A stretch of 64,000 nucleotides of DNA from Posidoniimonas polymericola. Its GTDB lineage: Bacteria; Planctomycetota; Planctomycetia; Pirellulales; Lacipirellulaceae. Shown here in pieces: positions 1 through 64,000 of this stretch. The stretch covers positions 186,001 to 250,000 of the forward strand of contig NZ_SJPO01000002.1 in NCBI RefSeq assembly GCF_007859935.1. Direction: 5' to 3'. Numbering within the stretch: the first letter of the stretch is position 1; every line of letters begins with the position of its first letter. Below the pieces are notes generated by a model. The model saw only the letters and a program-made list of their open reading frames with translations. It was not told where the DNA came from and ran no database searches. Position numbers and translations under genes: made by a program.

Positions 1-1
1 T

Positions 2-157
2 CCGCAGCCGGGGCTAACGTTTGACCGCTCTGAGGAGGCCGCCTACGATGCAGCCCTGGCCCAGGGTGGTTTACTCGCCGCCAGGTTGGTCGTTGTTGAG
101 TCGAGGAGCCGTTGGAACAGCGACCGCAAGATGCCGCCCGCAGCAAGAAATCCCTAA
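2..157 (+). CDS. C-terminal fragment of an unidentified protein (open at left edge)
   Basis: An open frame enters from the left edge and stops at 155-157 after 51 codons. The peptide (for example EEAAYDAALAQGGLLAARLV) looks like a plausible protein end with normal amino-acid composition, but I cannot assign a family. It overlaps the TTG start of the next gene by about 46 bases, so either the overlap is real, the next gene starts later, or this frame is chance. Only the tail is visible, so function cannot be inferred. Confidence 0.35.
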   Translation, partial: PQPGLTFDRSEEAAYDAALAQGGLLAARLVVVESRSRWNSDRKMPPAARNP

Positions 158-699
158 GCCGGCTGGCGTTGGTGGGGTTGGTGTCGTTCTTGGTCGGCGT
201 CGCGGGGGTGTTGGCGTTGTCGCAGTCGGGCGGGTCCGACCGGGCCGGCGAGCCGATCGTTAGTGGGCCTAGGCCGGTCCCCGCTGCCACGCCGCCTGCG
301 GTCGAGGCGCTGCACGCGCCCCAGGACGTCGTCCGGCGTCAGATGGACGCGTTGACGCGTTACCGACTCGACCGGTCGGCGATTGCCGAGGTGTACGCCT
401 ACGCGTCGCCGGCTAATCGTTCGGTCACCGGGCCGCTGGGGCGTTTCGAAAAAATGATCCTGGCGCCGCCGTACGATACAATGGCAGTGAACCGCGGCTA
501 CCGCATTGGCGAGGCCGTCGAGCACGGCGACCTCGCAACCGTGCTGGTAACCGTCGTGGCGACGAACAACGAGGTTCATCTGTTCCGCTTCTACCTCAGC
601 CGCGACGCGGCGGCGCCGGACGGCGGCTGGCAGACCGACCGGGTGTTCTGCCTGACAGGTGGGCCCCCAGTGGACGCCGCCACGCCCCTCGAAATCTAA
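112..699 (+). CDS. Single-pass membrane protein with DUF4864-like domain
   Basis: A 195-residue protein with a basic N-terminus (RSKK, residues 10-13), one membrane segment at about residues 18-36, and a soluble domain from about residue 70. That domain runs VVRRQMDAL...AYASPANR...FEKMILAPPYDTM, which resembles the DUF4864 pattern of a helix with Q and a later phenylalanine/tyrosine-rich core. The function of DUF4864 is unknown. The start is TTG at 112, preceded by GAGGAG at 103-108; no in-frame ATG lies before the membrane segment. It ends 17 bases before the sigma factor gene and may share its transcript. The family assignment rests on motif memory, not a search. Confidence 0.6.
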   Translation: MEQRPQDAARSKKSLSRLALVGLVSFLVGVAGVLALSQSGGSDRAGEPIVSGPRPVPAATPPAVEALHAPQDVVRRQMDALTRYRLDRSAIAEVYAYASPANRSVTGPLGRFEKMILAPPYDTMAVNRGYRIGEAVEHGDLATVLVTVVATNNEVHLFRFYLSRDAAAPDGGWQTDRVFCLTGGPPVDAATPLEI

Positions 700-716
700 G
701 CAGCCCCACGAGACGC

Positions 717-1334
717 TTGACCGCACCCTCCCCTTCTCCCCCCGAGCCGGCCGCCGACCGCCACACGGACGCGACGCTGATGTCCGGCGTGTGCCGGGCC
801 GACCGCGCCGCGTTGGCCGCGCTGTACGACCGCCACGCGCCCAGTATCTACGCGGTCTGCTTGCGGGTGCTGAGACAGCCGGCGGACGCCGAGGCGGTGG
901 TTTCGGACGTGTTTCTGGAAATCTGGCGAAAACCAGCCGGATTTGACCCCGCGCGGGGGACCTGCCGTTCGTACCTACTTACGATGGCCCGCAGCCGATC
1001 GATCGACCGCCTGAGATCCCTGTCGACCCGGCGGACCCGCACCGCCGAGGCCCAGGCAGACGCCGAAGGGGGACGCGACGCCAGGCAGGCCGGCCTCGAC
1101 CCGGCCGGCGCGGCCGAGGCCAACGAACGCAGGGCGACCGTGCAGGCGGTCGTCGAGCGGCTCGGAGAGGACCAACGTGAGGTGCTGATGCTTTCCTTTT
1201 TTGATGGCCTAACCCACAAGCAGATCGCCGAGGAGCTGGGGCTCCCGCTCGGCACGGTCAAGACGCGCATCCGCAGCGGGCTCAAGACGCTGCGCCAGGC
1301 CCTCGTGCAGATGGGGGTCCGCGATGCGGTGTGA
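717..1334 (+). CDS. ECF RNA polymerase sigma factor, SigK-like
   Basis: A 205-residue extracytoplasmic-function sigma factor. Region 2 covers about residues 30-100 (LYDRHAPSIYAVCLRVL, then FLEIWRKP and YLLTMARSRSIDRLR). Region 4 covers about 140-200, with the helix-turn-helix LTHKQIAEELGLPLGTVKTR near residue 165. It would direct core polymerase to a small regulon and be held inactive by the anti-sigma factor encoded next. The longest frame starts at TTG 717; ATG 780 is an alternative that would trim 21 residues and leave region 2 intact. Its 3' end overlaps the anti-sigma start by 11 bases, which indicates translational coupling. Confidence 0.9.
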   Translation: MTAPSPSPPEPAADRHTDATLMSGVCRADRAALAALYDRHAPSIYAVCLRVLRQPADAEAVVSDVFLEIWRKPAGFDPARGTCRSYLLTMARSRSIDRLRSLSTRRTRTAEAQADAEGGRDARQAGLDPAGAAEANERRATVQAVVERLGEDQREVLMLSFFDGLTHKQIAEELGLPLGTVKTRIRSGLKTLRQALVQMGVRDAV

Positions 1335-2154
1335 AGACGTTCAAGAGCGGCTGCCGGAGTACGTCTCGGGGACGCTACCAACGGAAGATCGGCTGGCGAT
1401 CGACACGCACCTGGCCGACGGCTGTCAGGACTGCGCGAGAGAATGCGAGGCGATCGGCCAGGCGGTGGTGCTGCTGTCGGAAAGCCTGGCCCCCGCGACC
1501 CCGCCACCAGGGATGAAGCAGCGGCTGTTCGATTCGCTCGACGACGCAGCCGTGACGCCCGCTCCGCGTGGCGCGACGAGCGGCGCCGCGGCGGCCCGCG
1601 GCCGCACGTGGCTGGCCTACGCGGTCACTGCGGCGTGCGCGGCGGCGGTTGGCGTTGTGGTGACGCGGTACGTCGTCACGCCCGCCACCGGCGATCCGAC
1701 CCTGGTCGCCGAGGCGAACGAACCCACAGACGACCAGCTTGGCGTCGCAGAGTGGCGGCGCCGCGTCGCCCAAGCAGAGCAGGAGTTCGGCCCGCCCCGC
1801 GCCCAGCTCGCCAGCGTGGCGGTCGAGACCTCCGACCCCGAGCTGCAGGCCGTGGTGTACTACGACACCCTCGCCCAGCAGATGCACGTGCTGGTCTCGG
1901 GCGTGCGGCTGGAGTCCGACTCCGGTGCGCTGTGGGCCTGGTTCCGCGACGCCGATCAGCAGGTGATGTTCGCCGGGCCGCTTGAAGTGATGGGCGGCCG
2001 GCAGGCCGCCGGAGTGGTCGACGTCAGCGGCGAACTCACCGACCTCCGCGACGTGCTGCTAACGGAAGTGAACGGGGAGCGTCCCAAAGAGTCGATCCCA
2101 GCAGAGCCGATCGGACGGCCCGTTGGCCGCGCCGAGGTGGCGCCCCGTCCGTAG
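1324..2154 (+). CDS. Anti-sigma factor, RskA-like, membrane-anchored
   Basis: A 276-residue protein with a cytoplasmic N-terminal zinc-finger-like anti-sigma domain (C3, H29, C34, C37). The ligand spacing is HxxxxCxxC rather than the usual HxxxCxxC, a small deviation. One membrane segment lies at about residues 96-118 (AYAVTAACAAAVGVVVT), and a periplasmic anti-sigma-K C-terminal domain follows (residues about 145-260, including ALWAWFRDADQQVMFAGPL). It should sequester the ECF sigma factor whose gene it overlaps; regulated release is the usual mechanism in this family. The signal it senses cannot be read from the sequence. It converges on the prolyl oligopeptidase gene with only 8 bases between stops. 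Confidence 0.85.
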   Translation: MRCEDVQERLPEYVSGTLPTEDRLAIDTHLADGCQDCARECEAIGQAVVLLSESLAPATPPPGMKQRLFDSLDDAAVTPAPRGATSGAAAARGRTWLAYAVTAACAAAVGVVVTRYVVTPATGDPTLVAEANEPTDDQLGVAEWRRRVAQAEQEFGPPRAQLASVAVETSDPELQAVVYYDTLAQQMHVLVSGVRLESDSGALWAWFRDADQQVMFAGPLEVMGGRQAAGVVDVSGELTDLRDVLLTEVNGERPKESIPAEPIGRPVGRAEVAPRP

Positions 2155-2162
2155 CGAAGGTG

Positions 2163-4319
2163 CTAATCGCCCAGGTGTTTGAGCAGGAACGCGATGTCGT
2201 CGGCGGCCTGCTCGATCAGCTTGGTGGTAGGCGTGCCGGCGCCGTGCCCCGCGCGGGACTCGATGTGCATCAGGATCGGCGCGTCGCCCCCCTGGGCGGC
2301 CTGCAGCCGGGCGCCGAACTTAAAGCTGTGCATCGGCACGACCCGGTCGTCGGTGTCGGCGGTGCTGATCAGCGTCGGCGGGTACGACACGCCCGGCTCG
2401 ATGTTGTGGTAGGGCGAGTAGGCGAGGAGGGTCTCGAACTGATCGGGCTCGTCGGCCGAGCCGTACTCGCTCCGCCAGAACTGGCCGGCGGTGAAGCGGT
2501 GGAACCGCAGCATGTCCATCACGCCGACGCCGGGCAGGCAGGCGCCGAACAGCTCGGGCCGCTGCGTCATCACCGCGCCGACCAGCAGGCCGCCGTTGCT
2601 GCGGCCCTGGATGCCGAGGGTCGCGGGGCTGGCGTACTTGTTGTCGATCAGCCACTCGGCCGCGGCGATGAAGTCGTCGAACACGTTCTGCTTCTTCTCG
2701 AGCTTGCCGGCCTGGTGCCAGTCCTCGCCGTACTCGCCGCCGCCCCGCAGGTTGGCGACCGCCAGCACCCCGCCCCGCTCCATCCACGCCAGCCGGCTGA
2801 TCGAGAACCCGGGCGTCACCGAGATGCTGAAGCCGCCGTAGGCGTACAGCAGCGTCGGGTTCTGGCCGTTGAGCTCAATCCCCTTCTTGTGCGCCAGGAA
2901 CATCGGGATCCGCGTGCCGTCCTTGCTGTTGTAGAACACACGCGAAACCTGGTAGTCGGCCGGGTCGAAGTCGACGTTGGGCTGACGCACTAGTTGCGAC
3001 TCGCCGGTGGCGATGTCGTAGCGGTAGGTGCTGGGCGGGTGGTCGTAGCTGCTGAAGGTGTAGAAGGTCTCGTCCTGGTCGGGCTTGCCGCCGAACCCGC
3101 CGGCGCTGCCGAGGCCCGGCAGCTCGACCGTGCGTTCGAGCTTGCCCTCGGTGCTGAACACCTTTACCTCCGACGCGACGTCGTGCAGGTAGTTGGCGAT
3201 CAGCTTGCCGCCAACGTGCGACACGTCCTCGAGCGCGGCCTTGGACTCCGGGATGATCTCCCGCAGCTTGTCGAGAGACGGGTCGTTCAGATCCATCGCC
3301 ACGACGCGGCGGCGCGGGGCCTGGTAGTCGGTCAGCAGGTAGAGGGTGTCGCCGTCGCTGCCGATGGGCGAGAACAGCGCGTCGAAGTTGTCGACCAGCA
3401 CCCGGAACTCCGCGTCGGGCTGGTCGGCCGGGCGGGTGTAGAGCTGGTTCTGCCAGTCGGTCCCGCGGCGGGCGGTCGCCAGCAGGTGCTTGCCGTCGTA
3501 CGTGCGGCCGACGCCGAGCGACCAGTCGGGGTGCTCTGGCAGGCGGAACACGACGCGGTCGTCCGACTGCGGCGCGCCGATCTTGTGGTAGTAGATGGTG
3601 GGGTTGAGGGCGACCGACTGGAACTGCTCTCCCTCGGCCGGCTCGGGGTAACGTTTGTAGTAGAAGCCGCGGCCCTCCTTGTCCCACGTGACCGAGGTGA
3701 ACTTGACCCACTGCAGCTCGTCTTCGAGGGTTTGGCGGGAATCGAGGTCCATCACGTAGATCTTCCGCCAGTCGCTGCCGGCCTCGCTCTTCTGGTAGGC
3801 CAGGTAGCGGCCGTCCTCGCTGGCGGACGTGGCGGCCAGCGCGACGGTGCCGTCGGCGCTCCAGGTGTTGGGGTCGATCAGCACGCGGCCGTCGGCCTTG
3901 TAGGAGTCGGCGATGTACAGCACCGCCTGATTCTGCAGGCCGTCGTTCTTGGAGTAGAGGTACCGCTCGCCGACCTTGCGGGGCGCGCCGTACCGCTCGA
4001 AGTTCCACAGCGAGGTGAGCCGCTCCTTGATGGCGTCGAGCTCGGGCAGGTCGTCCAGGTAACGCTCGGTCAGCTGCTGCTGCGCCTTGACCCACGCGGC
4101 CACCTCGTCCGAGACCCGTACGTCCTCCTCGAGCCAGCGGTACGGGTCGGCGACTTCCTGCCCGTGCAGGGTGTCTACCTGGTCAACCGTGCGAGACTCT
4201 GGGTAGGCGAGTGGCGGCACGCTGGGGGCCTGGGGGTTGGCGGTGGAGGGGGCGGCCGTCGCGGCGGCGGCCAGAAAGACAGACAGGCACGCCGTCAGGG
4301 CGCAGCGGGTGAGGGTCAT
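2163..4319 (-). CDS. Prolyl oligopeptidase, family S9A, exported
   Basis: A 718-residue serine peptidase that cleaves short peptides after proline. It has an N-terminal signal peptide (to about residue 22, ending AAATAAP), a seven-bladed propeller domain in the first two thirds and a C-terminal alpha/beta hydrolase domain. The catalytic triad is visible: Ser in GRSNGGLL near residue 573, Asp in DTDDRVVPMHS near 655 and His in RAGHGAGTPT near 690. The length matches the family (about 700). The ATG at 4319 lies 34 bases after the chitinase stop, so the two genes probably form an operon for extracellular or periplasmic polymer breakdown. Confidence 0.95.
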   Translation of the reverse strand: MTLTRCALTACLSVFLAAAATAAPSTANPQAPSVPPLAYPESRTVDQVDTLHGQEVADPYRWLEEDVRVSDEVAAWVKAQQQLTERYLDDLPELDAIKERLTSLWNFERYGAPRKVGERYLYSKNDGLQNQAVLYIADSYKADGRVLIDPNTWSADGTVALAATSASEDGRYLAYQKSEAGSDWRKIYVMDLDSRQTLEDELQWVKFTSVTWDKEGRGFYYKRYPEPAEGEQFQSVALNPTIYYHKIGAPQSDDRVVFRLPEHPDWSLGVGRTYDGKHLLATARRGTDWQNQLYTRPADQPDAEFRVLVDNFDALFSPIGSDGDTLYLLTDYQAPRRRVVAMDLNDPSLDKLREIIPESKAALEDVSHVGGKLIANYLHDVASEVKVFSTEGKLERTVELPGLGSAGGFGGKPDQDETFYTFSSYDHPPSTYRYDIATGESQLVRQPNVDFDPADYQVSRVFYNSKDGTRIPMFLAHKKGIELNGQNPTLLYAYGGFSISVTPGFSISRLAWMERGGVLAVANLRGGGEYGEDWHQAGKLEKKQNVFDDFIAAAEWLIDNKYASPATLGIQGRSNGGLLVGAVMTQRPELFGACLPGVGVMDMLRFHRFTAGQFWRSEYGSADEPDQFETLLAYSPYHNIEPGVSYPPTLISTADTDDRVVPMHSFKFGARLQAAQGGDAPILMHIESRAGHGAGTPTTKLIEQAADDIAFLLKHLGD

Positions 4320-4353
4320 GGTGCAATCGCAAGGGGGCGTTGGATGGGGTGTT

Positions 4354-5475
4354 TCAGTTGCCGGCCGGCCAGGCCTTGTTGGCGGCCCGCAGCAGCCAGT
4401 GGGTGCCGTCGGGCATCTTGTCTTGGTGGATGGCCCAGAAGAACATCCCGCGGTAGCCTTCCTTGGCGGCCCACTCGGCCTTGTCGTGAACGCTGTTGCG
4501 GTCCTCGTAGCAGATCAGCAGGGGCGAATCCTGCTGTTCTTTCGGGCGGAGCCAGGGGGCGTGGGCGTCGTAGTCCCACATGGCGGGCCAGCCCTGGCCG
4601 ACCAACTCGCGGACGCGGGTGAACGACAACGCCCCGTGCTGCTTACGCTTGGCCGGGTCGAGCGGTTCGAACACCTTCGATACCGGCAGCGCCCGGCCGT
4701 ACATCGGCACGCCCACCAGCAGCTTCTCCTTGGGGACTCCGCGTTCCTTGCGCCAGTACTCCATCGCGGCCTGGACCGACCGCCAGCCGCGCTCGGGGTC
4801 TTTCTGCGAGGGGAACAGCGGCGCGTGGTGGCCGGCGGTCCGTTCCCAGGGGCCGCTCATGTCGTAGCACATGACGTTGAGCCAATCGAGGCGGCTCGCC
4901 ACGGCGCCGACGTCGAACCACTTGCCGAGGTGGTTCGACGGGGGGACCGCCGCGGTCAGCAGGTAAGACTTCGTGCGGTTCGCCTTGGCCGCCGCCTGGT
5001 CGAGCCCCGACCTCAGCGACTTCACAAGCAGCACAAGCCCCTCCATGGTCCGCTGGTCGCTGGGCGACTCCCAGTCGATGTCGACGCCGTCGTAATTGTT
5101 GGCGACCACGGCCTCGACCACCTTCTTGGCGAAGGCGCGGATCGCGTCGTCCGACTCGGCCAGCTTGGTCAGGCCCTCGGCTGTCTTGCCGCCGCCGAGC
5201 GATAGCAGCGGCGTGACGCCGTGCTCGTGCGCGGCGTCGGTGAAGGTCTGGCTGGGGACCAACGGGTTCTCGACCATCTGTCCCTCGGCGTCGACCGCCA
5301 GGAACGCGTGGCAGGCGTGCGTCAGCCGGGCCCAGGGGATCTCCTCGATTGGCAGCTCGCTGATCGCCGCGTAATAACCAAGGAACACCCGCGAGGTCCG
5401 TTGGGCGGCGGCCTCTGAGACGCAGCCCAGGGCGGCCCCAAGGGACAGGAGCAACAAGGTTTGGCGCGACAGCAT
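4354..5475 (-). CDS. Glycoside hydrolase family 18 chitinase-like enzyme, secreted
   Basis: A 373-residue protein with a signal peptide (residues 1-24). The GH18 barrel begins at RVFLGYYAAISELP, and the catalytic signature GVDIDWESP at about residues 130-138 contains the acid/base Glu after DxDxD-type spacing. Later barrel strands include LNVMCYDMSGPW, VPMYGRALP and GMFFWAIHQDK. GH18 enzymes hydrolyse chitin or related beta-1,4-GlcNAc polymers with retention through substrate assistance. No binding module is attached. The substrate could instead be a peptidoglycan-like or glycoprotein glycan. The amino-sugar catabolic genes at 52897-55590 would use its product. Confidence 0.9.
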   Translation of the reverse strand: MLSRQTLLLLSLGAALGCVSEAAAQRTSRVFLGYYAAISELPIEEIPWARLTHACHAFLAVDAEGQMVENPLVPSQTFTDAAHEHGVTPLLSLGGGKTAEGLTKLAESDDAIRAFAKKVVEAVVANNYDGVDIDWESPSDQRTMEGLVLLVKSLRSGLDQAAAKANRTKSYLLTAAVPPSNHLGKWFDVGAVASRLDWLNVMCYDMSGPWERTAGHHAPLFPSQKDPERGWRSVQAAMEYWRKERGVPKEKLLVGVPMYGRALPVSKVFEPLDPAKRKQHGALSFTRVRELVGQGWPAMWDYDAHAPWLRPKEQQDSPLLICYEDRNSVHDKAEWAAKEGYRGMFFWAIHQDKMPDGTHWLLRAANKAWPAGN

Positions 5476-5611
5476 GGCGGTACTCTGACGTTTCTCGATT
5501 TTGAACTTTCGCTATTCTTATGGTCCGTCAAACAGCAGCGCTCCGCCAGCCCCGGCCATGGCTCTCGGCCCCGGGGCGCCAGCGGCGGCGCCCCGGAAGG
5601 AATCGGCTCAG

Positions 5612-7288
5612 ATGGCAGCAAGCAGCACGGCGTACGACGCAGTAATCATCGGTGGCGGCCACAACGGCCTGGTCTGCGCCTGCTACCTGGCCAGGGCCGG
5701 CAAGAAGGTCTGCGTGCTCGAACGCCGCCACGTGCTGGGGGGCTGCGCCACGACCGAAGAGCTGTGGCCCGGCTACAAGGTCAGCACCGCCGCCTACGTG
5801 ATCAGCCTGTTCCTGCCGCAGATCATCAGCGAGCTGAAGCTCAAGGAGCACGGACTGGAGATCCTGCCCCGGCGGCCGTCGTCGTTCACGCCGCTGCCGG
5901 ATGGCCGCAGCCTGCTGATGGGCCCCGACGCCGAGCTGTGCCACCGGGAGCTCAGCCAGTTCAGCACCCGCGACGCCGAGCAGTACCCCAAGTACGAGGC
6001 CCTGCTGGAGCGGGTCGCGGCGGTGCTCGAGCCGGTCCTCAGCGAGGCCTCGCCCGACCCGCTGCCGCTGCCGACCAGCTGGCGGAAGGTCGGCATCCCC
6101 AAGAAGATGCGCGACATCAAGAAGGGCTGGTCAATGTACCAGGCGGCCGCGTCGCTAGGCGATGACATGCCGGCCGCCATTGAGCTGCTGACCGGCCCCG
6201 CCCGGCCGATCCTCGAGCGGTGGTTCGAGTCCGAGGTGCTCAAGGCGACCCTCGCCACCGACGCCATCATCGGCGCGTTCACCTCGATCAGCTCGCCCGG
6301 CAGCGCCTACGTGCTGCTGCACCACGTCATGGGCGAGGCGGGCGGCGCACGCGGCGTGTGGGGCTACGTCCGCGGCGGCATGGGCGCCTTGTCCGAGGCC
6401 CTCGCCAGCGCCGGCCGAGAGCTGGGCGTCGAGGTACGCCGCGAGTCGCCGGTCGCCAGCATCAACACCAGCGGCGGCAAGGCGGTTGGCGTGACCCTCG
6501 AGGACGGCACGGTGATCGACGCGCCGGTCGTCGGCTCCAGCGTCGACGCGCACCTCACCTTCGAAAAGTTCCTGCAGCCGGCCGACCTGCCCGACAGCTT
6601 CCGCACGGCGGTCTCGAACATCGACTACTCCTCGGCCTCGATGAAGGTCAACCTGGCGCTCTCCGAGCCGCCCAACTTCACCGCCCGGCCGACCGACCCC
6701 GGCGCCCACCGCGGCGTGATGCCGCACCACCACGGCACGATGCACATTGGTCCCACAATGGACTACCTCGAGCGGGCCTACGACGACGCCAAGTACGGCC
6801 TCCCCGCCGAGGAGCCGATCCTCGAGATGACCATGGCGACCAGCGTCGACGAGTCGATTGCCCCTGCTGGCAAGCATATTCTGTCGATGTTCGTGCAGTA
6901 CGCGCCGTACATGCTGTCGCCCGAGGGGGGAGTCGGCCCGAAGTCGCCCGACGGCTGGGACGCCATCAAGGACGACTTCGCCGACCGCTGCGTCAGGAAG
7001 CTGGCCGAGTACGCCCCGAACGTCCCCGACGCGATCGAGCACCGCCAGGTGCTCAGCCCCCTGGACCTAGAACGCACCTACGGCATCACCGGCGGCAACA
7101 TCATGCAGGGGGCGATGAACGCCAATCAGCTGTACTGCTTCCGCCCCGTGCCCGGCTGGTCCGACCACCGCACGCCGGTAAACGGACTCTATCTCTGCGG
7201 CGCCGCCAGCCACCCCGGCGGCGGCGTGATGGGCGCCTGCGGGAAGAACGCGGCGGACGAGATCCTGCGCGACGGCCGTTGGGGCTAA
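5612..7288 (+). CDS. FAD-dependent phytoene dehydrogenase-like oxidoreductase
   Basis: A 558-residue flavoprotein with the N-terminal dinucleotide-binding motif GGGHNG at residues 14-19, followed by the acidic residue in VLERR. The C-terminal FAD motif of the carotenoid desaturase superfamily is NGLYLCGAASHPGGGVMGAC. This family includes phytoene desaturases, carotenoid isomerases and retinol saturases; the long middle domain resembles the bacterial phytoene dehydrogenase-related group (COG1233). The exact substrate is not readable. I chose ATG 5612 because GGAAGGAA sits about 11 bases upstream; the frame is open back to a TTG at 5501. No other carotenoid gene is adjacent. It is divergent from the chitinase gene. 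Confidence 0.85.
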   Translation: MAASSTAYDAVIIGGGHNGLVCACYLARAGKKVCVLERRHVLGGCATTEELWPGYKVSTAAYVISLFLPQIISELKLKEHGLEILPRRPSSFTPLPDGRSLLMGPDAELCHRELSQFSTRDAEQYPKYEALLERVAAVLEPVLSEASPDPLPLPTSWRKVGIPKKMRDIKKGWSMYQAAASLGDDMPAAIELLTGPARPILERWFESEVLKATLATDAIIGAFTSISSPGSAYVLLHHVMGEAGGARGVWGYVRGGMGALSEALASAGRELGVEVRRESPVASINTSGGKAVGVTLEDGTVIDAPVVGSSVDAHLTFEKFLQPADLPDSFRTAVSNIDYSSASMKVNLALSEPPNFTARPTDPGAHRGVMPHHHGTMHIGPTMDYLERAYDDAKYGLPAEEPILEMTMATSVDESIAPAGKHILSMFVQYAPYMLSPEGGVGPKSPDGWDAIKDDFADRCVRKLAEYAPNVPDAIEHRQVLSPLDLERTYGITGGNIMQGAMNANQLYCFRPVPGWSDHRTPVNGLYLCGAASHPGGGVMGACGKNAADEILRDGRWG

Positions 7289-7350
7289 CCGCTCTAGGTT
7301 AGGGCGCCCTTGGTTGGCGGCCGGCTTTGCTTTGTGGCAAACTAGTACCC

Positions 7351-7884
7351 ATGCCACAGAAGCTTCTGCTAGTCGACGACGATGAACTGCTCCGCGAGCG
7401 GATGGCCCGGGCGCTGGCCAAAAGGGGGCTCGAAGTGCACGCGGCCGCAAACGCCGACGAGGCGACCGCGCTGGCCCGCTCGCATGGGCCGGACCTGGCG
7501 GTGCTCGACTTGAAGATGCCGGGCCGGACTGGGCTGGAGCTGCTGACCGAGCTGCGCGGGCTGCTGCCTGACCTGAAGTGTGTGATCCTGACCGGCTACG
7601 GCAGCATCGCCAACGCGGTCGACGCGATGCGGCTGGGCGCGGTGAACTACATCACCAAGCCGGCGGACGCCGACCAGGTGCTCGAGGCGTTCCGCCGCGG
7701 CGAGGCAGAGACGCCATTGCTCGCCCCCGCCGACGAAATCCACGCCCCGTCGCTCGCCGAGGCCGAGTGGAACCACATCCAGCAGGCGCTGGCCGACTGT
7801 CACGGCAATGTCACCCGGGCGGCCGAAAAGCTGGGCATCCCGCGGCGGACGCTGCAGCGGAAGCTGAAGAAATTGGCCCCCTGA
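7351..7884 (+). CDS. Response regulator, RegA/PrrA/ActR-like, with Fis-type HTH
   Basis: A 177-residue two-component regulator. The receiver domain has the acidic pocket DDDE at residues 9-12, phosphoacceptor Asp53 (LDLKMPG) and the conserved Lys in ITKPAD near residue 103. A short linker leads to a C-terminal Fis-family helix-turn-helix, GNVTRAAEKLGIPRRTLQRK. This compact receiver-plus-Fis architecture is typical of RegA/PrrA/ActR redox regulators, which control respiratory and energy genes. ATG 7351 is chosen because the receiver fold begins at once; TTG 7327 is upstream. No histidine kinase is adjacent, so it is an orphan here, lying directly before the ACIII-caa3 cluster. Confidence 0.9.
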   Translation: MPQKLLLVDDDELLRERMARALAKRGLEVHAAANADEATALARSHGPDLAVLDLKMPGRTGLELLTELRGLLPDLKCVILTGYGSIANAVDAMRLGAVNYITKPADADQVLEAFRRGEAETPLLAPADEIHAPSLAEAEWNHIQQALADCHGNVTRAAEKLGIPRRTLQRKLKKLAP

Positions 7885-8143
7885 ATAGGTGGTTTGGGGC
7901 ACATAGGCGGGGTGCGTGGAGACCACCCAATCGGGTGTGACTCTTTACCACCTAGTTGGCGCGGCCGCTGCTCGTTATCTTTGGCTAGCTACAGCACTTG
8001 GGCTGCGCAACGCTCACCGGGTCACGCCTTCTGTGAGCCTTTCTCTAGGCAGTGTTGCTCAAGTGCGGGTCAACCGCTAACCCGGCTTGGCTTATTGGCG
8101 TAAGTCGTTATTTGCTAGACACTTGGACTGCGACGGACCGGCT

Positions 8144-8845
8144 GTGGACCGCTTTCACTTTCCGCCTTGGGTCAACACGTTCACTCTCATGGTGCTCGGC
8201 GGCGTTGCCGCTGGAGGCGCCTACGTGGGCGGGATGTTCTTGTACGGCACATGGCCAAGCGTCATGAATGCCGGCTACGCCCCTGAGCAGCCGGTGCCCT
8301 TCAGTCACAAGCTGCACGCCGGTGACCTGAAGATGGACTGCCGGTACTGCCACAACACGGTCGAGACCTCGGCCCACGCGGCGGTGCCCGGTACCAATGT
8401 GTGCGCGAACTGCCACCGCGGGCCAGGAGCCGACGGCACGAACATCACCACGGCCGTGCACACCGCCAGCCTGAAGCTGCTGCCGATCCGCGAGGCGATT
8501 ACTACCGGCGAGCCGATGAAGTGGGAACGCGTCCACGACCTGGGCGACTACGTCTACTTCAATCACAGCGTGCACGTGAAGCGGGGCGTGAGCTGCGTCG
8601 AGTGCCACGGCCGGATCGATCAGATGGAGCGGGTCGAGCAGGTGAAGCCGCTCAGCATGAGCTGGTGCCTGGAGTGCCACCGCAACCCCGCGCCACGCCT
8701 GCGTCCGGTTGAAGAGGTCACCAACCTCGGTTGGGAGCCGCCCGATGGGGCCGACACCGACCGTCAGGCCTACGGCGAGAAGCTGCAGGATGAGAACGAC
8801 TGGGCCAAGCAGGCGCCGACAAGCTGCTCTACCTGTCACCGGTAG
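8144..8845 (+). CDS. actA: Alternative Complex III subunit ActA, pentaheme cytochrome c
   Basis: A 233-residue protein with one N-terminal membrane anchor (about residues 10-32) and five c-type heme motifs: CRYCH at 66, CANCH at 87, CVECH at 151, CLECH at 177 and CSTCH at 228. Five hemes and the position as first gene of the cluster match ActA, which passes electrons from the iron-sulfur and quinol site of ACIII towards the cytochrome c domains. GTG 8144 gives the usual ActA opening (MDRFHFPPW); a TTG at 8087 would add 19 residues without family support. About 260 bases separate it from the response regulator, the likely place for the operon promoter. Confidence 0.9.
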   Translation: MDRFHFPPWVNTFTLMVLGGVAAGGAYVGGMFLYGTWPSVMNAGYAPEQPVPFSHKLHAGDLKMDCRYCHNTVETSAHAAVPGTNVCANCHRGPGADGTNITTAVHTASLKLLPIREAITTGEPMKWERVHDLGDYVYFNHSVHVKRGVSCVECHGRIDQMERVEQVKPLSMSWCLECHRNPAPRLRPVEEVTNLGWEPPDGADTDRQAYGEKLQDENDWAKQAPTSCSTCHR

Positions 8846-8927
8846 CCGCGGTGGCGTGTGTGGTCATGCCCCGGCCCGGCCGGCGGCTTTTTAGCAACGC
8901 GTAAACGATCAGAACCAGCCTCACGCG

Positions 8928-11900
8928 ATGAGCGAAGCAAGCACCCCAACCCGCACCCGCAGCTCTTCGGCCAGCCCCTACTGGCGTAGCATCGACGAGC
9001 TGCAGCAGACTCCCGAGTTCATGGAGTTTGTGCACCGCGAGTTCCCCCAGGCGGCCGACGAGATCCCCGCGGGCATCAGCCGCCGCCGGTGGATGCAGCT
9101 GATGAGCGCGTCGTTCGCCCTGGCGGCCGCGCAGGGTTGCCGCTGGAAGACCGAGCAGATCGCCACGTTCAGCGATCGCCCCGAGGGCTACGTGCCCGGC
9201 TCGATCACCAAGTACGCCACCAGCATCGACTGGGCCGGCGCCCCGCGGCACCTGCTGGTCTCCTGCTACGACGGCCGCCCGATCAAGGTCGACGGCAACC
9301 CCAACCACCCGGCGGTGCGCGGCGGCAGCGACACCTTCAGCCAGGCAGCGACCCTCGCGCTGTACGACCCGGATCGCCAGCAGCAACCGATCGACCGCTC
9401 CGGCAAGGGGGCGTCCAACGCCGACTGGTCGGAGGTCGACGCTGCCATCGCCGCGGTTGTCGAGAAGCTCGGCGAGAGCGGCGGCGGGACCTTCGCCGTG
9501 CTCAAGCAGCCGACCCACTCGGTGTCGCTCGACGCGGCGCTCAAGGCCGTGCTCGAAAAGCTGCCCCAAGCCAAGGTCTACGAGTACGCCCCGCTGGCGC
9601 GCGACAGCGAACTGGCGGGCGCCGAGCTCGCCTTTGGCGAGCGCGTCCGCACCCGTTACAACCTGCAGGGCGCGCGGGTCATCGCCTGCTTCGACAGCGA
9701 CCTGCTGAAGGATCACCCCGAGTCGCTGGCGCTGGCCCGCGACTACGCCGACGGCCGCGACCCCGACGGCGACATGAACCGGCTCTACTGTGTCGAGAGC
9801 CAGTTCAGCATGACCGGCGGTTGCGCCGATCACCGCCTGCCGCTCAGGTCTTCGGCGATCCCAGCGGCGTTGGCCAAGCTGCTGTCGCTGGTCGAGTCGG
9901 GCGAGGTCACCGTGCCCGAGGGCGAGCAGGACGCCAATTCCGCCAGCGAAGACCAGTTCCTGGCCGCCCTGGCCGAGGACCTGCTGGCCCACAAGGGCGC
10001 GGGCGTCGTGGCGGTTGGCGGCTGCCAATCGGCCGAGGCGTTTGCCCTGGCTCACAAGATCAACGACCTGCTCGGCAACGCCGGCGAAACGGTCCTCTAC
10101 GCGGCGGAGCCCGCGGGCCCGGCCGAGGTCAAGCCGCTGGCCGACCTGGCCGGCGAGATCGCCGCGAGACGGGTCGACACGCTGCTGATCCTCGGCGGCA
10201 ACCCGATCTACGACGCCCCGGTCGACCTCGACTTCGAGAAGCGGCTCGGCGAGGTCGCGACCTCGATCCACCTCAGCCCGTACGACGACGAGACCTCTCG
10301 GCTCTGCACCTGGAGCCTGCCCGAGACCCACCCCTTCGAGTCGTGGGGCGACACGGTCGGCTGGGACGGCGCGGTCGGCGTTCAGCAGCCGCTGATCGAC
10401 CCGCTGCTGGGCGGCCGCTCGGCGATCGAGCTGCTGTGCGTGCTGGCCGGCGTGAAAGATTCGGCCCGTGATTTTGTCCGCGCCGCGGTCGCCGAGAAGG
10501 TCGGCGGCCTCGACGACTCCGGCTGGGACCAGTTGGTGCAGGACGGCTTCCTGGCCGACAGCGCCGCCGAGGCCGCCAGCCCGGGCATCAAAGATTTCAG
10601 TTTCGAGTCCGTCGAGGCGCCCGAGTTTGAGGTGGTGCTGACCGCCAGCGAGAGCACCTACGACGGCCGGCTGGCCAACAACGGCTGGCTGCAAGAGACC
10701 CCCGACTTCATCACCAAGCTGACGTGGGACAACGCCGCGCTGGTCAACCCGGCCACCGCCAAGGCGATGAACGTCAAGCAGGGCCAGATGATCACGGTGA
10801 CCGTGGGCGGGCAGTCGCTCGACCTGCCGGTGTACATTCAGCCCGGTCAGGCCCAGGGCTCGATCGGCGTCGCGCTCGGCTACGGCCGCACGGCCGCCGG
10901 CCGCGTCGGCGGCCTGCTCGACGAGTCGGGCGACGCGGTGCAGGGCCTGTACCCGGACGGCATCAAGGGGACCTGGTTCCCGCTGGCTGCTGATCCGGTC
11001 GGCTTCGACGCCTATCAGCTCCGCACCACCGACGGCTCGCGGGTGCTGACCACCGACGTGTCGGTGAAGGGCGCCGGCGGCAGCTACACCCTGGCGACCA
11101 CCCAGGACCACCACGCGATCGACGTCGGTGGTCTCGAGGCGATCACCGAGCGTTCGTTCGAGTTCATCCGCGAGGCGTCGCAGGAGTTCTACCAAGAGCA
11201 CAAGGCGTTCGCCCAGGAGATGGGCCACCACATTGCGACCAAGAACTTGTGGAAGGAGCCGACCTTCTCCCGCGAGGACGCGTCCGACGACGTGTCGCCG
11301 AACCTGTACGCCTCGACGACCAACAACGCCTGGGGCATGGCGATCGACCTCAACAAGTGCATCGGCTGCAACGCCTGCACGGTCGCCTGCCAGGCAGAGA
11401 ACAATATCCCGGTCGTCGGCAAGGACATGGTGAGCCGCGGCCGCGAGATGCACTGGATCCGCGTCGACCGCTACTTCCGCAGCGAAGAAGGGGGTGAGTT
11501 CGCCGACAGCCCGACCGTCGTCCACCAGCCGGTCGCCTGCCAGCAGTGCGAGACCGCCCCCTGCGAGCAGGTCTGCCCGGTCGCCGCCACGGTGCACAGC
11601 GCCGAGGGCCTGAACGACATGGTCTACAACCGCTGCGTCGGCACGCGGTACTGCGCGAACAACTGCCCGTTCAAGGTCCGCCGCTTCAACTACTTCCACT
11701 ACAACTGGGAACTGGAGCGTGGCGACTGGCCGGCCGGCAAAATCAACGAGCCCAAGGTCAACGCCAACCGCGAGTTGCAGCGTCTGGTGATGAACCCCGA
11801 AGTGACCATCCGCCACCGCGGCGTGATGGAGAAGTGCACCTACTGCACTCAGCGGATTTCCCACGCCCGGATCGACGCCAAGGTCGAGGGACGCGAGATG

Positions 11901-12272
11901 GTCGACGGCGACGTCGTGACCGCGTGCCAGGAGGCCTGCCCGACCCGCGCAATCGAGTTCGGCGACCTCAACGACAAGGACAGCAAGGTGGCGCAGGCGC
12001 ACGCCAGCGGCCGCGCCTACGGCATGCTCGACGGCCTGCACCTGCGGCCCCGCACGCAGTACCTGGCCCGCATCCGCAACCCGCACGCGGCGCTCAAGAA
12101 GTACCTGCCGGCCGAGCCGACGCTGCACGCCCACGGTGGGCACGGCGAGGGCGGGCACGGCGCCGACGAGCATGGGGCTGAGGGCCACAACGATGCCGAT
12201 CATGGTGACGCCGAGCACGGCGAGGCCGGGCAAGAGAACCGCGAGGCCGAGCAGGCCAACCACACCGCTTAA
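8928..12272 (+). CDS. actB: Alternative Complex III subunit ActB, molybdopterin-like/Fe-S protein
   Basis: A 1114-residue subunit. A twin-arginine-like signal ([21 protein letters not shown], about residues 50-70) is followed by a molybdopterin-oxidoreductase-like domain that in this family binds no molybdenum. A C-terminal ferredoxin domain carries four cysteine clusters: [11 protein letters not shown] near 811, [14 protein letters not shown] near 872, [12 protein letters not shown] near 903 and CTYCTQR...CQEACP near 970. This agrees with the three [4Fe-4S] and one [3Fe-4S] clusters known in ACIII. The last 40 or so residues are a His/Gly/Glu-rich tail ([15 protein letters not shown]), which is not required by the family fold. 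The gene is followed at about 100 bases by actC. Confidence 0.93.
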
Positions 12273-12373
12273 CGACTACCGCACAGCGAATACCGAGCCC
12301 CGGACGGCCGGACCCGATTGACTGGGTTTGCACCCGACCGGGACCCGAAAAACCAACCACCGACACGTTCACT

Positions 12374-13774
<1,401 letters not shown>

Positions 13775-13831
13775 CCCCGGCCGATCTGACCCGGTGATTT
13801 TCAAAGCGAGTTAGCAGCACAACACGCCCCC

Positions 13832-15160
13832 ATGTCCGACGACGCCAACAACACGACGCCCACCGAGCCCCAGCTGCTTGGCGTGCTAGCCCAGTTCCCG
13901 GACGCGCACGACCTCGTGGCGGCCGCGCGCAAGACCACCGACGAGGGCTACCGCAAGGTCGACGGCTTCAGCCCGTTCCCGCTCCACGGGATCGACGAGG
14001 CGCTCCGCGCGCCCAAGACGATCCTGCCGTGGCTGGTGTTCTGCGGAGGCGTGACCGGCTGCCTGGTGGCGCTATGCCTGCAGTACTACGTGAACGGCGT
14101 CGAGTTCCCGTTCATCTACAGCGGCTACCAGTTCCCGATCAGCGCGAAGCCGATCTTCAGCCTGCCGGCCAACATCCCGGTGACCTTCGAGCTGATCATC
14201 CTGTTCAGCTCGCTGACGGCGTTCTTTGGGATGTTCGCCCTCAACGGCCTGCCGAAACTGCACAACCCGCTGTTCCGCAGCGAGCGGTTTAGCCGCGTCA
14301 CGAACGACGGCTTCTTCCTGTGGATCGACGCCGGCGACGACAAGTTCGACGAGACCGCGACCTCCGACTGGCTGAACTCGATCGGCGCGACGAGCGTCGA
14401 ACCGATTTCCGAGGTGGTCGAGGGCCGTCAGGTCCCGGCGTTCCTGCTCGCCGTGGGCGCCGTGGGCGCCGCGGTGGCGTTGGTCCCGCCGCTGTGGGTG
14501 GCCGCCGCCGCCGGCACGTCGACCAGCCCGCGGTTGTCACTGTGGTGGGACATGGACTACCAGGCGAAGTTCAAGCCGCAGACCACGAGCGACCTGTTCG
14601 CCGACGGCCGGGCCATGCGTAAGGCCCCGGCCGGCACGGTCGCGTGGGGTTCGCTCCAGGAACAGCAGGACCAGCGCTACTTCGAGGGCATCGAGCCCGA
14701 CGGCGTCGCCGCCCACCGCGGTGTGCCCGCCCAGTTTGTCAGCGCCCAGGTCGAGGGCGACGCCCCCGCGGAGGCGCCCCCCGAACCCAACTGGACCAAG
14801 GACTTCCCGGTGGAGGTCACCGAGGAGCTGATGGAGCGGGGGCGGGAACGATTCGACATTTACTGCGCCACCTGCCATGGCAAGGCCGGCTACGGCGAGG
14901 GCCTGGTCACAACGCGGGCCCTGAGCCTGAACCAGGGGACCTGGACCAGGCCGCTGAGCCTGCACGACCAGGCGGTACGCGAGCAGCCGGTCGGCCGCAT
15001 CTACAACACGATCACCAACGGCATCCGCAAGATGCCGGGCTACCGACTGCAGGTTGACGCCGAGGACCGCTGGGCAATTGTGCTCTACGTCCGGGCGCTG
15101 CAGAAGAGCCAGCACGCCTCGCTGGATGAGATCCCCGAGGAGCTGCGCCCCAAGCGGTAA
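13832..15160 (+). CDS. actDE: ActD-ActE fusion: DUF3341 membrane subunit joined to monoheme cytochrome c
   Basis: A 442-residue protein. Residues 1 to about 190 are a DUF3341 (ActD) domain with two membrane segments (about 66-88 and 110-130). Residues from about 200 carry a further membrane segment (FLLAVGAVGAAVALVPPLWV) and then the ActE-like cytochrome, including SDLFADGRAMRKAPAGTVA and one heme motif CATCH at 345-349, with a distal Met likely in KMPGYR. ActD and ActE are separate genes in the best-studied ACIII; here ActE has lost its own lipoprotein signal and is tethered by the fused segment. The reading frame is continuous, with no sign of sequencing error. Confidence 0.88.
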   Translation: MSDDANNTTPTEPQLLGVLAQFPDAHDLVAAARKTTDEGYRKVDGFSPFPLHGIDEALRAPKTILPWLVFCGGVTGCLVALCLQYYVNGVEFPFIYSGYQFPISAKPIFSLPANIPVTFELIILFSSLTAFFGMFALNGLPKLHNPLFRSERFSRVTNDGFFLWIDAGDDKFDETATSDWLNSIGATSVEPISEVVEGRQVPAFLLAVGAVGAAVALVPPLWVAAAAGTSTSPRLSLWWDMDYQAKFKPQTTSDLFADGRAMRKAPAGTVAWGSLQEQQDQRYFEGIEPDGVAAHRGVPAQFVSAQVEGDAPAEAPPEPNWTKDFPVEVTEELMERGRERFDIYCATCHGKAGYGEGLVTTRALSLNQGTWTRPLSLHDQAVREQPVGRIYNTITNGIRKMPGYRLQVDAEDRWAIVLYVRALQKSQHASLDEIPEELRPKR

Positions 15161-15275
15161 GCAGCCGAGTTAAAGAGCCAGCGTTTGCGAGACAGCGACT
15201 ACCGCCGGGCGGCAACTAGCGCCTGGCGAACACCACCAATTACTAACGCCCCGCGCCCCACGACGACCGCCTGAT

Positions 15276-16544
15276 ATGGCCACCGCCGCGACCACCCAAA
15301 CCGACGCCGTGCCCGAGGAGCTCTCGGCCGGGACGACGTTCTCCCCGCTTGCCGGGCCGGCCCTGATCGCCGGTGCGGTGCTGCTGATCATCGCCGCCGC
15401 GATCGGCGTCTCGACCGGCAGCGCGGCGCACTTCTGGCACGCGTACCTGCTGAACTTCGTGTATGTCGCGAGCTTCGTGATCGGCGGGCTGTTCTTCACG
15501 CTGGCGTGCCACCTGTTCGGCGCTTACTGGGCGACCTCGATCCGCCGCCTGGCGGAAATCGTCGCCAGCGCGATGCCGGTGATCATCCTGCTGTTTGTGC
15601 CGATAGCCGTGTTCGTCATGAACGACGACACCGGCGCCCTCTACCCGTGGAGCGACCGCGCCGCGACCGCGGACGACCCGGTGCTCGCGGCGAAAATGGA
15701 CTACCTGGCGCCGAACTGGTTTGTGATCCGGGCGGCGATCATCTTCTCGATCTGGTGGTTCGCCTCGCGGATCATGGTCAAGGGCTCGCTCAAGGTCGAC
15801 AAGACCGGCAGCGTCGCGACGCTGCGTGGGCTCGCCCGCTGGAGCGGCCCGCTGATGGCGTTGTTCGCGCTGAGCCTCAACGTGGCCGCGTTCGATTGGA
15901 TGATGTCGCTCGACCCGATCTGGTTCAGCACGATGTTTGGCGTCTACTACTGGGCGGGCAGCGTGATGGGCTTCCTCGCCCTGCTAACCCTGATGATCCA
16001 CCTGCTGCAGAGCCGCGGCATGGTGACCCAGTCAGTCCGCATCGAGCAGCGGCACGATATCGCCAAGCTGATGTTCGCCATGGTGATCTTCTGGGGCTAC
16101 GTGACCTTCAGCCAGTTCATGCTGATCTGGTACGCGAACGTCCCTGAGGAGACCAAGTGGTACGCCGACCGCGGCGCCAACTCGCCGTTTGGCATCTCTT
16201 CGATGACCGGTTGGTTGTTCATCACGCACCTGCTGATCCCGTTCCTCGGCTTCATGTCGAAGCGGATCCGCCGCACCCCGGGCCTGATGGCGGCCTGGGC
16301 CGCCTACCTGCTGGCTGTGCACTGGTACGACCACTACTACATCGTGATGCCGACGCTCAACGTGACCTACGACTTCACGGAGAACACGCCGGGCTCGGCC
16401 CCGCCGTTCGTGCTCGAGGCGTTGTGCCTGGGCGGCATGCTGCTGGTGCTGATTGGCGCGATTGCCCGTGGGACCTCCCGCAAGTGGCTGGTGCCGATCA
16501 AGGACCCGCGGATGCGCGAGGCCCTGACGTACGTCAACCATTAA
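15276..16544 (+). CDS. actF: Alternative Complex III subunit ActF, NrfD-like membrane protein
   Basis: A 422-residue polytopic membrane protein with about ten hydrophobic helices, homologous in style to ActC. Landmarks are AHFWHAYLLNFVYVASFVIG, FDWMMSLDPIWFSTMFGVYY and HWYDHYYIVMPTL. ActF pairs with ActC in the ACIII membrane arm and is proposed to help in proton translocation. There is no cofactor motif, as expected. It is preceded by a 115-base spacer that includes a short stretch with no coding potential, and followed by the small membrane protein gene. Confidence 0.9.
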   Translation: MATAATTQTDAVPEELSAGTTFSPLAGPALIAGAVLLIIAAAIGVSTGSAAHFWHAYLLNFVYVASFVIGGLFFTLACHLFGAYWATSIRRLAEIVASAMPVIILLFVPIAVFVMNDDTGALYPWSDRAATADDPVLAAKMDYLAPNWFVIRAAIIFSIWWFASRIMVKGSLKVDKTGSVATLRGLARWSGPLMALFALSLNVAAFDWMMSLDPIWFSTMFGVYYWAGSVMGFLALLTLMIHLLQSRGMVTQSVRIEQRHDIAKLMFAMVIFWGYVTFSQFMLIWYANVPEETKWYADRGANSPFGISSMTGWLFITHLLIPFLGFMSKRIRRTPGLMAAWAAYLLAVHWYDHYYIVMPTLNVTYDFTENTPGSAPPFVLEALCLGGMLLVLIGAIARGTSRKWLVPIKDPRMREALTYVNH

Positions 16545-16626
16545 GCGACCCAACCAATGACGAGTCGCGGTGGCGAGAGCCGAGCCGCGTCTCCCAATCC
16601 GACCGCTGTCAAACGCTAGCAGACCT

Positions 16627-17052
16627 ATGAGCGACGATGCTCCCCAAGCCGCCCTGCCCCCTTCCGAGGGGGGGGTCGAAGGCGACGACCTGAACACCAC
16701 CACCATTGTGATGGTGGGGCTGATCTCCACCGCCCTGGTGCTGGCGTCCGCGCTCGGCGTGCAGGCGCTCTACGAGGCCTACGTAAAAATCGACTCGGCC
16801 GCCAAGGCGAAAACGCATCAGCGCACCGAAGAGGACAGCACCATCATCGCCCAGGACTCGTCGCTGATGGGCCCGCCGCACGAGATCGCCGGCCAGCCGG
16901 GGGTCTACTCGTTGCCGATCGACCGCGCTATGAATCTAGTACTGGCGGAGCTCGCGTCGGACTCGCCGTCCAACGAACAGGGCGACGCCGCGGCCGAACA
17001 GCCGAACGACGAAGCGTCGCCCGAAGCGTCCGAAGAGAGTTCGTCCGAATAG
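16627..17052 (+). CDS. Small single-span membrane protein of the respiratory cluster, unknown function
   Basis: A 141-residue protein with an acidic N-terminus, one membrane helix (about residues 28-48, TTIVMVGLISTALVLASALG), a soluble segment with QDSSLMGPPHEIAGQPGVYSL and an acidic Glu/Ala/Ser-rich tail. I do not recognise a characterised family. Its place between actF and sco suggests a role in assembly or stability of ACIII or the oxidase. ATG 16627 is chosen; an upstream GTG-type extension to 16570 has unlike composition. It ends 20 bases before sco. Confidence 0.75.
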   Translation: MSDDAPQAALPPSEGGVEGDDLNTTTIVMVGLISTALVLASALGVQALYEAYVKIDSAAKAKTHQRTEEDSTIIAQDSSLMGPPHEIAGQPGVYSLPIDRAMNLVLAELASDSPSNEQGDAAAEQPNDEASPEASEESSSE

Positions 17053-17072
17053 CCCCTAGCCGCTAAATCCCC

Positions 17073-17930
17073 ATGCGCCTGATCCTGCTCAGCCTGACCG
17101 CCCTGGCCCTGCTAGGCCCGGCGTGCGCGCAGGGGCAGCTGCTCGAGGACAAGCCGGACGAGCTGCAGGAAGTCGGCGTCGACGAGAAGCGGGGCGGACA
17201 GATACCGCTGAACCTCAAGTTCCGTGACGAGAACGGCCGCGCCATCAGCCTGGCCGACCTGTTCGACGGCGAACGCCCGGTGCTGCTGTCGCTCAACTAC
17301 TCGGACTGCCCGATGCTGTGCCGCGTGCAGCTCAACGGGCTGACCGACGCGCTCAAGCAGATGGAGATGACGGTCGGCGAGGAGTTTGACGTGGTGAGCG
17401 TCAGCATCGACCCGCGTGAGAGCCCGCAGCGGGCCAAGGAGACCGAGAAGCTGTACGCCGGGAACTACGGCCGCGCTGGGTCAACCGGCGGCTGGCACTT
17501 CCTGACCAGCACGCAGGAGAACATCACGGCGCTCGCCGACGCGGTCGGCTTCCGCTACAAGTTCGTCCCCGACCGGGGCGAGTTCGCCCACACCGCGGCG
17601 GTGATGGTCTGCTCGCCCGAGGGGATGGTGTCGCGGTACCTGTACGGGGTGATGTTCGAACCGAAGACGGTGCGTCTTTCCCTGGTCGAGGCGGCCGACG
17701 GCAAGGTCGGCACGGCGATGGACCAGATCATCTTGTTTTGCTTCCACTACGACGAGACCAAGGGCCGGTACGGGCCTGTGGCTCGCAACATTATGAGTGC
17801 TGGCGCCGCGGTGACGGTGATGGCCCTGGCCGCTGGCCTGCTGCCCTTCTGGGTGCGGCGGGGTTCGTCGGCCTCTGCCGCCACCGAAGACGCCGCGCCC
17901 GTCGATACCCCGGACCCCCAAGCGACATGA
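17073..17930 (+). CDS. SCO1/SenC family copper chaperone
   Basis: A 285-residue membrane-anchored thioredoxin-fold protein. After a signal or anchor segment (residues 1-20) the copper motif CPMLC lies at Cys79 and Cys83, and the third ligand His173 is in FAHTAAVMV. These three residues deliver copper to the CuA centre of cytochrome oxidase subunit II, encoded next. A second membrane segment sits near the C-terminus (about 241-262), so the protein is held at both ends, unlike single-anchor Sco proteins. Its TGA overlaps the ATG of coxB (ATGA), which indicates translational coupling. Confidence 0.92.
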   Translation: MRLILLSLTALALLGPACAQGQLLEDKPDELQEVGVDEKRGGQIPLNLKFRDENGRAISLADLFDGERPVLLSLNYSDCPMLCRVQLNGLTDALKQMEMTVGEEFDVVSVSIDPRESPQRAKETEKLYAGNYGRAGSTGGWHFLTSTQENITALADAVGFRYKFVPDRGEFAHTAAVMVCSPEGMVSRYLYGVMFEPKTVRLSLVEAADGKVGTAMDQIILFCFHYDETKGRYGPVARNIMSAGAAVTVMALAAGLLPFWVRRGSSASAATEDAAPVDTPDPQAT

Positions 17931-19198
17931 CGCTCCCTGTGCTGTCCAACCTGACGAGCCCCGCCCAGATGGCCCCGGCGCTGCTGGCCGAGTGGTTCCG
18001 CCCTGGCGCTTCGACCACCGCGCACCACGTGGACAACTTGTTCATGGTGATCTCGGTGATCTGCACGTTCTTCTTCGTGCTGATCATCGCGCTGATGCTG
18101 TTGTTCATGTGGAAGTACCGCGCCCGCCCGGGCCACCGTGAAGAGCACACCTCGCACCACAACAACGCGCTGGAGATCACGTGGAGCGTGATCCCCCTGA
18201 TCCTGGCGATCTGGATCTTCTTCCAGGGGTTCGTCGGGTACATCGCGATGCGTAACGCGCCGGCCAACGCGTACGAGATCGAGGTGATCGCGCAGAAGTG
18301 GAGCTGGTCGTTCTACTACCCGAAGGAGGGCATCACCTCCGCCGAGCTGCACGTCCCCAAGGACACGCCGATCAAGCTGATCTTGTCGTCGACCGACGTG
18401 ATCCACAGCCTCTACATCCCGGCGTTCCGGGTGAAGATGGACTGCGTGCCGGGCCGCTACAACGAACTGTGGTTCGAGGCGACTGTTGCGTCCGACAAGG
18501 TAGAAGACGGCAAGTGGGACAACGACGACCAAACCGAGAACGTCTACTCGGACGGCAGCGCCACCTACAAGGACGCCGCCGGCGTTGACGGCTACGACCT
18601 GTTCTGCACGGAGTACTGCGGCACGGGCCACTCGTCGATGATCACCAAGTGCGTCGTCTACGACGCGGCGGGCTTCGAGCAGTGGAAGAAGACCGCCAGC
18701 GACCCGCGGGCCCAGGGCACGCCCCTGGAAGTCGGCGAGAAGCTGTACAAGCGTCGCGGCTGCGCGCAGTGCCACTCGATCGACGGCACCGACAATCCCG
18801 GCGCCGGCGGCCCGAGCTTCAAGGGGCACTACGGCGAGATGGTCGAGTTCACCAACGCCGAGCCCCACAAGATGGACGCGGAGTACATCCGCGAGTCGAT
18901 CCTCAACCCGCAGGCGAAGATCCGCAAGGGCTACAAGCCAATCATGCCGACCTTCCAAGGTCAGCTGAACGAGGACGAGATCTTTGCCCTCCGCCAGTAC
19001 ATCCGCAGCCTGAACGAAGAGCAGCCCGAGGACTGGGCACCGAAAGAAGGTGAGGAGGAGGGCGACACGGCCGAGTCGTCGGAGCCAGCAGAGACATCCG
19101 GAGCAGCCGACGCCGAAGAAGCGTCCGACGCCGAGGGGGCCGCCGACGCTCCCGAGGAGCCCGCGTCCGACGAAGAGTCGACCCAGAGCGAAACCTAG
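17927..19198 (+). CDS. coxB: Cytochrome c oxidase subunit II with fused cytochrome c (caa3 type)
   Basis: A 423-residue subunit with two N-terminal membrane helices (about 38-62 and 83-107), a cupredoxin domain and a C-terminal cytochrome c domain. CuA ligands are His160 (DVIHSLYIPAF), Cys227, Cys231, His235 and Met238 (CTEYCGTGHSSM). An acidic insertion of about 25 residues precedes the second ligand group. The heme motif CAQCH is at 279-283, with the distal Met likely in PIMPTF. The protein ends in a long Glu/Ala/Ser-rich disordered tail. The fused cytochrome marks a caa3 oxidase that can take electrons directly from ACIII. The start is the ATG that overlaps the sco stop. Confidence 0.95.
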   Translation: MTLPVLSNLTSPAQMAPALLAEWFRPGASTTAHHVDNLFMVISVICTFFFVLIIALMLLFMWKYRARPGHREEHTSHHNNALEITWSVIPLILAIWIFFQGFVGYIAMRNAPANAYEIEVIAQKWSWSFYYPKEGITSAELHVPKDTPIKLILSSTDVIHSLYIPAFRVKMDCVPGRYNELWFEATVASDKVEDGKWDNDDQTENVYSDGSATYKDAAGVDGYDLFCTEYCGTGHSSMITKCVVYDAAGFEQWKKTASDPRAQGTPLEVGEKLYKRRGCAQCHSIDGTDNPGAGGPSFKGHYGEMVEFTNAEPHKMDAEYIRESILNPQAKIRKGYKPIMPTFQGQLNEDEIFALRQYIRSLNEEQPEDWAPKEGEEEGDTAESSEPAETSGAADAEEASDAEGAADAPEEPASDEESTQSET

Positions 19199-19303
19199 TA
19201 TTAGCCTCACCAGGGGCGTGGCCGACCGGGGATGCCCGGCACACACGGCCGCGGCCAGCGTCACGCTTGGTGAACCGTAAGCAAAAGATAAGCAGTAGTT
19301 GCC

Positions 19304-21076
<1,773 letters not shown>

Positions 21077-21157
21077 CCCGACGTTGATGATCGGGCGGCT
21101 GACACGCCGCCCCGCGCGATTCAAACTTTCCCAACGCCCTACGACCAACGCCCCTCC

Positions 21158-22378
21158 ATGGCCACCGCCGAAGCTCCTACGCACGACGCCCACGGGCACG
21201 ACCACGACCACCCCGAGTGGCTGGCGCACCACTTCGAGTCGCCCGAGCAGCAGTTCGAGGCCGGCAAGCTCGGGATGTGGTTGTTCCTGGCCCAGGAGGT
21301 CCTGTTCTTCTCGGGGCTGTTTGTCGCGTACACCGTGTACCGCGCGAACCACCCCGAGGTGTTCATCCAGGCGCACCACTTCCTGAACCCTTGGCTCGGG
21401 ATGCTCAACACGATCGTGCTGCTGGCGAGCAGCCTGGCGATCGCCTGGGGCGTGCGGGCGGCGCAGAAGAACCAGCAGCAGACGCTGCTGTGGATGCACA
21501 TCTTTACGCTCGCGTGCGCAGGATTCTTCATGGGCGTGAAGGTGGTCGAGTACAGCTACAAGTTTGACGAGGGCCTGTTCTGGGCCGGCCACGACCGTGA
21601 GTACGGCCTGTGGAACGAGGGCCTGGAGCTCGACGCCAACGGCGAGGCGATCCCCAAGTTCCACCTAACCGACGAGGGCCTGCACACCGGACTGCAGGGC
21701 GTGATGGTGGGCAGCTTCATCATCGGCGGCCTTATGTACGCCTACGGCTGGCTGCGGCGTTACGCGTCGCCGGTGAGGGCATGGATCTTCGTCGGCCTGG
21801 GTCTGACGATCATCGGCATGGGCGGGGGTGTGGTCGTCGCCAACGGCGTACAGCAGATCGAAGTCGACAAGCACGCGGCGGCCGGTCACGGTGAGCACGC
21901 GGAGGGAGGCCATTCTGAGGCAGGGCATTCTGAGGCAGGGCATTCTGAGGCAGGGCACTCCGACATCCCGACCTTCGCCGACGACGTCGAGCAGGGCGGC
22001 GCCCACGCCGACCACGCGGTAGCGGGCGCGGTGGCCGAAGGCGATCAGATGCAGTCGGTCGACCGTGAGGCCGCGCTGACGCCACCCGCTCAGATGGGCG
22101 GAGTCGGCATCGAGGAGACCCGCGAGCTGGTTCCCATCAGCACCGCCGGCCGACCTGCCAACGCTGGCAACTTCTTCAGCATTTACTTCGCCATGACCGG
22201 CGTGCACGCCCTGCATATTCTGGCCGGCGTAGCGGCGATCAGCTGGATTATCGGCCGCATCGCCCGCGGCGACTTCGGCCCCGAACGCTACGGCCCGGTC
22301 GAGTACGTCGGCCTCTACTGGCACTTGGTCGACCTGGTGTGGATCTACCTGTTCCCGCTGCTGTACCTGATTCACTAG
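21158..22378 (+). CDS. coxC: Cytochrome c oxidase subunit III with large His-rich insertion
   Basis: A 406-residue subunit III. It has a histidine-rich N-terminus (HDAHGHDHDHPEW), membrane helices from about residue 42 (GMWLFLAQEVLFFSGLFVAY) and the C-terminal pair FFSIYFAMTGVHALHILAG and YWHLVDLVWIYLFPLLYL. Between helices, about residues 235-330, lies an insertion not needed by the fold, containing three identical HSEAG units and acidic and His-rich sequence. Typical subunit III is about 200-280 residues, so the gain is largely this insertion. The frame is intact and the flanking helices are complete. The role of the insertion is unknown; metal binding is a guess from composition. Confidence 0.92.
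   Translation: MATAEAPTHDAHGHDHDHPEWLAHHFESPEQQFEAGKLGMWLFLAQEVLFFSGLFVAYTVYRANHPEVFIQAHHFLNPWLGMLNTIVLLASSLAIAWGVRAAQKNQQQTLLWMHIFTLACAGFFMGVKVVEYSYKFDEGLFWAGHDREYGLWNEGLELDANGEAIPKFHLTDEGLHTGLQGVMVGSFIIGGLMYAYGWLRRYASPVRAWIFVGLGLTIIGMGGGVVVANGVQQIEVDKHAAAGHGEHAEGGHSEAGHSEAGHSEAGHSDIPTFADDVEQGGAHADHAVAGAVAEGDQMQSVDREAALTPPAQMGGVGIEETRELVPISTAGRPANAGNFFSIYFAMTGVHALHILAGVAAISWIIGRIARGDFGPERYGPVEYVGLYWHLVDLVWIYLFPLLYLIH
21911..21955 (+). repeat. Three perfect tandem copies of a 15-base unit inside coxC
   Basis: The unit CATTCTGAGGCAGGG occurs at 21911, 21926 and 21941 without a mismatch, followed by a partial fourth copy beginning CACTCC. It encodes HSEAG three times. Perfect identity, against the high synonymous freedom of these codons, suggests recent expansion by slippage, and the copy number may vary between strains. 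Confidence 0.95.
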
Positions 22379-22454
22379 GCGCTTGATTGATTGACGAAGG
22401 CTGTTGGCTCTTCGCTGTTCGTTCCTACTGGCTGCCGTTCAACAAAGACCTTTC

Positions 22455-22898
22455 ATGTCCGACCACACGCACGACGCCCACGAGCACCACGTCACCAGCA
22501 TCGCTACCCTGATGGCGACGTTCGTCGCGTTGGTCGCGTTGACAATCGCCACCTCCGCGCTCTCGTTTGTCGACCTGGGCCGGGCCGACATCTGGGTCAC
22601 CCTCGGCATCGCCACCGTGAAGGCCGCCCTCGTGGCGACGATCTTCATGCACCTGATCCACGACAAGGCCTTCAATGGCATTATCCTGCTGAGCACGATC
22701 CTGTTTGGCAGCCTGTTTGTTGGCTTCACGCTTATGGACAGCCGCCAGTACTCGCCCGGCGTCGAGGCCTACTCGGCCACGGTCGAGCAGAAGGCGTACG
22801 CCGACAAGCTGCTCAACGAGCCCGCCGCCGAGCCTGCAGCAGAAGCGGCCCCTGCAGAAGAAGCAGCGCCGGCCGAAGAAGCGGCGTCGGCCGAGTAG
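22455..22898 (+). CDS. coxD: Cytochrome c oxidase subunit IV-like (caa3 type)
   Basis: A 147-residue protein with a His-rich start (MSDHTHDAHEHHV), three membrane helices (about residues 16-40, 48-70 and 75-95) including VTLGIATVKAALVATIFMHL, the signature of prokaryotic subunit IV, and a Glu/Ala-rich tail. It stabilises the oxidase complex and carries no redox centre. ATG 22455 is chosen over an upstream in-frame start at 22404, because the extension is not family-like and the next bases upstream are a plausible spacer. It is the last gene of the respiratory run. Confidence 0.85.
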   Translation: MSDHTHDAHEHHVTSIATLMATFVALVALTIATSALSFVDLGRADIWVTLGIATVKAALVATIFMHLIHDKAFNGIILLSTILFGSLFVGFTLMDSRQYSPGVEAYSATVEQKAYADKLLNEPAAEPAAEAAPAEEAAPAEEAASAE

Positions 22899-22907
22899 GC
22901 GTTTGTC

Positions 22908-22965
22908 GTAGCACGGCCGCCTCGGCCGTGCATGCCTGCTCCCTCGGCCGAGGCGGCCGTACTAC
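22908..22965. repeat. GC-rich inverted repeat between convergent genes
   Basis: Arms 22908-22928 and 22945-22965 pair at 20 of 21 positions around a 16-base loop, built on GGCCGCCTCGGCCG. It lies between the stops of coxD (+) and ppc (-) and could end transcription in both directions, though no T-run follows. The arm sequence is itself nearly palindromic. It may be a dispersed intergenic repeat; no second full copy is in this window. Confidence 0.7.
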
Positions 22966-22997
22966 TTTCTGCCCATCGTCTCTCAGCCCGCTGTCAG

Positions 22998-25775
22998 TCA
23001 GCCTGTGGTCCGCATGCCGGCGGCCACGCCCTTGATGACCAGCTGGGTGAGCCGCTCGAGCTCCTCGGCCTGCGGGCTCCCCTCTTCGGTCTGCTTGGCC
23101 CGACGCATGACGTCGACCTGGACGAAGTTCAGCGGGTCGACGTAGCGGTTGCGGAGGCGGATCGACTCCTGCAGCCACGGCACGTCGTCCAGCAACGCTT
23201 CGCAACCGGTCACCGCCAGCACCGCGTCGCGGGTGCGGTCGTACTCCTGCTCGATCAGCGCACAGATCGTCTTGGCGTTGGGGTCGTCGGCCAGTTTGGC
23301 GTAGCGTTTGAACACCGGCGCGTTGGCCTTGGAGAGGGCCAGCACCGAGTTGTCGATCGTGGCGCGGAAGAACCGCCAGTCCTCGTACATGGTGCGGAGC
23401 AGCTCGAGACTCTCCGGCTCGGCGGCCAGCAGCTCGGCAAACGCGGTCCCCAGCCCGTACCAGGCCGGCAGCAGGCAGCGGCACTGGGTCCAGCTGAACA
23501 CCCACGGGATCGCCCGCAGGTCTTCGATCTTGTCGCCCCCTTTGCGTCGTGACGGGCGGGAGCCGATGGGCAGCCGCTCGATGCCGGCGATCGGCGTGGC
23601 GGAGCGGAAGAACGCGACGAAGCCGTCGTGGTCGACCAGCTGGCGGTAGGCCGTGAGCGACGCCGCGGACAGCTTGTCCATGGCGCCGCGCCACTCGCCC
23701 GCCTCGGAGCTGGAGTTGAGCGAGGCGGCCGTCAGCACGCTCCACAGCATCTGCTCCAGGTGGCGGTGGGCGATGTTGGGGTCGTCGTACCGTTCGGCCA
23801 GGACCTCGCCCTGCTCGGTCAGCCGGACCGAGCCGTCGAAGGTCTCGCTGGGGAGGGAGAGGATCGCCCGGGCGGCTGGACCGCCGCCGCGGCCTAGCGA
23901 GCCGCCGCGGCCGTGGAAGAACGTGACGTGGACGCCCTCCTGCTTGGCGGCCTCGAAGATGCTGAGCTGCCCACGGTGCAGGGCCCACTGGGCGGCCAGG
24001 TAGCCGCCGTCCTTGGTGCTGTCGGAGTAGCCGACCATCACCATCTGCTCCTCGCCCAGGCCGCGGACGTGCTCGCGGTACTCGGGGATGGCGAGGGCGT
24101 CGGTCAGGATTTGGGCGCCGTTGTGCAGGTCGTCGATGGTCTCGAACAGCGGCACGATCGGCAGCCTCAGGTCGGCGTCGGCCTCGACGTTGTACTCGCG
24201 GTTGCGGGCGTCGGCCCGCTCGGACCACCGCCACAGCCACAGCACGGTTAGCAGGTCGCTCGGGCTGGTGGTCATGCTGATCACGTGCCCGCCGAGGCTC
24301 TCCATGCCAAACCGGCGTGCGATCCGCCGCAGCAGCCGGAACAGGTCCAGCGTCTCGCGGGTGGTCTCGCTGCGGTTGACCGGGGATAGGTTGGGAGCGA
24401 CCGGCAGCGTGCGGAGCAGCAGCTCAACCCGACGCTCCTCGCTGAGCGGCAGGTCGGAGTCGGAAATCAGCCGGGCCGACTTCCAGATCTCTTCCATCAC
24501 CTTGGCGTACACGCCGGAGTGCTGGCGGATGTCGAGCCGCGCGGTCTGGAACCCGAAGGCCATGATCTGGTCGAGCCAGGGCCGCAGGTCGGAGTCGAGG
24601 ATCTCCTTGTTGTTGGTCGCCAGCAGCGATCGCTCCGCCAGCCGCACGTCTTCGCAGAGCTCCTCGACCGACGAGTAAATCCCCTCGGGAACGGGGCCGC
24701 TGAGGCCCATTGCGGCGGTCTGTTTAAGCCGCCAGGAGATCACCTTGAACTGGCGGCGGTACAGCTCGTCATCGGCGATGCGGTCCACCTCTTCGCACAG
24801 CACCGGCCACTGCTCGCACGCGGCCGCTACCGACTTGGCAAGGTCCTCGCAGGCCGGAGTGTCGCCGCAAGAGATGCTGATCGAGTCGGCCAGGGCCTCG
24901 CAAGCCCTGGTGTGGTCCTCGAGCGCCGCCTGACGGAGCCACATGCAGGTCTGCTCAGTGAACTCGGGGGTGACAAACGGGTTGCCGTCGCGGTCGCCCC
25001 CCATCCAGGAGCCGAAGCGGATCATCCGCGGCGTGGGGATGTCCGTGTCGGGGTAGCACTGGTTGAGCGCCCGCCGCACCTGGTCCATGACCCGCGGCAC
25101 GGTGTCCCACAGCACCTCCTGGAACGACAGGCCGCGCTGCACCTCCTCCATGACGGTCGGCTTTGACGCCCGCACCAGATTGGTCTGCCAGAGCTTGGAG
25201 ATCTCGCTCCGCAGCTCGTGCATGATTTCATCCTGCTCGACCGGCAGCAGGTCGCCGCGGTCGAGCTCGGCGAGCATCCCCCGCATCTTGCGCAGCTTGC
25301 TGCGGAGGCTCTTCCGCTTGGCCTCGGTGGGGTGCGCCGTAAAGACCAGCTCGATGTCGATCTTGCCGAGCGCCTGGCCCATCTGCTCGGCGGTCAGGCC
25401 GCTGGCGGCCAGCTCCTGGACCGCGGCGAAGGCAGACTCGCGGCGGGGCTCCGGGTGGCGGCGGAGCTCCCGCTCGCGGAGGGCCCGGACCCGCTGACGG
25501 TCCTCGGCCAGGTTGGCCAGTTCCAGGAAGCCGCTGAAGGACTGGATGACAATCCGCAGCTGGTCCGCGTCGAGGCCCGCCAGCAGGCTCGCCAGGGCGT
25601 CGCCCATGCTGGCGTCGCCACCGCGGAAGTCGCGGGCCTCGGCACGCACCTTCTCGACCAGCTCGAAGGCCTCCTGGCCGGCGTGCCGCAGGATGACCTC
25701 GCCGAACACCTGGCCCAGCATCGTGATTTCTTTACGCAGCTTCTCTTCGACAGCCATGCGGGTAGTGGGAGCCAT
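22998..25775 (-). CDS. ppc: Phosphoenolpyruvate carboxylase
   Basis: A 925-residue enzyme that carboxylates PEP with bicarbonate to oxaloacetate, refilling the TCA cycle. Catalytic landmarks are VFTAHPTEAKRKS with the essential His near residue 147, GSWMGGDRDGNPFVT, MVGYSDSTKDGGYLAAQW and the mobile-loop/PEP site FFHGRGGSLGRGGGP. The C-terminus is close to the QNTG-type end but finishes KGVAAGMRTTG, so the usual terminal QNTG is not conserved. The length fits the family. The start may be ATG 25775 or ATG 25757 (MAVEEKLRK); a near-perfect repeat of AGCCATGCGGGT around these codons gives two similar start sites. Confidence 0.95.
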   Translation of the reverse strand: MAPTTRMAVEEKLRKEITMLGQVFGEVILRHAGQEAFELVEKVRAEARDFRGGDASMGDALASLLAGLDADQLRIVIQSFSGFLELANLAEDRQRVRALRERELRRHPEPRRESAFAAVQELAASGLTAEQMGQALGKIDIELVFTAHPTEAKRKSLRSKLRKMRGMLAELDRGDLLPVEQDEIMHELRSEISKLWQTNLVRASKPTVMEEVQRGLSFQEVLWDTVPRVMDQVRRALNQCYPDTDIPTPRMIRFGSWMGGDRDGNPFVTPEFTEQTCMWLRQAALEDHTRACEALADSISISCGDTPACEDLAKSVAAACEQWPVLCEEVDRIADDELYRRQFKVISWRLKQTAAMGLSGPVPEGIYSSVEELCEDVRLAERSLLATNNKEILDSDLRPWLDQIMAFGFQTARLDIRQHSGVYAKVMEEIWKSARLISDSDLPLSEERRVELLLRTLPVAPNLSPVNRSETTRETLDLFRLLRRIARRFGMESLGGHVISMTTSPSDLLTVLWLWRWSERADARNREYNVEADADLRLPIVPLFETIDDLHNGAQILTDALAIPEYREHVRGLGEEQMVMVGYSDSTKDGGYLAAQWALHRGQLSIFEAAKQEGVHVTFFHGRGGSLGRGGGPAARAILSLPSETFDGSVRLTEQGEVLAERYDDPNIAHRHLEQMLWSVLTAASLNSSSEAGEWRGAMDKLSAASLTAYRQLVDHDGFVAFFRSATPIAGIERLPIGSRPSRRKGGDKIEDLRAIPWVFSWTQCRCLLPAWYGLGTAFAELLAAEPESLELLRTMYEDWRFFRATIDNSVLALSKANAPVFKRYAKLADDPNAKTICALIEQEYDRTRDAVLAVTGCEALLDDVPWLQESIRLRNRYVDPLNFVQVDVMRRAKQTEEGSPQAEELERLTQLVIKGVAAGMRTTG

Positions 25776-25907
25776 GCGGGTGGTGGGGTGGGTGAGGGGA
25801 GCGGGCGCCTTGCCAACTCAGCATGGTCGATTGGGCGCTAACGTCAAGCCGGTTAGGCTCGGTGGCGTCGGTCTCGTTCGTCGGTATTCTAGCACTGGGC
25901 AGAGCCC

Positions 25908-26131
25908 GTGACGCCTCAGGCTCCGTACTACGCCGCCATCTTCACCTCGGCCCGCTCCGAGCACGACGCCGCCGGCCACCGGGCCGCGGCGTGACGATCT
26001 GCTACCCGCAGCCACGCGAAGCGATCGCGGCCTGGCGGAAGCAGGTCGAGCACGCCGAGGCCCAACACACAAGCCGCGAGCTGTAGTACGTCCGATACCG
26101 AGTCGACGACTGCCGCCTCGAACGCTGCTGG
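25908..26131 (+). pseudogene. Remnant of an antibiotic-biosynthesis-monooxygenase-domain (ABM) protein
   Basis: Two pieces in one direction look like the start and end of a single small ABM-family protein of about 100 residues. From GTG 25908 the frame gives TPQAPYYAAIFTSARSEHDA, the typical N-terminus, and stops at 25992-25994. The next piece, from about 25991 in another frame, reads EAIAAWRKQVEHAEAQHTSREL, then TAG at 26084-26086 where the family has Trp, then YVRYRVDDCRLER. The middle (about 30 residues, the QPGFLG region) is missing. Internal deletion, frame change and a nonsense codon together indicate a dead gene. The family is recognised by pattern only. Confidence 0.7.
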
Positions 26132-26266
26132 ACCTCCACGCCGGACGCCCCGTAAGCCTGTCGGCGTAGCTTCACCGCAATTTTCCCCGCCGGGGCTGCC
26201 TGAACTGGGGCCTCGCAAGCTAAAATGGCGGTTCCCTTCGACCTCCCACCGACTCGCACTGCCCCT

Positions 26267-26794
26267 ATGGAAGCCGCCGACTTCCCGCCCGACCCTTCGA
26301 TCTCGCTGCGTGAAGCGGCCGAGTCGGACCTGCCCGCGATTGTTGAGATCTACAACGCCGCGATCCCGTCGCGGACCTCCAACGCCGACCTGCGGCTGGT
26401 CACGGTCGAGAGCCGGCGGGACTGGTACCACGCGCACTCGGCCGAACGCCGCCCGCTGTGGGTTGCCGAGCGGGACGGCAAGGTGGTCGCCTGGGTGGGG
26501 CTGTCGGACTTCCTCCCCCGCTACGCCTACCACATCACCGCCGAGGCCAGCGTCTACGTCGACCCATCGCTGCAGGGCCAGGGCGTCGGCCCCTGGATGA
26601 TGCAGCGGCTGATCGACGAGTGCCCGTCGCTCGGAGTCGAGAACATCATCTCGCTCGTGTTCGCCCACAACAAGCCGAGCCTCAAGGTCCACGAGCGGCT
26701 TGGCTTCCAACGCTGGGGCCTGCTGCCCGGCGTCACCAAGCTCGACGACGCGCGCGGTGATGTCGTGGTGCTCGGCCGGAAGATCGGCGCGTAG
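26267..26794 (+). CDS. GNAT acetyltransferase, phosphinothricin acetyltransferase-like
   Basis: A 175-residue GNAT-fold protein. Motif A, the acetyl-CoA pyrophosphate loop, is LQGQGVGPWMMQRLID at about residues 103-118. The N-terminal part (LREAAESDLPAIVEIYNAAI) and HNKPSLKVHERLGFQRWGLL are characteristic of the PAT/methionine sulfoximine acetyltransferase subgroup. These enzymes acetylate amino groups of small toxic amino-acid analogues; the true substrate here is unknown. ATG 26267 gives the family-like start; an in-frame ATG at 26225 adds 14 proline-rich residues. It ends 58 bases before the GH43 gene on the same strand. Confidence 0.85.
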   Translation: MEAADFPPDPSISLREAAESDLPAIVEIYNAAIPSRTSNADLRLVTVESRRDWYHAHSAERRPLWVAERDGKVVAWVGLSDFLPRYAYHITAEASVYVDPSLQGQGVGPWMMQRLIDECPSLGVENIISLVFAHNKPSLKVHERLGFQRWGLLPGVTKLDDARGDVVVLGRKIGA

Positions 26795-26852
26795 AGCCAT
26801 CGTCCTGCCCCAGCTCCCTTGCCGGAGCCTCGCTGCGTGTTGTCTGCAACCC

Positions 26853-28442
26853 ATGGAGTCTGCCACCGTGACCCGCGTCCTCTCCCCTGCCCTGCTCGCT
26901 CTGGCCCTCCTATTGGGCGCCGCGGCCGCTCCGGCTGCTGACGGGCCGACCTACGCCAACCCGATCTACGGCGGGCAGGACCCCTACGTGCTGCTGCACG
27001 ACGGTGTCTACTACATCGCGGCCAGCGCGCCCGGCGACAGCGCGATTGTCGTCTTCAAGTCCGATAAACTCACCGACCCGGGCGTCAGCCGCACGGTGTA
27101 CGTGCCGCCGGCGACCGGCCCCTACAGCAAACAGCTCTGGGCGCCCGAGATCCACCGGATCGACGGCCAGTGGTACATCTACACCTGCGCCGACGACGGC
27201 GATAACGCCAACCACCGGCTGATAGTCCTTAAGGCCGACACCGACGACCCGCTCGGCTCGTACAGCATGGCCGCCGAACTCCAGACCCCCGGCTGGGCGA
27301 TCGACGAGAGCGTGTTCCGCGCCGCCGACGGCAAGCTCTACTGCGTCTGGTCGGGCTGGCCGGTCGACACCGTGCCCGACTCGACGCAGCACCTGTTCAT
27401 CTCGCGGATGGCGAGCCCGACCGAGCTCGCCGGCCCGGCGGTCGACATCTCGGGCAAGATGCACGAGTGGGAAACCCGCGGCCGGCCCGACGGGCTGAAC
27501 GAGGGACCGCAGCCGCTGCTCCGCGACGGCCGCGTGTTCATTGTGTACGCCTGCAGCGGCAGCTGGACAGCCGACTACGCGCTCGGCGTGATGGAGTGCA
27601 CCGACGGCGACCTGCTCAACCCCGACTCGTGGGTCAAGCAGCCCAAGCCCGCCTTCAGCCGCACCGACCACGTGTACGGCCCCGGCCACGGCTGCCTGAC
27701 CAAGAGCCCCGACGGCGCCGAGGACTGGCTGGTCTACCACAGCTCGATCGACCCCGAGGGCTCGTGGAACCGCTCGGTCAGCATCCAACGCTTCACCTGG
27801 ACCGCCGACGGCGCGCCCAACTTCGGCCGCCCAGCGCCGTGGGGCACGGTCCTGCCCGCCCCCTCGGGCGAACCCGCCAACAAGCTCATTAGCGAGCCCG
27901 GCGGAGAGCTGGCCGAAACCTTCGATAACCTCGACCGCTGGGAGCCGATCTGCTTCTTCCGCCGCACCTCGGTCCGCGTCCGCGACGGCGCGCTTCAGGT
28001 CCGCGGGACGCTCGACCCGCGGTACGGGGACAAGCTTGTGCTGCGTGATCGTGACTACGCCGACTTCGAGGCCGAGGTGGAAGTGAACCGCCGCCGCGGC
28101 GACGGCGCCGCCGGCCTCCTCTTCCGCATCAGCAACGCCGCGGTCGGCGTCAACCGCTACCACGGCTACACCGCCCAGTGGACCGCCGACAACCGCGTGC
28201 AGCTCGTGCGTTCCAATGGGGATGAGCTGACCGTGCTCGCCGAGGCCGACCTGCCCGGGCGGCCGAACCGCCCCCTCCACTTAAGGGTAGTGGCCCAAGG
28301 CGACCGCCTTTCGGTCTACTTGGACGGCGCCCGCAAGCCGCTTATCGAGGCTCAAGACGAAACGTATTTTACGGGAGCGGTTGGTCTGCTGTCGGGCGGC
28401 GTGAACAGCACGTTCGACAACTTCCAGGTCCGCCCTCTGTAG
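26853..28442 (+). CDS. Secreted glycoside hydrolase family 43 with C-terminal DUF1080/LamG-like domain
   Basis: A 529-residue protein with a signal peptide (to about residue 30, ending APAAD). A five-bladed GH43 propeller follows: NPIYGGQDPYVLLHDGVYYI with the base Asp, APEIHRIDGQWYIYTC with the transition-state Asp region, and NEGPQPLLRDGRVFIVYACS with the acid Glu. The last about 190 residues (from LAETFDNLDRWE) form a concanavalin-like sandwich of the DUF1080/LamG kind, ending STFDNFQVRPL. GH43 enzymes remove arabinose or xylose from plant polysaccharides. The nearby pectate-lyase genes fit arabinan or rhamnogalacturonan side chains. It converges on the PQQ-propeller gene. Confidence 0.88.
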   Translation: MESATVTRVLSPALLALALLLGAAAAPAADGPTYANPIYGGQDPYVLLHDGVYYIAASAPGDSAIVVFKSDKLTDPGVSRTVYVPPATGPYSKQLWAPEIHRIDGQWYIYTCADDGDNANHRLIVLKADTDDPLGSYSMAAELQTPGWAIDESVFRAADGKLYCVWSGWPVDTVPDSTQHLFISRMASPTELAGPAVDISGKMHEWETRGRPDGLNEGPQPLLRDGRVFIVYACSGSWTADYALGVMECTDGDLLNPDSWVKQPKPAFSRTDHVYGPGHGCLTKSPDGAEDWLVYHSSIDPEGSWNRSVSIQRFTWTADGAPNFGRPAPWGTVLPAPSGEPANKLISEPGGELAETFDNLDRWEPICFFRRTSVRVRDGALQVRGTLDPRYGDKLVLRDRDYADFEAEVEVNRRRGDGAAGLLFRISNAAVGVNRYHGYTAQWTADNRVQLVRSNGDELTVLAEADLPGRPNRPLHLRVVAQGDRLSVYLDGARKPLIEAQDETYFTGAVGLLSGGVNSTFDNFQVRPL

Positions 28443-28450
28443 CCATCCTG

Positions 28451-29755
28451 CTAGTTGCGGACGCAGACCACGCGGTCTTCGTAGCGCAGGATGAGCGACC
28501 CGTCGCCCACGGCGGTGCTGGCCCACAGCCGGCCGGGGATCTCGTTGGTGCGGACCAGCTCGTACTCGCTGCCGGGCTCGAGCACGTGCACGCCGCCGCG
28601 GTCGTTAGGCAGGAAGATCTTGCCGCCCGCCGCCCACGGCGAGGCCCAGAACGCCGACGCACCCCGGGCGCGTTCGCGGTACAGCAGCTCGCCGCTGCTG
28701 GCGTCGAACGCGTTCACGATGCCGCCCCGCCGGGCGAGGATGTACACCACGCCGTCGTAGATCAGCGGCGACGACATCCCCAGGGCGGTTTCGTCGGTGC
28801 CCCACAGCAGGAAGTCGCTCTTGCCGTCGGCGTCGGGGGAGATGTCGCCCTGCCCGCCCGGCTTGACGGCGAACACCCCGCCGCGTCCGCCGCCGCGGCT
28901 CGAGCGGTCCTCGGCGCCGACAATCAGCAGGTCCTCGGTCGCCGACGGCGAGGCCGAGCTGCGGCTGCCGCTGACGTCGAGCGTCCAGAGCAGCTCGCCC
29001 GACGCGGGGTCGTAGGAGCGGAACTTGCCGCCGCCGGTCACCAGCTCGGTGCGTTGCTTGTTCTTCCAGATGATCGGCGTGCTCCAGTTGGAGCCCTCGT
29101 CCCGGTCTTTGCGCCACAGCTCTTCGCCGGTTTTGGCGTCGAGCGCGACGAGGAACGACTGGTCCTCGCTGTCGACCTGGACGAACAGCCGCCCTTCGTG
29201 CAGCGCCGGCGAGCTCGAGGTGCCCCAGTCGGCCTGCATCTTGTAGGAGCCGAGGTCCTTCTGCCAGACGAGGTTCCCGTCGAGGTCGTAGCAGTACAGG
29301 CCGGTCATGCCGAAGTAGACGTACACGTGCTCGCCGTCGGTGACCGGGGTTTCCGAGGCGTAGGTGTTGTCGCGGTGGGTGCCGACGCTTGGCACACCCT
29401 CCTTAGCGACCTTGCTCCACAGCTTCTCGCCGGAGGCCAGGTCCAGGCAGACCAGCTCCCACTTGTGCGGCGCCCGCTCGCCACGGCGGCCGCTGCTCTC
29501 GCCCTCGGCAACCGCGTTGGCCAGCAGCACCTTGCCGCCGGTGATGAGGGGCGTCGCCCAGGCGCGCCCCTCGAGCGGGACCTCCCAGGCGATGTTCTGC
29601 GACTCGCTCCACTCGGCGGGGTGGCTGTCGCCCTCGACGACGTTGTTCGCGTTGGGCCCGCGGAACTGAGGCCAGTCACTGCCGTCTTCGGCCGCCGTCA
29701 GCAGCGCGGGGGCAAGCAGCAGGGCAAGGCAGGCAGCGGGTAGGGACAGCTTCAT
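28451..29755 (-). CDS. Secreted PQQ-like beta-propeller repeat protein
   Basis: A 434-residue protein with a signal peptide (MKLSLPAACLALLLAPALLTAAE) and repeated propeller blades of the PQQ/BamB type: GKVLLANAV, VYVYFGMTGLYCYDLDGNLVW, LFVQVDSEDQSFLVALDAKTGEELW and VVYILARRGGIVNAFDASSGELLY. It opens with DWPQFRGPNANN, the hallmark of the large planctomycete family of outer-wall propeller proteins. No PQQ-dependent catalytic residues are evident, so it is more likely a binding or scaffolding protein than a dehydrogenase. ATG 29755 is chosen because the signal peptide begins there; the frame is open to 29824. Confidence 0.85.
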   Translation of the reverse strand: MKLSLPAACLALLLAPALLTAAEDGSDWPQFRGPNANNVVEGDSHPAEWSESQNIAWEVPLEGRAWATPLITGGKVLLANAVAEGESSGRRGERAPHKWELVCLDLASGEKLWSKVAKEGVPSVGTHRDNTYASETPVTDGEHVYVYFGMTGLYCYDLDGNLVWQKDLGSYKMQADWGTSSSPALHEGRLFVQVDSEDQSFLVALDAKTGEELWRKDRDEGSNWSTPIIWKNKQRTELVTGGGKFRSYDPASGELLWTLDVSGSRSSASPSATEDLLIVGAEDRSSRGGGRGGVFAVKPGGQGDISPDADGKSDFLLWGTDETALGMSSPLIYDGVVYILARRGGIVNAFDASSGELLYRERARGASAFWASPWAAGGKIFLPNDRGGVHVLEPGSEYELVRTNEIPGRLWASTAVGDGSLILRYEDRVVCVRN

Positions 29756-29882
29756 AACGCGTGCTCCGAGCGTGGTGAGGAGGGAACGCCGAGTTGGTGA
29801 GGTAAGCGCAGACCGCGGACGCATGATAGCGCGGCGGCCCCGTGATGAAACCCTCCGAAAACGCTCAGGCGCCCCCCGGACC

Positions 29883-29931
29883 CCGACTTTTGTCCCTTAT
29901 TTCGCCATGCAATCTTAGGGACAAAAGTCGG
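29883..29931. repeat. Perfect 15-base inverted repeat, GACTTTTGTCC family copy 1
   Basis: CCGACTTTTGTCCCT at 29883-29897 is repeated as its exact reverse complement at 29917-29931 across a 19-base loop. The arms share a 12-base core with copy 2. It could form a stable hairpin in either strand's RNA or be a protein-binding palindrome; it is not followed by a T-run. Confidence 0.85.
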
Positions 29932-30007
29932 CCCCTGCGGGACCGGCTCGAAGTCGCAACTCTTGTTATCGGAACGGTTTGCACAGCGTCACGCACCGCA
30001 GCCCGCC

Positions 30008-30049
30008 CGACTTTTGTCCCCTTGTGCACGCAACAACGGACAAAAGTCG
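30008..30049. repeat. Perfect 12-base inverted repeat, GACTTTTGTCC family copy 2
   Basis: CGACTTTTGTCC at 30008-30019 and its exact reverse complement at 30038-30049 enclose an 18-base loop. Core and arm order are the same as in copy 1, about 125 bases away, with an unrelated loop sequence. Conservation of arms but not loop suggests selection on the palindrome or a mobile repeat unit. Confidence 0.85.
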
Positions 30050-30251
30050 CAAGCGATAGCACGCGCGGTTCAGAAGCTCGTCCCCTGCCACTCGGCCCCC
30101 GCGGTACTTTCTTGGAGGAAACCAGCAACCAACTCCAACCCACCATTTGAACGCGCCGGGCGGCTCTTTTCGATAAGAATCGTGGAAGAATGCCGCAGGC
30201 AATCAATCCCGTAACGCGGAGATCAAGTTACCGCCTCGGGGGAGAGTCGTG

Positions 30252-33200
30252 CTACTTCGGGCGCTCGCTTCGTCGGGGTGATGCTCCGCAGGTCGCGACG
30301 AGCAGCAGCAGGCCGACGGGTTCGGGGACGGGCGTTTCACCGCCGGTCGCTGCCGCGGATCCGTAGTTGGACCGCCAGGTTTGGTAGTCCCCGGGCGTGT
30401 AGGCGCCGGACGTGTTGTCCCGCCAGACGGTGTAGTCGGCGGCGTCGACCACGCCGTCGTCGTTGAAGTCGCCGGGGAGCAGAGCGGCCTGGACGACCGA
30501 CAGCAGGCCCTGGCTCTCGAGCAGCGTGACGTCCCACGCGAGCGGCGCCGACAACGCCGGTAGCAGCAGCGAGTCGAACGCCCCGCCCTTCTGACCGCCC
30601 CAGGCGAGCAGCGGGAAGGAGTCGCCGGCGGATGGCTGGAAGCCATCGATTAGCGTGACCTCCAGCGCGCCGCCGGCAGTTAGGTCGCCCGACGCGGCCA
30701 GGGCGTCGTGGTTGTCGGCGGCGGCGAGCTCCATCATCAGGATGCCGCTGGCGGCCTGGGTGTAGTTGCCGACGATCATGATGACGCCGGCCGATTCGCC
30801 CGGCGCTACGGCGCCGCTGCTGGTGACGTCGCCGACGATCTCTCCGGCGCCGACTAGGCTGCCGCTGTCGTTGACGACGATCGTGGGCGAGTAGAGCGTC
30901 GCGCCCGGCGCAAGGCGCAGCTCGCCCTGTCCGGCGGCGCCGCCGACGCGGGTCTCGTGCTCGACCATCAGCCAGCCGGCGGCGATGGTCAGCGCGGCGT
31001 TGTCGCCGGCGTCCGGCGCGATCTCGAGCAGTCCGGCGTGCTGGCCGACCGCGTCGACCACGATGGCGCCCGACTTGATGACGGCGTTGTCGAACCGCGA
31101 CGGCTGCCAGGGCGTGCCCGCGGTGACGCCCTGGTCGTCGGTCCGCCAGTTCATGATGTTGGCGTAGCGGCTGTCGGCGCCGCCGGTGAAGACCAGCGGG
31201 GTCGGTGCGGGGAACTCGCCCTTCTCGTTGATGAACTCGATCAGGTTGATGTAGCCGTCGGCGTCGAAGTCGAGGTTCCAGTCGCTGGCCAGGTTGGGGT
31301 TGAGCCCGTGGGCCAACTCCCAGACGTCGGGCATGGCGTCGCCGTCGGTGTCGTAGTTAGCGGGGTGGCTGGTGGCGGGCGCGGCGAGCAGGGCGTTGAG
31401 TTCGCCCGAGTCGGGCGACGACAGGCCAATCGTGGGGCTGGTGAAGTTGGTGAGGTTGCCGAGGACGCGGGAGTCGATGGCGTCGCGGTCCCACCACCAG
31501 TTGCCGACGTAGTCGCGGACCTGGTTGTAGGCGTCCGGCGCGGTTTGTGTGGCGACCGCCGGCGTGGCGAACGGGCTGGCCATCTGCGTGAGCGACTGGT
31601 CGGTCACCGGCGTCGAGACCCGGAACATGGCCCAGCCGGTGTCGGCGCCGTCGACCACACCGTCGGCCGGGGTCCCGCCGGGCGCGTCGTCGGGGTCGAT
31701 GTAGTTGCCCGACTGGTAGACCCGCGAGGTGACGTTCTTGTCGACGCTGAACGCGTAGTTGGGCGAGCCCTGCGTGCCCGGCCCGGCGATGATGTAGTTG
31801 CCGACGTAGTTGACGTCGGAGTACTCCTGCTCGGCGTCGCTGCTGCCGCCGGTGTAGCTGGCTCGGTCGCGGAAGTTGTACACCACGTTGTTGCGGAAGT
31901 CGGCGGTGAGGGTCTCGCCGTTGTAGGTGCCGAACCGGGCCTGGCGGCTCGCGTTGTTGGCGTACAGGTTGTGGTGGAACGTCACCTCCGAGCTGATCTT
32001 TGGCCGGATCAGCGAACCGTACGCGTGGTTGCTGACCAGCGCGTCGTGGATCATGGTGTACTGGACGCTGATGTTTGTGTTGTTGTTGGTGACCGAGAGG
32101 ATCTCGTCCTCCGACCACGAGGCCGACAGGTGGTCGAGGATCAGATTCGTCCCCAGGCCGCTGCCCGCAAAGGTGATCGAGTCCTGCCCGTTGCCGTCCC
32201 CCTTGCGGAACGAGAGGTACCGCAGCACGACGTTGCGGTTCTCCTTGCCGCTGCTGTGGGTCAGCTGCACGGTGTCGCCGTACACAGTGACTGGGCTGGG
32301 GGCGGTCTGGCCGGCGATGTAGTAATTGGCCAGGTTCTTGATGTCGACGTTGTCCGCGATGTTGATCGTTCCGCCGACGTCGAACACGACGATCTTGTTC
32401 GCGCTGTTCTGCTGGAAGGCGTCGCGGAACGAGCCGGGGCCGCTGTCGTTGAGGTTCGTGACGTGGTAGACCGTGGCGTTGGAGAACCAGCCGGCCGCCG
32501 GCGCCGCGCCGGAGAACGTGCCGCCGTACCCCTCGGCGCCGGGGAACGCGGGGAGCTGGGCCGTGACCGCTTGAGGCGCCGCCAACGCCACGCAGGCGGC
32601 GGTGGCCAACGCATAGCGCCGCCGCTTGCCGGCGGCCAGCAGCAGCCCAACCGCGCCGATCAGCGGTAGCGCGGCCGGCTCGGGCGCCGTTGTTGGGGCG
32701 CCGGACGAGACTTCGGTCGCTCCAAAGTTCGCCCGCCAGACGTCGTAGTCGAGGCCGGTGACCAGGTTGTCGCCGTTGCCCGCGAAGTTGATCTGCGACT
32801 CGTCGGTCCCCTGGGCGTCCCGCCAGACGGTGTAGTCGGCGGCGTCGACCAGGCTGTCGGCGTTGAAGTCGCCGGGCAGGGCCGACTCGAACGCGCCGAG
32901 GTCGGGCGCCGAGCCGTTGTACGGCAGGTCGACGTCCGTGCCGGCGTCGATCAGGTTGCTGCCGGGCGCCAGCCGCAGGAAGCCGCTGACCGGCAGGCTG
33001 CCGTCGGCCTGACGCGGGCCGCGGGCGATGGTGTCGTCGAGCGACAGGAAGTCGGCCGAGTTGACCGGGATGCCGTTCCAGGTGTTGAACGAGTCGGTCA
33101 CGCCGGACTGGAAGATGTCCGACTGCGATCCCGCCACGGAGATGTTGTTGCGGAGCAGGTGCTGGTTGACGGTCTCGAACGACTCCTCGTCGAACTGCCA

Positions 33201-34163
33201 ATTGCGGTTCGAGTCGAACACCGTGGCGTTGTTCACCTGCACGCCGAAGCCGTTGCCGTTGACATCGATGCCGCGGACCTGGTTGTCCCACGCCAGCACG
33301 CGGTTGAGCACGTGCGGACCGGCGTCCTGGCCGAGCTTGAAGCCGTTGCCGTCGCCGTTGAAGTTGCCGTTGGTGAGGTTGTTCTGCTCGAGGGCGTCGA
33401 CCTCGAAGAACCGCGGAAGGATCTTGCCGTTGTCGAACGACCACGAGTCCTCGACCAGCACGCCGCCGGCGATGCTCTGCCACATGTCCCAGCCGTCGTC
33501 GGCGTTGCCCCAGGCGCGGGCGCCGCGGACCACGTTGCCGGGGCCGAGGTCGGAGAACTTGAGGGCGAAGCCGTCGGCGTTCTCGCCGTTGCTGCTCGGG
33601 TCGTAGTTCTCGTACGAGTCGGCGTTGAGGATCAGGTTGTGCGCGGCGGCCCCGCTGAGCTGCAGGCCGGAGTCGCCGTTCCAGCGGGTGACCATCTGTT
33701 CGTAGACGCCGTGGTTCGCGCCGCTCCAGATGCCGTTGTCGCGGGCGTTCTGGATGGTCAGCCCCTTGAGGTGCAGCCAGTCGGCACCGCCGTCGACCTG
33801 GATGCCCCGGCCGCTGGAGCCGCCCCACAGCGAGTTCGACATGCCGGAGAAGTCGAGGACGGGGGTCTCGTCGGCGTAGGACCAGACGCGCACCGGCGCG
33901 GCCTCGGTCCCGGCGCTGGAGCTCTGGAAGCGGACCCGGTTGTCGAGGTCGTACTGCCCGCCGCGGACATACAGGGTGTCGCCCGGCGAGAGCTGGCCGA
34001 TAGCGTAGTCGAAGCCGCCCCACGGCGAGGCGATCGACCCGCTGCCCGCGTTGCTGCCGCCGGGGGCGATGAAGTACTCGGCGGCGTGCGCCGGGGGGAT
34101 GGTCAGTGCAGCGAGTATCAGCAACGCCGCCGCGCGGCGGCAGGTCTTCACGGGGTTCGTCAT
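30252..34163 (-). CDS. Fused double pectate-lyase-type beta-helix protein with two dockerin/PEP-CTERM ends
   Basis: A 1303-residue secreted protein made of two complete-looking proteins. Module 1 (1-516) has a signal peptide (to about 30), a right-handed beta-helix (EYFIAPGGSNAGSGS..., like PL9 lyases), a dockerin-like repeat near 428-447 (DFNADSLVDAADYTVWR) and a PEP-CTERM tail, PEPAALPLIGAVGLLLAAG then KRRR. Module 2 (517-1303) begins with a signal-peptide-like stretch (ATAACVALAAPQAVTA), then a PL1-like pectate lyase (FPGAEGYGG...), a TSP3-like calcium segment, a second dockerin repeat near 1228 and a second PEP-CTERM tail. The junction codon after KRRR is TAT (32613-32615), one base from a stop. 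ATG 34163 starts the signal peptide. Confidence 0.85.
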   Translation of the reverse strand: MTNPVKTCRRAAALLILAALTIPPAHAAEYFIAPGGSNAGSGSIASPWGGFDYAIGQLSPGDTLYVRGGQYDLDNRVRFQSSSAGTEAAPVRVWSYADETPVLDFSGMSNSLWGGSSGRGIQVDGGADWLHLKGLTIQNARDNGIWSGANHGVYEQMVTRWNGDSGLQLSGAAAHNLILNADSYENYDPSSNGENADGFALKFSDLGPGNVVRGARAWGNADDGWDMWQSIAGGVLVEDSWSFDNGKILPRFFEVDALEQNNLTNGNFNGDGNGFKLGQDAGPHVLNRVLAWDNQVRGIDVNGNGFGVQVNNATVFDSNRNWQFDEESFETVNQHLLRNNISVAGSQSDIFQSGVTDSFNTWNGIPVNSADFLSLDDTIARGPRQADGSLPVSGFLRLAPGSNLIDAGTDVDLPYNGSAPDLGAFESALPGDFNADSLVDAADYTVWRDAQGTDESQINFAGNGDNLVTGLDYDVWRANFGATEVSSGAPTTAPEPAALPLIGAVGLLLAAGKRRRYALATAACVALAAPQAVTAQLPAFPGAEGYGGTFSGAAPAAGWFSNATVYHVTNLNDSGPGSFRDAFQQNSANKIVVFDVGGTINIADNVDIKNLANYYIAGQTAPSPVTVYGDTVQLTHSSGKENRNVVLRYLSFRKGDGNGQDSITFAGSGLGTNLILDHLSASWSEDEILSVTNNNTNISVQYTMIHDALVSNHAYGSLIRPKISSEVTFHHNLYANNASRQARFGTYNGETLTADFRNNVVYNFRDRASYTGGSSDAEQEYSDVNYVGNYIIAGPGTQGSPNYAFSVDKNVTSRVYQSGNYIDPDDAPGGTPADGVVDGADTGWAMFRVSTPVTDQSLTQMASPFATPAVATQTAPDAYNQVRDYVGNWWWDRDAIDSRVLGNLTNFTSPTIGLSSPDSGELNALLAAPATSHPANYDTDGDAMPDVWELAHGLNPNLASDWNLDFDADGYINLIEFINEKGEFPAPTPLVFTGGADSRYANIMNWRTDDQGVTAGTPWQPSRFDNAVIKSGAIVVDAVGQHAGLLEIAPDAGDNAALTIAAGWLMVEHETRVGGAAGQGELRLAPGATLYSPTIVVNDSGSLVGAGEIVGDVTSSGAVAPGESAGVIMIVGNYTQAASGILMMELAAADNHDALAASGDLTAGGALEVTLIDGFQPSAGDSFPLLAWGGQKGGAFDSLLLPALSAPLAWDVTLLESQGLLSVVQAALLPGDFNDDGVVDAADYTVWRDNTSGAYTPGDYQTWRSNYGSAAATGGETPVPEPVGLLLLVATCGASPRRSERPK

Positions 34164-34207
34164 CGGGGCCTTCTCGGTTCCGTACTTTCTGCCGCGGGGG
34201 CGGCGGT

Positions 34208-35767
34208 TCATTCGCCGCGGGTGAGGTCGTGCAGGTAGACCTCGAGGTTCGTTAGACCCGGCCAGCCACGTGCGACCGCCAGCGAGTCGCCGCCCGCGTC
34301 GGCGGGATTGGCAGGGTCGAGCTGGTGGGCGCGCTCGTAGTCGTCGGCGATGCCGTCCTGGTCGGCGTCGAAGCCGCCGGGGCGGCGCTGCTCGGCGAGG
34401 TCGTCGACGCCGGGCAGCACACCGTCGGCGCCGCGGAATTCTTCCTGGGAGTCGATCACGCGTCCGTCGTGGTGGATCAGCGAGTCGATGATCCGCGTGT
34501 CGATCGCGTCCCGCCACAGGCTGGCGCCGGCGCCGCGGACGACCTGCTGGTAGGCGTCCTCGGCGGGTTGGATGGCGTCGGCGGTCGCCGGGTCGAGGAA
34601 CGCGAACGGATCGCCGGTCGTGCGGAGCGTGTCGTCGTGATCGAGCTGCGTGATGGCGGTGTCGACCAGGTCGGTCGACTCGACCGGCAGGCCGTTGTAC
34701 TGATCGTCCTCGTCGCGGTCAAACAGGTTGCCGCGGGCGTACAGCAGCGTGGGCGAGTAGGCGATTCCCCTGGCCGCGCCGCCGCCGCGGAAGAAGTACT
34801 TTGCGTGCTTGGCGGGACCGGTGATGTAGCTGTTGGCGATCAGGTTAATCCGCACCATGCCGAGCTCGCTGCGGTAGGTCGCCTGGTCGCTCCAGTTGTA
34901 GACGACGTTGTTCAGCAGGTTGACGTCGGCGCTGCCGCGGGCCGACTCGGCCAGGCCGTTCCGGATCCGCTGCTCGCCGCCCAGCGACGGGTTCCGCGAG
35001 CGGTTGTGCGCCCACAGGTTGCCGAGGAAAGTGTAGCCGCCGCGGCACGCGTCGCGGTCGTCGGCCGACAGGCCGCCGCGGACCAGCGTGCCGTAGCCGT
35101 GCGCGCCCTTGCTGTGCAGCGAGTGGTCGAGCGCCTCGGCGATCAGGCAGTGCTGCACCGTGACGTCGCGGGCCTCGGTGACGGAGAGGGTCTCATCGAT
35201 GGCCCAGGTGGCCGACACGTGGTCGAAGATGACCCGCTCGGCCCCATTGCCGATGTGCACGGAGTTGGCCTTCGACCCGACCAGGTCGCCGCGGCTGACG
35301 CCGGTTTGGCCGACCACCTCGCCGGCGGGCCGGCCGTGGAGGTCGCTGCAGCGGACCCGCAGGTGCCGCACGACGATGTCCTTGGCGCCGGAGACTTCCA
35401 GCGGGTAGCCAAACAGCGTTACGCCGCCGGGCGAGGTCTGGCCGGCGACGGTGATGCGGTCCTTCTGGATCTCGAGCGGCTCTTTTAGGTGGATCACGCC
35501 GGCGACATCAAACACCACCGTGCGCGGCCCGATGTCGGCGCGGAAGGCGTGGCGGAGGCTCCCCTTGATCTTCTCTTCGCCCCGGTGCGGCGCGTAGTCT
35601 TCGAGCGTCGTGACGTGGTAGACTGCGCCGCCGCGGCCGCCGGCGGAGGCGGCGCCCTGCCCCAGTGCCCCAGGGAAGGCAGGGGCCGCGGGCGGGCCCG
35701 CCGCCGCATGGGCGGCAGAAGCGAGCACGAACTCAACGGCCAACGCGATAACAACGATAAAACGCAT
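34208..35767 (-). CDS. Secreted pectate lyase, polysaccharide lyase family 1-like
   Basis: A 519-residue protein with a signal peptide (MRFIVVIALAVEFVLASAAHA), the typical opening APAFPGALGQGA, and a parallel beta-helix with GSLRHAFRA, TVVFDVAGVIHL, DRITVAGQTSPGG, ERVIFDHVSATWAIDETLSV and NVVYNWSDQATY. These match module 2 of the neighbouring fusion protein, so the two are paralogues. A C-terminal calcium-type segment (DADQDGIADDYERAHQLDP) follows, without a PEP-CTERM tail. Pectate lyases split polygalacturonate by calcium-assisted beta-elimination. ATG 35767 starts the signal peptide. It is 44 bases upstream of the fusion gene and probably cotranscribed with it. Confidence 0.87.
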   Translation of the reverse strand: MRFIVVIALAVEFVLASAAHAAAGPPAAPAFPGALGQGAASAGGRGGAVYHVTTLEDYAPHRGEEKIKGSLRHAFRADIGPRTVVFDVAGVIHLKEPLEIQKDRITVAGQTSPGGVTLFGYPLEVSGAKDIVVRHLRVRCSDLHGRPAGEVVGQTGVSRGDLVGSKANSVHIGNGAERVIFDHVSATWAIDETLSVTEARDVTVQHCLIAEALDHSLHSKGAHGYGTLVRGGLSADDRDACRGGYTFLGNLWAHNRSRNPSLGGEQRIRNGLAESARGSADVNLLNNVVYNWSDQATYRSELGMVRINLIANSYITGPAKHAKYFFRGGGAARGIAYSPTLLYARGNLFDRDEDDQYNGLPVESTDLVDTAITQLDHDDTLRTTGDPFAFLDPATADAIQPAEDAYQQVVRGAGASLWRDAIDTRIIDSLIHHDGRVIDSQEEFRGADGVLPGVDDLAEQRRPGGFDADQDGIADDYERAHQLDPANPADAGGDSLAVARGWPGLTNLEVYLHDLTRGE

Positions 35768-35860
35768 AGGGATCCGCGGGCTGTTCTGATGCGCAGAACG
35801 GCCGCGACCCAGTTCGGGCCGCGGCCGCACATGCAGATTCAAAAGACTACTCTTGAGCCG

Positions 35861-36628
35861 CTAGGCAGAGCGGCGACGGCCCGCCAGGGCGGCCGCGGCC
35901 AGGGCCAGCAGGCCGAGCGAAGCGGGCTCGGGGACGTAGCTGAGTACCGCGCCCGGGCCCGATTCCTTGGGCCAGAACCGCGCCTGGTTGCCACTCGTAC
36001 TTTCATTGCCGCGGAGGATCAGGAAGGTGACCTCGCCGTTGGTGTCGGCGTTGAGGAAGGCGTCAAGTGCGGCGCTCGAGAAAGAGTATTTCTCGTTGGT
36101 CACCTGCGGGCCGTACAGTTGGTCTGCTACCAGGAGCGTCAGATTAGCCGTGTCGAGATCCTGGACCTCATCGTAGGAGGCCATGGCGGCCGTCTCGGCG
36201 GTAGGGTCCATGCCGTCCGGGATAAGGCCCGGAGCGTTGTTGTAGGTGACGGTGGTCTCGTCCCAACTGGTTTCGTCGGGGTCGGTCTCGTTCAGCCCGT
36301 ACAGCTTGAGGGTGTTTGAGGCGCCGCTGTCCGAGCGCTGCCAGAACAGGTCGAGCGAAACTCCGGAAATGCCGCTCGGCAGGCCGGCCGTGGGGAACCG
36401 CAGCAGGATGACATCGTTATCGTCGGCGTCGATGTCGGTCCTGGCGTTCATCTGGTCGTTGCCGTTGCGGTTGCTGTCGGCGTCGTCTTCGCGGACCCAG
36501 GTGTCGTCGGCCACGTTGATCACCGCGGCCAGCGTCGGGCCACCCTGAATGGCGAGGATCGCTAGGCAGCTCACCGAGAAAAGAGCGGCGCCGCGGAGGG
36601 AGAGAGGTCGTCGGGGTCGCGAGATCAT
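35861..36628 (-). CDS. DNRLRE-domain secreted protein with PEP-CTERM tail
   Basis: A 255-residue protein: signal peptide (LRGAALFSVSCLAILAIQGG), a DNRLRE-type beta-sandwich starting at INVADDTWVRED and running through LLRFPTAGLPSGISGVSLDLF and SWDETTVTYNNAP, and a PEP-CTERM tail (VPEPASLGLLALAAAALAG then RRR). The DNRLRE fold often serves as a carbohydrate-binding or adhesive module. ATG 36628 is preferred because GGAG lies 8 bases upstream; the GTG at 36637 sits inside that ribosome site. It is the upstream gene of the pectate-lyase run, so it may help to hold the enzymes or substrate at the surface. Confidence 0.85.
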   Translation of the reverse strand: MISRPRRPLSLRGAALFSVSCLAILAIQGGPTLAAVINVADDTWVREDDADSNRNGNDQMNARTDIDADDNDVILLRFPTAGLPSGISGVSLDLFWQRSDSGASNTLKLYGLNETDPDETSWDETTVTYNNAPGLIPDGMDPTAETAAMASYDEVQDLDTANLTLLVADQLYGPQVTNEKYSFSSAALDAFLNADTNGEVTFLILRGNESTSGNQARFWPKESGPGAVLSYVPEPASLGLLALAAAALAGRRRSA

Positions 36629-37240
36629 TAGATGCACTCCTGCCGCTGATGCGGAAACACTGAGAAGAAAAAGCGAGAAACGTTGCTACTGAAAAGCGCG
36701 GTTCAAGGGACTCCGAAGCCGCGTCGGGACGCAACGCCGCAAGTCTTGGCAAGGGCGTCGCTACAACCACGTTAGATTTGCGCGAATTGGGAATCAACGC
36801 CCTTCATTGCAACTAGGGTCGACCTGCTTGTAACGCGCAATGTGCATGTGGAGTATGGGTGTTTGACTGCGTTCTACACGCGCTAGATGCAACTTGTGGC
36901 AGTTAGGTGCCAGTTGTTGCAGTTGGCTCTGCTGGAGGGTGGTTGCCTGCCGAGTACTGCGCAGAGATTGCAGCGACCGTGCGACGACGGTCCCTTCGAT
37001 TGCAGGAACGAGAGTTGGTCCGCCGGTCGTTGCGGCTAAGATGAAATCAGCTGAGCCGACTGCTCAGACACTATTCTTTCGTCCCTATTCTATTCCGCCG
37101 GCGTGGGCGGGCTTGTAACCCTTCGTGGCTTGGGCGTGTTCCCGCCCTTAGTAGGCTGCGTTGTTCGTGCTGTTGATACGTTGCAAGTAAATCATTCGCG
37201 TCGCCGCGTTCGCGGGGCGCCCACGGGAGGTTGTGCTCAG
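36629..37240. other. Long divergent intergenic region
   Basis: About 610 bases between the divergent DNRLRE and DUF1559 genes. Its G+C is lower than the genes around it. At 36890-36925 there is a run of repeated GCAGTT/CAGTTG words (GTGGCAGTTAGGTGCCAGTT). I see no RNA gene or credible protein; short open frames are cysteine-rich and unlike real genes. It probably carries promoters for both sides. Confidence 0.5.
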
Positions 37241-38290
37241 ATGGTAGCATCGTTTGTCAATGGCAGCAGGAGCCGCCGACCGGCGTTCACGCTGGTTGAA
37301 CTGCTGGTTGTAATCGCGATCATCGGCGTGCTGATCGCGCTCTTGCTGCCGGCGGTGCAGTCGGCGCGCGAAGCGGCGCGGCGGATGCAGTGCGTGAACA
37401 ACCTGAAACAGGTTGGCTTGGCGGTGCACGGCTACCACGACGTCACCAAGCACCTGCCGCCGATGCGGATCTATGACCATCAGCAGACCTGGTCATCGCT
37501 AATCCTTCCTTTCATGGAAGAGGCCGCCGCTGCTGACCTCTGGGACAACGAGCGAGGTTGCTTCTACGATCAAACCTACGAGGCGCGAACGGCGACCATC
37601 CCAAGCTTCTACTGTCCCAGCGTCGGGCACGAATCCACGATCGTGGAGCACATTCCTCACGACACGGGGCACGGCCATAGCCGCGGAGGCGATAACGGTC
37701 GCGGCTACGCAGGCTCAATCAGCGACTATCGCAATGTGTCGGGGTCAAGCTGTCCGGTTACGTTTCGGCGACCTGGCCAAACTCAGGACGAGGGATTCAC
37801 CGACGGAAACTATGCGGGATGGTCGGGGTCGTATGTAGATGGCGCCATGCCGCAGGCTAGGAATATTCGGTACCGCGGGGGATCCGCCATTGGTAACCGC
37901 AGTGTGGTGTCCTTCAAGGCGCTCACGAGTTTTTCCAAGATCATTGATGGCACGAGCAAGACCTTGCTCGCCGGGGAGGTGAGCAAGCGACTGGCGGAAG
38001 GCGTGCAGGTATTCAACGGCGACTCGCTGCCCGGCATCGCTATCGGCGAGACGAGAGACTTCTGCCAACAACTCTGCCTCGAGGCCAATGACGATCCAAA
38101 GAATGGTCCGTTGGGCGGTCTCGGGTTTGGCGCCGGACACCCAGGCGTCGCGGTGTTTGCGATGTGCGATGGTAGCGTGCATGTCCTTAGCCGCTCGACC
38201 GACCTCAAGGTAATGGACCGGGCGGCTACCCGTGCCGGCGAAGACATCTACGACTTCGACGGCACTGCGCCGTCCTGCCATACGCCCTAG
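37241..38290 (+). CDS. DUF1559 prepilin-like protein
   Basis: A 349-residue planctomycete DUF1559 protein. The type IV prepilin/type II pseudopilin signature is [22 protein letters not shown] preceded by RRPA, then [27 protein letters not shown]. The C-terminal domain contains [25 protein letters not shown] and [18 protein letters not shown], all typical. The family is greatly expanded in planctomycetes and is thought to form pseudopilus-like surface fibres. ATG 37241 is preceded by GGGAGG at 11 bases; the frame opens earlier at 37103. A PEP-CTERM gene follows on the same strand. Confidence 0.93.
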
Positions 38291-38376
38291 GCGAATGCGA
38301 TGCGCACAGTCCGCGTGAGAGCACGCGAATCGATCACCTGGATCTTCTCTTCTACTTGAATCCGAGGAACTGTCAG

Positions 38377-39885
38377 ATGCTAATCGGCTCCTGTCTACTA
38401 TTTGCGCGGCGCGGTATTGCGACGCTCTGTATTTTGTCCATCACCGCTGGCGCCGCTCATGCGGCGACCTCATGGGACGGCGACGGCAATTCCAATTGGT
38501 GGTTTGATCCTGCCAATTGGAGCGCGGGCACTCTGATCCCACCGGCGCAGCTCAGTGGTGATACTGTTGTCGCGACCGATGCGCAGATCAATGTTGGTTC
38601 CGGCCCGTGGGACCTGACCGGTGAAGGCGTTGTCTACGACCCAGACAACGACCCCTTCTTCGCCGCGGCCGCGTCGCTGACCTACCCAACCGGCTCGAAT
38701 ATTGCCGGAAGCGTTGGCAGCGACTACGGCCCTCAGCACATCTACCGCCTCTACATTTCCCGCAACACAACGAATTCTAACTTGCTGACGATCAAGAGCG
38801 GCGACCTGGCCATTGAGAGCACGACCATTATCGGGCGCTCCGGAAGCACTGCGGGGAATGAGAACCTCGGGCAGATCACGCAGACCGGCGGTCGGCTCAA
38901 CATCCCGTCCAATCAGCTCGACATCGGCAACTCAGAGGATTCGGGGTGGGGCAATGGCGCCTACGAGTACCTCGGCGGCACTATGGACATCTCGATGGAC
39001 TCCGGCAGCGGCATCCGCCTGGGCCACGGTAGGAGTTCGGGCCCGTCGGGTGTCAACCGGTTTGTGATCGGCAATGGCGCCGCCGGTCACGTCCGCACCT
39101 GGGACTACATCTCGATCTCCTACCGCGGCTCGGCCGACGGCGTGTTCACCGAGGGGCAGGACCCCAACGGCGTCGACCGCGGCGTGGCGATTACCGAGTT
39201 CGTCTTCCAGAACGGCGGCTTCCGGCCGATGCAGGTCGCTCGCAACGTGACGCTCAACAATGGCCTCGAGGCCAATACGGGCGCCACGCTTTCCTCGCGG
39301 CTGGTGCTGTCACTCGACGAAGCGCCCGCCGTCGACGGCCTTGGTGTGCCCTCGGACATGGGCCTGTTTGACGTCGACTTCGACATCGGCTTCGGATCGA
39401 ACGGCGGCGTCGTCAACGGCTTCGGCGACATCGACAACGATACCCTGACCGACGCCGTGTTTGCCTGGGAAGACGGCGCCGGCCACTACCTCGAGGGCGA
39501 CACCGTGTCGGCCATGTTTGGCGGCACCCGCTACGACTGGACCATCTCCTACACGGGCGACATTACCTGGACCGACGCCGACAACAGCATCGTCAACACG
39601 ATCAGCGGCGCCGGCTCGGGCGGCGACATCGTGCTGATGGGCCTCGGCTCGGAGTTCCTCGGGCTGCAGGGCGACTACAACGGCGACGACGTCGTCGACG
39701 CCGCCGACTACACCGTGTGGCGCGCCGGCAACTCGCCGGACAGCTCGCAGGCCGGCTACGACCTGTGGGCGGCCAACTACGGCTCGTCGATCCCGGCGGC
39801 TGCCTCGGCCGCGGTCCCTGAGCCGGTGGCGCTCTCGCTGCTCGCCTCGACCGTGCTCCTGACGGGCGTGCGTCGTCGGCGTTAG
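38377..39885 (+). CDS. Secreted PEP-CTERM protein with dockerin-like repeat
   Basis: A 502-residue protein with a signal peptide (to about residue 30, TAGAAHAA), an autotransporter-like or beta-solenoid body opening ATSWDGDGNSNWWFDPANWS, a dockerin-like repeat (DYNGDDVVDAADYTVWRAG, near residue 435) and a PEP-CTERM tail (VPEPVALSLLASTVLLTG then RRRR). The opening is common in planctomycete and verrucomicrobial surface proteins of unknown role. ATG 38377 is chosen because GAGGAA is 8 bases upstream; a TTG at 38356 is weaker. No enzymatic motif is visible. It follows the DUF1559 gene by 86 bases. Confidence 0.85.
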   Translation: MLIGSCLLFARRGIATLCILSITAGAAHAATSWDGDGNSNWWFDPANWSAGTLIPPAQLSGDTVVATDAQINVGSGPWDLTGEGVVYDPDNDPFFAAAASLTYPTGSNIAGSVGSDYGPQHIYRLYISRNTTNSNLLTIKSGDLAIESTTIIGRSGSTAGNENLGQITQTGGRLNIPSNQLDIGNSEDSGWGNGAYEYLGGTMDISMDSGSGIRLGHGRSSGPSGVNRFVIGNGAAGHVRTWDYISISYRGSADGVFTEGQDPNGVDRGVAITEFVFQNGGFRPMQVARNVTLNNGLEANTGATLSSRLVLSLDEAPAVDGLGVPSDMGLFDVDFDIGFGSNGGVVNGFGDIDNDTLTDAVFAWEDGAGHYLEGDTVSAMFGGTRYDWTISYTGDITWTDADNSIVNTISGAGSGGDIVLMGLGSEFLGLQGDYNGDDVVDAADYTVWRAGNSPDSSQAGYDLWAANYGSSIPAAASAAVPEPVALSLLASTVLLTGVRRRR

Positions 39886-40118
39886 TCGCAGAGCGGTAGA
39901 GAACAGCTTCAACAGACGCGGCGGCGGCCTCCGGGGCAGGGGGTCGCCGCCGTTCTGCGTTGGGAGTCGGGCGGCGAGCCGAGGGAGCGGTAGTCTGGCG
40001 GGCGGGCATAATTGCTTGCTTCGCGCCGGCGGTCAGCCTATCCTGACAGCGCCGGCGGCGGTGCCGTAGGCTGGCGTTCTTCTCTTCTCCCTCTTCTCTC
40101 GAACGGCGCCGAGTAACT

Positions 40119-41360
40119 ATGAGCGAGCCTGCTGCCTTTGCGGTGATCAAGGATGGCAAGCCCCGATACTTTGCCGACCGCTGGGCGGCCGCGCTCTTGC
40201 GGCGTGAGCTGTTATGGGGGCCCGACGACTTTGCCGCGTGGGTCGAGCAGTTCGAGGAGCTCGACGAGTGGGGCGGCGACTGCTCGGGCGGGGTCGCCGT
40301 GGATCTCGACCGGCGGGCACTGTGCTGGACCCGAGACCCCGACGCCTCGGCGGTCCCGCATGTCCGCAGGACCTACGAGCGGCTGCTCTCCGCGGCCTGG
40401 CCCGGTTACAAGCTGACGCCGGCGGCCGATAGCCTCGCGCTGGCAAAGGGGTTCGGCCTGATGGTCGACGCCGAGGATCAGCCCGACCACGCGGACGACG
40501 AGTACAAAGCCCGACCCGAATCGGTCGAAGAGGCCGCCCGCGAAGATGACGACGACGACGACCAGGACGACGACGGTGCGCCCGCGGCGTGGATCACCGT
40601 GCTCGACAAGAGCGGAGCGGCCCGGCACCGGCGGCTCGACGAGCTGTCGCTCGACTTGCTGCGGGGCGAGTCGGCCGCGTTCCGCGCGGCGCTGAAGCTG
40701 AAGCCGGCCGAGATCCCCCGCGAGGCGTCGGTCGCCGAGGGCCTGTTCGTCAACGTCGACGACCGCACAGCGTTTGTGTGGGGGTCGCCCGAACTGCTGG
40801 CCACGATGACCCGGCTCGGCAAGCAGTGGAAGGGCTGGACGCTCCGCTGGACCAAACGCGGCTACGCCCACCAGTGCGAGGCCTCGGGCGTCGCCGGCCG
40901 GCCGATGTCGGACGTCGACGCGTTGGCAAAGATCCTGCCGCTGGCGTTGTCGACCGAGCAGTTTAACATGGGCGCGGTCATTGGGCTGATTGGCGGCGGC
41001 GTGCAGAGGTACGCCCGCAAAGCGACCGGCTGTCTGGTGGTGGTGCTCTGTGTGCCGCTGGCGCTGTTCGGCGTGTTCTCGGGCAACTGGACGGCGGTGG
41101 GCTACGCGGCCGTTGGCACGATAGTCGTGGTGGTCGGCGGCTACAAGTTGCTGAGTTGGCGGGTGCGGAGGGCGTTCAGGAAGAAGGTGACGCTGGGCGG
41201 CGGTGATGAACCGACGACGGTTGTGGCGGGGCCGCTCGACCAGCTAACTCGCAAGCAGCGGGTGGACGCGCTGCTGGCCGCCGCCGGCCTCCCGGCATTG
41301 GCGGAGGTGGAGCCGCACTTCCCCGACGCAACCGGCTTAGAGCTGCTCGCCCAAGGCTAG
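40119..41360 (+). CDS. Uncharacterised protein with a duplicated domain and two membrane helices
   Basis: A 413-residue protein I do not recognise. Residues about 3-110 and 150-265 look like two copies of one domain: each has an opening strand (FAVIKDGK / WITVLDKSG), a Leu/Arg-rich helix, then [14 protein letters not shown] in copy 1 matching GLFVNVDDRTAFVWG in copy 2, then a helix ending in WPGYKL / WKGWTLRW. An acidic run (residues about 140-150, DDDDDDQDDD) separates them. Two membrane helices follow at about 306-350 (CLVVVLCVPLALFGVF and AAVGTIVVVVGGYKLL), then a soluble tail. The next gene is 24 bases downstream and equally unknown, so the pair may work together. Confidence 0.8.
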   Translation: MSEPAAFAVIKDGKPRYFADRWAAALLRRELLWGPDDFAAWVEQFEELDEWGGDCSGGVAVDLDRRALCWTRDPDASAVPHVRRTYERLLSAAWPGYKLTPAADSLALAKGFGLMVDAEDQPDHADDEYKARPESVEEAAREDDDDDDQDDDGAPAAWITVLDKSGAARHRRLDELSLDLLRGESAAFRAALKLKPAEIPREASVAEGLFVNVDDRTAFVWGSPELLATMTRLGKQWKGWTLRWTKRGYAHQCEASGVAGRPMSDVDALAKILPLALSTEQFNMGAVIGLIGGGVQRYARKATGCLVVVLCVPLALFGVFSGNWTAVGYAAVGTIVVVVGGYKLLSWRVRRAFRKKVTLGGGDEPTTVVAGPLDQLTRKQRVDALLAAAGLPALAEVEPHFPDATGLELLAQG

Positions 41361-41384
41361 CCGCGGAAAACGCTTGGAGCCGCC

Positions 41385-42128
41385 ATGGCCATTCGCTACT
41401 ACGCAGAAGACATCTCGAAGGTCCCGTACAAGCTGCTGCGGGGCGCGCTGGCCAAGCAGCTGGGCATCGTCGCGGGGCCGGTGGCGTTCGCGTTCCGCCT
41501 GGCGGGCCGGTTTGGCCTGCGTCTGCCGCCGAACTGCGGCGTGGGGTTCCCCGGCACGGATGTCGAGGTCGACCCCTCCGAACTGCCGGCCGCCGCGGTG
41601 GCCAAATGGGCGCCGCTGCTCGAGCAGCTCGCCGACCTGGGGTTCGAGCCGCTGCGGGTGCGGAAATCGCGTGTCGTGGGGATGAAGCTGCAGTACGCGG
41701 CGACTCTCTACCAACCCCGGCACGGCTGCGTGGCGATCCTGGAGTGGATGCGGATGCAGGGCGCGGAGGGCCTGGAGGAAAACACGCCGCTTGAGTTCGA
41801 CAGCTACTGCGAGCGGGGGCCGGATGTCATGACCGGCATGGTGCGGAGGGAGGACGTGCCGCTCGGCGCGATGTTCCAGCTCGCGGACGTTGAGATCGAG
41901 AACCACGACAACCGCGGCCCGCTCGCCGAACGCCTCGCCCGGCACCGCGAGCGTTGCCGAGGCCGCGACGTGATCCCGTTGCACGCCGACAACGTCGGCC
42001 CGCTGATCGACGACCGCGCGAACCGCCGGTTCGGGGCGCTGATGGAGTCGGGCCTGCTGCGGGAGCTCTCGGAGCAGGAGGTCGAGCGGCTCCGCTCGAT
42101 CGACACGACCGGCCTGCTCGCGGAGTGA
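41385..42128 (+). CDS. Uncharacterised conserved-looking protein
   Basis: A 247-residue, probably soluble protein with good codon usage and no recognised domain. It starts AIRYYAEDISKVPYKLLRGA, has a segment with GVGFPGTDVEVDPSELPAAA, and a middle stretch KLQYAATLYQPRHGCVAILEW that looks like a beta-sheet core. The C-terminal third is helical and charged (ALMESGLLRELSEQEVERL). No signal peptide is evident. It follows the duplicated-domain gene by 24 bases and converges on the sigma factor gene with 14 bases between stops. The function is unknown. Confidence 0.8.
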   Translation: MAIRYYAEDISKVPYKLLRGALAKQLGIVAGPVAFAFRLAGRFGLRLPPNCGVGFPGTDVEVDPSELPAAAVAKWAPLLEQLADLGFEPLRVRKSRVVGMKLQYAATLYQPRHGCVAILEWMRMQGAEGLEENTPLEFDSYCERGPDVMTGMVRREDVPLGAMFQLADVEIENHDNRGPLAERLARHRERCRGRDVIPLHADNVGPLIDDRANRRFGALMESGLLRELSEQEVERLRSIDTTGLLAE

Positions 42129-42142
42129 GCCTGGGGCCCCGC

Positions 42143-43009
42143 CTACCGCTTCATCAGCAGGTGCGCGTCGCGGGGGTCGTCGAGGCTGGCGGCGAGCTTG
42201 CCGAGGGCCTCGGTCTCGATCTGGCGGACGCGCTCGCGGGTCAGGCCGAGCTGCAGGCCGATCTCCTTGAGGGTCCGCGGCTCGATGCCGCCCAGGCCGA
42301 AGCGGAGCTTGAGGACGGTCGCCTCGCGCTCGTCCATGGTCTTGAGCATCTCGAGCACGTGGCGCAGCGAGTCGTTCTCGACCATCGCCTCGTCCGGGCT
42401 GAGCTGATCCTCGTCCATCACCATGTCGCCCAGGGTCCAGCCGGCCTCGGTCTGGTCGGTCTGCGGCGTGGCGTTGTAGATCTTGATCGCCTTCTTGATG
42501 ATCGGCAGCTTCTTCTTCGGCAGGCCGAGCACGCGGGCGATCTCCTCGGGCGTCGGCGAGCGGCCGAGCTCTTCGGTCAGGCGGCTGCTCGCCCGCCGCC
42601 ACTTGGAGAGCAGCTCGACCATGTAGGCCGGGATGCGGATGGTCTTGCCGGTGTTGATCAGCGCCCGCTTGATCGACTGCTTGATCCAGTAGCTGGCGTA
42701 GGTGCTGAACCGCGTGCCCATGGCGGGGTCGAAGCCCTCGACCGCGCGGAGCAGGCCGAGGTTGCCCTCCTCGATCAGGTCCTGCAGGCCGAGGCCCTTG
42801 CCGGAGTACCCGCGGGCGATGTTGACGACCAGGCGGAGGTTGGCGCGGACCATGCGGTCGCGGGCCTGGGTGTCGCCGTTGCCGATCTTGACCGCCAGCT
42901 CCTTCTCCTCGTTGGCGGAGAGGAGGGCGGTCTCGTTGATCTCGCGGAGGTAGGTCTCTAGCGGGCTCTGCACGCTCGAGCTGGATCGTTTCTTGGGGGC
43001 GGCTGGCAT
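42143..43009 (-). CDS. RNA polymerase sigma-70 factor, RpoD/SigA family (group 1/2, no region 1.1)
   Basis: A 288-residue sigma factor. Region 1.2 covers VQSPLETYLREINETALLSA. Region 2 follows, with RANLRLVVNIARGYSGKGL, DLIEEGNLGLLRAVEGFDP and FSTYASYWIKQSIKRAL. Region 3 contains RRASSRLTEELGRSPTPEEIA, and region 4 contains REATVLKLRFGL and GLTRERVRQIETEALGKL. Region 1.1 and the long non-conserved insert of a housekeeping RpoD are missing, so it may be an alternative primary-like factor; the true housekeeping gene may lie elsewhere. ATG 43009 is chosen; an open frame continues upstream but with unlike composition. It sits downstream of the rpsA terminator, so it has its own promoter. Confidence 0.9.
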   Translation of the reverse strand: MPAAPKKRSSSSVQSPLETYLREINETALLSANEEKELAVKIGNGDTQARDRMVRANLRLVVNIARGYSGKGLGLQDLIEEGNLGLLRAVEGFDPAMGTRFSTYASYWIKQSIKRALINTGKTIRIPAYMVELLSKWRRASSRLTEELGRSPTPEEIARVLGLPKKKLPIIKKAIKIYNATPQTDQTEAGWTLGDMVMDEDQLSPDEAMVENDSLRHVLEMLKTMDEREATVLKLRFGLGGIEPRTLKEIGLQLGLTRERVRQIETEALGKLAASLDDPRDAHLLMKR

Positions 43010-43167
43010 GGCGGGCGGTGCTTCGGGCGGGCGCCGGGTCGGGGAGGGCGGGCGCGCAATTGGTTTTGGACTGCTAGCAATGGGTATCGTCGCTAGGGCA
43101 GGCGGACCTTTGCGGCGGCGCAAGATGGTGGCGGTGCGCCGGATGCGCGTGTGGCGCGGGCCGCGCC

Positions 43168-43205
43168 AAAAAAAACGACGCGACGGGATGCAACCCGTCG
43201 CGTCG
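43168..43205 (-). terminator. Intrinsic terminator of rpsA
   Basis: Arms 43176-43187 (CGACGCGACGGG) and 43194-43205 pair perfectly over 12 bases around a 6-base loop. On the minus strand a run of eight T (43175 down to 43168) follows at once. It lies 44 bases past the rpsA stop. Confidence 0.92.
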
Positions 43206-43248
43206 TGCGGTAGTAACGATTCCAGGGGCCGGAGGGCCCGCGGAGGGA

Positions 43249-45084
<1,836 letters not shown>

Positions 45085-45446
45085 TGGGGAAGAAATAGAG
45101 GTGGTTGTGCCGCGTTACGGTCGCCCTCGGCGGGGCCCCAAAGACAGGGGGCCAGATAGAAGGGGCAACGGCGGCTAGAACGGCTCCTCGGCCCGGGGCA
45201 GCAACACGCGGCCCGCGAAATTAGGACTGGGAGAATCCCACAAGCTATCACACATTCCGGCCCGCGAAAAGGCGGATCTTGCCGACCCCCCCCGACGCTG
45301 GCCGGCCCACCGGCAAAACCAGCGCCACCCAACCGTCGCCGCCCCAGCCGGGGCCCGATCGGCCAGATCCGGCCTTTGCCGGCCCGCGGGCTGATTACGC
45401 TAATAACCAGAGGCTCCCCCTGACGACATAACCGGTAGAGTTTGCC
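45085..45446. other. rpsA upstream region
   Basis: About 360 bases between divergent rpsA and the small secreted protein gene, with no credible protein. On the minus strand at 45216-45255 it has a stretch similar to 30165-30200, centred on TGTGGGATTCTCCCA, which contains a short palindrome. It probably holds the rpsA promoter and leader; no hexamers convincing enough to call were found. Confidence 0.5.
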
Positions 45447-45908
45447 ATGGCGCGTTGTTTTCCGCTTGTACTGCTAGCACTGTTGGCCGCCCCGGCGGTC
45501 GGGCAGGCGCCCGTCGCGGCGCAGGCATATCAGCGGCGCGGCAGCCAGGACGCCGGCCGGGCCTACTACCACGGTTCGGCCCCAGCGCCCTACCGTGGCG
45601 GCGGATCGGCCGTGGCGGCCGGCTCGTTTCAACGCCCTTACCCTTATCACCTGGACTACTACAAGCAGCGGTACGGCGGCAGCTACGAGCCGTATTTCGG
45701 CAACCTATATGGCCCGCCGAACGTCGTGCTGGGCGCCCCCTACGGCGGCTACGCACCGCCGGCCTACGCGGCGCCCTACCCGTACCAACAGCCAGCCCCC
45801 GCCGCCCAGACGCCCCCTCCGAGCGAGCAAGCGGCCCAGGCGATTACCTGTCCCCACTGCCACCAGCCAATCTACTTCGCCGCCCCGCCGGTAACCGACG
45901 GGCCGTAG
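45447..45908 (+). CDS. Small secreted Tyr/Pro/Ala-rich protein with C-terminal CPHC motif
   Basis: A 153-residue protein with a signal peptide (RCFPLVLLALLAAPAVGQA). A low-complexity Tyr, Gly, Pro and Ala-rich body follows (GGSYEPYFGNLYGPP, YGGYAPPAYAAPYPY), and a short zinc-ribbon-like end (CPHCHQPIYFA) gives one CxxCH that also looks like a heme c motif. A lone CPHCH at the tail could bind heme or zinc; nothing else supports a cytochrome. I do not recognise a family. The next small secreted gene starts 31 bases downstream. Confidence 0.7.
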   Translation: MARCFPLVLLALLAAPAVGQAPVAAQAYQRRGSQDAGRAYYHGSAPAPYRGGGSAVAAGSFQRPYPYHLDYYKQRYGGSYEPYFGNLYGPPNVVLGAPYGGYAPPAYAAPYPYQQPAPAAQTPPPSEQAAQAITCPHCHQPIYFAAPPVTDGP

Positions 45909-45939
45909 CCGAGAGCAGCGAAACGCAAGGAAGCACCCC

Positions 45940-46224
45940 ATGAACGGATTCAACGCCCGGCGAGTTGTGAAACGCTCCGCCGCCTCGGCGCTGTTCGCCC
46001 TGACACTCTGCCCGCACGCCTTCGGGCAGGCTCCGCCGCCGGCGGCGCCCACAACGCACATTCATCCAGAATCTGCTCCTTTCGCGGGAACTCACAACTA
46101 CCGCTCCCAGGCGCAGCCCTTCCGCTACGGGTGGTTCGGCGCCGAGCACTTCTACCCGACCAACCAGACGCACAAAACCTACTACGACGACGTCGTCCGC
46201 TGGTCGCGTTGGCGACGCTACTAG
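45940..46224 (+). CDS. Small secreted protein, unknown
   Basis: A 94-residue protein with a signal peptide (about residues 8-30, SAASALFALTLCPHAFGQA), then a short mature region (THIHPESAPFAGTHNYRSQA...WFGAEHFYPTNQTHKTYYDD) rich in His, Tyr and Asn. It has no known domain. A plausible ribosome site, AAGGAAG, lies 10 bases before ATG 45940. It follows the previous small secreted gene and may share its transcript. Similar very short secreted proteins are common and unstudied in planctomycetes. Confidence 0.7.
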   Translation: MNGFNARRVVKRSAASALFALTLCPHAFGQAPPPAAPTTHIHPESAPFAGTHNYRSQAQPFRYGWFGAEHFYPTNQTHKTYYDDVVRWSRWRRY

Positions 46225-46342
46225 CGGCGGCGGACTGCTGGCCGACACGAGCGCAGCGGCCTGGCGGGTGTGTTAGAATGCGGGGGCTGTTTAGATCACT
46301 CCACTTACCCCGCCGAGTCACAACCCCCGTCGAGTCACCACG

Positions 46343-47059
46343 ATGCGCACGATCCTGAGCTGCTGCGTTTGTCTCCTGCTCGCCAGTCACACCGCGGCCG
46401 CAGCGCCTGCCGCCGCACAAGAGACCGATGGCTTTGTCCCGCTGTTCGACGGCGAGTCGATCGACGGCTGGGTGAAGCGCGGCGGCAAGGCGACCTACAA
46501 GGTAGAGGACGGCGAGATTGTCGGGACCAGCGTCCTGAACACCGACAACACCTTCCTCTGCACGCCGCGCAACTACGGCGACTTCGAGCTGAAGGTCGAG
46601 CTAAAGGTCGACTCCAAGCTCAACTCCGGCATCCAGATCCGCAGCCTCTGTCGCGACGAGGCCTACAACGAGACCGCCGCCTGGCCCAACGGCAAGGAGT
46701 GGAGCGGGCGCATCCCGGGCGGCCGGGTGCACGGCTACCAGGTAGAGATTGATCCGTCGGACCGCTCGTGGTCGGGCGGCATCTACGACGAGGCCCGCCG
46801 CGGCTGGCTCTACAACCTCGCCGGCGACGAGCACAAGGAGGCCCGCGCCGCCTTCAAGCCGAACGAGTGGAACGAGTACCGCATCCGCTGCGAGGGCGAC
46901 CACATCCAGACCTGGATCAACGGCACACCGGTGGCCGACCTGCACGACGACCACACCGCCGAGGGCTTCATCGCCCTGCAGGTGCACGGCATCGGCGGCG
47001 ACAAGGACAAAGAGGGGACCCAGGTCCGCTGGCGGAACCTGATGATCAAGGAACTGTAG
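46343..47059 (+). CDS. Secreted DUF1080 protein (3-keto-disaccharide hydrolase-like)
   Basis: A 238-residue protein with a signal peptide (ILSCCVCLLLASHTAAAAP) and one DUF1080 concanavalin-like sandwich: FVPLFDGESIDGWVKRGGKA, FELKVELKVDSKLNSGIQIRS, EYRIRCEGDHIQTWINGTPV and GFIALQVHGIG. The family is highly expanded in planctomycetes; members are annotated as 3-keto-disaccharide hydrolases or as carbohydrate-binding. No catalytic assignment is possible by eye. ATG 46343 starts the signal peptide. A strong intrinsic terminator follows at 47086-47125. Confidence 0.9.
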   Translation: MRTILSCCVCLLLASHTAAAAPAAAQETDGFVPLFDGESIDGWVKRGGKATYKVEDGEIVGTSVLNTDNTFLCTPRNYGDFELKVELKVDSKLNSGIQIRSLCRDEAYNETAAWPNGKEWSGRIPGGRVHGYQVEIDPSDRSWSGGIYDEARRGWLYNLAGDEHKEARAAFKPNEWNEYRIRCEGDHIQTWINGTPVADLHDDHTAEGFIALQVHGIGGDKDKEGTQVRWRNLMIKEL

Positions 47060-47085
47060 ATCAGTCGCCGCTAGTCAGTCTAGAC

Positions 47086-47125
47086 AACAGCCGCGTCGCG
47101 AGGTCCTCGCGACGCGGCTGTTTTT
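47086..47125 (+). terminator. Intrinsic terminator of the DUF1080 gene
   Basis: Arms 47086-47101 and 47107-47122 pair over 16 bases around the loop GGTCC, with a T-run at 47121-47125. It is 26 bases past the DUF1080 stop and 9 bases before the stop of the convergent amidohydrolase gene, so it may also slow transcription from that side. Confidence 0.9.
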
Positions 47126-47133
47126 GTTGAATG

Positions 47134-48441
47134 CTACTCCTCGAGCCGCTGCTTGAACTTCTTGTACAGCTGCTTGTGGCGGTCGTTCAGGTCGACCTCC
47201 CTGCCCTGCACGTACGCCCGTTCGACTTGGGTGGCGATGTCGAGCGGGTCGCCATCCGCGACAAACAGCGTGGCGTGCTTACCCGGCTCGAGCGAGCCTA
47301 CCCGGTCGGCCACCGCGAGGATCTCTGCCGGTGAAAGCGTGATCGACCGCAACGCCTCCTCGGGCGTGAGGCCGAACGCGGCGGCGGTGCCCGCGTGGTA
47401 CGGCAGGTTGCGGGCGTTGGACCCGGCGTCGTTGCCGCTGCCGGCGATGCAGTACCGCACGCCGGCCGCCTGGAGCCGGGCCGGCAGCGAGTACGCGTAG
47501 TGGTACGGGTCGTTCCGCCGCAACGGCAGACGCGTCACGCCGCTAAGGATCACCGGGATGTCGTGCTCAATAAGCAAGTCTGCGCAGAGCGGCGCGTCGT
47601 AGCCGCCGTGCAGGATCATCCGCAGCCCGCGGGCGACGCAGAACGCCACGGCGGCCTCGATCTCGGCCTGGCCATCGGTGGCGACGACAATGACGGGCCG
47701 CTCGCCGCGCAGCACCGGTCCGAGCGCTTCGAGCCGCAAGTCGACCTCCGCCGGCGGCTCCTTCGATTCGGCGCGGAGGGCGTGGTAAGCCTTGGCCTGG
47801 TCGAACAGCAGGGCCAGCTTTTCGACCTCGTCCTGCTCGTCGTGGTCCTCGGCATCGTGGTCGTCCCCGTGATCGTCGTCGCGGGGGCGCTCCCGCGGCC
47901 AGTGCATGTGGAGCCCGACATCCGGCTCGACGAGCATGTCCTCGAAGGTCCAGCCGGCGAGCTGCATCAGGCTCGAGCAGCCCGGGATGCGTCCCCCTTC
48001 GGGCGCGGTGAGCGCGAGCAGCACGCCGTTGGAGCGCGTGACCGGGATCAGCTCGCTGTGGGGGTTGAACGCCTTGTGGGCGTGGGCGTTGGGGTTGACG
48101 GTTCCTGCCTCGTCAAAGTCGCGGGTCGCGCGGACGGCGTCGATCTCGACCAGGCCGAGCTGCGTGTAGGCCGAGATCAGGCTCGGGTAGATGTGCTTGC
48201 CGGCAAGGTCCACGCGCTCGGCGTCGCCGACCGCGGCGCCGGCGTTGCCGAGGGCGGCGATCTTGCCGTCTCGGATTACCAGCACGCCGTTCTCGATCGG
48301 CGCCGAAGAAACCGGGTGCAGCGTCGCGCCCACGAGCGCCACGGATTGGTCGGCCCCCCACACGCCCGGCGCGGAGGAGGCTAGCGTCAACAAGACCAGC
48401 AGGCAGGCAGATTTCATGGGATGCGAATGGTTGGGTGTCAT
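47134..48441 (-). CDS. Exported amidohydrolase-superfamily protein lacking the HxH metal motif
   Basis: A 435-residue imidazolonepropionase-like protein with a signal peptide (MKSACLLVLLTLASSAPGVWG from residue 9). The superfamily beta-sandwich is visible (SVALVGATLHPVSSAPIENG, VLVIRDGKIAALG) and, near the end, ILAVADRVGSLEPGKHATLFV. The usual PGxIDxHxH site is replaced by YPSLISAYTQLGL, so the metal-binding His pair is missing and catalysis is doubtful. A His/Asp/Glu-rich insert (DDDHGDDHDAEDHDEQDE) lies in the middle. ATG 48441 has AAGGAG 12 bases upstream. It is 65 bases after the larger amidohydrolase gene and likely forms an operon with it. Confidence 0.85.
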   Translation of the reverse strand: MTPNHSHPMKSACLLVLLTLASSAPGVWGADQSVALVGATLHPVSSAPIENGVLVIRDGKIAALGNAGAAVGDAERVDLAGKHIYPSLISAYTQLGLVEIDAVRATRDFDEAGTVNPNAHAHKAFNPHSELIPVTRSNGVLLALTAPEGGRIPGCSSLMQLAGWTFEDMLVEPDVGLHMHWPRERPRDDDHGDDHDAEDHDEQDEVEKLALLFDQAKAYHALRAESKEPPAEVDLRLEALGPVLRGERPVIVVATDGQAEIEAAVAFCVARGLRMILHGGYDAPLCADLLIEHDIPVILSGVTRLPLRRNDPYHYAYSLPARLQAAGVRYCIAGSGNDAGSNARNLPYHAGTAAAFGLTPEEALRSITLSPAEILAVADRVGSLEPGKHATLFVADGDPLDIATQVERAYVQGREVDLNDRHKQLYKKFKQRLEE

Positions 48442-48506
48442 CGGCGTTGGAGACTCCTTGTGCCGGAACAACGCGGCGTTGGTCCTGGTCGACGCGGCTC
48501 TCGCTG

Positions 48507-51500
48507 CTAGTGGGTGTGCGTGTGCCCGTGGCCGTGGCAGAACTCGTCGTGCCGGGGCCAGAGCTTCGAGGGGTCGTCGCGGTTGTCGCCCGGTTTGGCC
48601 GTGGGCTCCTTCGAGTCGAACACCGCCTGCACCAGCTTCGCGTGCAGCCGCTGGTCGTCCGCGACGCGGCGGGCGTCCTCCTCGAGGTCGAAGTACTTTC
48701 GACCGTCGATCCAGGTCTGTTCGCACCGGGCGTAGATCGACAGTGGCGGCGCGTTCCACAGCACTAGGTCGGCGTCCTTGCCCACGGTGAGCGAGCCGAC
48801 GCGGTCGTCGATGCGGAGCTGGCGGGCCGGGTTGAGCGTGACAAACTTGAGGGCCTCCTGCTCGGGGACGCCGCCGTACTTGACGGCCTTGGCGGCCTCG
48901 TGGTTGAGGTGGCGGCCCATCTCGGCGTCGTCGGAGTTGAACGACACGACCACGCCCGCCTGGTGCATCAGGGCGCCGTTGAACGGGATGGCGTCGTAGA
49001 CTTCGAACTTGTAGGCCCACCAGTCGCCGAACGAGCTGCCCATGGCGCCGTGCTTGGCCATCTCGGGCGCCACCTTGTAGCCCTCAAGGATGTGCTGCAG
49101 CGAGCCGATGGTCACGCCGAACCGCTCAAGCGTCCGCAGCAGCGAGATGATCTCGGTCTGGCGGTAGCTGTGGCAGTGGATCCACCGCTCGCCGGCGAGG
49201 ATCTCGGCGAGCGCCTCGAGCTCCAGGTCGCGCCGCGGCGGCACGCCCACCGGGTTGGCCGCCCACGCGTCGTGCTCGGCCTGGTACGCGCGGGCGGCGG
49301 CGAGCGCGTCGATGTGCAGCTCATCGACGCCCATCCGGGTCTGCGGGTAGCGGGTGGTGTGGTCGGGGCCCCAGTTGCTCTGCTTGACGTTCTCGCCGAG
49401 GGCCCACTTGATGCCGCCCGGCGCGCCGGCCAGCTTCATCGCCTCGGCCCCGGCGCCCCACCGCAGCTTGATCACCTGGTTCTGACCGCCGATTGGGTTG
49501 GCCGAGCCGTGCAGGATGTTGGAGGTCGTGACGCCCCCGGCCAGCTGTCGGTAGATGGTGATGTCGTCGGGGTTGATCATGTCGCCGATGCGGACCTCGG
49601 CGGTGATCGCCTGGGTCGCCTCGTTGATGCCGCCGTCGGTCGCCATGTGCGAGTGGCAGTCGATGATGCCCGGCGTCAGGTGCTTGCCCCGGGCGTCGAC
49701 AACGACGGCGCCCTCGGGCGCGGCGATACTCGGACCGACCTTGGCGATCACGCCGTCGGTAACCAGGACATCGCCCTGGTCGAGCTTGCCCTGCTCGCCG
49801 CAGGTCCAGACCGTGGCGCCGCGGAACAGCACGTGCTTCGGCCGCTCGGGCGCCGCCGTCCGGCCGTAGGCGCCGAGCGGGTAGTTCACAGCGACCTCGA
49901 CGTCGACGGCCGGTTCCTCTTCGGCGTCCTGATCTTTGTCGTCGTCGGACGAATCCTCGTCGTCGGAGCGGGTTGCGGTGAATCTCAGTGGATCACCCGC
50001 CAGCGGACGCAGCACGCCCGACAGCTTCAGGCCGTCTTCGCACTCGACCACGGTCGCCGACAGCAGCACGGCGCCCTCGACGCCGATCGGCTTCCCGTCA
50101 AAACGGCCCGCCAGGCGGGAATGCTCCAGCCGCACGTCCTTTAGCTTGTTGACACGCGGCTTGTCCTTCTTCGGGGCGCCTTCCTCTTCTTCTGCTGTTT
50201 CCTGCTTGTCTGTTTCATGGCCTTGCTCGGCGCCGACGGTCAGCTTGCCGCTCGGCTTCTCGGCCTTGCCGGTCAGGACCAGCCGCAGGTCGGCGGGGGC
50301 GCCCTCTTGCTTGAAATCGAGTTTCCACTCGCCGAGCAGGTCGATATCGGCGGCCGGGTTGATCTCGAACTCCTTGCCGGCGACCCAGGTCGACAGCACC
50401 TTGGTTTTCGCGTTGGAATCGGCAGCGAACAAGTCGCCATCGGCGACCACCAGGTTGGCGAGCTTGTGGGCCTCGATCGTGCCGACCGACCCGGACACGC
50501 CGAGCAGCTCGGCCGGCGTGGTAGTGAGCGCGGCGAGTGCGGCCTCGGCGGGCAGGCCCCGCTTCACTGCGGTGTGGACCTGCTTGAGGAAGTCGCCCCG
50601 TTTCTTGAGGCCGTCGGTCGTCAGGGCGATCGTGACGCCTGCCTGGTGGAGCCGGCCGGGGTTTTCCGGAGCGAGCCGCCAGTGCATCAGCTCCTCGAGC
50701 GACGCGTCGGCAGCCGCCTCGGCGGAGGACACCTCGGGCGGCTTAGGGAAGTCGACCGGCACGATGATCGTGCGGCCGGTTTTGGCGATGTCTGCCAGGC
50801 GGCGGTACTCGTTGCCCGAGCCCCGCACCGCCAGCCGCAGTGAGAACTCGCGGGCGAAGCGGTCGGCCCGCAGCACGAACAGCTCGTTCGCGGCGTCGGC
50901 GATCAGCAGTTGCCCGCCATCGAGGCAACCGGCGAGCGCGTCCAGCGCCGCGCTGTGCGGAACGGTCGCGGCGCCGCCCGCCGCCTTCTCGGCGGCCGCT
51001 GCCCGGAGCCGCCACTGGGCGTCCAGCACCGCCTGACGCGCTAGCGCCACGGCGCCCATCGGGCTGTTCGGAAAGTCTTCGCGTCCGCGGCGGCGGATGG
51101 TCAGCTCGGCGTGCTGCGCGACGGCCGGCGCCAGGATCGCGCCTGATTGCTCGTCGTCGCCGGTGAGCGCGACGCAGCTGGTCCCTTTGATGATGCCGCT
51201 GGCGGGCGCGACCAGCCGGGCGGCGATGCCCTGGCTCCGCAGCTCACGCTGCAGTTTTTCATTGGCCTTGTAGTGAGCCGCGGCGCTCCGCTGGGGCGTC
51301 ACCTGCGAGCTCCAGTAGCCGGGGCCCGCCGCGGGCGCGTCGATCTTCTGTTCGGTGAAGGCGTCGATGAAACCGGGGTAGATGGTCTTGCCCGACAGGT
51401 CGATCACCCGCGCGCCCGGCGGCGTCTTGGCGTCGGGGCCGACCTGCTTGATCACGCCGTCTTCGATGATGACGACGCCCGATTCGATCGCCTTGCCCGG

Positions 51501-51641
51501 CGCGGTGACGATTCGTGCGCCGGTCAGCGCGACGAGACTCGGTTTGTCTTCGCGGAGGCCCTCGACCGGCTTCAGCGACGGCTCCGCGTAGGCGGGCCGG
51601 CAGGCGAACAGCAGCGCAAACAGAATCAGGGTGCGGGGCAT
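48507..51641 (-). CDS. Exported tandem amidohydrolase: degenerate N-half, intact C-half
   Basis: A 1044-residue protein with a signal peptide (PRTLILFALLFACRPAYA). It holds two amidohydrolase modules. The N-terminal module (about 25-430) has VALTGARIVTAPGKAIESG and YPGFIDAFTEQK, without HxH, and ends IEAHKLANLVVADGDLF. A middle beta region (about 440-600) has acidic runs. The C-terminal module (about 610-1000) has the metal motif DCHSHMA near residue 660, IHCHSYRQ further on, and VGSLTVGKDADLVLW. The tail ends HGHGHTHTH. Such proteins are common in planctomycetes but their substrate is unknown. ATG 51641 opens the signal peptide. Confidence 0.88.
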   Translation of the reverse strand: MPRTLILFALLFACRPAYAEPSLKPVEGLREDKPSLVALTGARIVTAPGKAIESGVVIIEDGVIKQVGPDAKTPPGARVIDLSGKTIYPGFIDAFTEQKIDAPAAGPGYWSSQVTPQRSAAAHYKANEKLQRELRSQGIAARLVAPASGIIKGTSCVALTGDDEQSGAILAPAVAQHAELTIRRRGREDFPNSPMGAVALARQAVLDAQWRLRAAAAEKAAGGAATVPHSAALDALAGCLDGGQLLIADAANELFVLRADRFAREFSLRLAVRGSGNEYRRLADIAKTGRTIIVPVDFPKPPEVSSAEAAADASLEELMHWRLAPENPGRLHQAGVTIALTTDGLKKRGDFLKQVHTAVKRGLPAEAALAALTTTPAELLGVSGSVGTIEAHKLANLVVADGDLFAADSNAKTKVLSTWVAGKEFEINPAADIDLLGEWKLDFKQEGAPADLRLVLTGKAEKPSGKLTVGAEQGHETDKQETAEEEEGAPKKDKPRVNKLKDVRLEHSRLAGRFDGKPIGVEGAVLLSATVVECEDGLKLSGVLRPLAGDPLRFTATRSDDEDSSDDDKDQDAEEEPAVDVEVAVNYPLGAYGRTAAPERPKHVLFRGATVWTCGEQGKLDQGDVLVTDGVIAKVGPSIAAPEGAVVVDARGKHLTPGIIDCHSHMATDGGINEATQAITAEVRIGDMINPDDITIYRQLAGGVTTSNILHGSANPIGGQNQVIKLRWGAGAEAMKLAGAPGGIKWALGENVKQSNWGPDHTTRYPQTRMGVDELHIDALAAARAYQAEHDAWAANPVGVPPRRDLELEALAEILAGERWIHCHSYRQTEIISLLRTLERFGVTIGSLQHILEGYKVAPEMAKHGAMGSSFGDWWAYKFEVYDAIPFNGALMHQAGVVVSFNSDDAEMGRHLNHEAAKAVKYGGVPEQEALKFVTLNPARQLRIDDRVGSLTVGKDADLVLWNAPPLSIYARCEQTWIDGRKYFDLEEDARRVADDQRLHAKLVQAVFDSKEPTAKPGDNRDDPSKLWPRHDEFCHGHGHTHTH

Positions 51642-51743
51642 GGCGTCTTGGGGAGCGGGAGGCGTCGGGCGGAGGGGCTTTAGCCTAGCCTGCCGGGCGG
51701 GGGATCTCAACAACATCGTCCCGCGGCGTCCCGTTGACCCAGG

Positions 51744-52772
51744 TTATTGCCGGTTGGCCGTCGCGGCGTGGGCCGCCTCGATGACCTCCTGCAGCGAAAC
51801 CGGGCGGCCGTTCCGTTGCTTGCTCAGGTCGGCGGCTTCCATCATCGCCAGGATCTCAAGGGTCGCCTCGGGGACGACGGGCGGCTGGCCGCTCACGAAG
51901 AACTCCGCGATCTGGGCGATCAGGCCCGCGTAGCCCGAGTAACCGATCCGCGACCCGACCTTCTTGTCGCCGTAGACCGTGAACGAGTAAACCGGCTTGC
52001 CGGTCGCGACCGCCCACACCTGGCCCTGCCGCCCATCCTGCCAGACGCCGTGCAGCACGAGCCCGCGGTCGGTCTCGTGGCGGGTCACTTGCTGGCAGCC
52101 CGGTCCGAGCAGCGTGGCGAGCGCCTCGACCCCGTGGATGCCGTACCAGAACAGGTCGGGGTGGTGGGGCTCGGTCTTGTAGGGCGTGGAGGTTGCCGCG
52201 CCCATGACGGCGCCCAGCTCCTCCGACGACTGCAGCTCGCGGACTTCCGGGCAGAACCGCAGGCTCGAAGCGGAGAAGAACGGCGTGTTGGTTCGCTCGG
52301 CGATCTCCATCATCAGCAGGAAGTCCGCTGCCGAGGCCGCCGCCGGCTTGTCGATAAACACAGGCTTGCCGCAGGCGATCGCGCGGAACTGCTCGAGGTG
52401 GGTGCGGCCGTCGACGCTCTCCAGCAGGAACGCGTCTGCCCGATCGACAAGCTCATCGAGCCGGTCAACGATCTCGATGCCCGCGTCGGCTAGCTGCGTA
52501 GTGAAGCCCTCGACGCGGTCGCGGCTGGCGGGGATATCGGGACTGCCGCCGGGGTAGGCGGCGACCACCCGGCAGCGGGCGACGGCGCCGGTCTGGTTCT
52601 TGGCGTTAAAGAGCTCAGCGAAAGCCGGGCTGTGGCTCGTGTCGGCGCCGATGATCGCGACTTGTATCGGCGGCTCGGCAGCGGGGGCCGATTGGCTGCA
52701 TATGATCACCACGAGGCCAATCAGCAGCACGGGTGGCAGGCGGAGAGATGGTCTGCGGCGGTGAGAGTGCAT
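51744..52772 (-). CDS. Exported Gfo/Idh/MocA-family oxidoreductase
   Basis: A 342-residue NAD(P)-binding oxidoreductase with an N-terminal signal or anchor (VLLIGLVVIICSQSAPAAE). The Rossmann segment is PIQVAIIGADTSHSPAFAEL; the Gly-rich GxGxxG is replaced by GADTSH, as in a known subgroup of the family. The sequence EKPAAASA is present here as DKPAAASAADFL, holding the conserved Lys, and a C-terminal substrate domain follows. These enzymes oxidise or reduce sugars and inositols. Export is suggested by the leader and is unusual for a cofactor enzyme. It is divergent from nagA across a 125-base promoter region. Confidence 0.87.
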   Translation of the reverse strand: MHSHRRRPSLRLPPVLLIGLVVIICSQSAPAAEPPIQVAIIGADTSHSPAFAELFNAKNQTGAVARCRVVAAYPGGSPDIPASRDRVEGFTTQLADAGIEIVDRLDELVDRADAFLLESVDGRTHLEQFRAIACGKPVFIDKPAAASAADFLLMMEIAERTNTPFFSASSLRFCPEVRELQSSEELGAVMGAATSTPYKTEPHHPDLFWYGIHGVEALATLLGPGCQQVTRHETDRGLVLHGVWQDGRQGQVWAVATGKPVYSFTVYGDKKVGSRIGYSGYAGLIAQIAEFFVSGQPPVVPEATLEILAMMEAADLSKQRNGRPVSLQEVIEAAHAATANRQ

Positions 52773-52790
52773 GGGCGTGCCGTTCGATCG

Positions 52791-52818
52791 TTGACGGTGA
52801 TTGTGAATACACTATTCT
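52791..52818 (+). promoter_or_regulatory. Candidate sigma-70 promoter of the nagA-gntR-nagB run
   Basis: TTGACG at 52791-52796 and TATTCT at 52813-52818 are separated by 16 bases, close to the -35/-10 consensus, in an A/T-rich island in otherwise GC-rich DNA. The position, about 75 bases before nagA, fits. The same island could also serve the divergent oxidoreductase. Confidence 0.45.
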
Positions 52819-52896
52819 AAATACATACAGAAAGTCAATCATCGTCGCCACTCCACGGCCCGCTCGCGATCTCCATGCGCCCGGGACCCCTGCTCT

Positions 52897-53802
52897 ATGT
52901 TCGACATCCAGGTCAACGGCTACGGCGGAGTCGACTTCAACGCCGACGGACTGAGCGTCGCGGAGTTCGAGCGGGCGTGCGAACGCCTGGAGGCCGACGG
53001 CGTCGGCGCTATCCTCGCCACGGTGATCACCACGTCGCTCGACGCGATGAGCGGCCGGATCCGTCGCATCGCCGAGGCGGTCGAGCAGTCGGCAGTGGTC
53101 GGCCGTGTGATCCGTGGGATCCACGTCGAGGGCCCGTTCATTAGCGGCGCGGCGGGGTACGTCGGAGCGCACCCGACTCGGCACGTCCTGCCCGCAACGC
53201 CCGACGCGGCCCGCCGGCTGGTGGACGCCGGAGCCGGGCTGGTAAAGCTACTGACGCTCGCCCCCGAGCACGACGCCGGCCACGCGACCACGCGCTCGCT
53301 TGTCGACAGCGGGGTCGTCGTCGCGGCCGGGCACTGCAACCCTGCGCTCGACGAGCTCGACGCGGCGATCGACGCCGGGCTCTCGATGTTCACGCACCTC
53401 GGAAACGGCTGCCCACGGGAACAGGACCGGCACGACAACATCATCAACCGCGTGCTGAGCCGCTCGCGGGCGCTGTGGGTCTGCTTCATTGCAGACGGCG
53501 TCCACGTGCCGCTGTTCGCGCTACGCAACTACCTGTCGGTGGTCGGCGTCGATCGGGCGATTGTCGTCAGCGACGCCATCGCCGCCGCCGGCCAGGGCCC
53601 GGGCGTCTACTCGCTCAGCGGCATGGACGTTGTTGTGGACGAGGATCTGGCGACCTGGTCGGCCGATCGCAAGAACCTGATGGGCTCTGCCTGCCCGCTC
53701 CCGCTGGGGGTCGCCAATCTGGTGGAGCGGCTGGGGGTCTCGGAGGACGACGCCACGCGGATGACGCACCACAACCCGTGGCGGGCGTTGGGCGGTACGT
53801 AG
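52897..53802 (+). CDS. nagA: N-acetylglucosamine-6-phosphate deacetylase, short form
   Basis: A 301-residue amidohydrolase that removes acetate from GlcNAc-6-phosphate. Family landmarks are DIQVNGYGGVDFN at the very start, HVEGPFISGAAGYVGAH with the metal Glu, AAGHCNP and FTHLGNGCP with metal histidines, and VVSDAIAAAGQGPGVY with the catalytic Asp. It lacks the usual N-terminal beta-sandwich (about 50-60 residues) found in E. coli NagA (382); upstream sequence has no in-frame start, so this is a compact form, not a truncation. It lies on the same strand as gntR and nagB, consistent with amino-sugar catabolism. Confidence 0.88.
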   Translation: MFDIQVNGYGGVDFNADGLSVAEFERACERLEADGVGAILATVITTSLDAMSGRIRRIAEAVEQSAVVGRVIRGIHVEGPFISGAAGYVGAHPTRHVLPATPDAARRLVDAGAGLVKLLTLAPEHDAGHATTRSLVDSGVVVAAGHCNPALDELDAAIDAGLSMFTHLGNGCPREQDRHDNIINRVLSRSRALWVCFIADGVHVPLFALRNYLSVVGVDRAIVVSDAIAAAGQGPGVYSLSGMDVVVDEDLATWSADRKNLMGSACPLPLGVANLVERLGVSEDDATRMTHHNPWRALGGT

Positions 53803-53890
53803 AGCGGGTAAAGAAGTACACGTGTCTGTGCCAGGGCCTTGGTCGGCGAGCCCCGTCACCCAAAATCGGTAAAACAGGAAGACTCGACTG

Positions 53891-54613
53891 ATGGCCCGGG
53901 TTGCAAAGCAGCGAAAGCACACGTTCCGTCCCGAGCGTTACCCGGCGGTCCTGCCCATCGTTGACGGGGACGAGGGCGAGCCCTCGCTGGTCGACCGGGT
54001 GGCGGATAGCGTCATCGCGAAGATCGTCCGCAAGGAGCTGGACGCCGGCGCGCGGCTCCGCTCCACGCGCCTGGCCGAGGAGTTGGGCGTCAGCCGCACA
54101 CCGGTCTCGACCGCCATGGCCCGTCTCGCGACCGAGGGACTCCTGGTCCAGAAGACCAACCACCAAGCGGAACTGGCCGCCGGAGCCGCCGAGTGGCTGC
54201 TGCAGATCCACAAGCTGCGGCAACTGGTGGAGCCCGAAGCCGCCGCGATGGCGACCGGCAGCCTGCCGGCCGAAGTTGTCGACGACCTCTGGGCCCTGTG
54301 CCACGACGCCAAGCCGAACAGGTCCGGCGAATGGAAGCCGGCCGCGCAGTATTTCGACTTCGCCCTGCACCTGGCGATCGCCGAGTACTGCGGCAACCTG
54401 GCGATGAAGGCCACCATCCGCAAGTGCTGGTCGTACAAACGGCTCTCCTACCGGATTTCCGGCGGCTGCCAGTCCGCCCTGAAGCCCGAGTACCTGCAGC
54501 ACGTCCAGATCCTCGAGGCCCTCTCTCAGGGCGACGCCGATCAGGCGGGCAGCCAGATGGCCGAGCACCTGCGGGTCGCGTCGGCGCTGCGGACGTCGCG
54601 CCGCGTTGTCTAG
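53891..54613 (+). CDS. GntR-family transcriptional regulator, FadR/FCD subgroup
   Basis: A 240-residue regulator. The winged helix covers about residues 35-100 (VDRVADSVIAKIVRKELDAG, STRLAEELGVSRTPVSTAMA, LATEGLL) and the all-helical FCD ligand-binding domain covers about 105-235 (LRQLVEPEAAAMATG, FDFALHLAIAEYCGN, DQAGSQMAEHLR). Placed between nagA and nagB, it probably controls these genes in response to an amino-sugar phosphate; this is inference from context. ATG 53891 has AGGAAG about 11 bases upstream. Its operator has not been identified; the A/T-rich island before nagA is the best candidate region. Confidence 0.9.
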   Translation: MARVAKQRKHTFRPERYPAVLPIVDGDEGEPSLVDRVADSVIAKIVRKELDAGARLRSTRLAEELGVSRTPVSTAMARLATEGLLVQKTNHQAELAAGAAEWLLQIHKLRQLVEPEAAAMATGSLPAEVVDDLWALCHDAKPNRSGEWKPAAQYFDFALHLAIAEYCGNLAMKATIRKCWSYKRLSYRISGGCQSALKPEYLQHVQILEALSQGDADQAGSQMAEHLRVASALRTSRRVV

Positions 54614-54744
54614 GTGGCAAGGCACGAATCCGCCGCCCCTAGGTCCCAGCGGCAGACCGGTTGATCGCCCGGCCGGATTGGCTAAATTGGAGGTCGGCAA
54701 GCAAGTGCATGCAACTTTTGGTTTGCACGCATCGGATAGACATT

Positions 54745-54774
54745 TAGCGGCGCCCGCTTGGCGGGCGCCCGCTC
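54745..54774. repeat. GC-rich hairpin in the gntR-nagB gap
   Basis: AGCGGCGCCCGC at 54746-54757 pairs with GCGGGCGCCCGCT at 54761-54773 with one bulged base and a three-base loop. It sits in the 212-base gap between gntR and nagB. It has no T-run, so it may act as attenuator, processing site or dispersed repeat rather than a classic terminator. Confidence 0.6.
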
Positions 54775-54825
54775 TACGAGGCCGCGGCCGGTCCTGAGGT
54801 GGTGGCCGAGTGAACCCTCACAAGA

Positions 54826-55590
54826 ATGGGTGACCCTATGCAGACTTCGGTGTACGCGGACAGTCGACAAGCTGGCGAGGCCGCGGCCCGCGACGGAGCC
54901 GAGCTCATCCGTCAGGCCATCGCCGACCGTGGATCGGCCAGCATCATCGTGGCGACCGGGGCCTCGCAGTTCGACATGCTGAGCCGCCTGGTCGAGGCCC
55001 CCGGCGTCGACTGGAACCGCGTCACGATGTTCCACCTCGACGAGTACGTCGGGCTGCCGATCGCCCACCCGGCTTCGTTCCGCCGCTACCTGTGGGAACG
55101 CTTTATTAGCAGGCTGCCGCTGCCGCTCGCCGCGTTCCAACTGCTCGACGGCGAGACCGACGCCGCGGCGGAGTGCCGGCGCGTCTCGGCAATGATCCAG
55201 CAGCACGAGGTAGACGTCGCATTCGTCGGCATCGGCGAGAACGGCCACCTGGCCTTCAACGACCCGCCGGCCGACTTCGAAACCGACACGCCGTACATTG
55301 TCGTCGAGCTCGACGAGGCCTGCCGCCGTCAGCAGGTCGGCGAGGGGTGGTTCCCGGGACTCGAGTCGACGCCGACCCAGGCGATCTCGATGAGCATCCG
55401 CCAGATCCTGAAGAGCAAGGCCATCGTCTGCACCGTGCCGGACGAGCGGAAGGCGCAGGCCGTGCAGCGGGCCCTCGAGGGCGAGGTCTGCCGCCAGACG
55501 CCCGCGTCGATCCTCCAGCAGCACGAGCAGACACGCGTCTACCTCGACGAGGCGGCGGCGTCGCGGCTGAGCAACGCCCCGCAGGCCTAG
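54826..55590 (+). CDS. nagB: Glucosamine-6-phosphate deaminase
   Basis: A 254-residue enzyme that converts glucosamine-6-phosphate to fructose-6-phosphate and ammonia. Family motifs are [13 protein letters not shown], the phosphate loop region, [11 protein letters not shown] with the catalytic Asp, and [20 protein letters not shown] with the Asp/His/Glu pocket. [23 protein letters not shown] is also typical. The length matches NagB (about 260). ATG 54826 and ATG 54838 are both possible; neither has a strong ribosome site. With nagA upstream it completes the GlcNAc-6-P route. It converges on the transporter gene with 21 bases between stops. Confidence 0.92.
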
Positions 55591-55611
55591 CGAGCCGGCG
55601 TCCCGCCGCCG

Positions 55612-56970
55612 CTACTCACGGGTCCGCAGGTTCCACGTGAACGCCAGCAGCACCGCCGCGATCACCCCGGACGCGACGATCACCGCCAGCACGCCGTTCC
55701 ACGCGGTCAGCTTGTCGTGCGAGGCGGTGTAGACGTCGACCCCCCAGCCGAAGCCCTTCGCCTGGATCGTGCGGCCGATGTAGCCGAAGAGTCCAATGAA
55801 CCCGGCCGCGGCGCCGATCGCTTTCTTGGAAACCACGTCGAGGGCGGCGATCGTGATCAGGTTGATCACCGGGTAAATAAAGAATCCGACCACGCCCAGC
55901 AGGCAGACGTCGACCCAGAGGTAGCCGGGCGGCACGAACGGGATCGCCGCGAACGCGAAGATGATGGGGAGCATCGACAACGCGGCAACCATGCCGCGCC
56001 GGCCGCCGAGCTTGTCCGACACCCAGCCCAAGAAGATGGTGGACGGGATGCCGGCCAGCTCCAGGCTCGAGATCGCCCAGGCGGCCTGGCTGATGTCGGC
56101 GCCCTTGATCTCACGCAGGTAGGTCGGGCCCCAGTCGAGCATGCTGTAGCGGGTGATGTACGCGAAGAAGTTCGCGATCGCCAGCAGCCAGACGTACTTG
56201 TTGGCCAGCACCCTGTCGAGCAGCAGCTCGCGGGTCGAGAGCTCGCGCTCGATGTCGCCGCGTTCCTGATTGGCGGGGTAGTCGTCGCGGAACTCCTCGA
56301 TCGGGGGCAGCCCGACCGACTGCGGCGTGTCGCGCAGGCGGATGAAAAGGTAGGCCGCCCCAATCGCGGCGAGCGCCCCGGGCACGTAGAACGCGTACTG
56401 CCACCCCCCGTACCGCGTCACCGCCTCGGCGGTGAGGATGCCGGCGATCGCGCCGCCCAGGTTGTGCGATGTGTTCCAGATGCTGAACGTGAAACCCCGT
56501 TCGGACTCGCTGTACCAGTGGCCCATGACGCGGCCGCAAGGCGGCCAGCCCATGCCCTGGGCGAAGCCGTTCATCGACCACAGCGCCAGGTGGACGTAGT
56601 AGTTCTCAAAGCCGCCGAAGGCGAAGTTGAGCACGGCCGACAGCAGCAGGCCGGTCGCCATGAACTTGCGGGGGTCGCTGCGGTCGGAGATCGAGCCCAT
56701 CACGAACTTTGAAATACCGTAGCTGATCGCCGTGATGGCCAGGATGTCGCCGATCATCGACTTGCTGTACAGCAGCGCGTCCTCGACGTCCTTGGCGACA
56801 ATGCCGAGGTTGTTCCGCACCAGGTAGAACGTTGCGTAGCCGATGAAGGTCGCCTCCAACGCCCGCCAGCGGTACGAGGGGTAGAGCCGCGCGGCCTCCT
56901 CCGGCGAGACACGCGGCTGGGCAGGTGGCGGCGCGTAGTACGCTCTCAGCTTCTGGAGTGGCGATGCCAT
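55612..56970 (-). CDS. MFS transporter, organophosphate:phosphate antiporter type (GlpT/UhpT-like)
   Basis: A 452-residue membrane protein with 12 predicted helices. The opening YPSYRWRALEATFIGYATFYLVRNNLGI, then SKSMIGDILAITAISYGISKFVMGSISDRSDPRKFM and GMGWPPCGRVMGHWYSESERG, match the OPA family (GlpT, UhpT), which exchanges sugar phosphates or glycerol phosphate for inorganic phosphate. The conserved arginines for phosphate are probably in YLVRNN and SDRSDPRK. Being next to nagB and the NagD-like gene, it may import an amino-sugar phosphate or glycerol phosphate. The ATG is 18 bases downstream of the NagD-like stop. Confidence 0.9.
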   Translation of the reverse strand: MASPLQKLRAYYAPPPAQPRVSPEEAARLYPSYRWRALEATFIGYATFYLVRNNLGIVAKDVEDALLYSKSMIGDILAITAISYGISKFVMGSISDRSDPRKFMATGLLLSAVLNFAFGGFENYYVHLALWSMNGFAQGMGWPPCGRVMGHWYSESERGFTFSIWNTSHNLGGAIAGILTAEAVTRYGGWQYAFYVPGALAAIGAAYLFIRLRDTPQSVGLPPIEEFRDDYPANQERGDIERELSTRELLLDRVLANKYVWLLAIANFFAYITRYSMLDWGPTYLREIKGADISQAAWAISSLELAGIPSTIFLGWVSDKLGGRRGMVAALSMLPIIFAFAAIPFVPPGYLWVDVCLLGVVGFFIYPVINLITIAALDVVSKKAIGAAAGFIGLFGYIGRTIQAKGFGWGVDVYTASHDKLTAWNGVLAVIVASGVIAAVLLAFTWNLRTRE

Positions 56971-56988
56971 GGCGTCGGGGGCGTTCCT

Positions 56989-57807
56989 TTAGGCGGTCTG
57001 ATGAGCGGCGCGGAGCTGCTCGGCTAGCGAGTCGAGTCCGCGGATGACAAGGTCGGGCCGGGCCTCGGGGGCGGCCCGGGAGACGTCCTCTTCGCCGGCC
57101 TCGCCGGTCAGGGTGAGGATCGCCAGTGCGCCGGCGTCGCGACCCATGCGGACGTCGGTGTAGATCCGGTCGCCCACCACGGCGACCTCGGCGGGCGTCA
57201 GGCCGTGGCGCTGCCGGATGCCGTGGAGCATGGCCCCGTTGGGCTTGCCCGGCACCGCGTCGGGCTCTCGCCCCACGGCGGCCTTGATCAGCGCGCAGAC
57301 AGCGCCGCAGTCGGGCAGCACGGTCGGCTGGTCGGTCGGGCAGACAAAGTCGGGGTGGGTCGCGACGTACGGGAGTCCCTGGGCCGCCAGGTACGACGCC
57401 CGGCACAGGCGGTCGTACGGCAGCGCGGTGTCGAAACCGACGACCAGTGCGTCGGGGTCGCTGTCGACGCAGTCGTAGCCCGCGGCGGCAAACTCTCCGA
57501 GCAACGCCGGGGTTCCCACGACAAACAGGCGTCGGGCCTGGGGCGCCTCGGTCTGCAAGTAGTGGATGGTCGCGTGGGCCGAGGAGTAGACCTGATTGTC
57601 GTCGGCGGCGACCCCCAGCCCGGCGAGCTTGCGGACGTAGTCGGCGCGGCTCAGCGAGTTGTTGTTGGTCAGGAAGGTGTGACCGATGCCGAGCTCGGCG
57701 AGCGTCTGCAGGAAGGGGAGGGTCGTTGGGAAGAGGGCGCCGCCCAGGTAGATCGTGCCGTCCATGTCCAGCACAAAGTGTTTGACGACTCGGAGGCGAT
57801 CGGACAT
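56989..57807 (-). CDS. HAD-IIA phosphatase, NagD-like
   Basis: A 272-residue HAD hydrolase of subclass IIA. Motif I is LDMDGTIYLGG near residue 14, motif II covers HTFLTNNNS, the cap domain lies in the middle, and the C-terminal part contains KPNGAMLHGI with the motif III Lys and VVGDRIYTDVRMGRDAG with the motif IV acidic pair. NagD-type enzymes dephosphorylate small sugar or nucleotide phosphates. ATG 57807 shares one base with the TGA of the upstream phosphoesterase gene (TGATG), so translation is coupled; a TTG at 57810 is an alternative. The gene is followed by the transporter gene. Confidence 0.9.
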   Translation of the reverse strand: MSDRLRVVKHFVLDMDGTIYLGGALFPTTLPFLQTLAELGIGHTFLTNNNSLSRADYVRKLAGLGVAADDNQVYSSAHATIHYLQTEAPQARRLFVVGTPALLGEFAAAGYDCVDSDPDALVVGFDTALPYDRLCRASYLAAQGLPYVATHPDFVCPTDQPTVLPDCGAVCALIKAAVGREPDAVPGKPNGAMLHGIRQRHGLTPAEVAVVGDRIYTDVRMGRDAGALAILTLTGEAGEEDVSRAAPEARPDLVIRGLDSLAEQLRAAHQTA

Positions 57808-59684
57808 CAAGCAGCAGATCTCCTAGCGTAATGGATGGGGCGCCCGGGCCGCGGAGGCGTTGCGCGTCGGCGGCCGAGCACCGTCAGCGTCGTGAAGGCC
57901 AGGACCAGCGTTGAAGGCTCGGGCGCGGCCGCGGGCGTAGAGCCCGCCGCCCTGCGGCCGAAATTGAGCCTCCAGATTTCGTAGTCCGCCTGGTCGACGA
58001 GCAGGTCGCCGTTGGCGTCGGCCGCCAGCGACCCGGTGTTTACAGCTTCGCGCCAGATGGCGTAGTCGGCGGCGTCGACCACGGAGTCGCGGTTAAAATC
58101 GCCCGCCAGGTTCAGCGACACCGCCAGATCGAACGCGTTGGCGTGGTCCGTGCGGTAGAGGTCGTAGTAGGGCGAGTAGGTCCGCACCCGCACGGTCCGG
58201 CCGTCCTCCAGGAACTCCACCAGCCGGAGCCAGCCGCCGCCCGCGTTGGTCTGGAACTGGGTGTTGAAAAACATCTGATGCACGGAGCCGCCGGCGCCGC
58301 GGCTGCCGACGTAGCCCGCGCCGTCTCCGCCGAAGTGACCGTTGAACACCAGCTCGAAGTTGCCGTGCTGCGAAACCAGGTCCTGCCACAGCTCCTCGCC
58401 GTCGGCGTCGGCTTCGACCCGGCTCCCGGAGTAGCGCCGCTCGCTGCCGTACGCGTAGGCGTGGGTCAGCAGCACCGCGGTGTGGTCGGCGTACTGCGGG
58501 TCCGCCGCGATCTGGTTCGCCCACGCGACCGTTTCCGGGCGGGGCTCCCATTCCAAGGAGAGGACCAGCATCTTCCGCCCGTCGGGCGCGACGAAGTCGT
58601 AGTAGGCGTTCTCGAGCCGCCCGGGGTCTTTCTGCCCGGCCATGATCCCGCCCTGGGCCGGGTCGTTCAGTGGGTTGTCCGACGCCGCGAAGTAGTTGTT
58701 CAGCTCGGTCAAACGGTTCTGGGCGTCGGTCGTGCCGTAGTCGTGATTGCCCGCCGCCAAGATGTACGGCAGCTGCCCGTCCAGGACGCCCATCGACGCC
58801 TTGGCGTTGGCCCACTGCTGACTGCTGACCTGGTCGCCCGAGGTTGGGTTGTTGGTGTTGTTGTTGTTGACAATGTCGCCCTCCTGCAGCACAAGCTGGA
58901 TCTTGAACGCCTCGCGGTTGTCGACTGCCCACTGCGTCATCTGCGTGAGGGTGTTGCGGTATTGGGTCGACTTCACGTAGTTTTGCGTGTCGGGCAGCAC
59001 CACCATCGACCAGTCCGCGTCCGGCGACGGCGCGAACGGCGACTGCTGCTCGGTCGCGACGAATCCGGGCGAGCCGTGGTTCTCGCCCAGGTCGCCGACG
59101 TCCGAAAACCAACCGCCGTACACGCCCATAATCGACGGCGACCAGTTGGCGCCGACGTCGTTGCCCGCGACGCTCAGCCCCTGCGGCAGCAGCGAGATGG
59201 CGTGGCCGTCCGATCCGTCGATCCGGGGCCAGCCACCCGACTGCTGAAGGTTGACCGAGTCCACGATCACACCCGCGGCGTTGCGGATAGCGAGCGTCTC
59301 GTTGGTGGCGGACGGGCTGTTCGCTAGGGCGGGGAAATTCTGCACCTCGATGCGTTTGATGCCGGAGCCCCACATCGCGTCGAACGTTGCGGCGTCGCCG
59401 GTAACCACCATGGCTTCGTTGGGGTAGAGCAGCGTGCGGTCTGGAAATCGGCTGGCGAAGTCGCCGTCCTGCAAGTCGCCGATCGACCAGTCGCCCAGGT
59501 CCACAACCTGATCGCCCGAGTTGAAGAGCTCGATCCACTCCTTGTTGAAGACCCCGGCCTCAACGTCGGCTCCCTGGACGTTGTACATCACCTCGGAAAT
59601 GAGGACGTCGCCCCACGCCTCCGGTCGGTGTACGGCCAGGCACAGGACGGCTGTAGCGGCGGTGAGGATCGGTCGGGCAGGCAT
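57807..59684 (-). CDS. Secreted lamin-tail and metallophosphoesterase protein with dockerin-like repeat and PEP-CTERM
   Basis: A 625-residue protein. After a signal peptide (to about 25) there is a lamin-tail domain (LISEVMYN...KEWIELFNSGDQVVDLGDW), then a calcineurin-like phosphoesterase with VVLPDTQNYVKS, GDIVNNN, AAGNHDYG, LLTHAYAYGSE and VFNGHFGGDGAGY, carrying the usual Asp, His and Asn ligands. Next come a dockerin-like repeat (DFNRDSVVDAADYAIWREA, near residue 532) and a PEP-CTERM-type tail (APEPSTLVLAFTTLTVLG then RRR), extended by about 15 extra residues beyond the normal end. It is probably surface-exposed; the substrate is unknown. Its stop overlaps the NagD-like start. Confidence 0.87.
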   Translation of the reverse strand: MPARPILTAATAVLCLAVHRPEAWGDVLISEVMYNVQGADVEAGVFNKEWIELFNSGDQVVDLGDWSIGDLQDGDFASRFPDRTLLYPNEAMVVTGDAATFDAMWGSGIKRIEVQNFPALANSPSATNETLAIRNAAGVIVDSVNLQQSGGWPRIDGSDGHAISLLPQGLSVAGNDVGANWSPSIMGVYGGWFSDVGDLGENHGSPGFVATEQQSPFAPSPDADWSMVVLPDTQNYVKSTQYRNTLTQMTQWAVDNREAFKIQLVLQEGDIVNNNNTNNPTSGDQVSSQQWANAKASMGVLDGQLPYILAAGNHDYGTTDAQNRLTELNNYFAASDNPLNDPAQGGIMAGQKDPGRLENAYYDFVAPDGRKMLVLSLEWEPRPETVAWANQIAADPQYADHTAVLLTHAYAYGSERRYSGSRVEADADGEELWQDLVSQHGNFELVFNGHFGGDGAGYVGSRGAGGSVHQMFFNTQFQTNAGGGWLRLVEFLEDGRTVRVRTYSPYYDLYRTDHANAFDLAVSLNLAGDFNRDSVVDAADYAIWREAVNTGSLAADANGDLLVDQADYEIWRLNFGRRAAGSTPAAAPEPSTLVLAFTTLTVLGRRRATPPRPGRPIHYARRSAA

Positions 59685-60399
59685 CGGAGGGCCGCCGTCG
59701 GCGGAAAATAAGACAGTGGTGAGGGTTCCTGCCGCTCCACGCTATGCTAACGGGCGTCGGTCGTCTACCTGGCGTCGATTACGACTTTCTCGATCGGCTG
59801 GGTGATTAGCTGCTGCAGATCGAACGGGCGGCGGGAATCAGTCGATTTGAGCGCGTTGGAGCCGTTATCGCTGCCAGCGGCTTGGCGTCCGGCGCGCCGT
59901 TGGTCGGACCGTCGCAGCGGAGGTGAACCTTGCTGTTGGCGTTGACGAGGGTCTAGACGCGGCAACCTCCGGATTCTTAGGTGCAGTCGGTCTAGTCGTC
60001 GTTGTTGTCTGATCACCTAAATGCGAAGACACGGTGAGCGGCAAAGCGAGGGCGAGCTTGGGCATGGAGCTTGAGTGGTGCGGGCGGCCCAGGCGTGACG
60101 AGGCTCGCACAGCATTCTAGTTCGGCCGTCCCTCCGGTTCTTACGACAAATGTGTGGAAGACGGATGGAGTTAAGTGGGCGCAATGGGGGGTGAGTTCAC
60201 TCACTCAATTGCATGGTCGTTGGCGACGCCACTCGCGGAACAGTGACTAAGGCAGACCGCCGCAAGACTGCTCCGCGTCGATGAGATCGCGAATTTCTTT
60301 CGCCGCCGCCATTGCTCTACCCTTGGCGCCAGTTTTAGATCCGCGTAGCCGTAGAGTGTCACCCTCGCGGGAGGGTGGCAGCCCGGGCAATAGGAAGCA
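59685..60399. other. Gene-poor region with possible decayed sequence
   Basis: About 715 bases without a credible intact gene. On the minus strand at 59765-59960 two frames give protein-like pieces (LVNANSKVHLRCDGPTNG and, in another frame, RPFDLQQLITQPIEKVVIDA before a stop), perhaps a frameshifted remnant. At 60360-60377 CACCCTC and GAGGGTG form a short hairpin 22 bases beyond the lipoprotein stop, which may end that transcript. Confidence 0.45.
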
Positions 60400-60849
60400 C
60401 TACTTAGATTCGAGCGCAAAGTCGAAGGTGTGCCGACTGTTCTGCTCAACCGTGCGTCGAAGCTCGGTCTTTCGGTTGTACTTGGCCGGGATGCGGAGCG
60501 GGTCGCCGCCCGATGAATCGTCATCGACGCCAGACTCCCCGGTGATTTTCACCAGCATCTCGCCCGGCAAACAGCCCGGGACGTTCCGATCCCTAAAAAT
60601 CGTGTACTCGCCCGACTCATCGGTTTCGCCGGCGCAGACACGTGGCGGCTGCTTTTCCGCCTCGACGAACTCGACCCGGGCGCCAGAAACCGGTTGGCCG
60701 TCAAGCGTCACCGTGCCGGTCACCTGTGACATTTTCAGCACGCTGTAGTCGGGGCCGCGCTGCTTCTGGCAGCCTACCAAGAACGGCAAGAGGCATGCGA
60801 TCGACACGCACGCGGTGGTCAAGTTTGCGAGGGGCAAGACATGGCCCAT
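60400..60849 (-). CDS. Small lipoprotein with carboxypeptidase-regulatory-like fold
   Basis: A 149-residue lipoprotein with a lipobox (LPFLVGC, Cys near residue 27). One transthyretin-like beta-sandwich follows: SQVTGTVTLDGQPVSGARVEFVEAEKQPP, ETDESGEYTIF, PGEMLVKITG and IPAKYNRKTELRRTV. This planctomycete family is nearly always encoded next to a DUF1559 gene, as here (81 bases downstream of one). It may bind or assemble the pseudopilin-like fibres. ATG 60849 is chosen because TAGGAA lies 7 bases upstream; the frame is open 8 codons earlier. Confidence 0.88.
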   Translation of the reverse strand: MGHVLPLANLTTACVSIACLLPFLVGCQKQRGPDYSVLKMSQVTGTVTLDGQPVSGARVEFVEAEKQPPRVCAGETDESGEYTIFRDRNVPGCLPGEMLVKITGESGVDDDSSGGDPLRIPAKYNRKTELRRTVEQNSRHTFDFALESK

Positions 60850-60930
60850 GTTCGCGTTCCTACCAGTCAACATCGGGGTGTGTTCCGCATCTTCTAGGGG
60901 CGGTTATTTCCGGTGGGGTTGTGGCGTCGC

Positions 60931-61950
60931 CTACTCCCGCAGATACATCCGCTCACGTTCAATCTGACCGTTGCGGCTGCCCATTGCCGCATAGATCTCC
61001 GGGTCGATATCGTCAGACAGCAGGTGCACCGAACCATCGGCATGAAGGAATTGCGCCACGGGGGCCGCGTGCCAGCTACCGAACGCCAGCTCGACATGCC
61101 GACCGTTCGCGGTAGCGTCAGCCCAGTAATTGAGCGGCACCTGCGTCGACGCGACAAACTCCGTCCACTCGTTGGCGCCGGGCGTCTTGCCGATGTCAGA
61201 GGAGCCGACTGGCCAAAAGTCCATCGAGTTGTTGTCGAGGGTAGTGTCGAGATCGGTGTGGCGCTCGCCTACCGCGATCGTCTTGGAAGAACCGTCGAGT
61301 ATCTCGGCGAAGCGAACGTCGCTGTCTTGAAAGAACATGCCGTTGTGGTCTTCTAGCGCCTGGTCGATAGAGAGCGTGCCGGGGACCTGACACCCGCCGG
61401 CGGTATTGTCGCAGGTCACGTTCGACGACACACAGGCGCCGTATTCGGTCGGCTGGCGGTTAGGAATACCGTTGAAAGTTCTTGCCGCCTGCGAGGAGGA
61501 CGGGCATCGGTACATCGCTATTGGAGTGGCGAGCACCTGTGCGTTGGGGCCGGTAGTCCAAACAAACGCAGTGGTTTTTACCTGCCCGACCCCCGGGATA
61601 ATCTTGGTGGAAGTAGTCTCGGCGAGCATATCATACAGCGACTGCTCCTCGACGTACGGGAGAATCTGACCCGACCAGCCCAGGCCGCGGGTGTCCCAAC
61701 CGCCTGGGAAGTGATTCTGGGCCGACTCAAAGTTCAGCAGCCCCTTACCGATCTGCGAGAGGTTGTTCTTGCACTGCGAGACCCGCGCCGCCTCACGCGC
61801 CGCCTGCACTGCGGGCAGCAAGAGCGCGATCAGAACACCTATAATGGCGATAACGACAAGCAGTTCCACCAGAGTGAACCCGGCCGCACGCGGGCATCGC
61901 GGAACACGGGGGTGTGATGGGCGGGTTCGCCCGGCATCAGGTCCGTTCAA
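60931..61950 (-). CDS. DUF1559 prepilin-like protein
   Basis: A 339-residue DUF1559 protein with the prepilin motif [21 protein letters not shown] after a basic, Pro-rich leader, then [20 protein letters not shown]. The C-terminal domain shows [20 protein letters not shown] and [19 protein letters not shown]. The start appears to be TTG 61950, since GAGGA lies 6 bases upstream and no ATG precedes the motif. It has four extra Cys in the middle ([20 protein letters not shown]), perhaps a disulfide loop. The lipoprotein gene follows on the same strand, making the standard DUF1559/transthyretin-like pair. Confidence 0.92.
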
Positions 61951-62042
61951 CGGGATTCCTCAACTACAGGGTGACGGGACGAGCCTGCACGGCGGGGGCC
62001 ACTGCCCCAACGGCCCCACGCCGCGGCTCGGATCTACGCTCG

Positions 62043-63359
62043 CTAGCGACGCTTGAACGAAACAACCAGGGCCAGCGCCGACGCCAGCCACACAGCAGAA
62101 GGCTCTGGCGCCGACGCGATTGCCGACGGTGCAGGGGTCAAGATCGAATCACCTACCACCCCCGAAAGATTAAGATTGCCTGGCGACACGATCCAGTACG
62201 GATCGATCGGAAGGCCCTCTGCATTCAGCACGACGAGCCCCGGCGCTCCAAACAACTCACCAGTAATTGCGGTGGTCTCGGGGGTCACAAAAAACAGGGC
62301 GCCGGTCTCATCAACGGTCACCATCTCTGGGAAGCCGGGCGCCATGTCGGCGGTCCAGGGACCGAGAGGCGAGGTGTCGATCAGGCTGAGCACGCCACCG
62401 TCGTCGAAGAAGAACTCCGGGTTGCTTTCGTTGGACTCATCCGGATCGAACGCAGCCCGGATGTAGCCGCCGGCGCCGTCGGAAAGCAGCACGTAACCGT
62501 CCAGTGTTGCGGAGATACCGGGGACGGCGTCGAGCCCGCTCAGTGTCCCCTCAAAGTCAACGCCGCCGAGCTGTTTGCCGTAGGAATTGTTTAGCGCTGG
62601 TGGATCGCCCTCGTTGGCGCCAGGGACAGGACCTTCGTTAAACCCCACGGCGTCGAGGACTTCCGACCACGGAAGGATATCGAGAACGCCGTCGTTTTCA
62701 AAGTCCAGGTCTACGTCAAGACCGGCATTGAAATCCCGGGCTAGGACCATCGTGATCGAGCCGTTCTCGATGTCCCCAGCACGGTTGAAAAGTGCGTGAG
62801 CCGGCTCGTAGCTACCGTACGCCGACTGCCAGGCGGTGTAGTCTGCCGAGTCAACCACGTCGGGGGTACCGTCGTTGGGAAGGGTCCCCTCACCGGCCAA
62901 GACGAGGTCCCTGTAGACAGTGTAGTCGGCGGCGTCGATGCGGCCGCTGCTGTTGTAGTCGCCGACGGCGAAGGAAGTCGACACGCCCTCCACTTCGACA
63001 TTCGTCTCGGCTGCAGGGGTCGGAGCCAGAACGGCGGGAACGTCTCCCACACCGGAGATTGGGATGATTGGCTCGTCGCGGAGTAGAAGCAGGCCGTTGG
63101 ATCCCAGAGTGAGACCCGTGAGATCGAAGAACCCGTCGATAATACCCGCGGACCCGCCGTCCCCCTCAATCTCAATAATGCTCAGCCCGTCCAGGGACGC
63201 GTTAGGCGGCCCCGAGATCTCAATAAACTCACGCCCACCGTCCGTGCCCGGAGCGTCGAGTAGGTATTCGCTGAAACGTATTGTCGGAGTCGCGGCAGCG
63301 GCCAGCGCGGCTACGCCGACGGCGGCCAAAACAGCTACACCAGTGATTGCTTTACTCAT
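62043..63359 (-). CDS. Secreted PEP-CTERM protein with internal dockerin-like repeats and lamin-tail-like start
   Basis: A 438-residue protein: signal peptide (KAITGVAVLAAVGVAALAAAA), an N-terminal domain resembling the lamin-tail fold (TIRFSEYLLDAPGTDGGREFIEISGPP), then dockerin-like repeats in the middle (DYNSSGRIDAADYTVYRD and VVDSADYTAWQSAYG, near residues 140-190). A beta-rich C-terminal region follows and the PEP-CTERM tail is APEPSAVWLASALALVVSF then KRR. In the other proteins of this window the dockerin element sits just before the tail; here it is about 250 residues away. ATG 63359 has AAAGG upstream. The function is unknown. Confidence 0.83.
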   Translation of the reverse strand: MSKAITGVAVLAAVGVAALAAAATPTIRFSEYLLDAPGTDGGREFIEISGPPNASLDGLSIIEIEGDGGSAGIIDGFFDLTGLTLGSNGLLLLRDEPIIPISGVGDVPAVLAPTPAAETNVEVEGVSTSFAVGDYNSSGRIDAADYTVYRDLVLAGEGTLPNDGTPDVVDSADYTAWQSAYGSYEPAHALFNRAGDIENGSITMVLARDFNAGLDVDLDFENDGVLDILPWSEVLDAVGFNEGPVPGANEGDPPALNNSYGKQLGGVDFEGTLSGLDAVPGISATLDGYVLLSDGAGGYIRAAFDPDESNESNPEFFFDDGGVLSLIDTSPLGPWTADMAPGFPEMVTVDETGALFFVTPETTAITGELFGAPGLVVLNAEGLPIDPYWIVSPGNLNLSGVVGDSILTPAPSAIASAPEPSAVWLASALALVVSFKRR

Positions 63360-63756
63360 AAGTTGTTCGCCTTTCTTTAGTTCCTGCAGTCAGTGATCGC
63401 CACACAACCTCGAGATGCTAACGGAAACTCGCCTGAGTGGGTTAAGGAAGCGTTAAGTAAGCTTACGGAACGCCGATACTGACGCGAAACCACCAGGTTA
63501 TCGCTGACTTGACTGGCTTGGTGCGGAATTTGAACGTTTGGCTGCGCTAAGTAGAGCGAGGACGCGGTGCTATTACTCAGTGCGAGGTGAGGGAATTCGC
63601 AATGGGTTACTAGGAATTGAATGTTTGACGAGTGGATTAACGGAGGCCTAATCGCGGTAGTTGAAGAGTGCTTGCAGTTGATGCTGCTTACCGCATCGTC
63701 GGCGGATCTGGATGAGGAATTGAGTATCGTGACCAGCGCCTCAAAATGGGGGGATC
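63360..63756. other. Intergenic region
   Basis: About 400 bases of lower G+C between the PEP-CTERM gene and the partial gene at the right edge. Short open frames exist on both strands but none shows codon bias or a recognisable domain. It probably carries the promoter of the PEP-CTERM gene. Confidence 0.5.
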
Positions 63757-64000
63757 CTACTCCAATGTCGAGGGGGCCGCTTGTGGCTGGCGCCGTTCGC
63801 GACAAAACTCCGATGGATCGCTAGTCGCCAAAAAGTGAGGGTGATTTGCGAAATCTATCATGCTGGTGGGCGGCGTCATGCTGGCGAGCTCGTCCTCGAG
63901 CCGTTGCCGCGACCAGCCCAGTTCCGACGCCATCCACCCCGCGACCTGGCGGGCCACCTGCCCGGCGTCTTTCTCGTAGTGGATCCAACTGCTCCGCCGG
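63757..64000 (-). CDS. C-terminal part of a protein, possibly FAD-dependent glycerol-3-phosphate dehydrogenase
   Basis: The minus-strand frame is open from the right edge to a TAG at 63757-63759, giving 80 residues. The visible part, RRSSWIHYEKDAGQVARQVA then GWMASELGWSRQRLEDELA, resembles the C-terminal helices of GlpD-type dehydrogenases, where a Trp/Tyr segment is followed by MAxxLGWS and an E-rich helix. A non-conserved tail of about 35 residues follows. Assignment by pattern only; the N-terminal FAD domain lies outside the window. A glycerol-phosphate enzyme would fit the organophosphate transporter at 55612. Confidence 0.45.
   Translation of the reverse strand, partial: RRSSWIHYEKDAGQVARQVAGWMASELGWSRQRLEDELASMTPPTSMIDFANHPHFLATSDPSEFCRERRQPQAAPSTLE

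Follow-up and report, generated by a model that had tools for sequence, protein, structure and literature searches.

PEP-CTERM sequences are defined as terminal tags, which raises the question of how one can lie in the middle of a protein and be followed by a second exported enzyme. Such a case is found on the reverse strand of the window, i.e., the whole 64,000-nt stretch of Posidoniimonas polymericola DNA analyzed here, where the first-pass annotation had described two secreted pectate lyases fused around an internal sorting signal. Frame translation from 34163 to 30252 (-) revealed zero internal stops over 1303 aa and confirmed the order of the elements: a signal peptide, a PL9-like pectate lyase, a dockerin-like repeat and a PEP-CTERM tail are followed in the second half by a signal-peptide-like helix, a second pectate lyase, another dockerin-like repeat and a weak PEP-CTERM (Table 1). 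Codon 517, directly after the KRRR of the internal tail, is TAT at 32613-32615, exactly as had been reported, and YALATAACVALAAPQAVTAQ begins there. The first dockerin-like repeat received no Pfam Dockerin_1 call at E 0.001 in the fused protein of the window; Dockerin_1 matches comparable stretches in other chained proteins.

Table 1. Features of the fused frame and the neighboring gene in the window
Feature	Positions	Strand	Basis or remark
Whole fused frame, 1303 aa	30252..34163	(-)	ATG 34163, TAG stop 30252-30254
Signal peptide 1 and flanking residue (residues 1-29)	34077..34163	(-)	sequence reading
Module 1, PL9-type pectate lyase domain (residues ~29-427)	32883..34079	(-)	NCBIfam, Pfam and PDB matches
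Dockerin-like repeat 1 (residues 430-481)	32721..32876	(-)	sequence reading
Internal PEP-CTERM tail APEPAALPLIGAVGLLLAAGKRRR (residues 493-516)	32616..32687	(-)	TIGR02595 match
Basic cluster KRRR, common to tail and second signal peptide	32616..32627	(-)	
Internal signal peptide 2, hydrophobic part YALATAACVALAAPQAVTAQ (residues 517-536)	32556..32615	(-)	predicted cleavage
Module 2, pectate lyase region (residues ~536-980)	31224..32558	(-)	PelZ and PDB 9buj matches
Dockerin-like repeat 2 (residues 1230-1268)	30360..30476	(-)	sequence reading
Terminal PEP-CTERM-like tail VPEPVGLLLLVATCGASPRRSERPK, degenerate (residues 1279-1303)	30255..30329	(-)	sequence reading
Third pectate lyase gene M3, neighbor of the fused frame	34208..35842	(-)	

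Both modules keep full-length matches. Module 1 (M1) matched the pectate lyase PelN model (NCBIfam NF041899; 7e-65, below the model's cut-off), the Pel9A-like helix (Pfam PF22842; 1.4e-11, above cut-off) and PDB 1ru4 (3e-55), which we take to belong to the PL9 family. The match of module 2 (M2) to PelZ (NCBIfam) was weak (2.7e-16, far under the model's cut-off), and a 7-row family profile (A3) of this module matched the pectate lyase PDB 9buj with 1e-19. Both modules are therefore putative pectate lyases by sequence match, module 2 through weak or profile matches alone. Pel9A (1ru4) and 9buj, which resemble modules 1 and 2, respectively, are single unchained enzymes, whereas the lyases of the window are chained.

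The internal tail comprises a PEP motif, a hydrophobic helix and a basic cluster, the parts of TIGR02595/PF07589 sequences, and reached 20.9 bits with TIGR02595 (cut-off, 16; E 0.0064) in the genome search; in whole-protein hmmscans of the fused protein, E 0.001 was not attained by either PEP-CTERM model. It does not lie at the extreme C-terminus, as 787 residues come after it, and it is classed as an internal, PEP-CTERM-like signal and not as a canonical TIGR02595/PF07589 member. The tail of its own that had been assigned to module 2 is indeed PEP-CTERM-like, but degenerate and absent among the 150 TIGR02595 matches listed for the genome. The hydrophobicity of the second helix (2.18) is the lowest among the 10 listed internal junctions of this genome; since none of 5643 61-aa segments within the modules of the genome's chained proteins reached this value, the helix exceeds chance. 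The likely cut site behind it, judged from the residues, is VTA|Q, with VTA in place of AxA.

Comparison with related genomes speaks against a sequencing artifact and a young fusion, both of which the first-pass annotation had considered. The same fused, stop-free junction was detected in genome G001 (74% identical) and in Aeoliella straminimaris (G021; 64% identical), which carries at least five joints besides this one. Homologues are not uniformly fused, since the 18 stretches compared comprise three fused forms, five in which the genes are separate but adjacent, and 10 with the modules apart or alone. Separate neighbors of this kind had been expected if the fusion arose by loss of a stop at 32613-32615, and they exist, but the stand-alone module-2 genes are preceded by a spacer and have their own Met and n-region, which argues against simple stop loss. 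In the fused form of the window, this Met is absent and the KRRR of the tail is used instead, so that a deletion or recombination among these basic residues is a more plausible origin than a single point mutation of the stop, which is disfavored. Module 2 of the window begins with AQLPAFPGAEG, and AQLPFFPGAEG or a close variant begins the stand-alone module 2 in four of the five relatives with adjacent separate genes.

The surrounding gene order varies. M3-M1-M2 is present in five of the 17 other stretches; M3 directly precedes M1 in four more, two of which have M2 ahead of M3, and it directly precedes M2, without M1, in another two. In trees of M1, grouping the fused copies in one clade is rejected (AU P 7e-37), and with it a single origin of the fusion, so the M1-M2 pair was probably fused more than once. 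One fusion followed by a replacement of M1 could have produced the same pattern; the M2 tree is compatible with either and does not discriminate between them.

The arrangement is not confined to this locus. In the survey of tails in the genome of P. polymericola, 140 of the 150 TIGR02595 matches listed end at most 40 codons from the stop and 10 are internal, 304 to 980 residues ahead of it, with none in between. A second export signal (nine Sec-like, one prepilin) comes after each of these 10 internal tails, and such a signal was no selection criterion for the matches. The supposition that an internal sorting signal would normally end the chain overlooks how often the architecture recurs, with a further export signal behind the tail in every instance. 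Unrelated units are chained alike, e.g., where a DUF1559 prepilin follows a PEP-CTERM protein. The listed internal tails do not look decayed, since their motif scores (median, 34.3 versus 34.1 for the 140 terminal tails; P=0.72) and hydropathy (P=0.45) are like those of terminal ones. Three exosortase genes are located in the same genome (PF09721, 2.5e-33 to 5e-38, above the Pfam cut-off); the XrtU C-terminal domain scores above cut-off in two of them, and all three score under the curated TIGR02602 cut-off.

A later scan found 13 junctions in 11 frames of this genome, three junctions more than before, and collected 124 junctions from 27 Planctomycetota genomes, spread over 69 frames. It applied stricter hydropathy limits than an earlier scan (121 of 124 kept there; the totals coincide by chance), from which L103, L107 and L146 had been removed before the later counts as not being PEP-CTERM. 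Fifty-seven of the 69 frames are closed at both ends and contain 2 to 8 units each; by Pfam counts, single frames carry 10, 8 and 7 PEP-CTERMs. A terminal PEP-CTERM is also present in 60 of the 64 frames with a closed 3' end, and a changed genetic code was dropped as an explanation because these 60 finish with an ordinary stop after that tail. The net charge is +2 or more at 124/124 joints, a figure to which the scan itself contributed by demanding two K/R near the tail, and strict AxA occurs at 92 joints versus 62 expected from shuffled tails, a modest excess.

Fused junctions of other genomes are colinear with 58 of the 124 junctions (10/13 in P. polymericola), and with 43 of them (9/13) at an identity of at least 40% over at least 500 columns; 10 of the 58 colinear joints have no counterpart at 30% identity over 500 columns. 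Both joints of a three-unit chain of G000 have colinear counterparts in G001, G015, G024 and G027, and one of its joints has a counterpart in G004; pairwise identities among the six chains range from 36 to 74%. Forty-eight of the junctions come from a single metagenome-assembled genome of ~81% completeness (G068), and one of these 48 has a colinear counterpart elsewhere. Among the new family matches listed, all 38 that are stop-free to model position 45 or beyond proved to be real internal junctions. Twenty stretches from outside the family comprised 15 with real internal joints and five (L263-L267) without. The junction search in 392 genomes of the phylum gives a lower bound owing to its strict limit of 1e-8. 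In eight other genomes, six of which had matches, one of 96 matches was stop-free past model position 45; among the other 95, those in three stretches were examined. Two joints were confirmed in Pedosphaera sp. (Verrucomicrobiota), one of them matched by the tail alone, and a candidate in G588 was discarded, as reading revealed no stop-free joint.

The reading that we prefer, with a probability of roughly 75%, is that the window frame encodes a secreted polyprotein with a hairpin joint that is cut by exosortase and signal peptidase. A single ribosome would produce both lyases. Export of lyase 1 would begin at the N-terminal signal peptide and be halted by the internal PEP-CTERM helix, with KRRR remaining in the cytoplasm. 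The second helix, for which this KRRR would double as the n-region, would restart export as an internal signal peptide and bring lyase 2 to the outside; the predicted hairpin of helix, basic loop and helix would thus return the next unit across the membrane. Signal peptidase I may cut past the second helix and release lyase 2 with a mature N-terminus matching that of its stand-alone relatives, after which exosortase would cleave lyase 1 at PEP and sort it. This tail-signal hairpin would then be a reusable joint for chains of 2 to 10 secreted units, here and in many relatives. The chains place several units in one uninterrupted frame, an export signal stands before the next unit at all 10 listed internal tails, and cut-site-like residues are seen at the joints. 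The processing into two enzymes already envisaged in the first-pass annotation is the best reading of the locus.

The same membrane topology would arise without any cleavage if the stop-transfer helix and a signal anchor simply formed a hairpin that tethers both lyases as a double-headed envelope enzyme. The modest AxA excess would suit this alternative, as would the conservation of the colinear fusion across genera, which is compatible with a true two-domain protein. We nevertheless consider it improbable, as the internal tails hold the full PEP-CTERM character and not only a helix, the start of module 2 is like that of its stand-alone relatives, the modules are separate adjacent genes in five relatives, and the joint connects units as unrelated as the PEP-CTERM protein and the prepilin.

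Internal translation initiation near the joint, by which module 2 would be made independently and module 1 always with a read-through extension, is very unlikely: at the joint of the window, a TTG without any K/R behind it is the sole in-frame start ahead of the second helix, and the missing stop of module 1 in three species would go unexplained. At 83 of the 124 joints, a start codon in frame (ATG, GTG or TTG) lies close to the basic cluster and would retain one K/R or more ahead of the helix, so internal initiation could occur at joints other than that of the window; 41 joints have no usable start, and five have none whatever. Loops exceed 16 residues at 13 of the 124 joints. The joint L083, where one of the nine Sec-like signals comes after a linker holding an ATG, and a few joints of G068 keep such a linker, as would be expected after stop loss, and joints with an ATG in a longer linker may be stop-loss cases. 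For the window locus itself, an error of base calling or assembly, or a young stop-loss fusion in decay, is scarcely credible: TAT is one change from a stop and relatives with stop-separated modules exist, but the fused copies in two other species and the tail scores rule these explanations out, both modules retain their full-length matches, and other such joints are found in named isolates (A. straminimaris, Botrimarina colliarenosi) and one-contig genomes, e.g., G013 and G015.

The general view is that bacteria produce protein sets through operons and not as polyproteins. A bacterial chain whose internal signal sequence is cut to give two proteins is FbcH of Bradyrhizobium japonicum (cytochrome b and cytochrome c1); to our knowledge, it represents a single respiratory subunit pair with no sorting tail, exosortase or repeated device. 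In the structural polyproteins of enveloped RNA viruses (flavi- and alphaviruses), stop-transfer helices alternate with internal signals and host signal peptidase frees the envelope proteins, but these are viral genes acting at the eukaryotic endoplasmic reticulum, whereas the present case concerns the bacterial inner membrane and a predicted second cut by exosortase. Direct evidence for cleavage by exosortase is, as far as we know, thin.

The PEP-CTERM/exosortase (EpsH) system, as described by Haft et al. 2006 (PMC1569441), shares the PEP motif, hydrophobic helix, basic cluster, N-terminal signal peptide and exosortase genes with the chains studied here; in contrast, the tail is internal here and precedes an export signal and another secreted protein. 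The LPXTG/sortase and GlyGly-CTERM/rhombosortase systems likewise combine motif, helix and basic cluster with a membrane enzyme, and their tails are described as C-terminal in PMC3237569, unlike the internal tail here; the main text of that paper contains none of the words "internal," "fusion" or "polyprotein." A literature search, with subscription papers mostly outside its coverage, retrieved no description of an internal or chained PEP-CTERM.

The recurrence of the joint in related bacteria suggests that secreted proteins are made as polyproteins. If the chains are cut, they would provide a genome-encoded test of exosortase in which internal tags are traceable by the fate of what follows them, "multidomain" annotations in these genomes may hide several proteins, and an internal position would be no reason to discard a PEP-CTERM as decayed. 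The hairpin joint would be a ready-made module for exporting several proteins off one frame. On balance, we lean towards the broader view that, in Planctomycetes (chiefly Lacipirellulaceae) and in at least one lineage of Verrucomicrobiota, part of the exported proteome is made as polyproteins of 2 to 10 units, with the PEP-CTERM/signal-peptide hairpin as an old, repeatedly invented standard joint that exosortase and signal peptidase would cut on either side, yielding envelope sets in a fixed ratio.

The 1303-residue frame in the window exemplifies a recurrent architecture, probably that of a polyprotein, in which an internal PEP-CTERM tail, a basic loop, and a new export signal form a joint between two secreted units. 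The first-pass annotation had described two pectate lyases fused around such a tail, which is borne out by the single frame, by the domain matches, and by a tail score of 20.9 bits with TIGR02595 in the genome search (cut-off, 16); its coordinates for the frame and the TAT codon proved exact. Hmmscans of the whole fused protein returned neither PEP-CTERM model at an E value of 0.001. The gene order M3-M1-M2 (third pectate lyase, module 1, module 2) was found again in 5 of 17 other stretches, and the GH43/3-keto-disaccharide hydrolase-like and CBM96/DNRLRE neighbors give the region the appearance of a plant-polysaccharide locus.

Features of the fused frame and its neighbors (nucleotide positions are those of the window; residues are those of the fused protein)
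Feature	Position	Strand	Evidence or remark
Fused frame	34163-30252	(-)	ATG 34163 to TAG 30252-30254; no internal stops
Signal peptide 1	residues 1-28	(-)
Module 1, PL9-type pectate lyase		(-)	NCBIfam PelN 7e-65; Pfam PF22842; PDB 1ru4 3e-55
Dockerin-like repeat 1		(-)	between module 1 and internal PEP-CTERM tail
Internal PEP-CTERM tail APEPAALPLIGAVGLLLAAGKRRR	residues 493-516	(-)
Codon 517, TAT	32613-32615	(-)
Hydrophobic stretch YALATAACVALAAPQAVTAQ		(-)	directly after internal PEP-CTERM tail, before module 2
Module 2, second pectate lyase		(-)	PelZ 2.7e-16, far short of the PelZ model cut-off; family profile vs PDB 9buj 1e-19
Dockerin-like repeat 2		(-)	after module 2, before terminal tail
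Terminal PEP-CTERM tail, weak		(-)	last element of the frame
Third pectate lyase gene (M3)	34208-35842	(-)	lies 5' of the fused frame
GH43 plus 3-keto-disaccharide hydrolase-like protein	26700-28442	(+)
CBM96/DNRLRE PEP-CTERM protein	35861-36637	(-)

The fusion is genuine and common to three species. A search of 59 genomes recovered the fused frame twice, in G001, a member of the same genus (74%), and in Aeoliella straminimaris ICT_H6.2 (G021; another genus, 64%), which is assigned to the Lacipirellulaceae by NCBI. Their joints, 46% and 30% identical to that of the window, respectively, retain the succession of PEP, helix, basic residues, helix, and A-Q. Of the 18 stretches compared, 5 (L035, L036, L037, L038, and L045) hold the modules as separate neighboring genes, in which a stop closes the PEP-CTERM and a new start comes next, 3 hold the fused form, and the modules were apart or alone in 10. 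Stand-alone M2 genes carry their own Met and n-region on the second signal peptide. Because both are missing from the fused form of the window, with the KRRR of the tail standing in their place, the comparison points to a deletion or recombination in the basic stretch rather than to the single lost stop codon that the first-pass annotation had proposed. A single clade for the three fused copies was rejected by the M1 tree (AU P, 7e-37), while the M2 tree is compatible with such a clade or its absence, so that there were probably either two fusions or one fusion with later replacement of M1.

At least 150 TIGR02595 matches were found in the 6.26-Mb genome of P. polymericola, and all but six of the 150 listed were flagged at or above the cut-off of the model; the highest PEP-CTERM count in the available text of Haft et al. 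2006 (PMC1569441), obtained by that paper's own search, is 65. The list was drawn up without any condition on what comes after the tail. Measured on the surrounding DNA, the in-frame stop lay within 12 codons of the tail end for 131 of the 150 listed matches, at 13 to 40 codons for 9, and at 304 to 980 codons for 10, and none of the listed tails fell between 40 and 304. Behind each of the 10 internal tails among these matches comes a second N-terminal export signal. Nine of these signals are Sec-like, one of them (at locus L083) being separated from the tail by a linker that contains an ATG, and the tenth is a type IV prepilin signal at the head of a DUF1559 protein. The chain with the prepilin signal (L155:2089-4752 [-], contig C15) holds a PEP-CTERM protein in frame with a prepilin-like DUF1559 protein (Pfam N_methyl and SBP_bac_10), and the joint therefore also occurs with a non-Sec-type leader. 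The hydropathy of the second helix ranges from 2.18 to 3.38 (12-residue window), and none of 5643 windows inside the modules reached 2.18. Internal tails do not look decayed, since their motif scores and hydropathies equal those of terminal ones. Scanning the genome for the joint added three more, resulting in 13 joints in 11 frames.

A profile built from nine joints (A1) was run over 43 genomes of the family. All 38 new listed matches that were stop-free to model position 45 or beyond were read individually and represent true internal joints; in four terminal matches retrieved as a comparison, the chain ends within five residues. At least 20 of the 43 genomes have one or more joints. In the order (196 genomes searched), true joints were present in 15 of 20 stretches fetched, from five genomes outside the family, and in the phylum (392 genomes, strict limit) two further genomes of other classes were confirmed. 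Two joints were also found in Pedosphaera sp., a genus of the Verrucomicrobiota. In total, 124 joints in 69 frames were collected from 27 genomes of Planctomycetota, 48 of them from a single metagenome-assembled genome (G068) and 76 from the others. One match (G046:C1:294542-294652), located in an open frame of 7330 residues, covers only the tail part of the profile.

Joints were considered colinear when a frame from a different genome had a fused joint no more than about 10 residues away in the alignment. This applied to 58/124 joints (10/13 in P. polymericola, 7/8 in G001, 10/11 in G013, and 6/6 in G021), and to 43/124 at 40% identity over at least 500 columns (9/13, 6/8, 6/11, and 5/6, respectively). 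All but one of the 58 lie outside G068, where a counterpart exists for only 1 of 48 joints; in P. polymericola, no colinear counterpart was found for either of the two L083 joints or for the prepilin joint. For a three-unit chain of P. polymericola, both joints have colinear counterparts in G001, G015, G024, and G027 and one has a counterpart in G004, with identities of 36 to 74% among the six versions.

The longest series, as counted by Pfam, are 10 PEP-CTERMs in a 2531-residue frame of G068 whose 5' end is cut by the contig, 8 in a closed 2298-residue frame of the same genome (L248 and L250), and 7 together with six sulfatase-modifying-factor (FGE) domains in a closed 2427-residue frame of G086 (L260). 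With inter-unit identities of 27 to 88%, the G086 chain represents a tandem array. Units are 52% and 55% identical in two chains of P. polymericola and 25 to 39% identical in the other nine, barely over the level of unrelated sequences. Tandem duplication thus accounts for some chains; others probably link proteins that are unrelated.

A net charge of at least +2 between the helices was found in 124/124 joints, a count partly built into the scan criteria, and the first basic residue lies at most 12 residues from the core of the second helix in 100/124. Given this positive charge and the positive-inside rule, the joint would form a hairpin with a cytoplasmic loop, the topology needed for both units to reach the outside. 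The second helix leads into a strict AxA in 92/124 joints (62 expected from shuffling); relaxed cut-site patterns occur in 124/124 and are hence little informative. The joint of the window reads VTA|QLPAF, and AQLPFF or a close variant stands at the matching place in stand-alone relatives. Before its second helix there is no in-frame ATG or GTG, and because the sole start is a TTG that no basic residue follows, independent synthesis and export of the second lyase is unlikely; elsewhere, some possible start is present in 83/124 joints. The genome encodes three exosortases, above the Pfam cut-off and below that of TIGR02602, two of them with an XrtU C-terminal domain. From the joint features and these genes we infer two cuts, one predicted for signal peptidase after the second helix and one for exosortase at PEP.

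According to the available text of Haft et al. 2006 (PMC1569441), the PEP-CTERM is near the C terminus "virtually without exception," with fewer than 10 residues after the model in 87% of the proteins, whereas the tail within each joint described here is internal. A literature search covering mostly titles and the beginnings of abstracts revealed no published account of internal or chained PEP-CTERMs. Internal signal peptides are used in the FbcH polyprotein of Bradyrhizobium and in viral structural polyproteins. Because the joint resembles them in this respect, the device would operate like known polyproteins; what appears to be new is the joint itself, together with its widespread use for bacterial export.
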